This document shows positions 1 through 64,000 of a stretch of 64,000 bases of DNA, in pieces. Both the position numbers and the translations under genes were made by a program. The stretch is from Alteraurantiacibacter buctensis (GTDB lineage: Bacteria; Pseudomonadota; Alphaproteobacteria; Sphingomonadales; Sphingomonadaceae), in contig NZ_WTYV01000002.1 of NCBI RefSeq assembly GCF_009827655.1, forward strand, positions 496,657 to 560,656. The letters run 5' to 3'. The notes under the pieces are model-generated. The model saw only the letters and a list, made by a program, of their open reading frames with translations, was not told the DNA's origin and searched no databases. The number at the start of each line of letters is the position of its first letter. Position 1 is the first letter of the stretch.

Positions 1-573
1 GCTGACCCACACGGAAACTGCCGGAGCGCCAGACTTGAAGTAATTGCCCGCAGGGGAAAGGATCACGACGAACTTGTACTGCCTGGCCGGCCGCACGCCC
101 AGGAAGGGCTCGCTGGCGAACATGAAGGGGCGGATATAGAGCGATCCGCCGTCGACCTGTGGGAACCAGTCGGCATCGGCCAGCACCAGCTGGCGCACCG
201 CCTCGATGAACAGGTCCTCGGGGATTTCCGGCATGGCCAGCCGCTTGGCGCTTTCGTTGAAGCGGCGGGCGTTCTGGTCCGGCCGGAACAGCGCCATCGT
301 GCCATCGGCCAGGCGATAGGCCTTCAGCCCTTCGAAGATCTCCTGCGCATAGTGCAGCACCGATGCGGCGGGATCGAGCGGGATGGGGCCGCGCGGGCCC
401 AGCACGGCATTGTGCCACCCGGTGCCCTCGTCATAGTCGATCACCACCATGTGATCGGTGAACACCCTGCCGAAACCCGGCTCCGCAATCGCCGCCGCGC
501 GCACATCGGCCAGAGCCGGTGCGAGGTGGGGCAGCGTGGTGATGGCCAGCGGATTTTCGGCGAGAGTCGCCAT
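1..573 (-). CDS. ilvE: Branched-chain amino acid aminotransferase, N-terminal part (cut by window edge)
   Basis: Only the first 191 codons are inside the window. The start is the ATG at 573, with an AAGGA-type ribosome site upstream. Residues 77-87 read QEIFEGLKAYR, and the segment around 143-162 (SLYIRPFMFASEPFLGV) is typical of class IV PLP aminotransferases of the large BCAT type. The PLP lysine lies beyond the left edge. The family transfers the amino group of Leu, Ile and Val to 2-oxoglutarate in the cytoplasm. Family assignment is firm; substrate preference is inferred. Confidence 0.9.
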   Translation of the reverse strand, partial: MATLAENPLAITTLPHLAPALADVRAAAIAEPGFGRVFTDHMVVIDYDEGTGWHNAVLGPRGPIPLDPAASVLHYAQEIFEGLKAYRLADGTMALFRPDQNARRFNESAKRLAMPEIPEDLFIEAVRQLVLADADWFPQVDGGSLYIRPFMFASEPFLGVRPARQYKFVVILSPAGNYFKSGAPAVSVWVS

Positions 574-808
574 GGGTGCGAATCCTTACAAATTGAGCGG
601 AGTGCGCGATATAAAATTTCAATGCACAATGAAAGATCGAAATATTATATCTTTCGCAACGAGTTTTCGCTTCATTGCTAGCTGCCTAAGCGGTGCAGGG
701 GAAGGGGGCACTTGCACGGTGCGCCCGGTGGCACTTCTGCCGCCGGTACAAGGGTGTAGGATGGCCGCCGCAAGTCGACGCGACTCGCCAGAAGAGAGGA
801 GCCCAGAG

Positions 809-916
809 ATGGCCGAAACCGATCCAAAGATCATCGCCGCCAAGAAGGAAGCCGAAGCCATTGCCGCCAAGAAGGCCGGCAACAACCCGCCGGTGCTGGA
901 AAAGAAGACCTCCTGA
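809..916 (+). CDS. Small lysine/alanine-rich protein, 35 residues
   Basis: A short ORF of 35 codons from ATG 809, preceded by a good ribosome site (AGGAG at 797-801, 7-nt spacing). The product is highly charged and probably helical: it starts MAETDPKIIAAKKEAEAIAA and ends in EKKTS. I do not recognise a family. The ribosome site, codon use and position in an otherwise empty gap support a real gene. It could be a small basic nucleic-acid-binding or stress protein, but nothing in the sequence proves this. Confidence 0.55.
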   Translation: MAETDPKIIAAKKEAEAIAAKKAGNNPPVLEKKTS

Positions 917-1157
917 TTGCGAGCGCGCATCCGCGCTCTCGTCCTCGGTGCTGTTCCCTCCGCTACGCTACGGGCCACCTGCGGGCGGACGTTCGGCCTT
1001 GCGGTTCGCGGCTCGCGAAGCGGACCAGTGCTTTTCAGGCGATCTCCAACGGGCCGCAGGCTCGCAAGCGCGAACGCGCGTCCGCAGCGAAGGGAGGCGA
1101 AGCCGACCGGTAGCGAGGATAGCCAAGCGGGCGGATGCCCGCGCCGACGCCTGAGGC
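917..1157. repeat. Intergenic repeat, inverted pair of copies
   Basis: Two copies of one GC-rich repeat lie head to head: about 917-1030 on the plus strand and about 1050-1157 on the minus strand. The last 46 bp (1112-1157) match 20651-20696 in inverse orientation at 44 of 46 positions. The plus-strand copy shares the segments CCTCGGTGCTG and ACCTGCGGGCGG with the copy near 4097-4195. ORFs across this stretch have no recognisable product. Confidence 0.75.
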
Positions 1158-1158
1158 A

Positions 1159-1202
1159 GAAAAAATGAGAAAGGCGGCCCCGGCAAACCGGGAACCGCCT
1201 TT
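1159..1202 (-). terminator. Rho-independent terminator of a short minus-strand transcript
   Basis: A hairpin with outer arms at 1171-1177 and 1195-1201 and inner arms CCCGG/CCGGG. On the minus strand it is followed by a run of six T (complement of 1160-1165). It closes the short transcription unit that carries the 19-codon ORF at 1252-1311. Confidence 0.75.
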
Positions 1203-1251
1203 CGCATGGTCAGCGGCCGGAAGGGCCGCCACGAAAGCCTCTACCGTGCGG

Positions 1252-1311
1252 TTACGCGCGATAATGCTCCGTGCGGAAACTTACCGACCCCCTTGCTGAA
1301 CCATGAGACAT
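1252..1311 (-). CDS. 19-codon ORF with a full anti-SD complement ribosome site
   Basis: ATG at 1311 is preceded by AAAGGAGGTGATCC (complement of 1313-1326), a near-complete match to the 16S anti-Shine-Dalgarno tail with 7-nt spacing after AGGAGG. The peptide is MSHGSARGSVSFRTEHYRA. A terminator follows at 1159-1202, so this looks like an independent short mRNA. A second start in another frame (ATG at about 1304) would give MVQQGGR. I do not recognise the peptide; it may be a leader, a small protein, or a ribosome-binding RNA. Confidence 0.5.
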   Translation of the reverse strand: MSHGSARGSVSFRTEHYRA

Positions 1312-1498
1312 CGGATCACCTCCTTTCGCGCTGTTGAGCCTACACCCGAAGGTAGCCCTGCGGGCGAAGACCGCGTTAACCGCTGGCCTTGGGAGGGAAT
1401 GTGAGTCTTTGTGCGGCGCAACGCAAGACTTGTAATAATCTTTTTCCACGTCAGAATTGCGGGCTTCCGGCCTGGTGCTGAAGCACCCGCCGTCCCCC

Positions 1499-2050
1499 TC
1501 AGCGGCAATCCTCGATCACCCGGGTAATTTCCGGATAGCTGGGCAGGTACAGCGCCTGCCGCCCGTCCTCCACGGCGAAGCGGCCGCGCGAAAAGGCGAT
1601 CGCGTCCAGCAGGCTGTCGGCAGGCTGGAAGACCATTCGCGCTGCCATGCCGCTGAGGTTGGCCACCACCTGCCGCTCGGCGGTTTCGGTGCGGATCGTC
1701 AGCGTGCCGGCATTCCACCCATAGGCGGAGACGAACACCTGCCGGGGCGCGGCGGTGCAAGCCACCTGCGCCACCATTCGCCCCTGCGGGCTGCGGAACT
1801 CGGCAATGCTGTCACCGCCCTCGCTGCGCCAGGTCCAGTCGCCCGAGGTGAGCGGTGCGTGCACCCAGTCGGTCCATACCGGCTGGGCCACCGGCGCGGC
1901 GCTGGCGACGGGCGCGGGGGCCGGGTTGGGGGCAGGCGCGGGGGCCGGGGCAGGGGCGGGAGCGGGCGCGGTGGTTGGCGGCGGCACGCAGCCAGCCAGC
2001 AGCAGGACTAGCGCAGCGGGAGCGGAACGGATCATCAGGCGGTGCTTCAC
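1499..2050 (-). CDS. Putative lipoprotein, downstream member of a tandem pair
   Basis: Predicted outer-membrane or periplasmic lipoprotein of 183 residues. The GTG at 2050 overlaps the stop of the upstream gene (GTGA), implying translational coupling. ATG 2035 is the alternative start. The N-terminus is a lipoprotein signal with lipobox LLAGC, followed by a Pro/Ala repeat linker of about 30 residues. The mature domain ends TRVIEDCR, resembling the end of its neighbour (GRVLEGCQ), so the two are probably diverged paralogues. Function unknown. Confidence 0.75.
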   Translation of the reverse strand: MKHRLMIRSAPAALVLLLAGCVPPPTTAPAPAPAPAPAPAPNPAPAPVASAAPVAQPVWTDWVHAPLTSGDWTWRSEGGDSIAEFRSPQGRMVAQVACTAAPRQVFVSAYGWNAGTLTIRTETAERQVVANLSGMAARMVFQPADSLLDAIAFSRGRFAVEDGRQALYLPSYPEITRVIEDCR

Positions 2051-2559
2051 TGGCAGCCCTCCAGCACGCGGCCGAGGCCGCTGGTTGATGGCACGGTAAT
2101 GGAAGGCCCGCCCGGCTGGGTCACGGTGATCGTGCCGCCGGGCTGGATGAAGCCGACGAAGACCGGCGCTTGCCGTTCGATGGCGGCAACCTGGTGCGGA
2201 TCGGCGGTATTGCCATCGGCCACGGTGTCCAGCCGCGCGGCGGTGCCGCCGGCCTGCAGCACGAAGGCCGTGTTGCCCGGCGTGGGGTTGGCGATGGCGA
2301 GCGTAACCGCCGTGGTGGCCATGTCGCAGTTCATCGCCAGCAGGCTCTTGCCGTCGGTCCCGACAAAGCTGGCCTTCACCCCGCTGGCATCCTCGTTCAC
2401 CTGCCATTCGCCAGGGGCCTCAGCAGGCGCGCCCGCAGCAGCCGGGATCTGGGCGGCGGCAGCCGAGGCCGCAGCAGCGGGCGCATCTTCTGCCGAACTG
2501 CACCCTGCCAGCACGGCGGCGGCCAGCAGGGGAAACAGGCGGTGGGGTTGGTGCAACAT
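2047..2559 (-). CDS. Putative lipoprotein, upstream member of a tandem pair
   Basis: 170 residues starting at ATG 2559, with a strong ribosome site (GAGAGGA) just upstream. The signal peptide ends in the lipobox VLAGC, so the cysteine should be lipidated. An Ala-rich low-complexity linker (roughly residues 23-50) precedes a domain of about 115 residues with one conserved Cys near its start and one at its end (RVLEGCQ). Its stop overlaps the GTG start of the next gene, so they form an operon. No known family recognised. Confidence 0.8.
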   Translation of the reverse strand: MLHQPHRLFPLLAAAVLAGCSSAEDAPAAAASAAAAQIPAAAGAPAEAPGEWQVNEDASGVKASFVGTDGKSLLAMNCDMATTAVTLAIANPTPGNTAFVLQAGGTAARLDTVADGNTADPHQVAAIERQAPVFVGFIQPGGTITVTQPGGPSITVPSTSGLGRVLEGCQ

Positions 2560-2674
2560 GGATCCTCTCAACGTCAGCGGCGAATCGGTGGTTCCGCCCC
2601 TGGCCGGCAAATGTGACAGCGCGTCACACAATTGCCTCTGGCGCGCCAATCGCCGCCATCCTATCGCCGCTGGC

Positions 2675-3430
2675 ATGGCTGAGGGCAAGAGCAGCAAGCA
2701 GCGGATCGACCAGTTGCTGGTGGAGCGGGGCGAGGCGGAAAGCCGCGCCCGCGCGCAGGCGCTGCTGATGGCGGGGCTGGTATTCGTGGGCGGCACGCGC
2801 GTCGACAAGCCGGGGCAGAAGGTGCCGTCGGACGCGCCGATCGAGGTGAAAGGCCGCGATCACCCCTGGGTGGGGCGCGGCGGAGTGAAGCTGGACGGGG
2901 CGATCAGGCTGTTCGGCCTGGACCCCACGGGCGCGGTGGCGATGGACATCGGCAGTTCCACCGGCGGCTTTACCCAGGTGCTGCTGCACCACGGGGCGGA
3001 GCATGTTTACGCGGTGGACGTAGGCACCAACCAGCTCGATTGGCGGCTGCGCAACGATCCGCGCATCGCCGTGCTGGAACAGACCAACGCCCGCGAGTTG
3101 ACGCCTGCGTTGATCGACCGGCCGTGCAACTGGGTGGTGTGCGATGCGTCCTTCATTTCGCTGGCCAAGGTGCTGGAAGTGCCGCTGAAACTGGCCGCGC
3201 CGACCTGCCGACTGGTGGCGCTGATCAAGCCCCAGTTCGAGGCCCGGCGCGAGGAAGTGGGCAAGGGCGGCATTATCCGCGATCCCGCAGTTCATAGCCG
3301 AGTGTGCGACGAGGTAACCGCCTGGCTGGAAGCCAGTGGCTGGACGGTCGAGAACCTGGCACCGAGCCCGATCACCGGGACGGAAGGCAACGTGGAATTC
3401 CTTGTTTCGGCCTGGCGTTCGGGGGATTGA
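2675..3430 (+). CDS. tlyA: TlyA-family rRNA 2'-O-methyltransferase / hemolysin-like protein
   Basis: 251 residues. An S4 RNA-binding domain (about 9-58) precedes an FtsJ/RrmJ-type Rossmann methyltransferase. The SAM-binding motif is DIGSSTGGFT at 91-100. K72, D157, K185 and E241 line up with the K-D-K-E tetrad of 2'-O-ribose methyltransferases of this family. Known TlyA proteins methylate cytidines in 16S and/or 23S rRNA. The annotation hemolysin is historical. The start at 2675 sits immediately before the S4 domain. It stands alone on the plus strand, divergent from the lipoprotein pair. Confidence 0.9.
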   Translation: MAEGKSSKQRIDQLLVERGEAESRARAQALLMAGLVFVGGTRVDKPGQKVPSDAPIEVKGRDHPWVGRGGVKLDGAIRLFGLDPTGAVAMDIGSSTGGFTQVLLHHGAEHVYAVDVGTNQLDWRLRNDPRIAVLEQTNARELTPALIDRPCNWVVCDASFISLAKVLEVPLKLAAPTCRLVALIKPQFEARREEVGKGGIIRDPAVHSRVCDEVTAWLEASGWTVENLAPSPITGTEGNVEFLVSAWRSGD

Positions 3431-3539
3431 TCCGTTGCGGACCTTCGGGCCGCTTGCGCCCGGCGCGGCGGCTCGCCACTATCGGGCGGAACGATTCCGG
3501 CGCGGTACCCGTTTTACCGCCCATGCTTGGGGACGATAG

Positions 3540-4091
3540 ATGAACCGGCTTGCCAGCCCCGCCCAGTTGCGTGCCAGCCTGCTGCGCTGGGCGCTGTTCC
3601 TGATCCCGCTGGTGATGCTGCTGGGGTTCCTCTCTGGCCGGGTGGGCGGCGATGCCACCAGCCCGTGGTTCATGGCGCTGGAAAAGCCCGCCATCTTCCC
3701 CCCGCCGGTGACCTTCGGCATCGTCTGGTCGGCGCTCTATTTCATGATGGGGCTGGCGCTGGCGATGGTCTGCGCCGCCTGGGGCGCGCGCTGGCGACCT
3801 TGGGCGATTGCCGCCTTCGTGGTGCAACTGGCGCTCAACCTCACCTGGTCGCCGGTGTTCTTCGGCGCGCATGATATTCCGCTGGCCCAGGCGATCCTGC
3901 TGGCGCTGGTCCTGGCCGTGGCGGTAACGATCTGGCTGTTCGCCAGGGTCCGCAAGGCAGCGGCCTGGCTGCTGGTGCCCTATATGGCGTGGATCCTGTT
4001 CGCCAGCGTGCTCAACTGGCAGTTCCTGCAACTGAACCCCGATGCCAAGGAGATCGATGCGAACAACGCGGTGCAGGTGATCGAACTCTGA
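3540..4091 (+). CDS. tspO: TspO/MBR family tryptophan-rich membrane protein
   Basis: 183 residues with five hydrophobic segments, matching the family size. It has the family signature WFMALEKPAIFPPP near residue 41, LNLTWSPVFFG in the fourth segment and SVLNWQFLQLN near the end. TspO binds tetrapyrroles and sterol-like ligands in the outer membrane and affects pigment and stress responses in Rhodobacter. The role here is inferred from the family. The gap to the next gene holds a dispersed repeat. Confidence 0.92.
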   Translation: MNRLASPAQLRASLLRWALFLIPLVMLLGFLSGRVGGDATSPWFMALEKPAIFPPPVTFGIVWSALYFMMGLALAMVCAAWGARWRPWAIAAFVVQLALNLTWSPVFFGAHDIPLAQAILLALVLAVAVTIWLFARVRKAAAWLLVPYMAWILFASVLNWQFLQLNPDAKEIDANNAVQVIEL

Positions 4092-4096
4092 TTGTC

Positions 4097-4195
4097 CGCA
4101 CGCCCATTCGGGCGCGCGATCCTCGGTGCTGGTAGCTCCACTTCGTTGCGCGGCACCTGCGGGCGGTCGTTCGACCTTGCGGGCCTTTGGCCCGT
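4097..4195 (+). repeat. Dispersed intergenic repeat, third copy
   Basis: This gap segment repeats the pattern of 917-1030 in the same orientation: GATCCTCGGTGCTGG, a CTCCacttCG block and CACCTGCGGGCGGTCGTTCG, ending in CCTTGCGG. Identity to the first copy is partial. It fills most of the space between tspO and the ubiK-like gene. Confidence 0.65.
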
Positions 4196-4238
4196 TTGCC
4201 CTATTGATCTGACGCAGCGACAGGACCACATAGCCCCC

Positions 4239-4487
4239 ATGCAAAGCGAAAACCCGATCATCGCCGACTTCGTCAAGCTGGCCAACTCCGCCGCCGGAAC
4301 CCTTGCCGGCATGACCCGCGAGGCGCGGGATTCCGCGCGCGAGCGGATGAAGGACGCGCTGGGTGGCATGGATTTCGTCACCCGCGAGGAATTCGACACG
4401 GTGAAGCAAATGGCCGCCACCGCGCGCGAGAAGGTGGAGGCGCTGGAAGCCCGCCTGGCGGCGCTGGAAGCTGCCCAGCCGAAGTAG
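4239..4487 (+). CDS. ubiK: UbiK-like accessory factor (BMFP domain)
   Basis: 82 residues from ATG 4239. The second half is a predicted coiled coil (EKVEALEARLAALEAAQPK) preceded by FVTREEFDTVKQ, the signature of the BMFP/YqiC family. In enterobacteria UbiK (YqiC) assists aerobic ubiquinone synthesis through the UbiJ complex. The N-terminal half is a helix rich in polar residues. Family assignment is good; the ubiquinone role is transferred from E. coli. Confidence 0.8.
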   Translation: MQSENPIIADFVKLANSAAGTLAGMTREARDSARERMKDALGGMDFVTREEFDTVKQMAATAREKVEALEARLAALEAAQPK

Positions 4488-4524
4488 GCTTGCCGCCGTC
4501 GCAGTCGCACGGCAGTGATACCCG

Positions 4525-5127
4525 ATGCAACTCCGCACCCCCGCCGTGTGCCTTGCCGCACGCCCGCATGGCGAGACGGCGGTGGTGGCCCGCTTCCTGA
4601 CAGCCGATCACGGCCTTGTCGCCGGCTATGTCGCCGGCGGGCGGGGGCGCACCCTGCGCCCGGTGCTGATCCCCGGCAACGGGGTGGACCTGGCGATCAG
4701 CGCCCGCGGCGACAGCCAGTTGCCCTTTGCCAAACCGGAACTCGTCACCAGCCGCGCGCCGTTCCTGGCCGAGCCGCTGGCCGCCGCCGCGATCGGCTGG
4801 GCCTGCGCGGTTACCGCCAGCGCCTTGCCCGAACGCCAGGCCTATCCCTCGCTTTATCCTGCACTCGACGCTCTGCTCGATGCCGTGTGCCATGCCCCCT
4901 CGGCGCGCGGCTGGCTGGGGGCGCTGCTGGGCTATGAACTGCTGCTGCTGCGCGAGCTGGGCTATGGCGGGCAGGGTGCGCGGCCGGAGGGCGATCTGGC
5001 CGCCCTGCTGGCGCTGATGGACCGGCAGGGGCCGCAGATCGCCCACTACCTGCTTGCCCACGCCCGCGCAGACGTTATGGCGGCGCGCGCGCGGTTGCGC
5101 GAACTGCTGGGGCGTATGGAACAATGA
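4525..5127 (+). CDS. recO: DNA repair protein RecO
   Basis: 200 residues. The N-terminus has the OB-fold pattern of RecO ([20 protein letters not shown], then [10 protein letters not shown]), followed by a helical domain. RecO works with RecF and RecR to load RecA on SSB-coated gapped DNA. It lacks the four-cysteine zinc motif found in some RecO proteins. Its stop overlaps the leuB start by four bases (ATGA), so the two are cotranscribed and probably coupled. At 200 residues it is slightly short for the family (about 220-250). Confidence 0.88.
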
Positions 5128-6182
5128 AGATTGCATGTCTGGCCGGTGACGGGATCGGCCCCGAAATCATGGCGGAAGCGCTGAAGGTGCTGGACGTTCT
5201 GGCCATCGAGGGTCTGGAGCTGGGCCACGCCGACGTGGGCGGCACCGCCTATCACAAGCACGGCCACCCGCTGCCGCCGGAAACGCTGGCCCTGTGCCAG
5301 GCGAGCGATGCGGTGCTGTTCGGCGCGGTGGGCGATCCCACCTGCGACGCCCTGGAGCGGCACCTGCGCCCTGAACAGGCCATCCTGGGCCTGCGCCAGG
5401 CGCTGACGCTGTTTGCCAACCTGCGCCCCGCCACGATGTTTGCCGGCCTGGAAGACCTTTCCGCCCTGCGCCCCGAAGTGGCCCGGCAGATCGACCTGCT
5501 GATCGTGCGCGAACTGAACGGTGACGTCTACTTCGGCGAAAAGGCCATCCGCACGCTGCCCGATGGCCGCCGCCAGGGCTATGACTTCATGTCCTATGCC
5601 GAGGACGAGGTGCGCCGCATCGCCCATGTGGCCTTCCGCGCCGCGCAGGGCCGCAAGAAGACGCTGTGCAGCGTGGACAAGGCCAACGTGCTGGAAACCA
5701 GCCAGTTGTGGCGCGACGTGGTGATCGAGGTGAGCGCCGAATACCCCGACGTGGCGCTGAGCCACATGTACGTGGACAATGCCGCCATGCAGCTCGTCCG
5801 CAACCCCGGCCAGTTCGACGTGGTGGTCACCGGCAACCTGTTCGGCGATATCCTGTCGGACCAGGCCAGCATGTGCGTGGGCTCGATCGGCCTGCTCGCC
5901 AGCGCCAGCCTGGGCGAGAAGCAGACGCAGTACGGCACGCTGGGCCTGTACGAGCCGATCCACGGTTCCGCGCCGGACATTGCCGGGCAGGGCAAGGCCA
6001 ACCCGATGGCCATGATCCTGTCGCTGGCCATGCTGCTGCGCCACTCGCTGGGGCTGGAGGCACAGGCCGCGCGGGTGGAGGCTGCGGTCGCGCAGGCGCT
6101 GGCCGACGGCATCAAGGGTGCGGACCTCGGCGGCAGCCACGGCACTGCGGCGATCGGGGACGCGGTCGCCAGCCGCCTATAG
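5124..6182 (+). CDS. leuB: 3-Isopropylmalate dehydrogenase
   Basis: 352 residues, normal length. Motifs in order: GDGIGPEI (8-15), [13 protein letters not shown] in the substrate-binding region, [13 protein letters not shown] with the metal-binding aspartates, and [18 protein letters not shown] at the NAD-binding end. The enzyme oxidises and decarboxylates (2R,3S)-3-isopropylmalate in leucine biosynthesis. It overlaps recO by 4 nt; leuC and leuD are not in this window. Confidence 0.97.
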
Positions 6183-6245
6183 ACCCGTAAACCTCCCATA
6201 AACCGTAAACCTCTTGTTAGCCTTAACCATGTATCGCCCCGGGGC

Positions 6246-7400
6246 ATGGATATGACGCAGTCGCACTTTACTCCCGCTGCCGAAGTCGCCGCTCCGTCGG
6301 GTGCTGCGCCGCTCGAACTGGCCGTGGTGATGCCCACCCTGAACGAGCGCGGGAACATTGCGCCGATGGTGGCACGCCTGGAAGAGGCGCTGGGCCCTAC
6401 CGGCTGGGAAGCCGTGTTCGTGGACGATAACAGCCGCGATGGCACGGCCGACGAGGCCCGCCGCATCGGCCGCACCGATCCGCGCATTCGGGTGATCCAG
6501 CGCATCGGCCGCCGGGGGCTGGCCAGCGCCGCGATCGAAGGCATGTGCGCCACCGCCGCCCCCTTCGTGGCGGTGATGGATGCCGACCACCAGCACGATC
6601 CCGCGCTGCTAAGGCATATGCTGGAAGCGGTGAAGAGCGGCGAGGCTGACCTGGCCTATGCCAGCCGTTTCGCCGTGGGCGGCAACGCCGATGGCCTGAC
6701 CAGCAAGGGCCGCGAGAACGGCAGCCGCTTTGCCAATGCCGTTGCCCGCAAACTGACCGGCACCGAGCTGTCGGATGCCATGAGCGGCTTCTTCCTGCTG
6801 CGAACCGACCAGCTCCGTAGCCAAGCGCAGGATCTTTCCGGCATCGGTTTCAAGATCATGCTGGACATTCTTGCCACAGCTTCCCCGCAACTCCGCGTGA
6901 AGGAATTCCCCCTGAAATTTGCCGAACGGCTCTCGGGCGAGAGCAAGCTGGACCATGCCGTGGTGCTGGATTTCCTGGCCGGGCTGTATGAACGCTACCT
7001 CGGCAGGTACATTCCCACCCGCTTTGCCCTGTTCGGCACCGTGGGGGGGCTGGGCGTATTCGTCCACATGGCGGTGCTGGCGGCGCTGTTCCGCACGGGC
7101 CTGACCACCTTCACCCTGGCCACCGCCGCCGCCACCATCGTGGCGATGACGTTCAACTTCTGGCTCAACAACCTGCTCACATATCGCGACAAGAAGCTGA
7201 CCGGGGCCAAGGCGATGTTCTATGGCTGGATGGGCTTTTGCGCCACCAGCGCCGTGGGCGCTTTCGCCAACGTGGCGGTGAGCAGCTATCTCCAGGGCCA
7301 CGGCTGGCGCTGGTGGGCGGCCGCCTTGATCGGCGTGGTGCTGGCATCGGTGTGGAACTATGCGCTCTCCAGCAAGTTTGTCTGGGGTCGCTACCGCTAG
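6246..7400 (+). CDS. GT2 dolichol-phosphate-mannose-synthase-like transferase fused to a GtrA membrane domain
   Basis: 384 residues. Residues about 25-250 form a GT-A glycosyltransferase of family 2: VVMPTLNERGN (27-37), FVDDNSRDGT and the metal-binding DAD at 112-114. Residues about 258-384 are a four-helix GtrA-like domain with NFWLNNLLTYR and WNYALSSKFVW. This architecture is that of polyprenyl-phosphate mannose or glucose synthases that keep their lipid product at the membrane. A GT39-type transferase, which would use such a donor, lies convergently downstream. The sugar is unknown. Confidence 0.9.
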   Translation: MDMTQSHFTPAAEVAAPSGAAPLELAVVMPTLNERGNIAPMVARLEEALGPTGWEAVFVDDNSRDGTADEARRIGRTDPRIRVIQRIGRRGLASAAIEGMCATAAPFVAVMDADHQHDPALLRHMLEAVKSGEADLAYASRFAVGGNADGLTSKGRENGSRFANAVARKLTGTELSDAMSGFFLLRTDQLRSQAQDLSGIGFKIMLDILATASPQLRVKEFPLKFAERLSGESKLDHAVVLDFLAGLYERYLGRYIPTRFALFGTVGGLGVFVHMAVLAALFRTGLTTFTLATAAATIVAMTFNFWLNNLLTYRDKKLTGAKAMFYGWMGFCATSAVGAFANVAVSSYLQGHGWRWWAAALIGVVLASVWNYALSSKFVWGRYR

Positions 7401-7486
7401 AACCCGGGACAAACCCGGGAAAAACCTGCCGCTGGTTGCGATGGACGGTGCCCCGGCACCGTCCCGGTGTCGCAAGGAGCAGGCAG

Positions 7487-7672
7487 ATGATGGCCCTGGC
7501 CATAGTAATCTTCGTGATCGACCTGATGGCGATCATCAACATCGTGCAGAGCGTGGCCCGGCCCCCGGCCAAGGCGCTGTGGATTGTTGCCGTGATCCTG
7601 CTGCCGGTCCTGGGTGCAGGGGCCTGGTTCCTGGCCCCGGCCCCGCGCCGCTCATCGTCCAGGATGCGCTAG
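7487..7672 (+). CDS. Small two-helix membrane protein, PLDc_N type
   Basis: 61 residues with two membrane helices (about 3-24 and 31-50) joined by SVARPPAKALWIV. The second helix LPVLGAGAWFL and the basic tail PAPRR resemble the N-terminal domain of cardiolipin-synthase-like PLD proteins (PLDc_N), which often exists as a stand-alone small protein. A strong ribosome site (AAGGAG) precedes ATG 7487. It ends 4 bp before the convergent GT39 gene. Function of the stand-alone form is unknown. Confidence 0.75.
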   Translation: MMALAIVIFVIDLMAIINIVQSVARPPAKALWIVAVILLPVLGAGAWFLAPAPRRSSSRMR

Positions 7673-7676
7673 GCGT

Positions 7677-8951
7677 TTAGCGCCAGCCAACCAGCCAGGC
7701 ATAATCCAGGAACGCCTGCTCGCCCGCCAGCGGCGCGGCGGTCAGGATCGGGTAGAACCACACGAACACGCCGGTCGACCCCAGCACGATCGCGGCCGGG
7801 GTCAGCCGTTCGCCGTTCTGCCACAGCTTCTCCACCCCAAGCGCCAATGCGGCCATGGCGAAGCAGTGCGGCAAAACGTAATGATAGTAGAACTGCACCG
7901 GCTTGGGGGCCAGCACCCACAGCGCCATGCTGACAAGGTAGAGCACCAGCAGCGCCGCACAGTCGCGCCGCCCCTGCTTCCACCAGGCCCAGCCACACCA
8001 CAGCAGCGCGGGCAGGGCCGCCAGCGAGCTGAGCGGATTGCCCATCATCAGCACCCCGCGCTGGGCCCCGTCGGTCACCTCGTAGAGATACCAGATCGCC
8101 CGCGTGTTGCTGGCCCATTGCCACCATTGGCTCTGGTAGGGATGCGGCGGCAGCACCTGCGTCTGCAGGTCCAGCATCTGCCGGTGGAGCGCAATCAGGC
8201 CGGTAGGGTTGCCCGGCACCGTGGCATAGAACGGGAACGGCCAATAGGTTGCCGCATAGGCCAGCAGCGGCACCACGGCCAGCCACAGCGCCGCCTCGGC
8301 CAGCGTCATGCCGCCGATCGGCCAGCCCCGGTTGCTGGTGAGGAAGTGCGCGCGGCCCTGCCAGGCGCGGGCGATGAAGAAGGCCAGCCCCGGCAGCATG
8401 GCAATGGGGATGGCGTTCCACTTGGCGGCCATCGCCAGCCCCAGCGCCGCGCCGCCCAGGGCCAGCCGCCAGCGCGCCGTCTCCGGCTCGCGGTAGGCCC
8501 CGGCGCACTGCCACAGGCCCAGCATCACGAATGACAGCATGAACACGTCCAGCATGGCGATCCGCGCCTGGAGCAGCAGCGGAAAGCCGGTGACGAGGAA
8601 CAGGCCCGTCAGCAGGCTGGCCGCGCGGCTGAGGCTGAGGAACCACATGGCGCGCACGGCGCCAAACAGCGCCAGGATACCAAACAGCAGCGGCATGATC
8701 CGCCAGCCCAGCGGCTCGTCTCCGAACAGCAGCATGCCAAGCGCGATCAGTTCCTTCCCCAGCGGCGGATGTTCCAGGTTTACCGCATCGGACAGCGCCA
8801 GCAGGTTGCGCGCGGCGGGCATGTAATGCACCTCGTCGAACATCGGGCCGGACGGAATCGTCAGCCGCACGCAGGCCAGCACGGCGAACAACGCGGTGAT
8901 GACGATGTGCCAGCAGATCGGATCGGCAGGGTGGTGCGGCGGCTGGCTCAT
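7677..8951 (-). CDS. GT39 (PMT-type) membrane glycosyltransferase
   Basis: 424 residues with about ten hydrophobic segments. The first periplasmic loop carries FDEVHY (38-43, catalytic Asp-Glu pair of PMT proteins) and EHPPLGK (60-66), both hallmarks of protein O-mannosyltransferase-like GT-C enzymes. Later segments include VQFYYHYVLPHCF. The family moves mannose or a related sugar from a polyprenyl-phosphate donor to protein or lipid in the periplasm. The nearby GT2-GtrA protein (6246-7400) could make that donor. The acceptor is unknown. Confidence 0.88.
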   Translation of the reverse strand: MSQPPHHPADPICWHIVITALFAVLACVRLTIPSGPMFDEVHYMPAARNLLALSDAVNLEHPPLGKELIALGMLLFGDEPLGWRIMPLLFGILALFGAVRAMWFLSLSRAASLLTGLFLVTGFPLLLQARIAMLDVFMLSFVMLGLWQCAGAYREPETARWRLALGGAALGLAMAAKWNAIPIAMLPGLAFFIARAWQGRAHFLTSNRGWPIGGMTLAEAALWLAVVPLLAYAATYWPFPFYATVPGNPTGLIALHRQMLDLQTQVLPPHPYQSQWWQWASNTRAIWYLYEVTDGAQRGVLMMGNPLSSLAALPALLWCGWAWWKQGRRDCAALLVLYLVSMALWVLAPKPVQFYYHYVLPHCFAMAALALGVEKLWQNGERLTPAAIVLGSTGVFVWFYPILTAAPLAGEQAFLDYAWLVGWR

Positions 8952-9043
8952 GCCAGGCCACGATTAGGCTGCGATGACAGGCCGCGCAACACTTGCCCCG
9001 CGCCACTTGCTCTGGGCCCCCCACGCTCCTAAACGCTGCGCTC

Positions 9044-10252
9044 ATGAAGAGAACCTCCGGCTCCGATCGCTCGCTGACTTCCAAGTGGCGCCCTGCCACC
9101 CGTGCCGTGCGCGCGGGCACCATGCGCAGCGAGCACGGCGAGACGAGCGAGGCGCTGTTCCTGACCAGCGGCTATACCTATGACAGCGCCGAGACGGTGG
9201 CCGCGCGCTTCCGGGGCGATGCCAGCGGCATGCAGTATTCGCGCTTCCAGAACCCCACCGTGGCCATGCTGGAAGAACGCATCGCCGCGATGGAAGGGGC
9301 CGAGGCGTGCAAGGTGCAGGCCAGCGGCATGGCGGCGATGACGAGTGCGTTGCTGTGCATGCTCAGCGCCGGCGATCACGTGGTGGCGGGCAAGGCGGCG
9401 TTCGGCAGCTGCCGGTGGATCCTGGCCAACGTGCTCAACCGCTTCGGCATCACCCACACCATCGTGGACGGGCGCAACAATGCCGAGTGGGAAGCGGCGA
9501 TCCAGCCCAACACCAAGGTGTTTTTCTTCGAAACGCCGGCCAACCCCACGCTGGATATCGTTGACCTGGCCTATGTCTGCGGCCTGGCCCGCGCACACGG
9601 CATCACCACCGTGGTGGACAACGCCTTTGCCACCGCCAGCCTGCAACGGCCGCTGGAATTCGGGGCAGACGTGGTCGCCTATTCGGCCACCAAGCTGATG
9701 GACGGGCAAGGCCGCGTGCTGGCGGGGGCGCTGTGCGGGTCCAGCCAGTGGATCAACGAAGTGCTGAGTCCGTTTCAGCGGAACACCGGCCCTGTGCTCT
9801 CGCCGTTCAATGCCTGGGTGGTGCTGAAGGGGCTGGAGACGCTGGACCTGCGCGCCCACAAGCAGAGCGAGAACGCGCTGGCCGTGGGCCGCTTCGTGGA
9901 AAGCCGCGTGGCCCGCGTGTTGCACCCGGGCCTGCCCAGCTTTGCCCAGCACGAACTGGCGGCAAAGCAGATGGACGCCTTCGGGCCGATCTTCAGCTTC
10001 GTGGTCGATGGCGGGCGGGAAAAGGCCTTTGCCGTGCTCGATGCGCTGGAGCTGGTCGATATCTCCAACAACATCGGCGATTCCAAGTCGCTGGCTTGCC
10101 ACCCGGCCAGCACCACGCACCACAACATGGGGCCGGAGGGCCGCGCCGACATGGGCGTGGACGAAGGGATGATCCGCATCAACGTGGGGCTGGAAGATCC
10201 GCTCGACGTGATCGAGGACCTGGACCAGGCGTTCAGCAAGGCCGGCATCTAG
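9044..10252 (+). CDS. metZ: O-succinylhomoserine sulfhydrylase
   Basis: 402 residues of the Cys/Met-metabolism PLP family. YSRFQNPT (65-72) contacts the PLP phosphate of the neighbouring subunit, D192 (VVDNAFA) pairs with the PLP nitrogen, and K217 in YSATKLMDGQGR forms the Schiff base. The DGQGR context after the lysine is typical of MetZ, which uses sulfide to turn O-succinylhomoserine into homocysteine. The start at 9044 gives the usual N-terminus; longer starts overlap the divergent GT39 gene region without added conservation. Confidence 0.92.
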   Translation: MKRTSGSDRSLTSKWRPATRAVRAGTMRSEHGETSEALFLTSGYTYDSAETVAARFRGDASGMQYSRFQNPTVAMLEERIAAMEGAEACKVQASGMAAMTSALLCMLSAGDHVVAGKAAFGSCRWILANVLNRFGITHTIVDGRNNAEWEAAIQPNTKVFFFETPANPTLDIVDLAYVCGLARAHGITTVVDNAFATASLQRPLEFGADVVAYSATKLMDGQGRVLAGALCGSSQWINEVLSPFQRNTGPVLSPFNAWVVLKGLETLDLRAHKQSENALAVGRFVESRVARVLHPGLPSFAQHELAAKQMDAFGPIFSFVVDGGREKAFAVLDALELVDISNNIGDSKSLACHPASTTHHNMGPEGRADMGVDEGMIRINVGLEDPLDVIEDLDQAFSKAGI

Positions 10253-10416
10253 CCACCGGACGCCGCCAGGCTGGCCGGTGCGGCCGCCTTTGACATGCAA
10301 TGGACCAAGGTCCATATTGACCGCGCGGTTTTACGGCAGCCGCGGCGCAATGGTCAGCCCGCAATGCGGTTCCCGATAATCACTCGCCAATCGGCCAGAA
10401 ATGGTGTATTGGCCGC

Positions 10417-10439
10417 ACATTGAAGATTTTGTTCAATGT
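10417..10439. promoter_or_regulatory. Perfect 8-bp inverted repeat upstream of the HWE kinase
   Basis: ACATTGAA and TTCAATGT are separated by seven bases, 18 bp before the kinase start codon. The placement suits an operator or an RNA hairpin that covers the ribosome site. No binding protein can be named from the sequence. Confidence 0.5.
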
Positions 10440-10456
10440 TTTCAAGGTGATAGGGT

Positions 10457-11809
10457 TTGATCGGGATCTTCGACTTCTACGCTGCGCTGGTCGAATCCTC
10501 GGACGATGCCATCGTCGCCAAGGATGTGAACGGCGTGGTCATCTCGTGGAACCCAGCGGCCGAGCGGCTGTTCGGCTGGAGCTCCGCCGAAATGGTCGGC
10601 TACTCGATCCGCCGCCTGCTGCCGCCCGACCGCCAGCACGAGGAAGACGATATCCTCGCCCGCATCGGCCGGGGTGAGCGGGTGGGGCAGTTCCTGACCA
10701 AGCGCCTGCACAAGGACGGCCACGAGCTGGACATTTCGGTCACCGTTTCGCCTGTGCGGGACGAAATGGGCACCGTTGTTGGCGCCAGCAAGATCGCCCG
10801 CGATGCCGGACCGTACCTGAAGCAGCAGGCGGAACTGCTGGTCAGCAAGGCGCGCTTTGAGACGCTGGCCAACAATATCGCCCCGCTGTGCTGGATGGCC
10901 AACGCGGACGGACACCTGTTCTGGTACAACCAGCGCTGGTATGACTTCACCGGCACGACCTGGGAGGAGATGGACGGCTGGGGCTGGGAGAAGGTCCAGC
11001 ATCCCGACCACCTGCCGCGGGTGAAGGAGCTGTGGATCAAGCACCTGCAATCGGGCGACGAGTGGGAGGACACCTTCCCGCTGCGGGGCAAGGACGGCGA
11101 GTGGCGCTGGTTCCTCAGCCGTGCCAAGCCGATCCGCAATGAGGCGGGCGAGATCATCCGCTGGTTCGGCACCAACACCGATATCACCGAGCAGCTCCAG
11201 CAGGCCGAGCAGATCCGCCTGCTGCTGCTGGAGGTGAACCACCGCAGCAAGAACATGCTCACCACCATCCAGGCCCTGCTGCGCCGGAGCATTGAGGGCA
11301 ACGAGGAATTCGTCGCCCGCTTCTCCGAACGCATCCGCTCGCTGGCAGCCAGCCAGGACATCCTGGTGCGCCGCGCCTGGCGCGAAGTGCCGCTGGACGA
11401 ACTGGTGGCCGGGCAGCTGAAGCTGGTGGAAGGGGCGGCGGGATCGCTGCAGACGGACCTGCCGGACCTGTCCATCGGCCCGCGGGCCGCAGAAACCATC
11501 GGCATGGCGCTGCACGAACTGGCCACCAATTCGCTGAAGTACGGCGCGCTCAGCGTGGCCGAAGGCGTGGTGCAGATTGCCGCGCGGGTGGAAGATGGCA
11601 ACCTGCACCTCAGCTGGACCGAAAGCGGCGGCCCGCCGGTCAGCCCACCCACCCGCAAGGGCTTTGGCACCACGCTGATCAGCGACGTGCCGCGGCGCTA
11701 TTTCGGCGGCAGCGCCGATATCGACTATGCGCCCGGCGGCGTCACGTGGCGGCTGGTGGCACCGGTGGCCATGGTAACGCCGGGGCACGAGCCGGAACCG
11801 GAGGCCTGA
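10457..11809 (+). CDS. PAS-PAS histidine kinase of the HWE family
   Basis: 450 residues, no membrane segment. Two PAS domains (about 10-115 and 135-245; the second has WYNQRWYDFTGTTWEEMDGW) precede an HWE kinase core: phospho-acceptor H262 in LEVNHRSKNM, N-box HELATNSLKYGALS (353-366), WTES (387-390, the W-x-E of the family) and GFGTTLI. The first PAS lacks the LOV cysteine motif, so it is not a blue-light receptor of that type. The start is TTG 10457: a TAG lies two codons upstream in frame and AAGGTGA is well spaced. No response regulator is adjacent. Confidence 0.9.
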   Translation: MIGIFDFYAALVESSDDAIVAKDVNGVVISWNPAAERLFGWSSAEMVGYSIRRLLPPDRQHEEDDILARIGRGERVGQFLTKRLHKDGHELDISVTVSPVRDEMGTVVGASKIARDAGPYLKQQAELLVSKARFETLANNIAPLCWMANADGHLFWYNQRWYDFTGTTWEEMDGWGWEKVQHPDHLPRVKELWIKHLQSGDEWEDTFPLRGKDGEWRWFLSRAKPIRNEAGEIIRWFGTNTDITEQLQQAEQIRLLLLEVNHRSKNMLTTIQALLRRSIEGNEEFVARFSERIRSLAASQDILVRRAWREVPLDELVAGQLKLVEGAAGSLQTDLPDLSIGPRAAETIGMALHELATNSLKYGALSVAEGVVQIAARVEDGNLHLSWTESGGPPVSPPTRKGFGTTLISDVPRRYFGGSADIDYAPGGVTWRLVAPVAMVTPGHEPEPEA

Positions 11810-11911
11810 GCGCGCGGGCGCTGATGCGCCCGCACCACAGGCCAACGCGCGGCGTCGCATTCCGCCGCATGGCCCTTGCCCGCCACCGCAAACCCGTTAC
11901 GCTGCCGACTC

Positions 11912-12337
11912 ATGACCATTGCCGATGCCATGAGGGCCCTGTTCCAGCATGTCGCCACCACCAATGGCGTGACGGTGCGCGTCTCGGTCAACTTCATGCC
12001 CGAACAGAGCCGGGTAGAAGCGGGCCGCTGGTTCTGGGTTTATCACATCCGGCTTGAGAACCACCGCGAGGACGCGGTGCAGCTGCGCACCCGCCACTGG
12101 CGGATCACCGACTCGCGCGGCATGGTGAACCTGGTCGACGGAGAAGGCGTGGTGGGCGAAACCCCGCTGCTGCTGCCGGGGCAAAGCCATGACTATGTGT
12201 CCGGCTGCGAGCTGACCGTGCCCAGCGGGGCGATGGAAGGCTACTACACCTTCACCCGGCAGGACGGCAGCCACTTTGAGGTGGCGATCCCGCATTTCGG
12301 GCTGGCCGTGACCGAGGAAGACGAAGCGCGGCGATAG
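11912..12337 (+). CDS. apaG: ApaG protein
   Basis: 141 residues. The conserved block WFWVYHIRLENHREDAVQL, then TRHWRITDSRG, GEGVVGETPLL and DYVSGC identify ApaG, a fibronectin-III-like fold protein of uncertain role often linked to diadenosine tetraphosphate metabolism or associated with pyrophosphate binding. ATG 11912 adds six residues before the usual MRALF start (ATG 11930), so the exact start is open. It stands alone, followed by a repeat element. Confidence 0.9.
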   Translation: MTIADAMRALFQHVATTNGVTVRVSVNFMPEQSRVEAGRWFWVYHIRLENHREDAVQLRTRHWRITDSRGMVNLVDGEGVVGETPLLLPGQSHDYVSGCELTVPSGAMEGYYTFTRQDGSHFEVAIPHFGLAVTEEDEARR

Positions 12338-12348
12338 AGATCGGCGAT

Positions 12349-12465
12349 AATTCGCTGAAACCGGGCTGCGAACAGGCGCTTTCTCCGCTCCGGTGCTCAC
12401 GGCCGGAAAGGCCGCTGCGCGCCGGTTCTCGAAATCACCCATTCTCGCTCCAGTTTGAGCGAATT
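12349..12465. repeat. 117-bp intergenic element with 13-bp terminal inverted repeats
   Basis: AATTCGCTGAAAC at 12349-12361 is matched by GTTTGAGCGAATT at 12453-12465 (12 of 13 bases complementary). The interior contains a second palindromic core (CGGCCGGAAAGGCCG-like). There is no ORF or T-tract, and I see no obvious target-site duplication. It may be a miniature non-autonomous element or a regulatory RNA structure. Confidence 0.6.
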
Positions 12466-12487
12466 CTCACCAATCCCAGGCGAAGGC

Positions 12488-15112
12488 TCACCGCACCCGT
12501 GCCGGGGCCATCAGCACGGCGTTGGCCAACAGCAGGTCCAGCCCGTCCAGGTAACCGCGCATGGCCGGGTCCTGCGTGAAGCCGATCGCCAGGCCGCCGC
12601 CGGTGCCCTGGGCCACCATGAAGGGCTTAAAGGCCATCTGCCGGCGGTTTTCCGCCCATACATAGCCGCTGGCGACCAGATCCGGCGCGGCGGCATAGCG
12701 GACCACGTTGGTCCCGTCCGCGCGGCCCATCGGGGCGAATACCAGGTCACCGGCGGCGAAGACCACCGGGGCGGCCTGGTCGTAGCCGGCAGACAGGAAG
12801 CTGTCGGCATCGATGGCGGTGTTGAGCAGGGCACCCGGCAGCACGTCGGGCGAGCGGTGCGGATCGGCAATGGCGGCCAGGTAGTCGGCTTCGGAGCCGA
12901 TGGCTTCGCCGGCGGCGCCGTCCTTCTCGTCCTCGTCGTCCTTGGCCGGTTCGCCGCCCAGCACGGTTTCGCGCTGCAGGGCGAACAGCGCGTTGTCGCC
13001 GCTGTTGAATGCGGTCAGCGCGTTGCCGATGGCCACCACCACGCCGCCGCTGCGAGCATAGGTGGCGATGGCTGCGCGCGCGCCGCTGCCCAGCGCCTCG
13101 CTGTAATAGCCATCGGGCACCAGCAGCACGTCATACCGGCCCAGGTTCGCCTGGCCCACGGTGCCGGTGCGGATGGCGGTGACGGGGATGCCCAGCCGCT
13201 GCTCCAGCGTATAGCGCAGCGCGCCGGCGCTGGTCGGGTCCACCCCATCATCCCACAGCATGGCCACGCGCGGGTTGCGCGAAAGGCGCACGAAGGCATC
13301 GCTGCCCATGTTGGGCCCGCTGTCGGTCCAGCCGGAGCCGAGGGCCACGGTTTCCGCCCCGATGCGGGTGGCGATGGCAGTCAGCTCGTCCAGCTTCTCC
13401 GGGTTGTCACCGCGGGCGAACACCACGGTGCCGCGCGGGAAGGTGCGGCTGCCCATGGTAAAGGCTTCGTTGGTGGCGCGGCCCACCAGCCCGGCGGCAA
13501 GCGCCTCGGTCACCAGGCGGACCTGGCCGCTGTCGGTCCACGGCACGGCCAGGCCGAAAGCGCCGGGGGCTTCGGCGCGCGCGGGCAGGGGATCGTCTGC
13601 CCCCACCAGCGTGCCGGCCCCGGTCACCGCGCATTCGCGCACGGCCAGGCCCGACATCTGCCCCACCGACCAGGCGGTGGTATCGTACAGCTCGTGCGCC
13701 AGCCCGCGGTCGCGGCGGCTTTCCTGGGCCTGCACGAACTGGGTTGGCAGGGGGGTATCGGCATCCAGCAGGCTGCGGATCAGCCGGCCGCTGGCCTGTG
13801 CGGTGGAGACCGACAGGTAGCCTGCGGGATAGGAGCGGCCGCACACGGTGGCGGGGCCTGCCACGCGGCGCACGGCGATGCCCTGCGTCACCAGGCGGCG
13901 GGCAAGCTGTTCGGCGTTCCACGGGCGCTGCGCCAGGTCGATCACATAGCCGCCGCTGCCGCCCACCTGCCCGGCCACCGCGCTGCGGCGATAGGCGGCA
14001 TATTCGGTCAGGAAGCGCTGGGCGTTGTCGGCCACGGTCAGCGCGGTAGCAAAGGTGGTGGTGAAGTGGTTCCTCACCCCGTCGGCATAGGTCAGCACGC
14101 TGCCGTCCTTGCGCTCCCACGCCAGCCCGCGCGCCGATGCCTGCTCGAACGTCATGCCCACCGCGCCGTTGTGGGTGGGCCAGCTGTCACCGTAGCCGGG
14201 GTAGAACAGGTCGAACACCTCGCGGGTGAAATAGGGCTGGCCGATGCGGTCCATCGCGGCGGCGTTGTTGCGGCCCAGCAGGCCCATCAGGTCGCGCTGG
14301 CCCTGGGTTACGTTGGGGTTGATGGGATCGGCCACGGGGGGGAAGAAATAGCTGTCGTCCCCGCCCATCTCGTGCGCGTCCACCACCACCACCGGCTGCC
14401 ACTGGCGCACGGCGGCGATGCGGCCGCGGGTTTCCGGCTGGGTGACGGCGAACCAGTCACGGTTGAGGTCGAACAGGTAGTGGTTGAAGCGCCCGCCCGG
14501 CCACGGCTGGTCCGCCGCCGCGCTGTACCGGTCGCCCGATGCGGCGATGCCGCTCTGCGCCATGAAGCTGTTGACGAAACGGGCGCGCCCGTCCGGGTTC
14601 TGGCTGGGGTCGATCACCACCACGGTGTTGTTGAGGATCCGGTCCACCGCCGTATCGTTCTGCGCAGCCAGCAGGTGATAAGCGAGGCTGAGCGCGGCAT
14701 CGGTGCTGGAAATCTCGTCACCATGCACGCCATAGCCCAGCCAGGTGACCGGGAGCACGTTTCCGAGGGAAGAGGGCGCGGCCCCTTGCGCCAGTTGCGC
14801 CAGGTCGGCCTGCACCGCCTCGATCCGCGCCATGTTGGCCGGGCTGGAAATCACCGCATAGACCAGCGGGCGGCCTTCCCAACTGCGCGCATATTCCACC
14901 AGCCGCATCCGTTCCGGCTCGGCCTCGGCCAGGGCGCGCATATAGGTGAGCGCCTGCTCCGGGCTGGAGATGCGCGTGCCGCTGCGGTGGCCCACCACCT
15001 GCTCCAGCGTCGGCACGTCAGCCCGGAAGGTGCCTTCCACCATGCTTTGCGCGGCAACGGGCGCGGCAACAGGAGCAAGCATCAGCGCAAGGGCGGCAAA
15101 CAGGCGGCGCAT
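12488..15112 (-). CDS. Secreted M14-family zinc carboxypeptidase with C-terminal extension
   Basis: 874 residues with a Sec signal peptide (cleavage after about residue 21, APVAAQS). The zinc site is built from H130 and E133 (GVHGDEISS) and H247 (VVDAHEMGG). The catalytic glutamate is likely E323 in MTFEQASARG. DPSQNPDGRARF and LNRDWF supply substrate-binding residues. The C-terminal 400 residues look like a glutamine-amidotransferase-like fold often attached to this M14 subgroup. It probably trims peptides in the periplasm. Divergent from a LysR regulator with a 136-bp gap. Confidence 0.88.
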   Translation of the reverse strand: MRRLFAALALMLAPVAAPVAAQSMVEGTFRADVPTLEQVVGHRSGTRISSPEQALTYMRALAEAEPERMRLVEYARSWEGRPLVYAVISSPANMARIEAVQADLAQLAQGAAPSSLGNVLPVTWLGYGVHGDEISSTDAALSLAYHLLAAQNDTAVDRILNNTVVVIDPSQNPDGRARFVNSFMAQSGIAASGDRYSAAADQPWPGGRFNHYLFDLNRDWFAVTQPETRGRIAAVRQWQPVVVVDAHEMGGDDSYFFPPVADPINPNVTQGQRDLMGLLGRNNAAAMDRIGQPYFTREVFDLFYPGYGDSWPTHNGAVGMTFEQASARGLAWERKDGSVLTYADGVRNHFTTTFATALTVADNAQRFLTEYAAYRRSAVAGQVGGSGGYVIDLAQRPWNAEQLARRLVTQGIAVRRVAGPATVCGRSYPAGYLSVSTAQASGRLIRSLLDADTPLPTQFVQAQESRRDRGLAHELYDTTAWSVGQMSGLAVRECAVTGAGTLVGADDPLPARAEAPGAFGLAVPWTDSGQVRLVTEALAAGLVGRATNEAFTMGSRTFPRGTVVFARGDNPEKLDELTAIATRIGAETVALGSGWTDSGPNMGSDAFVRLSRNPRVAMLWDDGVDPTSAGALRYTLEQRLGIPVTAIRTGTVGQANLGRYDVLLVPDGYYSEALGSGARAAIATYARSGGVVVAIGNALTAFNSGDNALFALQRETVLGGEPAKDDEDEKDGAAGEAIGSEADYLAAIADPHRSPDVLPGALLNTAIDADSFLSAGYDQAAPVVFAAGDLVFAPMGRADGTNVVRYAAAPDLVASGYVWAENRRQMAFKPFMVAQGTGGGLAIGFTQDPAMRGYLDGLDLLLANAVLMAPARVR

Positions 15113-15248
15113 GGAAATCTCCGGCAGAACAGCGGTCTGCCGCAGTCCTGTGGTTTCACCTGCAATCGGTCAAGCCATTATCGACGGGGCCATTAATCGA
15201 CCGCAAGCTTGCCCGCCGCAGCATGGGGCATTACACGCGGGGCCACCC

Positions 15249-16037
15249 ATGAAGCGCACCCATCTGCCCCTCAACGCCCTGCGCGTATTCGATGCCGCTG
15301 CCCGGCACCTCAGCTTCACCCGCGCGGCGGACGAGTTGGCTGTCACCCCCGCCGCCGTGGGCCAGCAGATACGCGCGCTGGAGGATGTGCTGGGCGTGGT
15401 CCTGTTCCGCCGCACCAGCAAGGGCCTGGAACTGACTGACGAGGCGGTGGCCGGGCTCGATCCCTTGCGTGAAGGGTTCCTGCGGTTCGAGGAAAGCGTG
15501 CAGGCGATGCAGGCGGGCCAGTCCAGCAGCAACTATACCATCGCCGTCCCGCGCGAGTTCTACGCCCAGTGGCTGGCCCCGCGCCTGGCCACGTTCCGCA
15601 GCCTGCACCCCGATGTGCGCTTCCAGCTGATCGCCGATGAAGATGCCGACTTTACCGAGGCCAACCTCGATGTCGCCATCCGCCTCACCGAAGGGCCGGG
15701 CGAACTGGAGGGCGTGCAACTGGCCCCCGGTGCCCGCGTCACCGTGGCCGCCAGCGTGGATACGCAAGGGTGGATAAGCTGGCCCGGTTTCGCCGCGCCG
15801 GACGGCGAGGATGCCCTGCTGCAGGTGGGCAATGCGGGCCAGGCGCTATCTTCCGCCGTGGCCGGCCTTGGCCGCACATCCATGCCGCTGCCGCTGGTGG
15901 CCGACGCGGTGGGCAGCGGCAGGCTGGTGGTGCTGGACGGCCCCGAGGAATGCCGCCACGCCTATTGGCTGGTCGCCCCGCGCCCGCAATGGCGGCAGAA
16001 AAAGGTGCGCGAGCTGGTGGAGTTCCTGCGGGGCTGA
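15249..16037 (+). CDS. LysR-family transcriptional regulator (GcvA-like)
   Basis: 262 residues. The N-terminal winged helix-turn-helix (about 6-65) reads LNALRVFDAAARHLSFTRAA and PAAVGQQIRALEDVLG. The effector-binding domain (about 90-262) is shorter than average for LysR. The wording of the helix-turn-helix resembles GcvA/AmpR-type regulators. It is transcribed away from the M14 peptidase gene, and LysR proteins often control the divergent neighbour, so the peptidase is a candidate target by position only. Confidence 0.9.
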   Translation: MKRTHLPLNALRVFDAAARHLSFTRAADELAVTPAAVGQQIRALEDVLGVVLFRRTSKGLELTDEAVAGLDPLREGFLRFEESVQAMQAGQSSSNYTIAVPREFYAQWLAPRLATFRSLHPDVRFQLIADEDADFTEANLDVAIRLTEGPGELEGVQLAPGARVTVAASVDTQGWISWPGFAAPDGEDALLQVGNAGQALSSAVAGLGRTSMPLPLVADAVGSGRLVVLDGPEECRHAYWLVAPRPQWRQKKVRELVEFLRG

Positions 16038-16083
16038 GGCGGGCGGCAGCTATTGGGAAACTTTGAACAAAAGCTGCCTGTCA

Positions 16084-16102
16084 GCAAACGACCCAATTGC
16101 GG
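16084..16102 (+). repeat. 19-bp repeat core, left copy
   Basis: GCAAACGACCCAATTGCGG. It recurs with two changes at 16552-16570, and the pair brackets the hypothetical gene 16112-16513. Flanking bases (AAAgCtGcC... and TCCGG) are partly shared. Confidence 0.55.
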
Positions 16103-16111
16103 ACATCGATG

Positions 16112-16513
16112 CTAATCCGGGTATGGCAGACCTTCGCCCCGGTGAAATAGAATCTCCTGCCTGGCGATCGGCGTGAAACCGGTGATGTCCGCAGTCAGAA
16201 GGATGCCGCGGTCCCTCCAAGCGCACCCAAGAACTTCTGCCGCCCTTTGTTGAAGCATTTCGCTTGCGCTTGCGTCGCGCGCCACCTTTTCAAGCTCAGG
16301 TAAGGCTTCGTCGAGCGAGTCGATCATGAGAGCGGCATAATCCCGCTCCCAGTCATTCGCGTCGGGGTTCCTAAATATTTCAAGAGCCTCCTGAGGCGTC
16401 CTTGGAGCCAGCAAGCCACCCTCTCCAATCACTAGCGCGAGGTAAACTGATGTCAGCTCTAGCACCGGAGGGACTTGAAGCAAATGTCTGCTTCCCACCC
16501 CCAATCTCGCCAT
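16112..16513 (-). CDS. Hypothetical protein, possibly HEAT-like helical
   Basis: 133 codons. The product is predicted to be mostly helical, with a segment EMLQQRAAEVLGCAWRDRG that resembles a HEAT repeat helix pair, and acidic stretches (DSLDEALPELEKVARD). Base composition is visibly lower in GC than its neighbours, and it sits between two copies of a 19-bp repeat, so it may be an acquired cassette. I recognise no family. The true start may be one of several codons near 16513. Confidence 0.5.
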   Translation of the reverse strand: MARLGVGSRHLLQVPPVLELTSVYLALVIGEGGLLAPRTPQEALEIFRNPDANDWERDYAALMIDSLDEALPELEKVARDASASEMLQQRAAEVLGCAWRDRGILLTADITGFTPIARQEILFHRGEGLPYPD

Positions 16514-16551
16514 TTCCGGCGGTCAAGCGTCAGCCTGAAACCGGACGCTCG

Positions 16552-16570
16552 GCAAACGGCCCCATTGCGG
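16552..16570 (+). repeat. 19-bp repeat core, right copy
   Basis: GCAAACGGCCCCATTGCGG, matching 16084-16102 at 17 of 19 bases in direct orientation. It is followed by TCGATCAGTCCGG, comparable with the TCGATGCTAATCCGG-like end of the left copy. Confidence 0.55.
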
Positions 16571-16747
16571 TCGATCAGTCCGGCGCCCCCCTCGGGATCA
16601 TTTCTCCCCTCTCCCTAACAGCAATTGTCACCCACCTGACGGCCCGCGATAATCGGCTGGCAGCCAGCATTAAGCTTTGACCTGATACCAGCAATGTGGT
16701 GCCACTGGGGACGAGCCCGCTGGGCCGCTTGATGAAGGGGAACATCC

Positions 16748-18055
16748 ATGAATTTGCCGCTTGGCAAGGCCGCGTTGCTGGCCGGGGCTGCCATCGTATC
16801 CGCACTTGTGCCCGCCGTGGCCACCGCGCAGGAGGCCCGCAACCTTGACCGCGCCACCAGTGACGTGCTGATCTTCGAGGGCGAGGTGACCACCACGCCG
16901 CTGAAGTATCGCTATACCATCCCCGCACGCACCCGCCTGCAGGTGGACGTGATCCCGGCGGAAGGCTCGTCGCTCGATCCCACGCTGACCATCACCGACG
17001 TGCGCACCGGCGAGGTGCTGGCCGAGGATGATGACAGCGGCGGCAACCTGGCCGCGCGCGCCAATATCCTGTCCGAACGCGGGCAGCAGGTGGAAATCAC
17101 CGTCAGCCCGTTCGGCTTTCTGGAGGAAAACGAGACCGCCGGGGCCTTCACCCTGGAACTGCGCCCGCGGGCCTGGGTGCGGCCCGTCACGCGCCGCGTG
17201 ACCACCGGCAGCGATACCACGGGCAGGCTGAGCGTGGGGGGCACCCAGTTGTTCACCATTGAAGGGCGGGCCGGGCAGGTGCTGGAAGTGGCTCTCGTGG
17301 CCGCGCAGCAGTCTGACGAGGAGGTGACCGAGAGCGCCTTCGACCCGTACCTGAAGCTCTACAAGGGCGAGGGGATCGACGGTGAGCTGCTGAGCGAGAA
17401 CGACGACAACGGCAGCAATCTCAACAGCCTTATCCGCTATACCCTGCCGGAGGATGGCATCTACACGCTGGAAGCCAGCCCCTATGGCGATACCGCGGGC
17501 GAGTTCACCCTGCGCGTGGCTGCTCCGCGGGAGACTCACGTGGACGGCGAGACGCAATTGGCCTTCGGCGCGCCGCTGGCGGGATTCGTGCAGGCCGCCT
17601 ATGGCGAACTGGAGGGGGATGAGCAGCCGCCAGCCGCCATCTACTCGCTGTCGCCGGACCTGATCGCCGCGATCCGTGGCGGGCAGGGCGAGGTGACCTT
17701 CAACCTTACCAAGCCGCTGTCGGAAGACCCGGATTTCCCCGGCGGCGTTGACCCGATGCTGGAACTGGGTTTCGAAACCCCGCTGGGCTTCGCCACGATG
17801 AAGAGCGACGATGACAGCGGCGGCGAGCTGAACGCCCGCATCCCCATCGACCTTTCGGCCATTGCCGCCGATGGCGACTGGCTGGAACGCCTGCGCCTGC
17901 GTGCCACCAGCATCGGCGAGGCCGGGGGCTTCTCGATCGAGGCCGTGCCGGGCCTGCAGGAAGTGGTGGCCCCTTCCTGGGATGAATACGCGATCGAGGC
18001 TGCGGCCGAGGCGGTGGAGGACGCCGCCGAGGCGGTGGAGAACGCCGCCGAGTAA
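16748..18055 (+). CDS. Exported protein with three acidic PPC-like repeats
   Basis: 435 residues with a Sec signal (cleavage near VATAQ, about residue 28). Three repeats of about 120 residues each contain an acidic turn: EDDDSGGNL, ENDDNGSNL and SDDDSGGEL. These look like bacterial pre-peptidase C-terminal (PPC) type beta domains, whose acidic turn can bind calcium. The C-terminus is an alanine/glutamate helix with a repeated unit (AAEAVEDAAEAVENAAE). No catalytic domain is visible. A terminator follows at 18091. Confidence 0.75.
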   Translation: MNLPLGKAALLAGAAIVSALVPAVATAQEARNLDRATSDVLIFEGEVTTTPLKYRYTIPARTRLQVDVIPAEGSSLDPTLTITDVRTGEVLAEDDDSGGNLAARANILSERGQQVEITVSPFGFLEENETAGAFTLELRPRAWVRPVTRRVTTGSDTTGRLSVGGTQLFTIEGRAGQVLEVALVAAQQSDEEVTESAFDPYLKLYKGEGIDGELLSENDDNGSNLNSLIRYTLPEDGIYTLEASPYGDTAGEFTLRVAAPRETHVDGETQLAFGAPLAGFVQAAYGELEGDEQPPAAIYSLSPDLIAAIRGGQGEVTFNLTKPLSEDPDFPGGVDPMLELGFETPLGFATMKSDDDSGGELNARIPIDLSAIAADGDWLERLRLRATSIGEAGGFSIEAVPGLQEVVAPSWDEYAIEAAAEAVEDAAEAVENAAE

Positions 18056-18090
18056 CGGCCCGGCTGGCGAATATCCCGCCGGAAAGTGAC

Positions 18091-18124
18091 GCGGGGCGCG
18101 GCTTCAGGGCTGCGCCCCGCTTTT
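18091..18124 (+). terminator. Rho-independent terminator
   Basis: A perfect 9-bp stem, GCGGGGCGC (18091-18099) with GCGCCCCGC (18112-18120), followed by TTTT. It closes the transcript of the exported repeat protein. Confidence 0.75.
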
Positions 18125-18242
18125 CGTGACCGCACAGGTCATTGATCTGACAAGGCTTGTCATTGGTGGCGGCGCGCCCGTTTTCCTAGCGTCATGGCAG
18201 CCGGGGCATTGTCCCGGCCCTGACTTGGGGAAGGGGATTGCC

Positions 18243-19244
18243 ATGACACTGTCGCGCCGTGACCTGATTGCGGGGGCCGTGGCCGCTGCTGCCGTTACCA
18301 GCCTGCCAGCCCCCGCGCTGGCCCAGCGCCGCGGGCGCAACGAAGGGCCGGTGGAGATCGAGCGGCCCGAGCTGATGGCGGGGATGACGCAGGTGACGCC
18401 GTTCGCCTTCACCGTCGCCTTCATGACCGAAAGCCGCGCCTCGGCCCGCGCCGGGGGCGGCCTGCTGGGCGGCGGCTTCGGCGGGCGCTCAACCGTGCGC
18501 TCGGAACTGGTGGGGGTGGGCGATGCCGATTTCCAGGCCGCCACCGATGCCGCCTGGGCCGTGTTCCAGGCGCGGCTGGCGGCCAGCGGCGTTACGCTGG
18601 CGGATCGCGCCGGGCTGATCGCCTCGCTGCCCAGCCGTTATCGCCCGCTGGAGCAGGGGGTGGAGCGCGACGTGGTGGAAAGCCGCAACGAAAGCAGCAA
18701 GGCGCGGCTGTTCGCGCCCACTGCCCTCGGCACGCCGGTGATCATGCAGGAATGGATGGGCTGGGTATCGGGCGCGGGGTTCAACGGCACGATGCACTCG
18801 GTCAACGCCAACCAGGGCGCGGCGGCCTGGGCGCGCAGCACGGGCATTCCGGTGGTGTCCACGCTGCTGGTGGTGAGCTTTGCCGAGGCCGAGACCTATG
18901 GCGGGGCCTTCCGCAACACCTCGTCCGTCAGCACCGATGCGGCGCTGGCCCTGCTGCCGGAGAGGAGCCTGCTGTCGGTCTATGCCAACGGCCGCGTGGG
19001 CGAGGTGTCCCTGCGCGAGGCGGTCGCCTCCGCCGGGGACTTCGGCACCTACGAGAACACCAACACCACCGCCGACCGCATCGGCCAGGGGGTAGCCAAC
19101 GTGATCGGCCTGCTGGGCGGGGTGGGCACCAATTCCAGCCGCAAGATGGCCATGACCGCCGATCCCGCCCGCTGGAAGGACGGGGTGAACGACATCATGA
19201 CGCAGGGGCTGGACCGCCTGGTGGGCGGGATGACGGGGCGCTAG
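18243..19244 (+). CDS. Tat-exported hypothetical protein
   Basis: 333 residues from ATG 18243. The N-terminus has the twin-arginine pattern LSRRDLIAGAVAAAAV with cleavage near ALAQR, so it is probably folded before export. A Gly-rich loop (GGGLLGGGFGGRS) is followed by a mixed alpha/beta region with VNANQGAAAWARSTGIPVVS. I do not recognise the family. It lies in a run of genes for exported proteins but is separated from the one before by a terminator. Confidence 0.7.
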   Translation: MTLSRRDLIAGAVAAAAVTSLPAPALAQRRGRNEGPVEIERPELMAGMTQVTPFAFTVAFMTESRASARAGGGLLGGGFGGRSTVRSELVGVGDADFQAATDAAWAVFQARLAASGVTLADRAGLIASLPSRYRPLEQGVERDVVESRNESSKARLFAPTALGTPVIMQEWMGWVSGAGFNGTMHSVNANQGAAAWARSTGIPVVSTLLVVSFAEAETYGGAFRNTSSVSTDAALALLPERSLLSVYANGRVGEVSLREAVASAGDFGTYENTNTTADRIGQGVANVIGLLGGVGTNSSRKMAMTADPARWKDGVNDIMTQGLDRLVGGMTGR

Positions 19245-19266
19245 GCTCCGTCATCCCCCGCACGTC

Positions 19267-20544
19267 TCAGCTCCCGCTGCTGGCCGTCGGCGTGGGGCGC
19301 GGCGTGGGGATCGGCGCGCTGGCGCCGCCCGGGCCGGGGCGCGGGCCGGTGCCGGGATCCCAGTCGAACGGCTGGGCAAAGCGGCTGCGGTCGTCGTTCT
19401 CGGCGGTCACCGGCGCTTCCTCGCCCCGGCGCACGCGCTCCTGCTGGGCGCGGCTGGCGCTGATGTAGTCACGCGGCATGTAGTTGCCCTCGTGGCAGGC
19501 GTATTCGAAGAACTGGTAGTCATCGTCCCGCGTCCACTCGATCCGGGTGGTCCACGGCTGGGTATAGACCTGCGGGTCGGAATAGGTCAGCTCGTGGACG
19601 ATGGTGTCCGGCCCGGTCATCGTCAGGCGCTCCACGGTCATCGCCTCGGTGCTCATCGGCACGGTGTTGAAGGCGGGGACGGTGAGGGTGCCGGTGAACT
19701 GGGTGGCCATGTTCAGCGGGCTGGCGGCGCGGCGGAAGGTATCCTGCGTGGCGCTGTCACCGGAAACGATGTTGGTCGTCTCGATCACCAGCGTCTTGCC
19801 TTCCCACCAGCCGCGGCTGTTGCCCATCCAGGCTTCCACCGGCTCGGCCCACTTGGCGGCGCGGGCTTCCTCGGCGGAAGGATAGATCTTGACCACGCGG
19901 GTGCCCAGCATCTCCAGCACGATGGTCATGTAGCCGGGGCTCTGGAACACGCGGATGCCGTTGTTGTAGCGGAACGGGTACATGCTGGCGGGGAAGCCGC
20001 GGGATACGCAGCGGTCCCAGCTGTCGAAGTCGCTCACCCAGTTATAGGCCTGGCCGGGCACCCAACCGCTGCGGCCGGCGCGGAACAGTTCCATCGCCTG
20101 CGGGGTCAGCGGCGGCAACTGGCCGTCGGCGGGCGAGACGAGCATCGAGGTGCGCTTGCCGAAATCGTGCGTCTCGAACCATTCGGCCAGCCCCTCGGTG
20201 CCCGAAGCGCCCACGCCGTTCTCGTTCGCCTGGGTGAAGTTGCCATCGTTGCCCCGCGCGGCATCAAGGCGGCGCTGGAACTCCTCGTCGGTCACCCAGA
20301 AGCGGTTGCCATAGTGGGCCGGGCGCTGGAACAGGATGCGTCCCTCGTTCAGCCGCTCGATCGGCCAGGTGCCGGTAAAGTCCCAGTCACCCCACGGCAG
20401 CCGGTCCGGCGTGAAATCGGTAGGGACGGGCGGCAGCTCCTCCAGGTTGGCAGGGCGCGGCTGGGCGAAAGCGGTGCTGGAGGCGAGGGGGGTGGCAAGG
20501 GCCATGGCGGCCAGCGCCACGGCAGAGGCGAACGTGCGGAACAT
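19267..20544 (-). CDS. Secreted hypothetical protein
   Basis: 425 residues with a clear Sec signal (cleavage near STAFAQP, about residue 28). The mature part is rich in aromatic residues (PWGDWDFTGTW, GNSRGWWEGKTLVIETTN) and beta strands and ends in a Pro/Gly/Ser-rich tail. The WWEGKTLVIETTN segment is shared by a large family of uncharacterised secreted proteins found in sphingomonads and acidobacteria. No catalytic motif is visible. It converges on the Tat-exported gene with 22 bp between stops. Confidence 0.75.
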   Translation of the reverse strand: MFRTFASAVALAAMALATPLASSTAFAQPRPANLEELPPVPTDFTPDRLPWGDWDFTGTWPIERLNEGRILFQRPAHYGNRFWVTDEEFQRRLDAARGNDGNFTQANENGVGASGTEGLAEWFETHDFGKRTSMLVSPADGQLPPLTPQAMELFRAGRSGWVPGQAYNWVSDFDSWDRCVSRGFPASMYPFRYNNGIRVFQSPGYMTIVLEMLGTRVVKIYPSAEEARAAKWAEPVEAWMGNSRGWWEGKTLVIETTNIVSGDSATQDTFRRAASPLNMATQFTGTLTVPAFNTVPMSTEAMTVERLTMTGPDTIVHELTYSDPQVYTQPWTTRIEWTRDDDYQFFEYACHEGNYMPRDYISASRAQQERVRRGEEAPVTAENDDRSRFAQPFDWDPGTGPRPGPGGASAPIPTPRPTPTASSGS

Positions 20545-20923
20545 CAGGGGTCTCCCATTTCCCGAAAGCGGATTTTGTCCGCGAAACTAGGAGCATTTTC
20601 GGACACGCGCCAGTGGCCAAGTTGATAATGTCTGTAATGAATTGTAATTGGCCTCAGGCGCCGGCGCGGGCATCCGCCCGCTAGGCTATCCTCGCTCCCG
20701 GCCTGGCGGCCTCCGCTGCGGGCGTGCGTTCGCACTTGCGGACCTTGCAGGTCCGGTGGAGCCTGCATCGAACCTTGGCTAAGCCCACCCCGCTGCGACT
20801 AGCCTCACTGCGTTCGGACAAGTCTCGCTCCCCTCCCGCTTGCGGGGAACCGAAGGTGTGCCGCAGGCACAGCGGGTGGGGGTGGGTGCAGTCGCGGCGG
20901 GGTGGGGCGGGTCAGGGTACCAC
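20545..20923. other. 379-bp gap dominated by repeat sequence
   Basis: The left part (to about 20650) holds the promoter side of the secreted-protein gene. A dispersed repeat follows at 20651-20767. The remainder to 20923 is GC-rich with G/C runs (GGGTGGGGGTGGG) and no ORF I can support. Confidence 0.6.
20651..20767 (+). repeat. Dispersed intergenic repeat, fourth copy
   Basis: The first 46 bp are the reverse complement of 1112-1157 with two differences. Similarity continues with CTGCGGGCGTGCGTTCGCAC and CTTGCGGACC. A short palindrome (GGACCTTGCAGGTCC) follows. Confidence 0.75.
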
Positions 20924-21688
20924 TCAGCCCCCCGCTCCGCTGTCCCCCTCAAGCGGCGGCAGGCCCTGCGCCGGATCGGGATAGCTCTCGCTGTCAATCG
21001 CCCGCTTGGCGAGCTCGCGCTCGGTCAGGAAATCGGCATAGTCGGGCGCGTGGCCCTCGGCCAGGTAGCGCTCGCGGATCTGGTCGGCATGGGCCTGCGC
21101 CTTGGCCCTGCGCCCGCGCAGCGCCACCATGAACTCGTAGAGTTCGCGCTCGCCATCCTCGTACCGGTCGGCCAGCACCTCGGCCCTGATGCGTTCATAG
21201 AGGGGGTGGCCCGCCTTCACCTCGGCGGCGCCATAGCGGCCCGCGCGACGGTTCTTCAGGAAGAACATCACCAGCGCATCGTTGTAGCGGATCTCGGTGC
21301 CCAGCACCTGGCCGCCGGAGACGACCATCCGCTCCTCCCCCCGGATGGCGCGGGCCAGCGCCCCGTCCTCCAGCCGCTCGATCCCGCGATCCACGGCGGC
21401 CTCCCACGCGGCACTGAACTCCTCGGCCCCCGCCTTGTGGCGCAGCTTGTAAAGCGCCTCCATGCTCGCCCCGATCTCGCGCGCGGCTTCGGAAACGATG
21501 CCGGTGGCGGCCAGGTGGGCGATGAAGGCGCGCTGGCGATCGGGCGTGATCGAATTGCGCCGCGGGGCCACATGGGGAACGGGCGCAAACTGCAACAGCG
21601 GATCATCGGGCGATGGCGCGGGCCCGTCGCGCACGGTCATGTAGCTGGTGGCCTGGCGAGGAGTGGCGCGGGTGCTCGGCTGGGTCAT
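20924..21688 (-). CDS. Helix-turn-helix protein of sphingomonad type (terminase-small-subunit-like)
   Basis: 254 residues from ATG 21688; ATG 21640 is a shorter alternative. After a Pro/Ser-rich start, residues about 40-85 read RQRAFIAHLAATGIVSEAAR then ASMEALYKLRHKAG, a helix-turn-helix of the kind seen in phage terminase small subunits and in many stand-alone sphingomonad proteins. The rest is helical and rich in Arg and Glu. No large terminase subunit or other phage gene is nearby, so a chromosomal DNA-binding role is more likely. Its first codons are duplicated at 22524-22660. Confidence 0.7.
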   Translation of the reverse strand: MTQPSTRATPRQATSYMTVRDGPAPSPDDPLLQFAPVPHVAPRRNSITPDRQRAFIAHLAATGIVSEAAREIGASMEALYKLRHKAGAEEFSAAWEAAVDRGIERLEDGALARAIRGEERMVVSGGQVLGTEIRYNDALVMFFLKNRRAGRYGAAEVKAGHPLYERIRAEVLADRYEDGERELYEFMVALRGRRAKAQAHADQIRERYLAEGHAPDYADFLTERELAKRAIDSESYPDPAQGLPPLEGDSGAGG

Positions 21689-21726
21689 GCGACTCGGCAG
21701 AGCATGGGTGGGGGTGTGCAGGAAAG
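21590..21726. repeat. 137-bp direct repeat, copy 1
   Basis: Covers the start and upstream region of the helix-turn-helix gene. It matches 22524-22660 over the full 137 bp. The run from AGCTGGTGGCC through GCAGAGCATGGG is identical, as are the first 24 bases; differences cluster in the middle. Confidence 0.85.
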
Positions 21727-21820
21727 GGCTTTTGTAGCCTGAATACGCTAGCGCGACCCACTGGATGAGAAATTGGCAACCGCTTCGGAACCGTTCGTCG
21801 CACAATCATAGGAAAAATAC

Positions 21821-21895
21821 ATGGATCACACTTTGATACAAATTTATCCCGTAAAAACAGCGACTTTTATAGGAGAAGTCCTGCGCCAAATTTGA
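21821..21895 (+). CDS. 24-codon ORF directly before the winged-helix regulator
   Basis: ATG 21821 has a ribosome site (AGGAA, 7-nt spacing) and encodes MDHTLIQIYPVKTATFIGEV plus four residues. Its TGA overlaps a TTG codon in frame with the downstream regulator (ATTTGA). The region is AT-rich compared with its surroundings. It could be a leader peptide that couples translation to the regulator, or a chance ORF. Confidence 0.35.
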   Translation: MDHTLIQIYPVKTATFIGEVLRQI

Positions 21896-21930
21896 CACAG
21901 GCAAACGTATCGTCCATCCATGATACGCCA

Positions 21931-22485
21931 ATGGCTACTAGCCCGGCGGCGCAATCACGGGGGCGGACGGGGATGACGGCAGGCGCTGCACGGCAAGACA
22001 TCATCAATCGCCTGGCGACGGACTGGAAGCCGCAGGACATACGCAGCCTGGCCGCCACGCTGCTGCGGCTGGCGGATTCGCTGGACCAGGGATGGGACGG
22101 GTCCAACGTGCAGTCCATTTTCCGCTGGCCCTCGGCGCTGGCCAGGATCGAGCGCAATGCGATGCAACTGGCGATGAAGGCGCGCCTGATCACCGAGCAG
22201 CGCGGCCGCCGCCGCGATTACATCGATGGGGACCTGCTTGGCGAACCCGCGTGGGATATGCTGCTTGACCTGTTCATGCAGTTTGCCGGCGGGGCCAGCG
22301 TCTCCACCACCAGCCTGTGCATCGCCTCGCGCGTGCCCGGCACCACGGCGCTGCGCTATATCACGCTGCTTGAGGACAAGGGCTACGTCGCCCGCAGACC
22401 GTCGGAGATGGATGGGCGCGTGATGCTGGTCAGCCTGACCGATACGGGCGTGCTGGCCGTGGGGCGCTATCTCGAACAGTGCTGA
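21931..22485 (+). CDS. Winged-helix regulator, MarR-like
   Basis: 184 residues if ATG 21931 is used. TTG 21892 (13 codons longer, coupled to the small ORF) and ATG 21973 are alternatives. The C-terminal half has a winged-helix layout: LDLFMQFAGGASVSTTSLCI, then RYITLLEDKGYVARRPSE and DGRVMLVSLTDTG, the usual wing of MarR-type proteins. The N-terminal half is helical with DWKPQDIRSLAATLLRLAD. It lies between the two copies of the 137-bp repeat and upstream of the GHKL-nuclease gene, whose expression it might control. Confidence 0.75.
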   Translation: MATSPAAQSRGRTGMTAGAARQDIINRLATDWKPQDIRSLAATLLRLADSLDQGWDGSNVQSIFRWPSALARIERNAMQLAMKARLITEQRGRRRDYIDGDLLGEPAWDMLLDLFMQFAGGASVSTTSLCIASRVPGTTALRYITLLEDKGYVARRPSEMDGRVMLVSLTDTGVLAVGRYLEQC

Positions 22486-22523
22486 ACCGCCGGTAGCCCG
22501 GCCTGGGCGCGGCGGAGCGCATG

Positions 22524-22660
22524 CTGCAACAGCGGATCATCGGGCGAGGGCTTCGGCCCGTTGCGCGCGGGGCTTTAGCTGGTGGCCTGGCGAGGAGTGG
22601 CGCGGGTGCTCGGCTGGGTCATGCGACTCGGCAGAGCATGGGGGTGGGGGTGTAGGAAAG
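22524..22660 (-). pseudogene. Duplicated 5' fragment of the helix-turn-helix gene (repeat copy 2)
   Basis: Second copy of the 137-bp repeat. On the minus strand it repeats the first 15 codons (MTQPSTRATPRQATS) and then meets a stop codon where copy 1 continues. The rest of the gene is absent, so this is a non-functional remnant. It ends exactly where base composition drops before the GHKL-nuclease gene. Confidence 0.8.
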
Positions 22661-22714
22661 AGGAATTTCGTGTAGACACTAAGATACACAAACTGCAGCG
22701 GATTTGAGGTCAGA

Positions 22715-24721
22715 ATGAAGTTTGATATTGTAGGACGCATTCAAAACATGCGCCTCCCCGATGGCAAGACAGCGATCCTTTATTCAATATATGAAGCTGT
22801 GAGTAACTCGCTTCATTCGATAGAAGATCGATTTGGTTCTGAGGCCGCAAAAAAAGGCTGGATACACGTGTCCATCGCCACCGATAATGATGGAGATGTC
22901 GACAAGATAAGCATCACAGACAATGGTATCGGGTTCAACGAAGAAAATCTTGAGTCCTTTGAGACTAGCGATAGTAGGCATAAATATGTCCGGGGCGGCA
23001 AAGGTGTTGGGCGATTTATTTGGATAAAAACATTCAATAAAATCCGCGTGGATAGTGTAACTAAGAATGGTCGCGCTAAAGAAAGAGTCCGCTTTCGGTT
23101 CATGCCGGAAAAACCTAATTCGATTGCTTACAAGCGCGTAACTAGCGCTTCTGGCGAGGACTATGAGACGACTGTCGAGTTGTCTGGATTGCGTACCGAG
23201 CAGAAAGGACAGATTCGAGTTAGCTCGTATCTCAAAGACCTCTGTTTACATTTTTTTCCGCAATTCATTACAGGGCGGTTGCCTAAAATCACCATAGAGC
23301 ATGGCGACGAAGAAGAGTCATTGAACGATTTTATTGCAGCCCGGGTCGGAAATGTTACGTCGCAGAAAGTGAGTATCGAAATAGGTGGCGTGTCTTACGG
23401 TTTTGATTTTCATCACTTATTCGTTTCAGGCACAATGCCGCCGGGCGTCAAAAACTCCTACATGTTGACCGGACACGGAAGATTGGTCGGAGACCCGATT
23501 TCGCTTGCGGCCAAGTTCGATCTTGGATCGCTTGATGGCGACAAGGCTTACTCTTTGGTGGTAACTGGCTCCTACCTTGACGAAAGGGTCGATCAGGAGC
23601 GACTGAGCTTTCGAATGCCTACAGAAGCGAGAAAGCTGCTCGAAACGGCGGTCCTTAAATCTGCCGAGAGCTTTCTGGAGGATCACCTTGCGGTTGTCCG
23701 TGAAAAGCAAAAAAATACTGTTAGAGAAATACTGTTTGAGCATCCTCAATTGGCAACTCAGGTGGCTGACTTGGACGAGTATGTTCGTCAAATTTCACCT
23801 GACATGGATCGGGAGAAAATTGCCCAGAATCTTTTTGTCCTTTTAGTTCGAGACGAAGAGGAGGTCAGAAGGGAATTCCAAAAACTTTGTGATTTGGATA
23901 ATCTTACTGAAGAGGCGCGAGAAAGGGCTGAGCAGATTTTGGCAGAGGCGGAAAATCAGGAAAAACACCGCCTTGCTGAGTTAGTCGTCAAAAGGCATCA
24001 GGTTCTTGAGATTGCAAACATGTTACTCAAGTTCGAGGATGCTGAGGTCGGAACCTACGCGAAAGAGCAGGCCATTCACGACTTGATTTTGCCGATGGGC
24101 AAAATGTTTAAGAGTGGCGACATGGCCGACCACAACTTGTGGATCATTGATGATGCCCTGGCGCATTATGGGTTCTTTGCATCTGATAAACCAATCGGAG
24201 CCTTCACCGACGCCAAGGATGGCAAGAAGGAACCTGACGGAATTTTCTTCAATCCCCTTGGGTTCTGTGAGGAGGGGCGACAAGGCACCATTACGATCCT
24301 CGAATTTAAACGGCCTGGCGATGAGCGAGCAACATCTGATCCTGTTGATCAGGTCCTAAATTATATCGAAAAATTGAGAGATTCGAAAGCACGGGGCTTT
24401 GATGGTGAAGTTATTGCGGATATAGGTAAGCAAACTAGATTTGAATGTATTATAGTATGTGAATTGACTTCTGCTGTAAGAAAGAAGTTGGAGCGTTCCT
24501 TAGCTCAAAGCCCAACACCAGACGGTGAAGGGTATTATGGGTGGTCAAAGGAGCATAACGCGGCGATCCGAGTTGTTTCTTTCCGAAAGATGCTTCGGGA
24601 TGCGGAGATTCGGAATTTGCCGCTTTTCAGAAGGTTGGGGCTTACCAGCCCGTCAAGTCGGGCGAAGATGAGGCTTGCTCGTAGGCTTGCCGAAAAGGAC
24701 AAGATAAGGATCGTAGACTAA
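22715..24721 (+). CDS. GHKL (Bergerat-fold) ATPase with C-terminal PD-(D/E)XK-type nuclease domain
   Basis: 668 residues, start ATG 22715 with GAGG at 22706-22709. N-terminal ATPase: N-box E27/N31 in YEAVSNSLHSI, G1 box D69-N-G-I-G73, G2 box GGKGVGRF (94-101). A long charged helical region (about 330-450) links to the C-terminal domain, where D508 (EPDGIFF), E530-x-K532 (ILEFKRP) and Q546-x3-Y550 (DQVLNYI) match a RecB-like nuclease core. The end (TPDGEGYYGWSKEHNA) is conserved in proteins of this kind as I know them. GC and codon use are far below the neighbours, showing recent transfer. MORC/MutL-type ATPases paired with nucleases occur in restriction-related systems, so phage defence is a reasonable inference, not shown. 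Confidence 0.82.
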   Translation: MKFDIVGRIQNMRLPDGKTAILYSIYEAVSNSLHSIEDRFGSEAAKKGWIHVSIATDNDGDVDKISITDNGIGFNEENLESFETSDSRHKYVRGGKGVGRFIWIKTFNKIRVDSVTKNGRAKERVRFRFMPEKPNSIAYKRVTSASGEDYETTVELSGLRTEQKGQIRVSSYLKDLCLHFFPQFITGRLPKITIEHGDEEESLNDFIAARVGNVTSQKVSIEIGGVSYGFDFHHLFVSGTMPPGVKNSYMLTGHGRLVGDPISLAAKFDLGSLDGDKAYSLVVTGSYLDERVDQERLSFRMPTEARKLLETAVLKSAESFLEDHLAVVREKQKNTVREILFEHPQLATQVADLDEYVRQISPDMDREKIAQNLFVLLVRDEEEVRREFQKLCDLDNLTEEARERAEQILAEAENQEKHRLAELVVKRHQVLEIANMLLKFEDAEVGTYAKEQAIHDLILPMGKMFKSGDMADHNLWIIDDALAHYGFFASDKPIGAFTDAKDGKKEPDGIFFNPLGFCEEGRQGTITILEFKRPGDERATSDPVDQVLNYIEKLRDSKARGFDGEVIADIGKQTRFECIIVCELTSAVRKKLERSLAQSPTPDGEGYYGWSKEHNAAIRVVSFRKMLRDAEIRNLPLFRRLGLTSPSSRAKMRLARRLAEKDKIRIVD

Positions 24722-25041
24722 TAGGTGCTCCCCAACCCTTGACCCCACCCCCGCACCCCGCTAAGGGCGCGCTCTTCCGGGTGAGGGCTTGCCTGATCCC
24801 GGGCCAATAGAGCTGAACATTGCCGGTGTCGTCACTCCCCTAACGGAATGGCAGCCGTCAAAGTAACCCGGTGCCTTTATCGGCCATCGGGTGGAGCGTT
24901 TCAGGCTCGTGTCAGGACCTTCGCTGGCCTGAGGGGCTTCTGCCCTTCGACAGGCTCAGGGCGAGCGGTTTTCTGGAACGGTCCTCAATCACTCCATCCC
25001 TGGCCAGGCGGGCACCTTTTGAACGAAGGTGAAAAACCCTA
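24722..25041. other. 320-bp gap before the str operon
   Basis: GC-rich again immediately after the acquired gene. It contains a 26-bp repeat at 24943-24968 and the ribosome site of rpsL (AAGGTGAA). It must hold the str-operon promoter, but no -35/-10 pair with standard spacing is convincing. No gene is supported. Confidence 0.5.
24943..24968. repeat. 26-bp intergenic repeat (CCCTTCGACAGGCTCAGGGC type)
   Basis: A short partly palindromic sequence that I recognise as a very common intergenic repeat in many proteobacterial genomes. It lies 74 bp upstream of rpsL. Confidence 0.6.
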
Positions 25042-25413
25042 ATGCCCACGATCAACCAGTTGGTCCGCAAGCCGCGCAATCCCGTAAAGGTGAAGAGCAA
25101 GGTGCCGGCCTTGGAGCAGAACCCGCAGAAGCGCGGCGTCTGCACCCGCGTGTACACCACCACCCCGAAGAAGCCGAACTCCGCTCTGCGCAAGGTGGCC
25201 AAGATCCGCCTGACCAACAAGCGCGAAGTGATCGCCTATATCCCGGGCGAGGGCCACAACCTGCAGGAGCACAGCGTTGTGCTGATCCGCGGCGGCCGTG
25301 TGCGCGACCTTCCCGGCGTGCGCTACCACGTGCTGCGCGGCGTGCTCGACACGCAGGGCGTGAAGGATCGCCGCCAGAGCCGCTCGAAGTACGGCGCCAA
25401 GCGTCCGAAGTAA
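25042..25413 (+). CDS. rpsL: 30S ribosomal protein S12
   Basis: 123 residues, usual length. The decoding-site loop reads [15 protein letters not shown], with the lysine that is changed in streptomycin-resistant strains still present, and the second loop has [14 protein letters not shown]12 sits at the decoding centre of the 30S subunit. First gene of the str group. It is followed by a 140-bp gap containing an 18-bp perfect hairpin. Confidence 0.98.
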
Positions 25414-25439
25414 GGTTTCAACGCTGCGGCGCAGGACCG

Positions 25440-25494
25440 CTCCCCCTCCCGGCCACCTTTGCGAAGGTAGCATCTGGGTGGCCGGGAGGGGGAG
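25440..25494. other. 18-bp perfect hairpin between rpsL and rpsG
   Basis: CTCCCCCTCCCGGCCACC at 25440-25457 pairs perfectly with 25477-25494 across a 19-nt loop. No T-tract follows, so it is not a standard terminator. It could be an RNA-processing site, a partial attenuator or a REP-like element. Confidence 0.75.
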
Positions 25495-25553
25495 TGGGCC
25501 GGAGCCGCAAGGGTGGCCCGGATGGGCCGACCGCACTCCGAAGGAGTTAAGAA

Positions 25554-26024
25554 ATGTCTCGTCGTCGTCGTCCCGAAAAGCGGGAAATCCTGCCTGATCC
25601 CCAGTACGGGGACATCGTGCTGTCCAAGTTCATGAACAACCTCATGCTGGACGGGAAGAAGGCCGTGGCCGAGAAGATCGTCTATGGCGCCATGGAAACC
25701 GTGGAGAGCCGGGCCAAGACCAACCCGATCGAGGTGTTCCACGCCGCGCTCGACAACATCAAGCCGCAGGTGGAAGTCCGCAGCCGCCGCGTGGGTGGTG
25801 CCACCTACCAGGTGCCGGTGGAAGTGCGTCCGGAACGCGCCCAGGCGCTGGCCATCCGCTGGCTGATCACCGCCGCTCGCGGCCGTGCGGAAACCACCAT
25901 GGCCGCCCGTCTCTCGGGCGAGCTGATGGATGCCGCCAACAACCGCGGCACCGCCGTGAAGAAGCGCGAGGACACGCACCGCATGGCGGACGCGAACCGC
26001 GCCTTCTCGCACTACCGCTGGTAA
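25554..26024 (+). CDS. rpsG: 30S ribosomal protein S7
   Basis: 156 residues, matching the bacterial norm. It begins [15 protein letters not shown] and contains [20 protein letters not shown] and [13 protein letters not shown]7 nucleates assembly of the 30S head and contacts the E site. In E. coli it is the autoregulator of the str operon; no corresponding site can be identified here by eye. Confidence 0.98.
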
Positions 26025-26139
26025 GGGCCTGGCCATCTGGAGGCCGGGGCCATCGGGGTTCCGGTCTTCAAGTGGTCACATTTCATACTATATGGGCGGC
26101 GAGACATTGCTCGTCCCCTGACAACCCAAGGAACACCAC

Positions 26140-28212
<2,073 letters not shown>

Positions 28213-28231
28213 GGCACGGCCAACGTCTAGG

Positions 28232-28259
28232 GGCGGGCGCCTGATTCAGCGCGCCCGCC
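28232..28259. other. 9-bp perfect hairpin between fusA and tuf
   Basis: GGCGGGCGC (28232-28240) pairs with GCGCCCGCC (28251-28259) over a 10-nt loop. No T-tract follows. It is one of a series of such hairpins in the gaps of this superoperon. Confidence 0.7.
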
Positions 28260-28302
28260 TGATCGTTAAGCAATCAGATTTGAACAAGAAGGTTATTGGA
28301 AA

Positions 28303-29478
28303 ATGGCTAAGGCAAAATTCGAGCGGAACAAGCCGCACTGCAACATCGGCACCATCGGTCACGTCGACCACGGCAAGACCACGCTGACCGCGGCGATCAC
28401 CAAGGTGCAGGGCGCCCCGGTGGATTTCGCCAACATCGACAAGGCTCCGGAAGAGCGCGAGCGCGGCATCACCATCTCGACCGCCCACGTGGAATACGAG
28501 ACCGACGCCCGCCACTACGCGCACGTCGACTGCCCGGGCCACGCCGACTACGTGAAGAACATGATCACCGGTGCCGCCCAGATGGACGGCGCGATCCTGG
28601 TGGTGAACGCTGCTGACGGCCCGATGCCGCAGACCCGCGAGCACATCCTGCTGGCCCGCCAGGTCGGCGTGCCCGCCCTCGTGGTCTACATGAACAAGGT
28701 CGACCAGGTTGACGACGAGGAAATCCTCGAGCTGGTGGAACTGGAAGTGCGCGAGCTGCTGAGCTCGTACGACTTCCCGGGCGACGACATTCCGATCATC
28801 AAGGGCTCGGCCCTTGCTGCTCTGGAAGGCCGCAACCCCGAGATCGGCGAAAGCTCGATCAAGGCCCTGATGGATGCCGTCGACAGCTACATCCCGCAGC
28901 CCGACCGACCGGTTGACAAGCCCTTCCTGATGCCGATCGAAGACGTGTTCTCGATCTCGGGTCGCGGCACCGTGGTGACCGGCCGTATCGAAACCGGCGT
29001 CGTGAACGTGGGTGACGAAGTCGAGATCGTCGGCATCAAGGACACCCAGAAGTCGACCGTGACCGGCGTGGAAATGTTCCGCAAGCTGCTCGATCGCGGT
29101 GAAGCCGGCGACAACGTCGGTGCCCTGCTGCGCGGTATCGCCCGCGAAGCCGTGGAGCGTGGCCAGGTGCTGTGCAAGCCGGGTTCGGTGAAGCCGCACA
29201 CCGAGTTCTCGGCCGAGGTCTACGTGCTGTCGAAGGACGAGGGTGGCCGTCACACGCCGTTCTTCGCCAACTACCGTCCGCAGTTCTACTTCCGCACCAC
29301 CGACGTGACCGGCGAAGTGATCCTGCCGGAAGGCACCGAGATGGTGATGCCGGGCGACAACGTGACCATCGGCGTGAAGCTGATCGCTCCGATCGCCATG
29401 GACGAAGGCCTGCGCTTCGCTATCCGCGAAGGCGGCCGCACCGTGGGTTCGGGCGTGGTGGCCAGCATCACCAAGTAA
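28303..29478 (+). CDS. tuf: Elongation factor Tu
   Basis: 391 residues. GHVDHGKT at 19-26, [20 protein letters not shown] and SALAALEG give the GTP-binding motifs; domains 2 and 3 follow normally ([27 protein letters not shown]). The stretch between AAITKV and IDKAPEE is only about nine residues (QGAPVDFAN), several fewer than the 14 or so of E. coli EF-Tu, so switch I is shortened; RGIT with the key threonine is retained. The gene ends the str operon with a clear terminator. Confidence 0.97.
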
Positions 29479-29513
29479 GGTGACTGCCGCCAGCTTCGGC
29501 TGACAAGGATTCG

Positions 29514-29545
29514 GGCCCGGTTCTCTTCGGAGAGCCGGGCCTTTT
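29514..29545 (+). terminator. Terminator of the str operon
   Basis: GGCCCGG (29514-29520) pairs with CCGGGCC (29535-29541), with CTCT/AGAG continuing the stem around a TTCGG loop, followed by CTTTTCC. It lies 35 bp after the tuf stop codon. Confidence 0.85.
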
Positions 29546-29597
29546 CCTTTACGTGTGGGGCAAATTCGGGACTCGCGGTTTTCCGCTACTTTCGGGG

Positions 29598-29626
29598 TTG
29601 TCAGACTGCCGGGTCACCCGTATAGG
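29598..29626 (+). promoter_or_regulatory. Promoter of the S10 ribosomal protein operon
   Basis: TTGTCA (29598-29603), a 17-bp spacer, then TATAGG (29621-29626), the best sigma-70-like site in this part of the window. It lies between the tuf terminator and rpsJ, leaving a leader of about 140 nt. Confidence 0.65.
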
Positions 29627-29671
29627 CGCGGCTCCGAACGAGATTCGTCCCGTTCGAAACGAAATTCAGTG

Positions 29672-29725
29672 AAGGCCGCCCGTTCCCGGGAAACCGGACA
29701 GCAGCGGGGCGGGCCTTTGTTTTTT
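29672..29725 (+). terminator. Attenuator-like terminator in the rpsJ leader
   Basis: AAGGCCGCCCG (from 29672) can pair with CGGGGCGGGCCTT (29705-29717) with small bulges, followed by TTGTTTTTT. Placed between the promoter and rpsJ, it would stop transcription before the operon unless antitermination occurs. Confidence 0.55.
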
Positions 29726-29770
29726 GGGGCGGGCAACCGTCTCTTGGCTCTTTCGCATCGGTAAGTGGAC

Positions 29771-30082
<312 letters not shown>

Positions 30083-30092
30083 GCCAGTACCG

Positions 30093-30264
30093 CCCCGGCC
30101 TGAACGCCGGGGCAAACCGGTTCCGGAAAGGGACCGTGAAGACAGAGCCCGGTGCAAATTCACCGGGACACAAGGGATACCACCGGAGGAATTCTTCCGG
30201 GCTTGCGTCCCCCGTCTCAGTCCTTCCTCCCAAAAAGGGGAAGGGCGCTTCAGCCCGGACGGGG
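30093..30264 (+). other. Structured region between rpsJ and rplC
   Basis: The 254-bp gap contains a 7-bp hairpin CCCCGGC/GCCGGGG (30093-30112), an imperfect palindrome CCGGAGGAATTCTTCCGG (about 30183-30200), and a nested structure with outer arms CCCCGTC (30210-30216) and GACGGGG (30258-30264) and inner arms CCTTCC (30222-30227) and GGAAGG (30239-30244). No gene is visible. A regulatory mRNA structure is plausible. Confidence 0.5.
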
Positions 30265-30336
30265 CTCGCATCACACATAGGGCTGAGCATGCACCTGGGG
30301 ATGGTCCCCTTGTGCCTCTGTTGAGGAGTATGGACG

Positions 30337-31137
30337 ATGCGCACTGGCGTGATCGCCAAGAAAGTCGGGATGACCCGCCTGTTCCAGGAGGATGGCCGGC
30401 ACGTGCCCGTCACCGTTCTGGCGCTTGAAGGCTGCCAGGTTACTGCCCACCGGACCGTCGAGCGTGACGGTTATCTCTCGGTGCAGGTCGGTGCTGGCGA
30501 TGCCAAGCAGAAGAACGTCAACAAGCCGCAGCGCGAAGCTTTTGCCAAGGCCGAAGTGGGCCTGAAGCAGAAGGTCGCCGAATTCCGCGTGGACAGCGAA
30601 GATGCGCTGCTGCCGGTGGGCTCGACCATCAGCGCCGAGCACTTCATTGCCGGCCAGCTTGTCGACATCACCGGTCACACGCAGGGCAAGGGCTTTGCCG
30701 GCGCCATGAAGCGCTGGGGCTTCGGTGGTCTGCGCGCCACCCACGGCGTGTCGGTCAGCCACCGTTCGCACGGTTCGACCGGTAATCGCCAGGATCCGGG
30801 CAAGGTCTTCAAGAACAAGAAGATGGCCGGCCACATGGGCGATCGCCAGCGCACCCAGCAGAACCTGGAAGTGGTTCGCACGGATGCCGACCGCGGCCTG
30901 ATCTTCGTCAAGGGCTCGGTGCCCGGCTCGAAGAATGGCTGGCTGCTGGTCCGTGACTCCGTGAAGGTCGCCGCTCCCGAAGGCCTGCCGTTCCCCGGCG
31001 CCGTGCTGAGCAAGAACGCCGCCCCGCAGGCTGACGAACCCAAGCTGGCCGACCAGGCCGATGCTGGCGTCGCCGTGGAAGAAACCACCGCTGTCGAGGC
31101 GACCGATGTCGCCACCGACGAGAACAAGGAGGGCTGA
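30337..31137 (+). CDS. rplC: 50S ribosomal protein L3 with acidic C-terminal tail
   Basis: 266 residues. It starts [20 protein letters not shown] and contains the internal loop [20 protein letters not shown] that approaches the peptidyl transferase centre. Residues after about 228 form an acidic Ala/Glu/Asp tail ([20 protein letters not shown]) absent from E. coli L3 (209 residues). Such tails occur in alphaproteobacteria. A GAGGAG ribosome site precedes the start. Confidence 0.97.
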
Positions 31138-31140
31138 TCC

Positions 31141-31764
31141 GTGAAGGTGAAGGTCCAGAAGATCGACGGCAAGGCGTCGGGCGACATCGAGCTGAGCGAC
31201 GACGTGTTCGGCATCGAGCCGCGGGCAGACATCCTGCACCGCATCGTCACCTGGCAGCTCGAGAACCGTCGCGGCACTGCCCGTCCCACGCGTGAGCGTG
31301 CCGACGTTGCCCGCACCGGCAAGAAGTTCGGCCGCCAGAAGGGTGGCGGTACCGCCCGTCACGGTGATCGCAGCGCCCCCATCTTCATCGGTGGTGGTAA
31401 GGCCCACGGCGCGCGCAAGCGTGACTTCGGCCAGTCGCTGAACAAGAAGCTGCGCGCGCTCGGCCTGAAGATGGCCCTGTCGAGCAAGGCCCAGAACGGC
31501 CTGGTGATCGTCGACAGCCTCGAGCTGAAGGACGCCAAGACCAAGGCCATGGCTGCTACCTTCGGCAAGAATGGCTGGACCGGCAAGGTGCTGGTGATCG
31601 ACGGTGACGCCGTGGACGCCGGCTTCAAGCGCGCCGTCGGCAACCTGCCGGGAGTCAACGTGCTGCCGGCCGTGGGTGCCAACGTCTACGACATCCTGAA
31701 GCACGACACGCTGGTCCTGACCAAGGCTGCGGTCGAAAAGCTGGAGGCCCGGTTCAATGGCTAA
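31141..31764 (+). CDS. rplD: 50S ribosomal protein L4
   Basis: 207 residues, starting with GTG 31141 three bases after the rplC stop. The extended loop has [20 protein letters not shown] and [13 protein letters not shown], which line the exit tunnel. In E. coli L4 represses the S10 operon. Its end overlaps rplW by 8 nt. Confidence 0.96.
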
Positions 31765-32065
31765 GAAGCAGATCGACGCGCGTCACTATGACGTGATCGT
31801 GGCCCCGCACATCACCGAGAAGGCTACGCTTCTCTCGGAGAACAACGCGGTGGTGTTCAAGGTGGCCAACGACGCCACCAAGCCCCAGATCAAGGAAGCG
31901 ATCGAAGCGCTGTACGACGTCAAGGTCGTCGGCGTGAACACGCTGACCCAAAAGGGCAAGAGCAAGCGCTGGAAGGGCAAGCCCTACACGCGCTCCGATG
32001 TGAAGAAGGCGGTGGTGACGCTGGCTGAAGGCCAGATGATCGACATCACCGAAGGCGTGAGCTGA
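31757..32065 (+). CDS. rplW: 50S ribosomal protein L23
   Basis: 102 residues. [17 protein letters not shown] at the start and [18 protein letters not shown] near the end are family signatures. L23 sits at the tunnel exit and docks trigger factor and SRP. It overlaps rplD by 8 nt, suggesting coupling. Confidence 0.96.
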
Positions 32066-32069
32066 TCCG

Positions 32070-32906
32070 ATGGCACTGAAGAACTATAACCCGACCAGCC
32101 CGGCCCGTCGTGGCCTGGTCCTCGTCGACAAGTCGCAGCTCTACAAGGGCAAGCCCGTCAAGGCGCTGACCGAAGGCAAGAGCCGCACCGGCGGCCGCAA
32201 CAACAAGGGCCACGTGACTTCGCGCGGCATTGGTGGCGGTCACAAGCAGAAGTACCGGTTCATCGACTTCAAGCGTCGCAAGTGGGACGTGCCGGCCACC
32301 GTGGAGCGGATCGAGTACGATCCCAACCGCACGGCCTTCATCGCCCTGCTGAAGTACGCCGATGGCGAGCTGAGCTACATCATCGCCCCCAACCGCCTGT
32401 CGGTGGGTGACCAGGTGGTGGCCGGTGAGCGCGTCGACACCAAGGTCGGCAACGCGATGCTGCTGGGCCAGATGCCGGTGGGCACCATCTGCCACAACGT
32501 GGAGATGAAGCCGGGCAAGGGCGGCCAGATCGCCCGTTCGGCCGGCACCTATGTGCAGCTGGTCGGTCGTGACCGCGGCCTGGTGATCGTGCGCCTGAAC
32601 AGCGGCGAGCAGCGTTACCTGCGCGCCGACTGCATGGGCACCGTGGGCGCCGTGTCGAACCCCGACAACCAGAACCAGAACCTGGGCAAGGCCGGTCGCG
32701 GTCGCTGGATGGGCAAGCGCCCGCTCAGCCGTGGCGTCGCCAAGAACCCGGTCGACCACCCGCACGGTGGTGGTGAAGGCCGCACCAGCGGTGGCCGTCA
32801 CCCCGTGACCCCGTGGGGCAAGCCGACCAAGGGCGCCCGTACTCGCCACAACAAGCAGACGGACAAGATGATCATCCGTTCGCGTCACGCCAAGAAGAAG
32901 AGGTAA
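32070..32906 (+). CDS. rplB: 50S ribosomal protein L2
   Basis: 278 residues. It begins [20 protein letters not shown] and has the highly conserved [20 protein letters not shown] loop needed for peptidyl transferase assembly. Normal length for the family. Confidence 0.98.
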
Positions 32907-32912
32907 GCAGCG

Positions 32913-33188
32913 ATGGCACGTTCCGTCTGGAAGGGTCCGTTCGTCGATCTTCACCTGCTGAAGAAGGCGCAGGAAGCCCAGGAAGCTACCAGCAGCAAGC
33001 CGATCAAGACCTGGTCGCGCCGCTCCACCGTGCTTCCCGATTTCGTCGGCCTGACGTTCAACGTCTACAACGGCCAGAAGTTCATTCCGGTATCCGTCTC
33101 GGAAGAGATGGTCGGCCACAAGCTTGGCGAGTTCGCGCCCACGCGCAGCTTCCCCGGCCACGCCGCCGACAAGAAGGGTAAGCGCTGA
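32913..33188 (+). CDS. rpsS: 30S ribosomal protein S19
   Basis: 91 residues beginning [20 protein letters not shown] and containing [20 protein letters not shown] and [13 protein letters not shown]. It forms part of the 30S head with S13. Its stop overlaps the rplV start by one base. Confidence 0.97.
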
Positions 33189-33565
33189 TGAGCAAGCAGA
33201 AAGCTCCCCGCCGCGTCGCCGATAACGAGGCGCTGGCCGTTGGCACCACCATCCGTGGTTCGGCCCAGAAGCTGAACCTGGTAGCCGCCCTGATCCGTGG
33301 CAAGAAGGCCGAGGATGCGTTGAACATCCTGTCCTTCTCCAAGCGGGCGATGGCGGTCGATGCCAAGAAGGTGCTGGCCTCGGCCATCGCCAACGCGGAA
33401 AACAACCACAATCTGGATGTGGACGCCCTCGTGGTGGCCGAAGCCAGCGTTGGCAAGTCCGTCACCATGAAGCGTTTCGCGACGCGGGGCCGTGGCAAGT
33501 CCACGCGCATCCTCAAGCCGTTCAGCCGGCTGCGTATCGTCGTCCGCGAAGTCGAGGAGGCCTGA
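33188..33565 (+). CDS. rplV: 50S ribosomal protein L22
   Basis: 125 residues. [20 protein letters not shown] and the long hairpin ending [20 protein letters not shown] are typical; the hairpin tip lines the exit tunnel. Confidence 0.96.
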
Positions 33566-33567
33566 TC

Positions 33568-34272
33568 ATGGGTCATAAGTCCAATCCGATCGGCCTGCGC
33601 CTGCAGATCAACCGCACCTGGGACAGCCGCTGGTACGCCGAAGGCGCCGACTACGCCAAGCTGCTCGAGGAAGACCTCAAGATCCGCAAGTTCGTGATGG
33701 AAAGCCTGCCGCAGGCCGCCATCTCGAAGGTGGTGATCGAACGTCCCGCCAAGCTGTGCCGCGTGTCGATCTTCGCCGCCCGTCCGGGCGTGATCATCGG
33801 CAAGAAGGGCGCCGACATCGAGAAGCTGCGCGGCCAGATCGCCAAGCTGACCGCCAGCGAGGTGAAGCTGAACATCGTCGAGATCCGCAAGCCGGAAATC
33901 GATGCCAAGCTCGTTGCCCAGGGCATCGCCGACCAGCTGATCCGCCGCGTGGCCTTCCGCCGTGCGATGAAGCGCGCCATGCAGTCCGCCATGCGTCTGG
34001 GTGCCGAAGGCATCAAGATCATGTGCTCGGGCCGTCTGGGCGGCGCCGAAATCGCCCGTGTCGAACAGTACCGCGAAGGCCGCGTGCCGCTGCACACCCT
34101 GCGCGCCAACGTGGACTATGCCGAGGCCGAGGCGCTGACCGCCTATGGCATCATCGGCATCAAGTGCTGGGTCTTCAAGGGCGAGATCCTCGGCCATGAC
34201 CCGATGGCGCAGGACCGGCTGATGATGGAGGCCCAGACTTCGGGCGTCCGTCCGGTCAACGATCGGCGCTAA
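33568..34272 (+). CDS. rpsC: 30S ribosomal protein S3
   Basis: 234 residues. It starts [20 protein letters not shown] and has the KH-domain motif [21 protein letters not shown]3 lies at the mRNA entry site and has helicase-related roles. Confidence 0.97.
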
Positions 34273-34287
34273 GGTAGAGTATAGACC

Positions 34288-34722
34288 ATGCTGCAACCGA
34301 AAAAGACCAAGTTCCGCAAGGCCTTCAAGGGCCGGATCAAGGGCGATGCCAAGGGTGGCTCGGCGCTGAATTTCGGCTCCTACGGCCTGAAGGCTATGGA
34401 ACCCGAAAGGCTGACCGCGCGCCAGATCGAAGCGGCCCGCCGTGCGATCACCCGCCACATCCGCCGTCAGGGCCGCCTGTGGATCCGCGTGTTCCCGGAC
34501 CTGCCGGTGTCGAAGAAGCCGGCCGAAGTCCGCCAGGGCAAGGGCAAGGGCTCGATCGAATACTGGGCCGCCCGCGTGAAGCCCGGCCGCATCCTGTTCG
34601 AGCTCGATGGCGTTCCCGGCCCGTTGGCCGCCGAAGCCTTCAGCCGTGCAGCGATGAAGCTGCCGATCAAGACCAAGGTCGTGGCCCGTCTGGGCGACAC
34701 CTCGCACCTGGGAGGCGAATGA
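34288..34722 (+). CDS. rplP: 50S ribosomal protein L16
   Basis: 144 residues. [20 protein letters not shown] at the start and [20 protein letters not shown] in the middle are diagnostic. It binds near the A-site tRNA elbow. The stop overlaps ATG 34719, just before the rpmC start. Confidence 0.97.
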
Positions 34723-34934
34723 TGGCCCAGAAGATTTACGAAGATCTTCAGCAGAAGACCGACGACCAGCTCGTGGAGGCTCTGACCGAGCTCAAGCGCG
34801 AACAGTACAACCTGCGGTTCCAGGCTGCGACCAACCAGCTCGAGCGTCCGGCCCGGGTGCGTGAGGTCCGCCGCCAGATTGCCCGCATCAAGACGCTCCA
34901 GGGTCAACGCACCCAGGCAGCGGCCAAGGCTTGA
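34722..34934 (+). CDS. rpmC: 50S ribosomal protein L29
   Basis: 70 residues forming a two-helix bundle: [20 protein letters not shown] and the family signature [23 protein letters not shown] 34722 is chosen because GGAGG at 34711-34715 gives a 6-nt spacer; ATG 34719 is also possible. Confidence 0.95.
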
Positions 34935-34945
34935 GGAGCTAGACT

Positions 34946-35236
34946 ATGCCCAAGCGTATCCTGATCGGGACCGTCACCTCCGACAAGACCGACAAGACCG
35001 TGACCGTGAAGGTCGAACGTAAGGTGAAGCACCCGCTGTACGGGAAGATCATCCGCCGTTCGAAGAAGTATCACGCGCACGACGAAGCGAACGAGTACAC
35101 CGTGGGCGACACCGTCCGCATCGAGGAAACCCGTCCGATTTCCAAGACCAAGACCTGGCGCGTGCTGGATCGGGTCGTGGCCAGCAAGGGCGTGGCGATC
35201 GAGGCGGATCTGGACGTGGCCGAAGCCGGCAACTGA
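34946..35236 (+). CDS. rpsQ: 30S ribosomal protein S17
   Basis: 96 residues. [20 protein letters not shown] and [20 protein letters not shown] identify it; the C-terminal 15 residues extend past the E. coli length. It binds 16S rRNA early in assembly. Confidence 0.96.
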
Positions 35237-35244
35237 GTAGTGAG

Positions 35245-35268
35245 CCCCGCGGGCCTGGTTTCGCGGGG
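35245..35268. other. 7-bp perfect hairpin between rpsQ and rplN
   Basis: CCCCGCG (35245-35251) pairs with CGCGGGG (35262-35268). TTTT follows ten bases later, after GGACG, so weak termination is possible but read-through must dominate. Confidence 0.6.
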
Positions 35269-35327
35269 GGACGTTTTAGGAACTGCCGGACGCGTTCCGG
35301 CAAGCCAATGAGAAGGAAGACGGATCA

Positions 35328-35696
35328 ATGATCCAGATGCAATCCAATCTCGACGTCGCGGACAACAGCGGCGCCAAGCGCGTCCAGTGCATCAAGGTGC
35401 TGGGTGGCTCTAAGCGCCGGACCGCTTCGGTCGGGGACGTGATCGTGGTTTCCGTGAAGGAAGCCCAGCCGCGCGCCCGCGTGAAGAAGGGCGACGTGCA
35501 CCGCGCCGTGATCGTCCGCACCCGCAAGGACGTGCGCCGTCCCGACGGTTCGGTGATCCGCTTCGACAGCAACGCCGCCGTACTCGTCAACAAGAACGAG
35601 GAGCCGATCGGCACCCGTATCTTCGGCCCGGTGGTGCGCGAGCTGCGCTCCAAGGGCTTCATGAAGATCATCTCGCTCGCTCCGGAGGTGCTGTGA
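35328..35696 (+). CDS. rplN: 50S ribosomal protein L14
   Basis: 122 residues. [20 protein letters not shown] and [20 protein letters not shown] are conserved. L14 bridges to the 30S subunit and is a target of the silencing factor RsfS. Its stop overlaps the rplX start by one base. Confidence 0.98.
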
Positions 35697-36016
35697 TGGC
35701 TGCCGCGAAGATCAAGAAGGGCGACAAGGTCGTCGTGCTTTCGGGCAAGGACAAGGGCCGCACGGGCACCGTGTCGCAGGTCCTGCCCAAGGAAGGCAAG
35801 GTCGTGGTTGAAGGCGTGAACGTGGCTGCCCGCCACCGCAAGCCCAGCCAGGCCAATCCGCAGGGTGGCATCGATCGTGCCCCCGCTCCGATGGCGATCG
35901 CCAAGGTCGCCGTTGTCGATCCCAAGGATGGCAAGCCCACCCGCGTCCGGTTCGAAACCAAGGACGGCAAGAAGGTGCGCGTTGCCGTCAAGTCCGGGGA
36001 GACTATCGATGGCTGA
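35696..36016 (+). CDS. rplX: 50S ribosomal protein L24
   Basis: 106 residues with a KOW motif ([20 protein letters not shown]). It is an assembly initiator of the 50S subunit at the tunnel exit. It overlaps rplE by 8 nt. Confidence 0.96.
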
Positions 36017-36587
36017 TTATACGCCGCGCATGAAGACGATCTACAACGAGAAGATCGTCAAGGCGATGACCGAGAAGTTCGGCTACAAGAACCACATGGA
36101 GGTTCCCAAGCTGGAAAAGATCACGCTCAACATGGGCGTGGGCGAGGCGAGCCAGGACAAGAAGAAGGTCCAGACCGCCGCCGAGGAAATGGAACTGATT
36201 GCCGGCCAGAAGCCGGTCATCACCAAGGCGAAGAAGTCGATCGCGCAGTTCAAGCTGCGTGATGGCATGCCGATCGGGTGCAAGGTCAACCTGCGCCGTG
36301 ACCGGATGTACGAATTCCTCGACCGCCTGGTGACGATCGCCATGCCCCGCATCCGCGACTTCCGTGGCCTGAATCCGAAGAGCTTCGATGGCAATGGCAA
36401 CTATGCCATGGGCATCAAGGAGCAGATCATCTTCCCGGAGATCAGCTACGACAAGATCGAGAAGGTGCGCGGGATGGATATCATCGTGACCACCACCGCA
36501 AAGACCGACGAGGAAGCGCGCGAGCTGCTGCGCCTCTTCGGTTTCCCGTTCCCGGCTGAAGAAGCCGCCGAGAAAGCAGCCGCGTAA
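36009..36587 (+). CDS. rplE: 50S ribosomal protein L5
   Basis: 192 residues from ATG 36009. The central segment [20 protein letters not shown] and the P-site loop [20 protein letters not shown] are typical. It binds 5S rRNA with L18 and L25. The C-terminus has a short Ala/Glu tail. Confidence 0.97.
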
Positions 36588-36612
36588 GCGGCCCTAGGAG
36601 AGCTTAAGTCCA

Positions 36613-36918
36613 ATGGCGAAACTGAGTTCCATCAACAAGAACGAGCGGCGCAAGAAGCTCGTGAAGAAGTACGCTGGCAAGTATGCCAAGCTGAAGGCGA
36701 TTGCCGATAACGAGGCGCTCGATGACAACGAGCGGCTGATCGCCCGCCTGAAGCTGGCCGAGATTCCGCGTAACGGCAATCCCACGCGCGTGCGTAACCG
36801 CTGCGCCACCACCGGCCGCCCGCGCGGCTACTACCGCAAGTTCGGCCTGTGCCGCATCGAGCTCCGCGATCTCGCCAACCATGGCATGATCCCCGGTGTC
36901 ACGAAGTCGAGCTGGTGA
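36613..36918 (+). CDS. rpsN: 30S ribosomal protein S14 (zinc-independent form)
   Basis: 101 residues beginning [20 protein letters not shown]. The region [20 protein letters not shown] carries only two cysteines, so this is the long form without the zinc ribbon. Followed by rpsH after 11 bp. Confidence 0.97.
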
Positions 36919-36929
36919 GGATCTGACAG

Positions 36930-37325
36930 ATGGCTATGACCGATCCCCTGGGTGATATGCTCACCCGCATCCGCAACGGCCAGCAGGCGAAGAAGGACTC
37001 TGTCCTCACGCCGGCCAGCAACCTGCGCGCCAACGTGCTCGAAGTGCTCCAGCGTGAAGGCTACATCCGTGGCTACACCGAGGACAACTCGGGCCCGCAC
37101 AAGGCGCTGCGCATCGAACTGAAGTATTTCGAAGGCGAGCCGGCGATCAAGTACGTCGCCCGCGTTTCGAAGCCGGGCCGCCGCGTCTACTCGGGCTCCA
37201 AGGAGCTGCCGGTGGTGCGCAACGGCCTGGGCATCACCATCGTCTCGACGCCGAAGGGCGTGCTTTCCGACGCGGAAGCCCGTCAGCAGAACGTCGGCGG
37301 CGAAGTGCTGGCGGAGGTGTTCTGA
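36930..37325 (+). CDS. rpsH: 30S ribosomal protein S8
   Basis: 131 residues. [20 protein letters not shown] and the C-terminal [20 protein letters not shown] identify it. In E. coli S8 is the translational repressor of the spc operon. Its stop overlaps the rplF start by one base. Confidence 0.97.
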
Positions 37326-37858
37326 TGAGCCGCATCGGCAAGAAGCCGGTCGCCATCCCCGGTGGCGTGACCGCAGAGATCAACAACGGCGCGCTCAGCG
37401 TGAAGGGGCCCAAGGGCACCCTGACCATGGGCCTGTCGGACCTGGTGACCTACAGCATCGAGGACGGCACCATCTCGGTGAAGCCGGCCAACGACGGCAA
37501 GGCCGCCCGCAGCCATTGGGGCATGCAGCGTACGCTGGTGTCCAACCTGGTTGAAGGCGTGACCCAGGGCTTCACCAAGACGCTCGACATCACCGGCGTC
37601 GGCTACCGTGCCGCCGCGCAGGGCAAGTCCATCAAGCTGCAGCTCGGCTTCAGCCACGATGTCGACCTGCCGGTGCCGGAAGGCCTGGAGGTGAAGACCC
37701 CGGACCAGACCACGATCGAGATCTCCGGGATCGACAAGCAGAAGGTCGGGCAGTTCGCTGCCGAGATCCGTGAATGGCGCAAGCCCGAGCCCTACAAGGG
37801 CAAGGGTGTCCGTTATCGCGGCGAGTTTATCTTCCGCAAGGAAGGGAAGAAGAAGTAA
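37325..37858 (+). CDS. rplF: 50S ribosomal protein L6
   Basis: 177 residues. [20 protein letters not shown] and the signature [20 protein letters not shown] near the end are diagnostic. It lies near the sarcin-ricin loop. Confidence 0.97.
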
Positions 37859-37859
37859 G

Positions 37860-38204
37860 ATGGCCAAGCTTTCTCTCTTTGAACGCCGTCGCCGCCGCGT
37901 GCGTACTGCGCTGCGCGCCCGTGCCGGTGGCAAGCCGCGCCTGTCGGTGCACCGCACCGGTCGCCACATCTATGCGCAGATCATCGACGACAAGGCGGGC
38001 CGCACCGTGGCCGCTGCCAGCACCCTGGGCGCCAAGTCCAGCGGCGCGAACGTCGATGCCGCTGCCCAGGTTGGCAAGGACATCGCCGCCGCCGCCAAGA
38101 AGGCCGGCGTGACCACCGTTGTGTTCGATCGCGGCGGGTTCCTGTTCCATGGCCGCGTCAAGGCGCTGGCCGATGCCGCCCGCGAAGGCGGGCTGGAGTT
38201 CTGA
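37860..38204 (+). CDS. rplR: 50S ribosomal protein L18
   Basis: 114 residues from ATG 37860, directly after the rplF stop. [20 protein letters not shown] and [20 protein letters not shown] are conserved 5S-rRNA-binding features. Confidence 0.96.
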
Positions 38205-38206
38205 TT

Positions 38207-38950
38207 ATGGCTGACGAGAACAACAACGCCGAGACCCCCGTGGTCGAGAACGCTGAAGCCGTCGCCGCTCCCGCCGAAGGTGGCGAGCAGCGCGAAGGCC
38301 GTGGTCGTGGTGGCCGTGGCCGTGGCGGCAACGATCGTGGCGGTGAACGCGGCGATCGTGGTGGCCGTGGCCGTGGCCGCGATGACCGCCGTGGTCGTGG
38401 CGACGAGGATGGTGGCGAGGAGCTGATCGAAAAGCTCGTCCACATCAACCGCGTCTCCAAGACCGTGAAGGGCGGCAAGCGCTTCGGTTTCGCCGCGCTG
38501 GTCGTGGTGGGTGACGGCAAGGGCCGCGTGGGCTTCGGCCACGGCAAGGCTCGCGAAGTGCCGGAAGCCATCAACAAGGCTACCGCTGCTGCCAAGAAGA
38601 AGATGATCCGCGTGCCGCTGAAGGAAGGCCGCACGCTGCATCACGATGGCAAGGGCCACTTCGGTGCCGGCCTGGTGAATGTTCGCTCGGCGCCTCCGGG
38701 TACCGGCATCATCGCCGGCGGTCCGATGCGCGCCGTGTTCGAGAGCCTGGGCGTGGCCGACGTGGTCACCAAGTCGATCGGCACCAGCAACCCCTACAAC
38801 ATGATCCGCGCCACCTTCGACGCGCTGGCCACCCAGACTTCGCCGAAGTCGGTTGCCCAGCGTCGCGGCAAGAAGGTCGCCGACCTGCTGGGTCGCGGCG
38901 GCGCGAGCGCAGCGGAGGCCGAGGCCGCCGCTGAAGCGATTGCGGAGTAA
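38207..38950 (+). CDS. rpsE: 30S ribosomal protein S5 with long Gly/Arg/Asp-rich N-terminal extension
   Basis: 247 residues, against about 167 in E. coli. The core starts near residue 70 ([20 protein letters not shown]) and contains the S5 double-stranded-RNA-binding domain and [15 protein letters not shown]. Residues 1-70 are low complexity: an acidic Ala/Glu/Asn stretch then repeated GRGGRGRGG and [11 protein letters not shown] units, like eukaryotic RGG boxes. Extended S5 is known from some sphingomonads; the function of the extension is unknown. Confidence 0.97.
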
Positions 38951-38956
38951 GACACG

Positions 38957-39133
38957 ATGGCTACCATCAAGATCCAGCAGATCGGCAGCCCGATCCGCCG
39001 CCCTTCGAAGCAGCGTGAAATCCTGATCGGCCTGGGGCTGAACAAGATGAACAAGATTGTCGAACGCCAGGACACCCCCGAGGTGCGCGGTGCGATCGCC
39101 AAGCTGCCGCACATGGTCAAGATCGTCGACTGA
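38957..39133 (+). CDS. rpmD: 50S ribosomal protein L30
   Basis: 58 residues: begins [20 protein letters not shown] and ends LPHMVKIVD, with GLGLNKMNK in the middle. It ends before a gap that holds an 11-bp hairpin. Confidence 0.96.
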
Positions 39134-39163
39134 GCCCTCCGGGCCGGTTGCTCCATTGACATC

Positions 39164-39192
39164 AGGTGGCCCGGGCGCGTACCGGGCCACCT
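39164..39192. other. 11-bp perfect hairpin between rpmD and rplO
   Basis: AGGTGGCCCGG (39164-39174) pairs with CCGGGCCACCT (39182-39192) over a 7-nt loop and is followed by TCCATTTCC. A TTGACA box (39156-39161) sits just before it but has no good -10. Confidence 0.7.
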
Positions 39193-39232
39193 TCCATTTC
39201 CAGCGCGAACATAGCGAAAGCGAGTGCACACT

Positions 39233-39757
39233 ATGAAACTGAACGACATCCGCGACAACGCCGGCGCCCGCAAGACCCGTATCCGGGTCGGCCGGGGCAT
39301 CGGCTCCGGCAAGGGCAAGACCAGCGGCCGTGGCCAGAAGGGCCAGAAGAGCCGTTCGGGCGTGGCCATCAAGGGCTTCGAAGGCGGCCAGATGCCGCTG
39401 CACATGCGCCTGCCGAAGCGCGGCTTCAACAACCCGTTCGGCAAGGACTATGCCGAGGTCAACCTGGGCATGGTCCAGAAGCTGATCGATGCCGGCAAGC
39501 TCGATGCCAAGGCCGTGATCGATCACGCCGCGCTGCAGGCTGCCGGTGTGGCCCGTGGCGGCAAGGATGGCGTCCGGCTGCTGGGCAAGGGTGAGTTCAC
39601 CGCGAAGGTGAAGTTCGCCGTGGCCGGGGTCTCCAAGGGCGCCCAGGCGGCGGTGGAGAAGGCTGGTGGTTCGGTCGAACTGCCCGCGCCGCAGCCCAGC
39701 GAGCACGAGAAGAAGCTCGCCCGCCGCGACGCCAACAAGGCTGCGGCCAAGAAGTAA
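39233..39757 (+). CDS. rplO: 50S ribosomal protein L15
   Basis: 174 residues from ATG 39233. The Gly-rich N-terminus ([20 protein letters not shown]) and [17 protein letters not shown] are diagnostic. The C-terminal 25 residues are a Lys/Ala/Glu-rich extension ([18 protein letters not shown]). Confidence 0.96.
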
Positions 39758-39783
39758 TCGGGTAGGGCGGACATATTTGTCCC

Positions 39784-39811
39784 GCGCCGGGTTCGACAAA
39801 GGGCCCGGCGC
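39784..39811. other. 8-bp perfect hairpin between rplO and secY
   Basis: GCGCCGGG (39784-39791) pairs with CCCGGCGC (39804-39811). Outer GTAGGG and CCCTAC can extend the structure. No T-tract. Confidence 0.65.
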
Positions 39812-39870
39812 ACCCTACATCCCCGTGACGGCCGCTGAGGCGGCATCCAGGTCAGGGTAACAAGTCCATC

Positions 39871-41217
39871 ATGGCATCACGCGCCGACAATCTCGCCAGC
39901 TCGCTGAGCTTTGCCAATTTCGGCAAGGCGACCGAGCTCAAGCAGCGCATCTGGTTTACGATCGGTGCGCTGATCGTGTTCCGGTTCCTCAGCTTCGTGC
40001 CGCTGCCCGGCATCGATGCCACCGCGCTGCAGGCGTTCAACGAGCGGACCAGTGGCGGTATGCTGGACCTGATCAACATGTTCTCCGGCGGCGCGCTGGA
40101 ACGCATGAGCCTGATCGCCGTGGGCATCATGCCCTACATCACGGCGTCGATCGTGGTGCAGCTTGCCGCCAGCCTCCATCCGGCGCTGATCGCCATCAAG
40201 AAGGAAGGTGAGGCGGGGCGCAAGAAGCTCAACCAGTACACCCGCTATGGCACCGTGCTGCTGTGCATCGTGCAGGGCTATATCGTCGCCCGCAATGCCG
40301 AGGCGCAGGCTTTCGCCGTCGATCCCGGCACCATGTTCTATGTGACGACGATCATCAACGTGACCGGCGGCACCATGTTCCTGCTGTGGCTGGGTGAGCA
40401 GATCACCAGCCGGGGCATCGGCAACGGCACCTCGCTGATCATCATGGCCGGTATCGTCGCCCAGTTCCCGACCTTCACCAGCAACATGTTCACCGGCTAT
40501 GCCGAAGGCAACATCACGCTGCCCACGGTGCTGGCCATCGTGGTGACGATCATCGCGCTGATCCTGCTGATCTGCTTCATGGAGCGCGCACAGCGCAGGT
40601 TGCTGATCCAGTATCCCAAGCGGGCCACGCAGAACGCCGGGATGCAGGCCGAGCGCAGCCACCTGCCGTTGAAGGTCAACACCGCAGGCGTGATCCCGCC
40701 GATCTTCGCCAGCTCGCTGTTGCTGCTGCCGCTGACGATCACCCAGTTTGCCGGCACCTCGGTGCAAACCGACAGCACCGCCTTCTCGACGATCCAGACG
40801 ATCAACGAGTATCTCGCACCCGGCAGCTGGTTCTACGAGAGCCTTTATGCCGCCGGCATCATCTTCTTCTGCTTCTTCTACACCGCCGTGGTGTTCAACC
40901 CGGAGGATACGGCAGAGAACCTGAAGAAGAACGGCGGCTTCATCCCCGGTATCCGCCCGGGCAAGCGCACCGCCGAATACCTGGATTATGTGCTCACCCG
41001 CATCACGGTGATCGGCGCGATCTACATCACGGTGGTCTGCGTGGTGCCGCAGCTGTTCCTCAGCGAAGGTGGCTTCAACCAGTTCATCGGCGGCACCAGC
41101 CTGCTGATCGTGGTCAACGTGACTGTGGATACCATAAGCCAGATCCAGTCGCATTTGCTCGCGCACCAGTATGGTGACCTGATCAAGAAGGCCAAGCTGA
41201 AGGGCCGGCTGCGCTGA
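39871..41217 (+). CDS. secY: Protein translocase subunit SecY
   Basis: 448 residues with ten membrane helices. Signature SVPLPGID (as FVPLPGIDATALQAF), the plug region with GGALERMSLIAVGIMPYITA, and the cytoplasmic loop FIPGIRPGKRTAEYLDYVL are conserved. It forms the membrane channel with SecE and SecG. Located as usual at the end of the spc cluster, before adk. No rpmJ follows. Confidence 0.97.
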   Translation: MASRADNLASSLSFANFGKATELKQRIWFTIGALIVFRFLSFVPLPGIDATALQAFNERTSGGMLDLINMFSGGALERMSLIAVGIMPYITASIVVQLAASLHPALIAIKKEGEAGRKKLNQYTRYGTVLLCIVQGYIVARNAEAQAFAVDPGTMFYVTTIINVTGGTMFLLWLGEQITSRGIGNGTSLIIMAGIVAQFPTFTSNMFTGYAEGNITLPTVLAIVVTIIALILLICFMERAQRRLLIQYPKRATQNAGMQAERSHLPLKVNTAGVIPPIFASSLLLLPLTITQFAGTSVQTDSTAFSTIQTINEYLAPGSWFYESLYAAGIIFFCFFYTAVVFNPEDTAENLKKNGGFIPGIRPGKRTAEYLDYVLTRITVIGAIYITVVCVVPQLFLSEGGFNQFIGGTSLLIVVNVTVDTISQIQSHLLAHQYGDLIKKAKLKGRLR

Positions 41218-41261
41218 TTTCCGCTTGTGCGGGTCAGCGCATTGAAGGGGTTGGGGACGCC

Positions 41262-41909
41262 ATGAATATCATCCTTCTGGGGCCTCCGGGCGCAGGCAAG
41301 GGCACGCAATCGGGTCGCTTGGTAGATCGGCATGGCATGCGCCAGCTTTCCACCGGCGACATGCTGCGCGCCGCAGTGAAGGCCGGGACCCCTGTGGGTC
41401 TGCGCGCCAAGGCAGTGATGGAAGCGGGCCAGCTCGTCAGTGACGAGATCGTGTCCGACCTTATCGACGCCGAACTGGCCGCCATGGGCCCTGAGACCGG
41501 CGCCATCTTCGACGGCTATCCCCGCACCGAGGCCCAGGCCGTGGCGCTCGACGCGCTGCTGGCGAAGCATGGCCGCTCGCTCGACCATGTGATCGAGCTG
41601 GCAGTGGACGAGGACGCGCTGGTTGAACGCATCACCGGCCGCTTCACCTGCGCCCAGTGTGGTGAGGGCTATCACGACGTGTTCAAGCAGCCCGCCGTGG
41701 CCGGCACCTGCGACAAGTGCGGCAGAACCGAATTCAAGCGCCGTCCTGACGACAACGAGGACACCGTGCGCACCCGCATGGCCGAATACCGCGCCAAGAC
41801 CGCGCCGATCCTGCCCTATTACGAAGCGCGTGACCTGGTCGCCCGCGTCGATGGCATGGCCGACATCGATCAGGTGACCGCCGCCATCGAAAAGGTGCTC
41901 GCCAGCTAA
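41262..41909 (+). CDS. adk: Adenylate kinase, zinc-lid form
   Basis: 215 residues. P-loop GPPGAGKGT (7-15), NMP-binding STGDMLRAAV, and a long lid with four cysteines C130, C133, C150 and C153 (CAQCGEGYHD, GTCDKCGRTEF) that should bind zinc. It interconverts ATP plus AMP and two ADP. The link to secY and rpsM is common in bacteria. Confidence 0.96.
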   Translation: MNIILLGPPGAGKGTQSGRLVDRHGMRQLSTGDMLRAAVKAGTPVGLRAKAVMEAGQLVSDEIVSDLIDAELAAMGPETGAIFDGYPRTEAQAVALDALLAKHGRSLDHVIELAVDEDALVERITGRFTCAQCGEGYHDVFKQPAVAGTCDKCGRTEFKRRPDDNEDTVRTRMAEYRAKTAPILPYYEARDLVARVDGMADIDQVTAAIEKVLAS

Positions 41910-42232
41910 GGGCCAGGCAGGCTGTCCAACCCTAGGTTCGCTACGCCGGTCTACCTGCTGATGAGTAGCTTTTGACGCGCCCTGCAAAACGCGTTAATAA
42001 TATCCGGATAAGAGGGTTGCACTGGCCGGGTCGGGGGAATTTTCCTGCGACTCCCTTGTGTGCTTGACGTATTGGGCGAATCGCCCTACGTGGCCCGTTC
42101 ATTCGTCTAACCGCACCTTGTCCGGCAGGTGGCAGCCTTCGAAGCGCGCCATCCGGGCTTTTTGCCGTTCCGGCGAATGTTTCAACGCTATGAGATAGGG
42201 GCGTTCTGGCCCCTGTGGAGCAGGAGATTTAA
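41910..42232. other. 323-bp gap with the rpsM promoter
   Basis: Contains the promoter at 42064-42092 and a ribosome site (GGAG) before rpsM. The left part (about 41980-42030) is AT-richer than average (GCGTTAATAATATCCGGATAA). No gene is supported. Confidence 0.6.
42064..42092 (+). promoter_or_regulatory. Promoter of the rpsM-rpsK-rpoA-rplQ unit with a palindromic spacer
   Basis: TTGACG (42064-42069), a 17-bp spacer and TACGTG (42087-42092). The spacer carries GGGCGA-A-TCGCCC (42074-42086), a perfect 13-bp palindrome and possible operator. The leader is about 140 nt. Confidence 0.55.
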
Positions 42233-42601
42233 GTGGCTCGTATTGCCGGGGTCAATATCCCCACCAACAAGCGCGTGATCATCGCGCTCACCTACATTCA
42301 CGGTATCGGCCCCGCCACGGCGAAGAAGATCGCTGCCAAGCTGGGCATCGACGAATCCCGCCGCGTGCAGGACCTGTCGGACGCCGAAGTGCTGCAGATC
42401 CGTGAGACCATCGACGCCGATCACACCGTGGAAGGCGACCTGCGTCGCGATACCGCGATGAACATCAAGCGCCTGATGGACCTGGCCTGCTATCGCGGCC
42501 TGCGTCACCGTAAGGGCCTGCCGGTCCGCGGCCAGCGCACGCACACCAACGCCCGCACCCGCAAGGGCAAGGCCAAGCCGATCGCCGGCAAGAAGAAGTA
42601 A
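42233..42601 (+). CDS. rpsM: 30S ribosomal protein S13
   Basis: 122 residues starting with GTG 42233 after a GGAG ribosome site. [20 protein letters not shown] and the C-terminal [20 protein letters not shown] are diagnostic. S13 forms intersubunit bridges with the 50S subunit. Confidence 0.97.
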
Positions 42602-42661
42602 GCGAAAACCAGGTCCTCTGGCCGCTTTTCCCTTCTTCCGTAGATACAAGGATTACGAGAC

Positions 42662-43051
42662 ATGGCACGCGAACCAGGCCGCATTCGGCGCCGCGACAAG
42701 AAGAACATTTCCAGCGGTGTTGCGCACGTCAACGCCAGCTTCAACAACACCATGATCACCATCACCGATGCCCAGGGCAACGCCATTTCGTGGTCGTCCG
42801 CCGGCATGATGGGCTTCAAGGGCAGCCGCAAGTCGACCCCCTATGCCGCCCAGGTGGCTGCGGACGACGCCGGCAAGAAGGCCGCCGAACACGGCGTGCG
42901 GACCCTGGAAGTGGAGATCAAGGGCCCGGGTTCGGGTCGCGAGAGCGCGTTGCGCGCCCTGCAGGCGGTGGGTTTCACCATCACCTCGATCCGCGACGTG
43001 ACCCCGATCCCGCACAACGGCGTGCGCCCGTCCAAGCGTCGCCGCGTCTGA
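42662..43051 (+). CDS. rpsK: 30S ribosomal protein S11
   Basis: 129 residues. [20 protein letters not shown] and the C-terminal [20 protein letters not shown] are conserved. It lies on the 30S platform near the E site. Confidence 0.98.
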
Positions 43052-43068
43052 TCGAGCCTTCCGCGATG

Positions 43069-43093
43069 GTGGCCGGAAGAGCTCTCCGGCCAC
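43069..43093. other. 9-bp perfect hairpin between rpsK and rpoA
   Basis: GTGGCCGGA (43069-43077) pairs with TCCGGCCAC (43085-43093) around AGAGCTC. No T-tract. Confidence 0.7.
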
Positions 43094-43178
43094 GATCGCA
43101 AAGTCATTCGCATCGGCCGCAGCGTCCCCAAAACGCTGTGGCTTTTGCCGCCTAAACTAAAGTCCCAAGGGGAAGTCC

Positions 43179-44234
43179 ATGTCCGTCAACATCAAGAACT
43201 GGCAGGAACTCAAGAAGCCCAGCAGCCTCGAAATGAAGGAAGGCGGCGACAAGAAGCGCAAGGCGACCTTCGTGGCCGAACCGCTGGAGCGCGGCTTCGG
43301 CCTGACGCTCGGCAACGCGCTGCGCCGCGTGCTGCTCTCCTCGCTGCAGGGCGCAGCGATCACCTCGATCCGCATCGAGAACGTGCTGCACGAGTTCTCC
43401 AGCCTGGCTGGCGTGCGCGAGGACGTGACCGACATCGTCCTGAACGTGAAGCAGATCGCGCTGAAGATGGAAGGCGAAGGCCCCAAGCGCCTGCAGCTTT
43501 CCGCCACCGGCCCGGCCGAGGTGAAGGCCGGCGACATCGCCGTTACCGGTGACATCGAAGTGCTCAACCCCGATCTGGTGATCTGCCACCTGGACGACGG
43601 CGCCACGCTGAACATGGAACTGACCGCCGATACGGGCAAGGGTTATGTCCCGGCCGTGTCGAACCGTCCGGTCGATGCCCCGATCGGCCTGATCCCGGTG
43701 GACTCGCTGTACTCGCCGATCAAGCAGGTGAGCTACAAGGTCGAGAACGCCCGCGTCGGCCAGGAGCTGGACTTCGACAAGCTGAGCCTGTCGGTCGAGA
43801 CCGATGGCACCGTGACCCCGGAAGACGCCGTGGCCTATGCCGCGCGCATCCTGCAGGACCAGTTGAGCCTGTTCGTGCACTTCGAGGATGGCATCCCCAC
43901 CTCGTCGGGCCCGATGATCGGCATGGCTGCCGAGCCGCAGGAATCGGACACCAACCAGCTCAACCGCTACCTCCTCAAGAAGGTGGACGAACTGGAGCTG
44001 TCGGTGCGTTCGGCGAACTGCCTCAAGAACGACAACATCATCTACATCGGCGACCTGGTCCAGAAGACCGAGGCCGAGATGCTGCGCACGCCGAACTTCG
44101 GCCGCAAGTCGCTCAACGAGATCAAGGAAGTCCTCAGCTCCATGGGCCTGCGCCTGGGCATGGACATCCCTGGCTGGCCGCCGGAAAACATCGAGGAAAT
44201 GGCCAAGAAGCTGGAGCAGGAACTGCTCGGCTAA
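43179..44234 (+). CDS. rpoA: RNA polymerase alpha subunit
   Basis: 351 residues. The N-terminal dimerisation domain has [20 protein letters not shown]; the C-terminal domain has [16 protein letters not shown] and [17 protein letters not shown]. Slightly longer than E. coli alpha (329). Confidence 0.98.
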
Positions 44235-44254
44235 CAGCCACTCAACGGGGCTTG

Positions 44255-44276
44255 GGCCGGACCCCTTCTTCCGGCC
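44255..44276. other. 7-bp perfect hairpin between rpoA and rplQ
   Basis: GGCCGGA (44255-44261) pairs with TCCGGCC (44270-44276) over an 8-nt loop. No T-tract. Confidence 0.65.
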
Positions 44277-44324
44277 TGCACCGGGCTACCTGACACGGGC
44301 CCCTTTCGAACTGGAGTAAAGAAT

Positions 44325-44738
44325 ATGCGTCACGGTATTTCGGGCCGCAAGCTCAGCCGCAAGTCGGGCCACCGTACGGCCCTGTTCCGCAACATGGCTG
44401 CCGCGCTGATCAAGCACGAGCAGATCACCACCACGGTGGCCAAGGCCAAGGAACTGCGCCCCTATGTCGAGAAGCTGATCACGCTGGCCAAGCGTGGCGG
44501 CCTGTCGAACCGCCGCCTGGCCCATGCCCGCCTGCTGGACGATGCCCAGCTGGTGAAGCTGTTCGATACGCTGGCCACCCGCTATGCCAACCGTGAAGGC
44601 GGCTACACCCGCATCATCAAGGCCGGCTACCGCGCCTCGGACGCCGCCCCGATCGCCGTGATCGAGCTGGTCGACCGTGACGAGAGCGCCAAGGGCCAGG
44701 ATTCGGGCCCGGTGAATGCGGACTTCGCCGACGCCTGA
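44325..44738 (+). CDS. rplQ: 50S ribosomal protein L17
   Basis: 137 residues. [20 protein letters not shown] and [20 protein letters not shown] are diagnostic. Last gene of the superoperon; a terminator follows within 30 bp. Confidence 0.97.
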
Positions 44739-44765
44739 GCGCGGCAATAGACGAACAAAAACAAG

Positions 44766-44795
44766 GGGCCGGGGCAGCAATGCTCCGGCCCTTTC
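44766..44795 (+). terminator. Terminator of the ribosomal superoperon
   Basis: GGGCCGGGGCA (44766-44776) pairs with TGCTCCGGCCC (44781-44791; one G-U pair) around a GCAA tetraloop, then TTTC. Confidence 0.8.
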
Positions 44796-44797
44796 AC

Positions 44798-44825
44798 TTG
44801 CACGCGGCCGATTGATGCTTACATC
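44798..44825 (+). promoter_or_regulatory. Possible promoter of the S9A peptidase gene
   Basis: TTGCAC (44798-44803), 16-bp spacer, TACATC (44820-44825), directly after the rplQ terminator and 36 bp before the start codon. Weak match. Confidence 0.35.
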
Positions 44826-44861
44826 TGCAACCGCTTTGGTCGCAGAGAGTAATTCCCCCGC

Positions 44862-47069
44862 ATGTCGTTCCTTGCCCGGCTGTCCGCCGCCGTTTGCCTG
44901 CTTGCCGCAAGTAGCCTTGCCGCGCCTTTTGGGCCTGCTATCGCCCGGGACATGACTGCACCCACCTATCCCGAGACGCGCCGCGACGAGGCGCAGGTTG
45001 AAACCCTGTTTGGCAAGCAGATTGCCGACCCCTATCGCTGGCTGGAGGACGATGTCCGCAACAACCCGGAAGTGGCGGACTGGGTGGAGCGGCAGAATGC
45101 GGTGACCGATGCCTACCTGGCACAATTGCCGGGGCGTGACTGGTTCCGCACCCGCGTGGGCCAGATCTTCGACTTCGCCCGCTATTCCACGCCATACGAG
45201 CGGGGTGGGCGCTATTTCTACACCTTCAACACCGGCTTGCAGAACCAGAGCCCGCTCTATGTCCGGGATGGCCTGAACGGTGAGCAGCGCCTGCTGCTCG
45301 ACCCCAATGCCTGGGCGCAGGATGGCGCGACCGCGCTGGATGGCTGGCTGCCCAGCTACGATGGCAGCAAGCTGCTCTACAGCGTGCAGGACGGCGGCAC
45401 CGACTGGAAGATCCTGCGGGTGCTGGACGTGAACACCGGCCAGCCGCTGCCGGACGAGGTGCGCTGGGCCAAGTTCACCGGCCTGGCGTGGGTGGGCGAG
45501 GAGGGTTTCCTTTACTCTCGTTTCCCCGAACCGGAGGAAGGCGCGGATTTCCAGGCGCTCAACTACAACCAGGCGATCTATTTCCACCGCCTGGGCACGC
45601 CGCAGAGCGAAGACGAGTTGGTCTATGCCACCCCGGCCGATCCGGTGGTGGGCCACAGCGCCAGCGTGACCAGCGACGGGCGCTGGGCGGTCATCACCAG
45701 CCACAAGGGCACCGATGCGCGCTATGAAGTGCGGGTGATCGACCTCGCCGCCCGGGCCACGCAGGGCTGGGCAACGCGCGAGTTGGTGACCGGGTTCGAC
45801 AATGCCTGGGGCGTGATCGATGCCATCGGCGGCAAGCTGTGGTTCCAGACCAATGCCGACGCGCCGCTCTATCGCATCGCCGCGATCGACCTTGACGCGG
45901 CCGAGCCGCAGTGGACCGAGGGCATCGCGCAAGGCGAGCAACCGATCGACGGGGCCAGCATCGTGGGCGACAAGCTGGTGGTCAGCTACCTGCGCGATGC
46001 CAGCAGCGTGGCGCGGATATTCTCTCTGGATGGCGCGCCGGCAGGCGAGGTGGAACTGGGCGGCATCGGCAGCGTGGGCGGCTTCAGTGGATCGCCGGGT
46101 GATCCGGAAACCTTCTACAGCTTCACCAGTTTCAACCGCCCGCCCACGATCTATCGCCTGGACATGGCGACCGGCGAAGGCAGCACCTTTGCGGAAGCCC
46201 AGCTCGCCTTCGATCCCGACTGCTTCGTGGTGGAGCAGCGCTTCTACACCAGCAAGGACGGCACCCGCGTGCCGATGTTCCTGATGCGTCGGCGTGATAT
46301 TGCGGAAAGCGGGCAGGCGGTGCCTACGCTGCTGTACGGCTACGGCGGGTTCGACGTCTCGCTCACCCCCGGCTTCTCGGCCAGCCGCATCGCCTGGGTG
46401 GAAGCGGGCGGGGCCTATGCCCTGGCCAACATCCGCGGCGGCGGCGAATACGGCAAGGCCTGGCACGATGGTGGTCGCCTGGGCAACAAGCAGAATGTAT
46501 TCGATGATTTCATCGCGGCGGGCGAGTTCCTGATTGCCGAGGGCGTGACCCCGGCGGGTGGCCTCGCCATCCAGGGTGGCTCCAACGGGGGCCTGCTGGT
46601 GGGCGCAGTAGCCAACCAGCGGCCCGACCTGTTCGCCGCCGGCAATGCCGCCGTGGGCGTGATGGACATGCTGCGCTTCGACCGCTGGACTGCTGGCCGT
46701 TATTGGGTGGACGATTACGGCTATCCCGACCGCGAGGCGGATTTCCGCGTGCTGCGCGCATATAGCCCGCTGCACAACATCCGGAGCGGGGTGGACTATC
46801 CCGCGCTGCTGGTGACCACGGCCGATACCGATGACCGCGTGGTGCCCGGCCACAGCTTCAAGTACACCGCCGCGTTACAGGCGGCGGGGCTGGGCGAGCG
46901 GCCGCAACTGATCCGCATCGAGACGCGCGCCGGCCACGGATCGGGCAAGCCGACCGACAAGGCGATTGCCGAGGCGGCGGACGTGATGGGCTTCCTGGCC
47001 TTCTGGACCGGACTTCGCACTCCGGAATTGTCGTTAAGCTGCCAAGCGATAATCCTGAACAGAACCTAA
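44862..47069 (+). CDS. Secreted prolyl oligopeptidase-family serine peptidase (S9A)
   Basis: 735 residues with a Sec signal (cleavage near AIARD). Residues about 40-100 and 440-735 form the alpha/beta-hydrolase; the middle is the seven-blade propeller. Catalytic S574 lies in GGSNGG, the aspartate in TADTDDRVVP, and H692 in RAGHGSGKP. The family cleaves after proline in peptides up to about 30 residues. The signal peptide places it in the periplasm. It has its own transcription unit after the ribosomal terminator. Confidence 0.93.
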   Translation: MSFLARLSAAVCLLAASSLAAPFGPAIARDMTAPTYPETRRDEAQVETLFGKQIADPYRWLEDDVRNNPEVADWVERQNAVTDAYLAQLPGRDWFRTRVGQIFDFARYSTPYERGGRYFYTFNTGLQNQSPLYVRDGLNGEQRLLLDPNAWAQDGATALDGWLPSYDGSKLLYSVQDGGTDWKILRVLDVNTGQPLPDEVRWAKFTGLAWVGEEGFLYSRFPEPEEGADFQALNYNQAIYFHRLGTPQSEDELVYATPADPVVGHSASVTSDGRWAVITSHKGTDARYEVRVIDLAARATQGWATRELVTGFDNAWGVIDAIGGKLWFQTNADAPLYRIAAIDLDAAEPQWTEGIAQGEQPIDGASIVGDKLVVSYLRDASSVARIFSLDGAPAGEVELGGIGSVGGFSGSPGDPETFYSFTSFNRPPTIYRLDMATGEGSTFAEAQLAFDPDCFVVEQRFYTSKDGTRVPMFLMRRRDIAESGQAVPTLLYGYGGFDVSLTPGFSASRIAWVEAGGAYALANIRGGGEYGKAWHDGGRLGNKQNVFDDFIAAGEFLIAEGVTPAGGLAIQGGSNGGLLVGAVANQRPDLFAAGNAAVGVMDMLRFDRWTAGRYWVDDYGYPDREADFRVLRAYSPLHNIRSGVDYPALLVTTADTDDRVVPGHSFKYTAALQAAGLGERPQLIRIETRAGHGSGKPTDKAIAEAADVMGFLAFWTGLRTPELSLSCQAIILNRT

Positions 47070-47159
47070 CGGCCAGGTTCAGGCTCGCATCACGCCGACT
47101 CGGGTAGATCCTCTCACATGGACGGCCATTCCGCCGCCCCTGACGAGAGGAGAGACCTC

Positions 47160-47762
47160 ATGAAGACGATTACCAAGACTCTGGTCGGGACCGCCGCTAC
47201 CCTGGCGATGGCGGTGGGCTCGGTGGCACCGGCAGCAGCGCAGGATCGCTATCGCGACCGCGACCGCGGCGGGATCAGCACCGGCGAAGTGATCGCCGGT
47301 GCCGTGGTGCTGGGCGGCATTGCCGCCGTGGCGGCTGCGGCCAGCAACGATCGCAACCGCTATGGCTACGACGATCGCGATTACCGCGACCGAGACTATC
47401 GCGACCGCAACTGGGACGGGCGCGGATCGGGCTGGTACAACTATGACAGCAATCGCCGTTATGGCCGGGGCAGCAACAACCCCGAGCGTGCCGTCAGCCA
47501 GTGCATCCGCGCTGCCGAACGTGAAGCCGAACGCTATGGCGGTGGCCGGGCCGATGTGACCCGCATTCGCGATATCGACCGCGAGCGCAACGGCTTCGAG
47601 GTGACCGGCACGATCCAGGTCAGCCAGCGTGGCTGGGGCAACAACCGGGGCGTGTGGAACAACAACCGCCGCAACACCGATTCGGCCCGCTTCTACTGCG
47701 ACTATCGCCGTGGCCAGGTGGTCGACATCGACTTCAACGGCCTGAACAACCGCTACCGCTAG
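47160..47762 (+). CDS. Exported Arg/Asp-rich protein with glycine-zipper segment, paralogue 1
   Basis: 200 residues from ATG 47160 with a strong ribosome site (GAGAGGAGAG). Sec signal with cleavage near PAAAQDR. Next comes a Gly/Ala membrane-like helix (GEVIAGAVVLGGIAAVAAAA), then repeated DYRDRDYRDR units, then a folded C-terminal part with two cysteines (SQCIRAAEREAERYG, ARFYCDYRRGQVVDID). The gene at 47892 has the same plan. Function unknown; envelope-associated by its signal. Confidence 0.75.
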   Translation: MKTITKTLVGTAATLAMAVGSVAPAAAQDRYRDRDRGGISTGEVIAGAVVLGGIAAVAAAASNDRNRYGYDDRDYRDRDYRDRNWDGRGSGWYNYDSNRRYGRGSNNPERAVSQCIRAAEREAERYGGGRADVTRIRDIDRERNGFEVTGTIQVSQRGWGNNRGVWNNNRRNTDSARFYCDYRRGQVVDIDFNGLNNRYR

Positions 47763-47891
47763 ACGCGGCAGGGCGTAGCCAGACGACGATGGGCGGTTCA
47801 GGTTCATGCAAGCCTGGACCGCCTAGTCGTTGCCACGCCACTCTCCCACAGCCCTGCCATGCGGGGCCTTTCGCATAAGGGATTTCTGCCA

Positions 47892-48653
47892 ATGATCGGT
47901 CTTGGTCGTCTGGCTTGTGTTTCCGCCTCGCTTGCCGCGTTCGGCATGGTCGCCACCCCGGTGGCTGCCGCGCAGCTTTCCGTTCCGGCGCACCATGCGC
48001 CCGCCGCCTACGATGCCGAGGCGGGCAATGCCCAGGGCTGGCGCTATCCGCGCTATCGCCGCCATTCGGGCGCGCACATCCGCACCGGCGATGCCATTGC
48101 CGGTATCGCCATCCTTGGCGCCGTGGCGGCCATCGCCAGTGCCGCGAACAACGATCGCAACCGCAGCCGCGAAGTCTATCGCGAGCCCCCGCGCGAGCGC
48201 GACACGTGGCGCTACAATGACAACCGGCGCAATGACTGGAACCGTGGCGGGATCACCGGCGCGGTCGACCTGTGCGTGAACCAGGTGGAGCGCGGCGATG
48301 ATCGGGTCGACACGGTGGACAACGCCACGCGTGATGGCAGCGGCTGGCAGGTGCAGGGCACGCTGAGCGATGGCGCGGGCTTCTCGTGCCGGCTGGACAA
48401 CGAAGGCCGCATCCGCGCGATCGACATCGGCAACGATGGCTATGCCCAGGCTGCGCCCGCCGCTGGCGGCCAGTGGGATGACCAGGCCTACCTGAGCGCA
48501 AGGGCGAGCACCCGCACCGCCATCGACGACAAGCCGGATGCCGCTGACGGCTATGCCGCAGCACCGGCCAGTGAGCCGCAGCCCGCCTATCCGGGCGGGC
48601 CGTTGCCCGGAGAAAACTGGGGCGAAGACATCGACGCCGATCTGGGCGGCTGA
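47892..48653 (+). CDS. Exported protein with glycine-zipper segment, paralogue 2
   Basis: 253 residues from ATG 47892. Sec signal with cleavage near PVAAAQL. Its DAIAGIAILGAVAAIASAAN followed by NDRNRSRE matches the GEVIAGAVVLGGIAAVAAAA plus SNDRNRYG of the gene before, and both have a C-terminal two-cysteine domain (VDLCVNQVERGDDRVD, FSCRLDNEGRIRAIDIG). The C-terminal 70 residues are a Pro/Ala/Asp-rich addition. A tandem duplication followed by divergence is likely. Confidence 0.75.
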   Translation: MIGLGRLACVSASLAAFGMVATPVAAAQLSVPAHHAPAAYDAEAGNAQGWRYPRYRRHSGAHIRTGDAIAGIAILGAVAAIASAANNDRNRSREVYREPPRERDTWRYNDNRRNDWNRGGITGAVDLCVNQVERGDDRVDTVDNATRDGSGWQVQGTLSDGAGFSCRLDNEGRIRAIDIGNDGYAQAAPAAGGQWDDQAYLSARASTRTAIDDKPDAADGYAAAPASEPQPAYPGGPLPGENWGEDIDADLGG

Positions 48654-48663
48654 ACCGCCGCCC

Positions 48664-49287
48664 TCATTCCTTCCCGCGCGAGTAGCCGGGTAGCTTGATG
48701 TTCCACACGATCGCCGCCAGGCGCAGGCCGAAGCCTGCCCCGGCGGCGATTGTCCATGCGGCCAGGTTGGGCAGGCCGGCCCAGGCGAAGGTGGCGGTAA
48801 GGCCGGCGGACAGGGCGGCGGCGGTGACGTAAAGCTCGGGCCGCATGATGATCGATGGCACACCGGCCACCATGTCGCGCACGATGCCGCCGGCGCAGCC
48901 CGAGATGATTCCCAGCACCATGGCCGGCACCGGGGCCACGCCGTAACTCAGCGCCTTGGCCGTGCCCAGCACGCTGAACATGGCCAGGCCCGCCGCGTCC
49001 AGCCATTCCAGGATCTGGCGTTCCCACCATTGGCGCGGGGTGAACCAGGCGAGCAGGGCCGTCGCCAGCGCCATCGGCGCGATCCACGGGTCGCGCAGCC
49101 AGAACACCGGGGCGTCCAGCATCAGGTCGCGGATCGTGCCGCCGCCAACGCCCGTCACCACGGCGAAGAAGGTGGCGGTAACCAGCGTCTGCCTCAGGCG
49201 CGCGGCCATCAGCGCGCCGGAGAGGGCGAATATCGCCGTGGCCCCAAGGTCAAGCCAGGTGGGCAGTACGGGGACGACCGCGATCAT
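48664..49287 (-). CDS. TRIC/UPF0126-type channel protein
   Basis: 207 residues, seven hydrophobic helices arranged as an internal repeat: GVGGGTIRDLML in the first half and GCAGGIVRDMVAG in the second. This is the mark of the bacterial trimeric intracellular cation channel family (formerly UPF0126). Its ATG overlaps the PepSY gene stop (ATGA), so the two are cotranscribed. Confidence 0.88.
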   Translation of the reverse strand: MIAVVPVLPTWLDLGATAIFALSGALMAARLRQTLVTATFFAVVTGVGGGTIRDLMLDAPVFWLRDPWIAPMALATALLAWFTPRQWWERQILEWLDAAGLAMFSVLGTAKALSYGVAPVPAMVLGIISGCAGGIVRDMVAGVPSIIMRPELYVTAAALSAGLTATFAWAGLPNLAAWTIAAGAGFGLRLAAIVWNIKLPGYSRGKE

Positions 49288-49994
49288 GACGCTTTCACGC
49301 CTCCCGAGACCCTGGCCTTGCGCCGGCGGAACAGCAGCGCGCAGCCCAGCAGCGATCCCGCCAGGGCCAGCGCGGCAAACAGGATGAGAATGGGGTGCGA
49401 GGTGTCCTCGCGCGTTTCCAGGTCCATGATGTGCAGGCCCCACATCACGTCATAGAAGCGCCACCAGCCGGTGCGCAGGGCCAGCACTTCCCCGCTGTCG
49501 GCGCGGATGTACAGGTTGGTGCCATCGGCAAAGTGCGCCTGCCAGGTGTCAATGCGCGCGCGCAGGTCCGGCGGGGACATATCGGCAGGAAGATAGGTGA
49601 CGCTGTCCAGCGCTGCATCGCCACCCCAGCTCGCCACGGCGATGGCGCGGGCTTCGCTTTCGATGAGGGGCGGGACCAGCGAGCCGTCGCGGGCCGAATA
49701 GCGGTAGGTGCCGCCCCCCTCGGTCTCGACGATCCACACGGGTCCGTCAGCCTGCTGCACCAGGTGCATCCCTGATATCACATCATGCGGGGCAACCCTC
49801 GGCATCACCAGATCCACCCCGAACTCGCGCAGCAGGGGCGGGGAAGCGCGCAGGGCCTCGCCGCGCGTCTCCTCGATGGGCTTGAGCGCCATGACCAGGC
49901 CGCTCAGCGTCCACAGCACCAGCGGCACGCCCACCAGCCAGCCCAGCCAGATGTGCCACTTTGCGAGGCGTTGCATGATGGTCTTGCGGGCCAT
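49284..49994 (-). CDS. PepSY-domain membrane protein
   Basis: 236 residues with two membrane helices: one near the N-terminus (WHIWLGWLVGVPLVLWTLSG) and one near the C-terminus (ILILFAALALAGSLLGCALL). The periplasmic part between them has PepSY-like strands (GTNLYIRADSGEVLALRTGW). The WHIWLGW start and the RFYDVMWGLHIMD segment resemble small PepSY proteins linked to metal or redox functions. It overlaps the TRIC gene by 4 nt. Confidence 0.8.
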   Translation of the reverse strand: MARKTIMQRLAKWHIWLGWLVGVPLVLWTLSGLVMALKPIEETRGEALRASPPLLREFGVDLVMPRVAPHDVISGMHLVQQADGPVWIVETEGGGTYRYSARDGSLVPPLIESEARAIAVASWGGDAALDSVTYLPADMSPPDLRARIDTWQAHFADGTNLYIRADSGEVLALRTGWWRFYDVMWGLHIMDLETREDTSHPILILFAALALAGSLLGCALLFRRRKARVSGGVKAS

Positions 49995-50012
49995 GACCCG
50001 GCTTTAGCGCTT

Positions 50013-50441
50013 TCAACTCGTGGCGAACAGCTTGGAGCGGTCGGCAAAGGCCTTCATTTCAATGGCGTTGCCGCTGGGATCGCGAAAGAACATCGTCGCC
50101 TGCTCGCCCGGCTGGCCCCTGAAGCGGATGGTGGGGGCGATGCCGAATTCGGTGCCGGCCGCCACCAGCCGGTCGGCCAGGGCCTGCCATTCGTCGATTC
50201 CCAGCACCAGCCCGAAGTGCGGCACGGGCACGCCGTGGCCGTCTACCGGGCTGCTCGCCTGGTCGCGCCGTTCGCAGCCGGGGACGAGGTGGACGACAAT
50301 CTGGTGGCCGAGAAGATCGAAGTCCACCCAGTGATCGCTGCTGCGCCCCTCCGGGCAGCCCATTACGCCGCCCCAGAAAGCCCGCGCCGCGGCCAGGTCA
50401 TGCACCGGGAAGGCGAGGTGGAAGGGAGACAGCGTGGTCAT
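50013..50441 (-). CDS. VOC-family (glyoxalase/dioxygenase-like) protein
   Basis: 142 residues. It begins with FHLAFPVHDLAAARAFWGGV and ends FFRDPSGNAIEMKAF, a single-chain two-module VOC fold. Metal ligands could be the early His (FHLAF) and the final Glu (IEMKAF). The substrate cannot be read from sequence. Its ATG overlaps the stop of the upstream SEDS-like gene by four bases. Confidence 0.88.
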   Translation of the reverse strand: MTTLSPFHLAFPVHDLAAARAFWGGVMGCPEGRSSDHWVDFDLLGHQIVVHLVPGCERRDQASSPVDGHGVPVPHFGLVLGIDEWQALADRLVAAGTEFGIAPTIRFRGQPGEQATMFFRDPSGNAIEMKAFADRSKLFATS

Positions 50442-51250
50442 GGTGCGGGGCTCCTGTGCAAGGCCAGCGCCAGCCCATAGCCCAGGATCGGCCCCGCGCC
50501 ATAGGCCACCAGCGGGAAAGGGTAGGTGTTCATCAGGGCCATCATGGCAAAGCCGAACAGCGATCCGGCCAAGGCATAGCGCGCCGGCGCCTCCAGCGGC
50601 AGGGTGAACAGCAACAGGGCAAAACCCAGCGCCAGCGCCAGCAGGACCACGGAGGGCCAGGCCAGACCGGCGGCGGCATACTGTGTGGTCACCTGCTCCA
50701 CGAAGGGCGCGGGCGGCAGTTCGCCATTTACCGCCATCCACAGGCTGAGCATGAAGCCCGCGATCACCAGCAGGCCCATGCGGAAGTCGCGCGTCACCTG
50801 GTGCAGGCCCACGGCGGCAAAAGTGATGGCCGCGCCGGCCCCCGCATCGGGCATCAGCAGCGCGGCGATAAGGGCTGCGGCCAGTAGGTGCGGCCCGCGC
50901 CCGGGCATCCGCGCGGCGAGGACGGCAAGGGCGGGAATGGCCAGGAACCCGGCGTTCAGGCGCAGCGGCCCCAGCGCCAGCCAACGCTGCACGCCGTTGT
51001 ATTCCGGGCCGATGACTGCGGCGAGCAGCAGCAGCGCCAGCAGCACGCCCGCCAGCAGGCGGTTCCGCTTCCCGGTCAGCGGGGGCAGCAACGCGATCAG
51101 ACCGCAGACGAGCACCAGCGCACCCAGGTTGACCTGCCAGTAGCTGGCCGGTGCCCCCAGCGCGACAAGGCAGGCCACTCCTGCAAGCACGGGCAGGCCC
51201 AGCGCCAGCAGCGCCGGGGCGCAGTGGTGCAGGCGGGCCCGCACCGGCAT
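50438..51250 (-). CDS. Integral membrane protein resembling a reduced SEDS (FtsW/RodA-like) protein
   Basis: 270 residues from ATG 51250, two bases after the lpd stop. Eight or so hydrophobic helices. GVQRWLALGPLRLNAGFLAI corresponds to the SEDS pattern GxxRWLxLGxxxxQPSE, LLMPDAGAGAAI to the QPDxGT helix, and YPFPLVAYGAGPILGYGLAL to the C-terminal PLPFVSYGGSS motif. The central loop with the essential aspartate and the GKG motif of SEDS polymerases is absent, and the length is about two thirds of normal. A non-catalytic relative is likely. Role unknown. Confidence 0.6.
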   Translation of the reverse strand: MPVRARLHHCAPALLALGLPVLAGVACLVALGAPASYWQVNLGALVLVCGLIALLPPLTGKRNRLLAGVLLALLLLAAVIGPEYNGVQRWLALGPLRLNAGFLAIPALAVLAARMPGRGPHLLAAALIAALLMPDAGAGAAITFAAVGLHQVTRDFRMGLLVIAGFMLSLWMAVNGELPPAPFVEQVTTQYAAAGLAWPSVVLLALALGFALLLFTLPLEAPARYALAGSLFGFAMMALMNTYPFPLVAYGAGPILGYGLALALHRSPAP

Positions 51251-51252
51251 GA

Positions 51253-52644
51253 TCACATGTGGATCGGCTTGCCCCGCACGCCCATCGCCGCTTCCTTGAT
51301 CGCCTCGGAATGGGTGGGGTGCGCGTGGCAGGTGTAGGCGATGTCTTCGGAGGTCGCGCCGAATTCCATCGCCTGCGCGGCCTGGGCAATCATTGTGCCG
51401 GCCACGCTGGCGATTGCCCACACGCCCAGCACACGGTCGGTCTGCGCGTCGGCAATCACCTTCACGAAGCCGTCCGGCTCATGGTTGGTCTTGGCGCGGC
51501 TGTTGGCGGCCATGGGGAACTTTGATACCTTGACCTCGCCCTTCTCGCGCGCCTGCTCCTCGGTCAGGCCCACGCCGGCGAATTCGGGCCAGGTATAGAC
51601 GACGCCGGGGATCACGGCGTGGTTCACCAAGCCGATCTCGCCCGCGATCCATTCGGCCACGGCAATGCCCTCGTCCTCGGCCTTGTGGGCCAGCATCGGG
51701 CCGGGCACCACGTCACCGATGGCGCGCACACCGTCCACGCTGGTGCGGAACTCATGATCGATGTCGATCTGCCCGCGCTGGTTCACCTCAAGGCCGATAG
51801 CTTCCAGGTTGAGGCCCGCAGTGTTGGGGCGGCGGCCGATGGCCACCAGCACGCAATCCGCGGTGAGCGTGTCCGCCGCGCCACCGGCGGCGGGCTCCAC
51901 GGTCAGGGTGGCCTTCTTGCCCTTGACGGTGCAGCCGGTCACCTTGGTGGAGAGCTTCAGTTCCATGCCCTGTTTGGCGAAGATCTTGGCGGCTTCCTTG
52001 CGCACGTCCATGTCCATGCCGGGGAGCAACTGGTCGAGGTATTCGACCACCGTCACCTGCGATCCCAGCCGGCGCCACACGCTGCCCAGTTCCAGCCCGA
52101 TCACGCCACCGCCGATGACGACCATCGTTTTCGGGACAGCGGGCAGTTCCAGCGCGCCGGTGCTGTCCACCACCACGGCCTTGGCATTATCGATCTCCAC
52201 GCCGGGAAGCTGTGTAACGCTGGAGCCGGTGGCGATAACGATTTCGTGCGCCGAGTGTCTGGCACCCGCCACTTCGACCGTGTGCGCATCCACGAAGCTG
52301 GCATGGCCCTTCAGCCAGGTGACCTTGTTCTTCTTGAACAGGAACTCGATGCCCTTGGTTAGGCTGCCCACCGCGTCGATCCGCTGGGCGTGCATGGCGG
52401 GGAGGTTCAGCTTCGGCGTTACCTCCACGCCCATCTTCGCCATCGATCCGTTGGCGGCGGCATCGAAGAATTCGCTCGCGTGCAGCATGGCCTTGCTGGG
52501 AATGCAGCCGACGTTGAGGCAGGTGCCGCCCAGCGTCTCGCGGCTTTCCACGCAGGCCGTGCGCAGGCCAAGCTGCGCCGCGCGGATGGCCGCTACATAG
52601 CCGCCGGGGCCTGCGCCGATGATGATCACGTCGAAATCGTACAT
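51253..52644 (-). CDS. lpdA: Dihydrolipoyl dehydrogenase
   Basis: 463 residues. FAD site IIGAGPGGYVAA, redox pair C42/C47 (TCLNVGCIPSK), NAD site VVIGGGVIGLELGSVW and the catalytic pair in CHAHPTHSEA. It reoxidises dihydrolipoamide of the 2-oxoglutarate dehydrogenase complex. It lies downstream of sucA-sucB with a methyltransferase gene in between. Confidence 0.96.
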   Translation of the reverse strand: MYDFDVIIIGAGPGGYVAAIRAAQLGLRTACVESRETLGGTCLNVGCIPSKAMLHASEFFDAAANGSMAKMGVEVTPKLNLPAMHAQRIDAVGSLTKGIEFLFKKNKVTWLKGHASFVDAHTVEVAGARHSAHEIVIATGSSVTQLPGVEIDNAKAVVVDSTGALELPAVPKTMVVIGGGVIGLELGSVWRRLGSQVTVVEYLDQLLPGMDMDVRKEAAKIFAKQGMELKLSTKVTGCTVKGKKATLTVEPAAGGAADTLTADCVLVAIGRRPNTAGLNLEAIGLEVNQRGQIDIDHEFRTSVDGVRAIGDVVPGPMLAHKAEDEGIAVAEWIAGEIGLVNHAVIPGVVYTWPEFAGVGLTEEQAREKGEVKVSKFPMAANSRAKTNHEPDGFVKVIADAQTDRVLGVWAIASVAGTMIAQAAQAMEFGATSEDIAYTCHAHPTHSEAIKEAAMGVRGKPIHM

Positions 52645-52654
52645 GTGTCTTTCC

Positions 52655-53416
52655 TCAGTGCGCGCGCTTGCGCAGATGCCAGTAGATCGAACTTACCAGA
52701 TACTTTTCCAGGGGCGGGATGCTGGCGGGCACAAGCATGGCCTTCATCACTGCGCTGCGCAGCCAAGGGTGCGACTGGTTGCGCCTGGCGGAAATCACCT
52801 CCACCGGCAAGGGGGCCAGCGCCCGGCGGAAGTCGGCCGGCGTTGCGCCGTTGAAGCCCAGTTGACCGATGGTGGCCACGGTCCTGCCGTCGCCGGTCTG
52901 GAATTGCTCAAGGAAGGCGCGGTTTTCCCGCGCAAGGTGCGCCCAGGGCAGGCGGGCGGCAATCATCCGGTGATGGCCGAAAGGGGAATGCCACAGTGGC
53001 CCAAAGCCGATGAACAGTTCGCCCCCCGGCCGGCAGGCGGCGACCACCGATCGCAAGGCGGCGTCCACATCCATCACGTGCTCCATCGTATCGGACGAGA
53101 CAACGAGGTCGACTTGCGCGAATGCCAGTTCGCAAATGTCGCCGCAGACAATCTCCACTTGCCCGGGCCAACGCGAGGCTACCTTGCGCCGGGCAAAGTC
53201 CGTGGTCCCCCGGTTCAGGTCAAACCCAATGGCCGAGCGGGCTCCGGCGCGCATCAGCCGTTCGATCATTGCCCCGCGCGAGCAGCCGAAATCGAGTACG
53301 CGCTTGCCGGCGACATCGGGCATTCCACCAAACCGCTGCCAGAAGTGGTCCACTCCGGCCTCGATGCGCTGCGCAAAGCGCAGTTCGTGGAAATCTTCGG
53401 CCGTCCGGCTCGACAC
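52655..53416 (-). CDS. Class I SAM-dependent methyltransferase
   Basis: 253 residues. Motif I LDFGCSRGAMIERL (about 41-54), acidic strand GFDLNRG, and motif IV-like VVSSDTMEHVMDVD give the Ubie/Methyltransf_11 type. The C-terminal 60 residues are basic. It lies between sucB and lpdA with short gaps (6 and 11 bp), so it should be cotranscribed with the 2-oxoglutarate dehydrogenase genes. The substrate is unknown; a small molecule, a lipid or a protein of the complex are all possible. Confidence 0.8.
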   Translation of the reverse strand: MSSRTAEDFHELRFAQRIEAGVDHFWQRFGGMPDVAGKRVLDFGCSRGAMIERLMRAGARSAIGFDLNRGTTDFARRKVASRWPGQVEIVCGDICELAFAQVDLVVSSDTMEHVMDVDAALRSVVAACRPGGELFIGFGPLWHSPFGHHRMIAARLPWAHLARENRAFLEQFQTGDGRTVATIGQLGFNGATPADFRRALAPLPVEVISARRNQSHPWLRSAVMKAMLVPASIPPLEKYLVSSIYWHLRKRAH

Positions 53417-53421
53417 GGCGA

Positions 53422-54672
53422 TCAGAGATCGATCAGCAGGCGCATCGGATCCTCGATGGCTTCCTTGATGATCTTCAGCGCGGTAACGGCCTCGCGCCCG
53501 TCGATGATGCGGTGGTCGTAGCTGAGCGCAATATACATCATCGGGCGGATCACCACCTGGCCATTGCGGGCCACGGGGCGGTCCTCGATGCGGTGCAGGC
53601 CCAGCACGGCGCTCTGCGGCGGGTTGATGATCGGCGTGCTCATCAGGCTGCCGAACACGCCGCCGTTGCTGATGGTGAAGGTGCCGCCGGTCATGTCGGC
53701 CATGGTCAGCGCGCCATCCTTGGCCTTCTGGCCATAGGCGGCGATGGCCTGCTCGATCTCGGCAAAGCTCATGGCGTCCACGTTGCGCACCACCGGCACG
53801 ACGAGGCCGTTGGGGGCGGACACGGCCACTGATAGGTCGACGTAATCGTGATAGACGATCTCGTCGCCTTCGATCTTGGCGTTGACCGCGGGCACGTCCT
53901 TCAGCGCCAGCGTGGCCGCCTTGGCGAAGAACGACATGAAGCCCAGCTTGATGCCGTGCTTCTTGGCGAACAGGTCCTTATAGGCCTCGCGCGCCTCGAT
54001 CACGGCGGACATGTCCACGTCGTTGAACGTGGTCAGCAGGGCGGCTTCTTCCTGCGCGCTCTTCAGCCGCTTGGCGATGGTCTGCCTGAGGCGCGTCATC
54101 TTCACGCGTTCCTCGCGGCGCTCGCCCGCTGCGGCGGGGGCGGCAGAGGCGGGGGCCGAAGCCGTGGCCGCAGGGGCGGCCTTCTTGGCTTGCGCGGCTG
54201 CCAGCACGTCTTCCTTGGTCAGGCGGCCATCCTTGCCGGTGCCCTTGATGGTGGAAGGGTCAAGGCCCGCTTCCAGCACCGCGCGGCGCACGGCGGGGGA
54301 CAGGGTCAGGTCAGCCTCGGCTGCGGGAGCGGGAGCGGCGGGGGCTGCCGGGGCCGGAGCAGGGGCGGGAGCAGCAGGCGCAGCCGGTGCAGCCGGAGCC
54401 GCCGGGGCAGCGGCAGGCTTGGCGGCTGCGGTGGCACCAGCTTCCACCATGGCGATCACCGCGCCCACGTTCACCGTGGCGCCAACCTGCACAAGCTGTT
54501 CGCTCAGCACGCCGGCCACCGGGGCGGGCACTTCGATCGCCACCTTGTCGGTTTCCAGGCTGGCAATCGGCTCGTCCGCCTTCACGGCATCGCCGGGCTT
54601 CTTCAGCCATTCGCCAAGGGTGGCTTCGGTAACGGATTCGCCCAGCACGGGGACTTTGACTTCAGTGGCCAT
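53422..54672 (-). CDS. sucB: Dihydrolipoyl succinyltransferase (E2 of 2-oxoglutarate dehydrogenase)
   Basis: 416 residues. One N-terminal lipoyl domain with K43 in [10 protein letters not shown], an Ala/Pro linker (about 82-118), the E1/E3-binding domain ([20 protein letters not shown]) and the catalytic core ending with H387/D391 in [13 protein letters not shown]. It transfers succinyl to CoA. Confidence 0.97.
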
Positions 54673-54684
54673 CTTCGTGTTTCC

Positions 54685-57492
54685 TCAGGCCTTCGCGGCA
54701 GGGGTAAGGCCCAGCGCATCGGCGACAAGCGCGTTCTGCTGGGCAAGGTGGGTCTTGGCAAAGCCGGTGGCGGGCGATGCGCTGGCATTGCGCCCGGCAT
54801 AGCGCGGGCGCATGCCGGCATGGCCGGCGGCGGTCAGGGCTTGCTCGATGCGGCTCTCGACGAAGAACCAGGCGCCGTTGTTCTTCGGCTCCTCCTGGCA
54901 CCAGATCACGTCCTTGAGGCCGGTCATCTTCTGCAGGCGCGCGGCCAGCGGCTCACCCGGGAAGGGATAGAGCTGTTCCAGCCGGACCACGGAGACGTTC
55001 TCCAGCCCCTCGGCATCGCGCTTTTCCATCAGGTCATAGGCGACCTTGCCGCTGCACAGCACCAGCCGCTCCACCTTGGCATCGGCGATCTCGGTTTTGT
55101 CCGAGAGGATCCGCATGAAGTGGCTGTCAACCTGGAAGCGGGCCGCATCGCTTTTGGCCATCGGATGGCGCAGCAGGCTCTTGGGCGTCATGATGACCAG
55201 CGGCTTGCGGAACGGGCGCAGCATCTGCCGGCGCAGCACGTGGAAATAGTTGGCCGGGCTGGTGATGTTGCACACCTGGATGTTGTCATCGGCACACAGT
55301 TGCAGGAACCGTTCGAGGCGCGCTGACGAGTGTTCCGGCCCCTGGCCCTCGAAGCCGTGCGGCAGCAGCATCACCAAGCCGTTGGCGCGCAGCCACTTGG
55401 CTTCGCCGCTGGCGATGAACTGGTCAATCATGATCTGCGCGCCGTTGGCAAAGTCGCCGAACTGCGCCTCCCACATCACCAGCGTCTTGGGATCGGCCCC
55501 GGCAAAACCGTATTCGAAACCCAGCACGCCGAATTCGCTGAGGACGCTGTCATACACCTCGAACTTGCCGTGGGGCAGGGTGGTGAGGGGGATGTACTTG
55601 TGCTCGTCCTTCTGGTCGACCCAGATGGCGTGGCGCTGGCTGAAGGTGCCGCGCCCGCTATCCTGCCCGGACAGGCGCACGCCGAAGCCTTCGGAAACAA
55701 GGCTGCCGAAAGCGAGTGCTTCCGCCGTGGCCCAGTCGAAGCCCGTGCCGCTGGCGAACATCTCGCGCTTGGCATCGAGCACGCGGGCCAAGGTCTTGTG
55801 GACGGTGAGGCCTTCGGGGATGGTGGTCAGCGTGCGGCCCAGGCTTTCGAACAGCTTGGGGCTGATCGCGGTATCCACGTTGCGGCGCGCGGTTTCCGGA
55901 TCCGCCGGCTTGTGCAGGCCGGACCAGCGGCCGCCGAACCAGTCGGCCTCGTTGGCCTTGTAGCCCTTGCCCGCCTCGAACTCCTGCTCCAGCAGGGCAT
56001 TGAAATCATAGCGCATGTGATCGGCATCGTCGGGGCTGATCACGCCTTCCGCCGCCAGGCGCTTGGCATAGACCTCGCTCACCCGGTCGTGCGCGCGGAT
56101 GCGCTCGTACATCAGCGGCTGGGTGAAGCCCGGCTCGTCGCCCTCGTTGTGGCCGAAGCGGCGATAGCACCACATGTCGATCACGATGTCGCGCTTGAAG
56201 GTCTGGCGGTATTCGATGGCCAGCTTGCAGGCGAAGGTCACGGCTTCCGGGTTGTCGCCGTTGACGTGCAGGATCGGGGCCTGCACGCCCTTGGCCACAT
56301 CGCTGGGATAGGGGGACGATCTGGCGAACTGCGGGCTAGTAGTGAAACCGATCTGGTTATTGATCACGAAGTGCAGGCAGCCACCGGTGTTGTAGCCGCG
56401 CACGCCGGACAGGCCCAGGCACTCCCACACCACGCCTTGCCCCGCAAAGGCGGCATCGCCGTGGAGGAGGACCGGCAGCACCTTCTCGTGCTTGGACAGA
56501 TCATCGTGGATCGCCTGTTGCGCGCGCACCTTTCCCAGCACCACGGGGTTGACCGCTTCCAGGTGGCTGGGGTTGGGGACCAGGCTCATGTGCACCTTGA
56601 TGCCGTCAAACTCGCGATCGGTGCTGGTGCCCAGGTGGTACTTCACGTCACCCGATCCGCCCACGTCATCCGGGTTGGCGCTGCCGCCGGAGAATTCGTG
56701 GAAGATCACGCGGTAGGGCTTGGCCATCACGTTGGCCAGCACGTTCAGGCGGCCGCGGTGGGCCATGCCGTACACGATCTCGCGCACGCCCATGGCGCCG
56801 CCATACTTGATCACCGCTTCCAGAGCGGGGATCATGGACTCGCCGCCATCCAGGCCGAAACGCTTGGTGCCGACGTACTTCTTGCCCAGGAACTTCTCGT
56901 ATTCCTCGCCGCGGATCACCGCGCCCAGGATGGCCTTCTTGCCCTCGTTGGTGAACTGGATCACCTTGTCCGGGCCCTCGATCCGCTCCTGCAGGAAGCG
57001 GCGCTCCTCCACGTCGGCGATGTGCATGTATTCGCAGCCGACATGGCCGCAATAGTTCTTGCGCAGCGTCTCCACCAGTTCGCGCACAGTGGCCCATTCG
57101 AAGCCCAGCGTGCCGCCAAGGTAGACCTTCTGGTCCAGCGCAGCGCCGGAAAAACCGTGGTATTCGGGCGTCAGGTCGGCGGGGATGTCCTGCTTGGTCA
57201 GGCCCAGCGGGTCCAGGTTGGCCGCCAGGTGGCCACGCACGCGATAGGTGCGCACCAGCATCATCGCCCGGATTGAGGCATCGGCGGCCTGGGTGATCGC
57301 CGCCGGGTCCATCGCCTGGCCAGCCTTGGCGGCAGCCTTTTCCACCGCGATGCGCATGGCCGTGGGGTCCATCGCCCCCGAAAGGTCGGCCCCGTCGGTC
57401 AGCGGCCAGCGCGGATTGGCCCACGAAGGACCGGGCTGGGGGCCATCCTGGCCGTCCAGCTCGGGGAGGAAATTGTGCGCGTCGTTACCCAT
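54685..57492 (-). CDS. sucA: 2-Oxoglutarate dehydrogenase E1 component
   Basis: 935 residues. Contains the ThDP-binding fold with GMAHRGRLNVLANVM, HGDAAFAGQGVVWE, and the second half with KYIPLTTLPHGKFEVYDSVL. It decarboxylates 2-oxoglutarate and passes the succinyl group to SucB. Twelve bases separate it from sucB. Confidence 0.97.
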   Translation of the reverse strand: MGNDAHNFLPELDGQDGPQPGPSWANPRWPLTDGADLSGAMDPTAMRIAVEKAAAKAGQAMDPAAITQAADASIRAMMLVRTYRVRGHLAANLDPLGLTKQDIPADLTPEYHGFSGAALDQKVYLGGTLGFEWATVRELVETLRKNYCGHVGCEYMHIADVEERRFLQERIEGPDKVIQFTNEGKKAILGAVIRGEEYEKFLGKKYVGTKRFGLDGGESMIPALEAVIKYGGAMGVREIVYGMAHRGRLNVLANVMAKPYRVIFHEFSGGSANPDDVGGSGDVKYHLGTSTDREFDGIKVHMSLVPNPSHLEAVNPVVLGKVRAQQAIHDDLSKHEKVLPVLLHGDAAFAGQGVVWECLGLSGVRGYNTGGCLHFVINNQIGFTTSPQFARSSPYPSDVAKGVQAPILHVNGDNPEAVTFACKLAIEYRQTFKRDIVIDMWCYRRFGHNEGDEPGFTQPLMYERIRAHDRVSEVYAKRLAAEGVISPDDADHMRYDFNALLEQEFEAGKGYKANEADWFGGRWSGLHKPADPETARRNVDTAISPKLFESLGRTLTTIPEGLTVHKTLARVLDAKREMFASGTGFDWATAEALAFGSLVSEGFGVRLSGQDSGRGTFSQRHAIWVDQKDEHKYIPLTTLPHGKFEVYDSVLSEFGVLGFEYGFAGADPKTLVMWEAQFGDFANGAQIMIDQFIASGEAKWLRANGLVMLLPHGFEGQGPEHSSARLERFLQLCADDNIQVCNITSPANYFHVLRRQMLRPFRKPLVIMTPKSLLRHPMAKSDAARFQVDSHFMRILSDKTEIADAKVERLVLCSGKVAYDLMEKRDAEGLENVSVVRLEQLYPFPGEPLAARLQKMTGLKDVIWCQEEPKNNGAWFFVESRIEQALTAAGHAGMRPRYAGRNASASPATGFAKTHLAQQNALVADALGLTPAAKA

Positions 57493-57515
57493 GGCGGCTA
57501 ATCCCGTGTGCGGTT

Positions 57516-58406
57516 TCAGGCGAGCTCTTTGAGCAGCGCGTCGAGCGTTTCACCCAGCAGGCTGGGCGAGGGGGAAACGCGGATGCCCGCAGCTTCCATC
57601 GCCGCGATCTTGTCGTCCGCGCCGCCCTGGCCGCCCGAAACGATCGCGCCCGCGTGGCCCATGCGGCGGCCCGGAGGAGCCGTGCGGCCGGCGATGAAGC
57701 CCACCATCGGCTTCTTGCGGCCCTTGGCGGCTTCCTGCTTCAGGAACTCGGCCGCCTCTTCCTCGGCAGACCCGCCGATTTCACCGATCATGATGATGCT
57801 CTCGGTTTCCGGATCGTCCAGGAACAGGTCCAGCACGTCGATGAAGTTGGTGCCGTTCACCGGATCGCCGCCGATGCCGACCGCGGTGGTCTGGCCCAGG
57901 CCGATCTGGGTGGTCTGGAACACGGCTTCATAGGTGAGGGTGCCCGACCGGCTGACCACGCCCACGCTGCCCTTCTTGAAGATCTTGCCCGGCATGATGC
58001 CGATCTTGCACTCGTCCGGCGTGAGCACGCCAGGGCAGTTGGGGCCGATCAGGCGGCTCTTGGTGCCGGAAAGCGCGCGCTTCACCTTGACCATGTCCAT
58101 CACCGGAATGCCCTCGGTGATCGCCACGATCAGTTCCACCTCGGCCTCGATGGCTTCCAGGATCGAGTCCGCAGCGAAGGGCGGCGGCACGTAGATCACC
58201 GATGCGGTGGCCCCGGTAGCTTCCTTCGCCTCGCGCACGGTGTTGAACACCGGCAGGCCGATGTGGGTGGAGCCACCCTTGCCAGGAGTCACGCCGGCGA
58301 CCATCTGCGTGCCATAGGCGAGCGCCTGCTCGGTATGGAAAGTGCCGGTTTCACCGGTCATGCCTTGCGTGATGACCTTGGTGTTCTTGTTGACGAGGAT
58401 GGACAT
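57516..58406 (-). CDS. sucD: Succinyl-CoA synthetase alpha subunit
   Basis: 296 residues. CoA-binding start ([20 protein letters not shown]), [17 protein letters not shown], and the phospho-histidine H251 in [11 protein letters not shown]. It works with SucC (beta). In many alphaproteobacteria sucC lies between mdh and sucD; here mdh is adjacent and sucC is not in the window. Confidence 0.96.
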
Positions 58407-58426
58407 TCAAATCTTCCCTTGGGAGT

Positions 58427-58500
58427 GAGTCCCTGCGAAGGCCGGGACCTCAGGCAATGCAGCGATAGGCCGCAGGAGATCCCGGCCTGCGCCGGGACTC
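58427..58500. repeat. Imperfect 21-bp inverted repeat between sucD and mdh
   Basis: The arm at 58427-58447 (GAGTCCCTGCGAAGGCCGGG plus A) pairs with 58480-58500 with two mismatches. It matches the CCGGCCTTCGCCGGGA-type palindrome common in intergenic regions of sphingomonads. It may stabilise mRNA ends or lower read-through between mdh and sucD. Confidence 0.7.
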
Positions 58501-58506
58501 ACGAAT

Positions 58507-59736
<1,230 letters not shown>

Positions 59737-61593
59737 TCAGCCCACAAGCCGCAGGTTGGCTCCCTCGCGCTCGTCCTGCAGCAGGCGCAGCGCCAGGTGG
59801 GCGGGGACCGCGCGGCTGAAGTGGTAACCCTGGCCCAGCGTGCACCCGGCGCGGCGCACGGTTTCCACCTGCTCGGCGGTTTCCAGGCCCTCGGCCACGA
59901 TCTCCATCTCCAGCGTTGCCCCCATCTCGGCCACGGCGCGGATGATAGCATCGCTCTTGCGGCCGGTGTTGGGGCCGGAGACGAAGCTGCGATCCACCTT
60001 GATCGTGCGGAACGGGTACTTGTTGATGTAGTGCAGCGAAGAATAGCCGGTGCCGAAGTCGTCGAGCGCGAAGCGCACGCCTTCGACTGCCAGCATGTCC
60101 ATGAACTGCGCGGTGGCGGCGTTGTCGGCCACGAACAGGTTCTCGGTCACTTCCAGTTCCAGCCGCCGCGCGGGCAGGCCGGCGTCACGCAGCGCCGCCA
60201 GGATGCCCAGCGCCGCGCCGGGGGCGTGGATCTGCACCGGCGAGAGGTTGACCGCCAGGGTCACGTCTTCGGGCCAGTTGACCGCTGTGCGCGCCGCCAT
60301 GCGGGTGATCCAGTTGCCCAGGGTGATGATCAGGCCGGTATCCTCGGCCACGGGGATGAAATCCTGCGGGGGAATCTCGCCCCGTTCCGGGTGGAACCAG
60401 CGGACCAGCGCCTCGAACGCGCGGATGCGGCCGGTCTTGAGGTCCACGATCGGCTGGAAATAGATCGACAGTTCGTCACGCTGGATCGCCCCGCGCAGTT
60501 CCGCCTCGATCTCCTTGCGGCGTACCAGGTTGCGCGTCATCGCGTGGTTGAAGAAGCACACCTGGTGCTGCCCGGCGGCCTTGGCATAGTAGAGCGCCAG
60601 CCCGGCGTGCTGCATCAGGTGTTCCAGGTCCGGCTGGTCGGGGTCGAGCAGGGCAACCCCCAGCGAGGCACCGCTTTCGATCCGCTGGCCGCTGACCCGC
60701 ATCGGTGCGGCCAGTTCGGCGCTGAGCGCGCCCGCCAGGATTTCGGCCTCGATGCGGGTGGCCAGCGGGACGGCCAGCAGGAACTCGTCGCTGCCGAAGC
60801 GGGCCAGCACGGCATCGTCCGGCGCGCGGATCACCAGCCGGTCGGCCACCAAGCGCAGCACCTCGTCGCCCACGTGGTGACCCAGCATGTCGTTCACTTC
60901 CTTGAAGCGACGCAGGTCGATCCAGAACAGCGCGACCTGCTGGCCAGAGGCGCGGCTGGCAATCAGGGCCTGGCTCGCCTCGGTAAAGCCGGTCCGGTTG
61001 TTGAGGCCGGTGACACCGTCAGTCAGCGACTGGACGCGCATGGCGTGGGCCAGCCGCTCGCTCTCCGCCGCCAGCCGGACCTGCCGCCCCAGGGCGGTAA
61101 ACATGGCCATGGTGACGAATGTCAGCGCAACGCTCATGCACGGCAGGATCAGGCCCAGCGCCACCAGCGGCGGGCTGCCTTCGATGAAGCAGGCCACCGT
61201 CAAGGGGGTGAAGGTCAGCAGCATCTGCCCGATCACCACCGGAGGGCGCGCGGCATTGCCCACGGCGATGCCCGCGCCGACGGTCATGGCGTAGCCCACC
61301 ACCAGCACTGTCAGACTGTCCGGCGTGCCAGTCAGCACGGCCAGCGTGGCACACAGGCCAACAAGGCCGGCGAAGATCAGCGATGTTGCCGGGAAAATCT
61401 GCCGCAGCACCTGGGCCGTGCGGCCTTCGGTGCCAAGATGGGCCAGCGCCAGGAACACGCGCAGCGCGGTAATCAGCGCCAGCGTCCCGCCGGCGGCGCG
61501 GAGATGGTCGTTATTCGTGCTGGCAATGATCGCCTGCGCCACCAGCAGCGCACACAGGCAGTTGATCAACAGGCCGGTGGGCCGGTTGTGCAT
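59737..61593 (-). CDS. Membrane GGDEF-EAL protein with degenerate GGDEF motif
   Basis: 618 residues from ATG 61593. Five or six N-terminal helices (about 5-175) precede a GGDEF domain with RFGSDEF at the signature, and an EAL domain with FEALVRW, EVTENLF, DDFGTGYSSLHY, KVDRSFV and VAEGLETAEQ, all catalytic residues present. It is therefore likely an active c-di-GMP phosphodiesterase with a doubtful cyclase. The frame stays open and coding-like for 28 codons upstream with no ATG, GTG or TTG; an ATC with a good SD at 61677 or CTG 61668 might be the true start. Confidence 0.85.
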   Translation of the reverse strand: MHNRPTGLLINCLCALLVAQAIIASTNNDHLRAAGGTLALITALRVFLALAHLGTEGRTAQVLRQIFPATSLIFAGLVGLCATLAVLTGTPDSLTVLVVGYAMTVGAGIAVGNAARPPVVIGQMLLTFTPLTVACFIEGSPPLVALGLILPCMSVALTFVTMAMFTALGRQVRLAAESERLAHAMRVQSLTDGVTGLNNRTGFTEASQALIASRASGQQVALFWIDLRRFKEVNDMLGHHVGDEVLRLVADRLVIRAPDDAVLARFGSDEFLLAVPLATRIEAEILAGALSAELAAPMRVSGQRIESGASLGVALLDPDQPDLEHLMQHAGLALYYAKAAGQHQVCFFNHAMTRNLVRRKEIEAELRGAIQRDELSIYFQPIVDLKTGRIRAFEALVRWFHPERGEIPPQDFIPVAEDTGLIITLGNWITRMAARTAVNWPEDVTLAVNLSPVQIHAPGAALGILAALRDAGLPARRLELEVTENLFVADNAATAQFMDMLAVEGVRFALDDFGTGYSSLHYINKYPFRTIKVDRSFVSGPNTGRKSDAIIRAVAEMGATLEMEIVAEGLETAEQVETVRRAGCTLGQGYHFSRAVPAHLALRLLQDEREGANLRLVG

Positions 61594-61767
61594 CGAGCGC
61601 GCCAGCTCCGCGCGGACGCGCAGCTCCTGCCGTTCAAAGCCGAACAGGTCGGCGAGGATGTTCTCCAGGTTTTTGATCGGACCTGCTCCGTTGCGACGGT
61701 GGAGCTTTAGGCAGGGCTTTGAAATTTTTGGTTAAGCCCGACGATACAGCGTTCTACCTAGCGGGCC

Positions 61768-62079
61768 CTACAACCCGTTGGCGGCATCCTTCTCGATCCG
61801 CGCGGCCAGCCGCCGGTCCAGCGTGCGACAGATGTCGAGCCACCAGGCGTGGCCGTCCGCGTCACCCGCCACCCGCGCGGCGCAGGCCAGTTCGGCGGCG
61901 ATTCGCGGAGCGGCCAGGCCATGCAGGGCAAAGTGGCCCAGCGCCGCATGCAGCACGGCCGAGCGGATCTGGTGCAGCGTGTTGTCGTTGGCGGCCTGGC
62001 GGCGGGCCAGCGCGCGCACCTGCAGCGGGCGCATGCGCGGGCCGGGGGTGCGGGTGGCAGCGGCAAAGCGGATCGACAT
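61768..62079 (-). CDS. Small hypothetical protein, 103 residues
   Basis: 103 codons from ATG 62079. A basic N-terminus (RTPGPRMRPLQVRALARRQ) followed by NDNTLHQIRSAVLHAALGHF and an alpha-helical remainder ending EKDAANGL. It has GC and codon use like its neighbours. I recognise no domain; small basic-plus-helical proteins of this kind recur in sphingomonads, from memory. Confidence 0.6.
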   Translation of the reverse strand: MSIRFAAATRTPGPRMRPLQVRALARRQAANDNTLHQIRSAVLHAALGHFALHGLAAPRIAAELACAARVAGDADGHAWWLDICRTLDRRLAARIEKDAANGL

Positions 62080-62209
62080 GGGGGTAAAGGCTCCTGCGGC
62101 TGCCGGGGCGATGCCACCACGGCACCGCTGGGCCGTGCTCTAGCTGGCCCACGCTAAGCAGGAGTTTGGCAAAATGGTTTCCAGAACCTTTGCTGCCGCT
62201 TGGCGCAGG

Positions 62210-63286
62210 CTAGGGCTGCGCCAGCCAGGTTCCGCTGCTCTCGTATTCCTTGCGCACCTGGCCCGATTGCGGGAACAGCTGGGTCTGCGGTGCCGCGCTG
62301 GTGGCGGGAACCGGAGCGGGGGGCGTAAGGGCCGCACCGTCGCCGCTTCCGCCCGCAGTGCCGGCCACGATCACCGGCAGTGGCACGGCGGGCACGCCCA
62401 GTTCGCCCGCCAGCGGCATGACCGCGCCCGAGGTGCTCCGCACCGGCAGCGGCTCCACCCCGGCATAGGCGGCGGTGAAGGCGCTGGCCCGTCCCGCCAT
62501 GCCGCCGAAGCGGTAGAAGCGGTGCGCGCCGATGGTGCCCACCGGAGTCAGGCTGGGGGCCCAGTAGGGATAGATCGCGGTGGTGTGATAGTGCGTGGCC
62601 AGTCCCACTGGCGCGAACACGAAGCCGCCCAGCGCGGCGCTGGCCACGCGGCGCGCCTTGTTCCACGCCGCCACGGACGGGCGGCGGGCCAGCGACCCAT
62701 CGCAAGTGAAGCTGAACTGGCAGCCGGTGCTGCGCTGCGATCCCTGGAAGACCACGCCGCACACCGTGTTGGGATAGCTGGGGTGGCGCACGCGGTTCAT
62801 CACCACCTGGGCCACGGCCTGCTGGCCTTCCAGGCTTTCGCTGGCGGCCTCGTAATAGATGGCCATGGTCAGGCATTCCTCGGCCCGCAGCTTGTCGGTG
62901 AAGCTGCCGCCCATGGAGAAGGCGCGGGCAGCGGGGCCGCGTTGCGGCAGGGCGGGGGTGGTCAGCGAAGCCTCGTCCACCGCAGGGGTAAGGGCAGCGG
63001 CTTCCTCGCCGCTGGCCAGGGCCACGGCCGGCGCACCATCGGCGGGGCGCCAGGCGGCGAACTCGGGATCGAGCGGCTGGATCGCGGGTGCGGCGGTTGC
63101 AATGGTGGCGGGCTTTTCCGCAACATCGCCCACGCCGGGGGCGGCCATGGCGGGCACGGCCACGGCCAGCGCCAGCACGCCGATCCGGCGGCGCAGCAGG
63201 CGGCGGCTGGCCGGCCGGGTCAGGCCGTGGCTGCGGGCGCGCCGCGTCACCCGGGCGGAAAAGTCCCCCGGTTGCAGCTCGTCCAT
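62210..63286 (-). CDS. Cell wall hydrolase, SleB/Hydrolase_2 type
   Basis: 358 residues from ATG 63286; a TTG at 63334 would add 16. One N-terminal membrane segment (RRIGVLALAVAVPAMAA) then a Pro/Ala-rich linker. The catalytic region has ECLTMAIYYEAASE with the key glutamate, VAQVVMNRVRHPSYPNTVCG, and GCQFSFTCDG. SleB-type enzymes cut the glycan strands of peptidoglycan; this would act in the periplasm during growth or division. Confidence 0.88.
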   Translation of the reverse strand: MDELQPGDFSARVTRRARSHGLTRPASRRLLRRRIGVLALAVAVPAMAAPGVGDVAEKPATIATAAPAIQPLDPEFAAWRPADGAPAVALASGEEAAALTPAVDEASLTTPALPQRGPAARAFSMGGSFTDKLRAEECLTMAIYYEAASESLEGQQAVAQVVMNRVRHPSYPNTVCGVVFQGSQRSTGCQFSFTCDGSLARRPSVAAWNKARRVASAALGGFVFAPVGLATHYHTTAIYPYWAPSLTPVGTIGAHRFYRFGGMAGRASAFTAAYAGVEPLPVRSTSGAVMPLAGELGVPAVPLPVIVAGTAGGSGDGAALTPPAPVPATSAAPQTQLFPQSGQVRKEYESSGTWLAQP

Positions 63287-63450
63287 GTCATGCCAGTAGG
63301 CCAGCGTTCGATTCCCGCGTGCGACACCGGGCAATTCCGATGCGCCACAGGCGCCTAGCGCGAATTCCTTACCGATTCCGCACCAGCTAACGCCACGTCC
63401 CGTAACGGGACGGTGCGGGCCGGGGGGTTAACGCCCCGGCCCGTCCGCAA

Positions 63451-64000
63451 TCAGTCCATCAGGCCGCGCGCGCGCAGCATCGGCTCCGCCCGCGGATCGT
63501 GGCCGGTGAAGTCACGATACATCTGCTCGTAGCTCTTCGAATGGCCCTGGCCCAGGAAGGTGGCGCGGATCCGGTCACCCATGGCCCGCGTCATGCCGCC
63601 GTTTGCCTCCACATAGGTGTAGGCATCGTGGTGAAGCATCTCGGTCCACTGGTAGGCATGGTAGCCCGACGAATAGCCGTTGGAGACGATGTGCCGGAAG
63701 TAGGGCGTACGATAGCGCGGCGGCACCAGCGCGGTGTTGAGGCCGGTGCGCGCCAGCGAGGCGTTCTCGAAAGCCACCACGTCAGCGGGGATCTGGCCCG
63801 GTTGCAGGCGGTGCCAGTCAAGGTCCACCAGCGAGGCCGAGATCAGCTCGCCAAAGGCATAGCCCTGATCGAACTTGCTGGCGCGCTCGATCGCCTCGAT
63901 CAGCTCGGCGGGGATCGTCTCGCCGGTCTGGTAGTGCTTGGCATAGTTGTTCAGCACGGCCGGGATGGTGGCGAAGTTCTCGTGAAACTGGCTGGGGAAT
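63451..64000 (-). CDS. M3-family peptidyl-dipeptidase, C-terminal part (cut by window edge)
   Basis: The visible 182 codons contain SQFHENFATIPAVLNNYAKH, GYHAYQWTEMLHHDAYTY and the C-terminal DFTGHDPRAEPMLRARGLMD, typical of Dcp/oligopeptidase A-type zinc peptidases. The HExxH zinc motif lies upstream, outside the window. It probably cleaves dipeptides from short peptides in the cytoplasm or, if a signal exists, the periplasm. Confidence 0.88.
   Translation of the reverse strand, partial: FPSQFHENFATIPAVLNNYAKHYQTGETIPAELIEAIERASKFDQGYAFGELISASLVDLDWHRLQPGQIPADVVAFENASLARTGLNTALVPPRYRTPYFRHIVSNGYSSGYHAYQWTEMLHHDAYTYVEANGGMTRAMGDRIRATFLGQGHSKSYEQMYRDFTGHDPRAEPMLRARGLMD

Follow-up and report, generated by a model that had tools for sequence, protein, structure and literature searches.

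The combination of a GHKL domain, an S5 domain and a C-terminal RE-fold domain with an E-D-ExK signature was described as paraMORC3 by Iyer, Abhiman and Aravind (2008; PMC2292703). In that paper, paraMORC3 is patchily distributed and mobile, a 'standalone' subset occurs in proteobacteria and bacteroidetes, matches to the RecB family are reported, and an accessory role in R-M is raised as an alternative for some standalone members. Adams et al. (2025; PMC12137116) report VcSduA, a single gene that combines a GHKL domain with a DUF4263 nuclease. It acts on T1-like phages in E. coli and on X29 in its own host, and is inactive as E27A or K557A when tested in E. coli. VcSduA protects cultures at every multiplicity tested, which the authors read as direct restriction; following Gu et al. 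(2025), they name it a type I-D Shedu, and they state that proteins of its layout were annotated as paraMORC3. In EcSduA, an N-terminal clamp binds DNA ends (review PMC12904381).

Here we analyse a 668-aa protein encoded in a 64-kb window (the whole stretch of DNA studied) on a contig of a 3.77-Mb genome. The preliminary description of this DNA knew of no described function for the architecture; paraMORC3 (PMC2292703) and phage restriction by VcSduA (PMC12137116) precede it. The architecture is thus already described, and the 668-aa protein is a standalone member of the paraMORC3 / GHKL-Shedu group. We consider it likely to be a single-gene DNA-targeting defence protein (type I-D Shedu, VcSduA-like) that would act as a homodimeric, ATP-gated nuclease against incoming DNA.

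A GHKL ATPase and a nuclease domain in one folded protein

Because searches with a single sequence proved too weak (phmmer with the 668-aa protein alone found 0 matches among PDB sequences, and a genome-contig search with it found 0 relatives among 47 pattern matches), we used profile searches. No PADLOC model matches the protein. Pfam HATPase_c does (E = 9.2e-7; 29.7 bits, cut-off 26.4), and because this match exceeds the cut-off, the GHKL boxes are more than a chance resemblance. These boxes (E27, N31, D69-N-G-I-G73 and GGKGVGRF at 94-101), like the C-terminal D508, E530-x-K532 and Q546-x3-Y550, lie where the preliminary description had placed them, and its reading of a GHKL ATPase joined to a PD-(D/E)XK-type nuclease in one gene is supported. 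Its 'long charged linker' between the two is, by contrast, predicted to be folded. In an AlphaFold2 monomer model built from a 96-row alignment (A2; mean pLDDT 91.7, pTM 0.79), most of residues 180-440 has block pLDDT of 85-98, with strands in 191-285 that resemble an S5/transducer domain and helices in 303-439 that form an arm (Table 1).

Table 1. Positions in the window of the 668-aa gene, its domains and the features of the surrounding slot
Feature	Position	Strand	Basis
terminase-small-subunit-like (terS-like) gene, left slot marker	20924..21805	-	PHROG 4044, E 2.3e-21
5' coding part of terS-like gene, reference copy of 144-nt direct repeat	21583..21726	.	
MarR/winged-helix-like ORF, other slot content	21892..22485	+	family search
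second copy (89%) of 144-nt terS segment, 54 bp before GHKL gene	22517..22660	.	
paraMORC3 / VcSduA-like gene, 668 aa, ATG start	22715..24721	+	ORF, HATPase_c match, alignments, model
GHKL ATPase domain, ~residues 1-190 (E27, N31, D69-G73, G94-F101)	22715..23284	+	boundary from model
S5/transducer-like domain, ~residues 191-300	23285..23614	+	model and Foldseek; boundary inferred
helical arm, residues 303-439	23621..24031	+	model
Shedu-like PD-(D/E)XK nuclease domain, ~residues 440-640 (E451, D508, E530-x-K532, Q546, Y550)	24032..24634	+	alignment, models, profile comparison
conserved right-hand flank element of slot	24736..24909	.	matched whole or in part
rpsL (S12), right slot marker	25042..25413	+	named from the sequence

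A Foldseek search with the whole model retrieved SMCHD1 (E = 3.2e-12), Hsp90 (7.3e-12), MORC3 (1.0e-9) and MutL (1.8e-9), together with the ATPase modules of TRAP1, GyrB and topoisomerase VI, all with E from 3e-12 to 4e-9; the alignments mostly span 360-440 columns, at low TM-scores (TMq ~0.3, with rmsd 6-8 for most). The whole-protein profile likewise matched mainly GHKL chains among PDB sequences, and positions 217-326 of the profile matched Mlh1 weakly. Each part of the paraMORC3 layout is found in the protein: an N-terminal GHKL domain with intact ATP-binding motifs; an S5 domain after it, as judged from the model and from Foldseek matches whose whole-model TM-scores are low; and a C-terminal RE-fold domain with E-D-ExK, whose best fold match (McrC, E = 0.041) is itself weak. 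In the models, a strand-strand-helix order surrounds E451, D508 and E530-x-K532. The GHKL and S5 fold is common to MORC, MutL, SMCHD1 and Hsp90; these proteins are not known to carry a Shedu-type nuclease and have other biological roles. When the whole model was compared with viral structures, at least 12 of the best 50 matches were named RIIA or RIIA-like, which are phage proteins that share the GHKL-type fold.

Both active sites are strictly conserved

We collected full-length homologues and aligned them. All 157 full-length homologues (145 different sequences, with the protein's own copy included) retain E27, N31, D69, G71, G73, G97, G99, D508, E530 and K532, while Q546 is retained in 154 and Y550 in 146; because only full-length open frames were sampled, broken or partial copies had been excluded from the 157 beforehand. 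The same ten residues, and E451 in addition, are invariant in A2, which consists of the 668-aa protein and 95 homologues taken from 105 that remained after dereplication of 134 full-length ones, ten having been removed by hand, the two lowest-scoring among them. A smaller alignment (A1) holds the protein and 43 of 45 homologues, with L032 and L040 left out and partial frames dropped. Since the viral-contig and genome-collection loci were found by a pattern around HNLW-D, L475, W476 and D479 are conserved in part by design of the search. Both active sites, that of the GHKL ATPase and that of the D-ExK nuclease, are intact and strictly conserved. At its C-terminus the 668-aa protein has a helix (residues 646-667) that is absent from most aligned homologues.

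By description, VcSduA has the same layout as the 668-aa protein: a single gene, a GHKL domain with E27 and a Shedu-type PD-(D/E)XK nuclease, with the catalytic lysine at 557 in VcSduA (PMC12137116) and at 532 here. In our alignments this lysine stands at 556 in Vibrio-side homologues such as L127, which also have E27, and at 557 in the viral-contig homologues L071 and L073. From the layout, E27 and the comparable placing of the catalytic lysine in Vibrio-side homologues, we infer kinship with VcSduA. The 668-aa protein is ~30% identical to the Vibrio-side homologues in A2, so its function could differ from theirs.

The nuclease domain resembles Shedu by profile comparison

Modelled alone from 96 sequences, the nuclease domain reached pLDDT 91.1 and pTM 0.88. 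A Foldseek search with this model gave no match at E 0.001; the best was McrC, a PD-(D/E)XK nuclease (E = 0.041), and no Shedu chain was among the best 50 of 216 matches. The domain's profile found one match among PDB sequences, a meaningless one. Matches to non-nuclease folds in the PDB profile search and in Foldseek were weak and none was convincing, which leaves the assignment of this part to a nuclease standing. Pfam SduA_C gives no match to the 668-aa protein, and thus none over its cut-off; it matches one of 44 homologues (E = 0.0077).

Because hhalign against a single Shedu sequence returned no match, we used instead a profile of nine SduA_C-type sequences (A4). Eight of these come from a search of 249 genomes, which yielded nine loci (L217 was left out, and L218, which was kept, lies below the Pfam cut-off); the ninth is from a V. 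fluvialis plasmid (SduA_C E = 1.3e-25). The profile of the nuclease domain aligned with A4 at a probability of 96.3 (E = 1.6e-9, score 65.3, 145 columns), and the alignment pairs D508, E530-x-K532 and Q546 with the D, ExK and Q of Shedu and the last strand with the last Shedu strand. The score was 55.5 when L218, the sole GHKL-fused row of A4, was removed; as controls, reversing A4 gave 13.9, and 60 column shuffles reached 21.2 at most. Because of this match, made with A4 as the one PD-(D/E)XK family compared in this way, we call the nuclease domain Shedu-like: at the level of sequence profiles it is so, and it lies beyond the reach of the Pfam SduA_C model. That Shedu is the closest family is suggested by the same match together with the literature. 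The 'RecB-like' label of the preliminary description is therefore less exact than Shedu/DUF4263-like, although it agrees with the RecB-family matches reported for paraMORC3 (PMC2292703). With EcSduA and the classical Shedu proteins (SduA_C / DUF4263) the 668-aa protein would thus share, by profile-profile match, the nuclease domain, whereas the N-terminal part is entirely different, being GHKL and S5 in the 668-aa protein.

The L218 frame is of interest in its own right. Spanning 1324-3141 of its locus on the minus strand, its 606 residues join a GHKL domain to a partial, below-cut-off SduA_C match, and it also matches the NCBIfam BbrUII/HgiDII restriction enzyme model at E = 5.8e-47, again below the cut-off. 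It is possibly a second GHKL-Shedu type.

Homologues are mobile and some adjoin restriction-modification genes

The preliminary description placed the gene in an acquired segment, and the wider sampling agrees. The GC content of the window is ~0.66 except for a single dip at 23-25 kb, where it falls to 0.49 over the gene, and the other 36 same-genus genomes hold no full-length copy, the one match being partial (G012, E = 6.1e-5); horizontal acquisition is probable. We found homologues in 54 plasmid records, and in 50 of these the match covers at least 80% of the query. A profile-guided search added 31 viral-contig loci and, from the genome collection, 488 places that we reduced to 80. Homologues are also present in 23 of 396 genomes sampled from the order (own genome included), in 8 of 398 from the phylum and in 7 of 385 from the class, samples that overlap and in which some matches are partial. 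One homologue lies in a phage (PJN03, L039, 2485-4509, covering 93% of the query). It is annotated as an N-acetylmuramoyl-L-alanine amidase, a name that is probably wrong. Homologues sitting as core genes were not seen; those examined are mobile and often lie beside R-M or Abi genes. None of six Vibrio-side or viral homologues tried is matched by an NCBIfam model.

Several individual loci deserve mention. On the Ti plasmid NC_002377.1 (L038), a homologue at 8055-10085 lies ~6 kb from repC, with PIN, TIR-domain and DUF3732 genes nearby, and 17 Agrobacterium plasmid records match. In L055, the start of the homologue shares 4 bp with the frame of a 1361-aa 'restriction endonuclease' (3892-7977); the two are likely a two-gene operon, different from type I R-M.

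The frequency of homologues on large plasmids and their presence in viral contigs bear on the target. Competing plasmids or other mobile elements, and not phages, could be what the protein mainly acts on, an explanation that overlaps with ours and differs from it in the target only. VcSduA, the relative that has been tested, acts on phages (PMC12137116), and we consider a mainly plasmid-directed activity unlikely. A separate question is whether the host survives. Abortive infection through general nuclease toxicity, that is, suicide in place of restriction of the invader, would fit the toxicity noted for heterologously expressed Shedu systems in a review (PMC12904381). The protection by VcSduA at all multiplicities tested, read by its authors as direct restriction (PMC12137116), argues against this, and suicide seems to us distinctly improbable.

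Neighbouring genes were compared across loci. Genes for R-M, Abi, AbiE, Shedu, SIR2 or SAVED proteins, as judged by product names and without a matched control, lie within ~8 kb in 12 of 20 annotated plasmid or phage loci; two further such loci are without annotation, and L040/L044 and L041/L042 are pairs with similar neighbourhoods. On two Vibrionaceae plasmids the homologue comes last in a type I R-M set, and on one of the two a Shedu gene lies in between. Among 102 non-plasmid loci, 21 match reference defence proteins and 17 match R-M ones, which is weak evidence because the references were drawn from the family's own neighbours and the control comprised 93 kb against 1.34 Mb. In a FastTree tree of the 96 rows, one half has R-M linkage at 11 of its 38 scanned loci and the other at 1 of its 32, the loci of the remaining 26 rows being too short for scanning; this clustering is modest, as 34 of 500 shuffles gave a value as low. 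The 668-aa protein forms a clade with L004, its nearest relative (57%, same bacterial family), and L065, a viral-contig copy (43%). This clade falls in the half with little R-M, the other half from the Vibrio-side homologues; of the two relatives, L065, the one scanned, showed no reference match.

These neighbourhoods raise the possibility that the 668-aa protein is an accessory of an R-M system encoded elsewhere in its genome and does not act alone, as the Vibrio-side homologues that end type I R-M gene sets and two N6_Mtase matches in its own genome, outside the window, would allow. On the other hand, no R-M gene adjoins it in the ORF lists of the window (where the immediate neighbours were family-searched), PF00145 has no match in its own genome, its half of the tree is the one with little R-M linkage, and VcSduA works alone in E. 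coli (PMC12137116); we give the accessory role little credence. Membership in an R-M operon was considered and rejected, as was a MutL-type repair gene. A MutL-like housekeeping protein of DNA repair or chromosome maintenance would share the GHKL and S5 fold, but with the low GC of the gene, its absence at full length from related genomes, and a distribution over plasmids, viral contigs and a small minority of genomes of the order, this is very improbable. We retain the reading of a defence protein acting alone, and DNA restriction or defence, which the preliminary description had proposed, is supported as the likely role.

The gene occupies a variable interval between terS and rpsL

The GHKL gene lies as a cassette of 49% GC between a gene resembling terS and one that we take to be rpsL, with the rest of the str operon presumably downstream; both names come from the sequences. 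We searched 40 same-genus genomes, found an rpsL match in 38 (own genome included), left out G026 and G029, whose rpsL matches are partial, and took the rpsL-upstream region of the 35 others (20 + 15). The terS-like marker is present in 28 of these 35, as well as in the window. The resulting 29 terS-rpsL intervals measure 1.6-4.6 kb and have a GC content of 0.46-0.61; all 29 are lower in GC than their own flanks. An element matching the flank at the right-hand side of the window's slot, whole or in part, is found in 34 of 35.

The cargo of the slot varies between species. Of 20 cargo proteins chosen by hand from 17 of the 35 slots, 12 have a PADLOC match (E <= 1e-5), which touches 11 of the 17 tested slots; the other six, L208 among them, have none at E 1e-5. 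The matches include DRT8, DRT6/4, AbiU, a KAP NTPase (PDC-S20), a Schlafen-like protein (PDC-S50) and an AriA-like ATPase, as well as ParB-like and Mrr-like proteins (PDC-M38A, PDC-S02), a type II (C5) methyltransferase, PDC-M66B, PDC-M36A and PDC-M05A; several of these families are candidate systems only, and the methyltransferase need not be defensive. As a control from one genome, none of ten flanking proteins of the window matched PADLOC. Pfam was run on 10 + 7 cargo proteins, none of them from the second batch of 15 slots. For some cargo a defensive role is not apparent: L195, for example, carries a 5'-nucleotidase and L204 an asparagine-synthase-like gene.

The slots sampled were window positions 20924-25042, L190-L209 and L219-L233; PADLOC recognises none of the long ORFs in L222, L225 and L228. 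In a sister species, the same slot holds a different GHKL protein of 656 aa (L208, 1370-3337, minus strand). It matches HATPase_c (E = 5e-5) and the profile of the 668-aa family (E = 2.8e-11), with PADLOC TmtA reaching only 4e-4; its matches in Pfam, PADLOC and NCBIfam are of GHKL type only.

Five of 29 loci (window, L192, L193, L202 and L225) carry within the slot a repeated fragment of the terS-like gene, taken from its 5' end, which is 105-247 bp long, has 75-92% identity and sits on the terS side of the rpsL-proximal ORF. In the window, the second copy of the 144-nt segment may be a terS remnant, a recombination scar, and the recurring fragments in general would be remnants of earlier packages of terS and cargo. 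Our tentative proposal, to which we give slightly less than even odds, is that the terS-rpsL interval serves the genus as a turnover slot for one- or two-gene defence systems. Packages of terS plus cargo would be swapped when terS and the conserved flank on the rpsL side recombine homologously, the slot having no recombinase of its own, and the 5' terS fragments would mark past exchanges. The GHKL-Shedu gene would be one such cargo, from a branch that works without an R-M partner.

Discussion

The 668-aa protein has the GHKL, S5 and RE-fold layout of paraMORC3, which likewise is mobile and includes standalone copies, and we found nothing that excludes it from that group. In MutL, Hsp90 and MORC, ATP binding closes a clamp formed by the GHKL and S5 domains.

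By analogy with GHKL proteins in general, the 668-aa protein may form an ATP-gated dimer clamp of the same sort. Two copies would dimerise through the GHKL and S5 module, ATP binding would close the clamp, and closure or turnover would let the two C-terminal Shedu-type PD-(D/E)XK domains cut the bound DNA. The target would most likely be incoming phage (or plasmid) DNA, and the host would not be killed. Direct restriction and a need for both active sites are suggested by analogy with VcSduA. DNA-end sensing as in EcSduA is a possibility by analogy alone, because GHKL and S5 domains replace the N-terminal clamp of EcSduA.

The kind of protein is already known, and the terS-rpsL slot is the fresher result; a thin literature search found no published description of a defence slot on the rpsL side. 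For the family, the analysis adds a standalone GHKL-Shedu protein that is distant from the Vibrio-side homologues, where VcSduA presumably belongs, and it names E27 and K532 as residues whose change should abolish function. For the genus, the slot beside the str operon means that small defence systems can apparently be collected by their position, including long ORFs that PADLOC misses.
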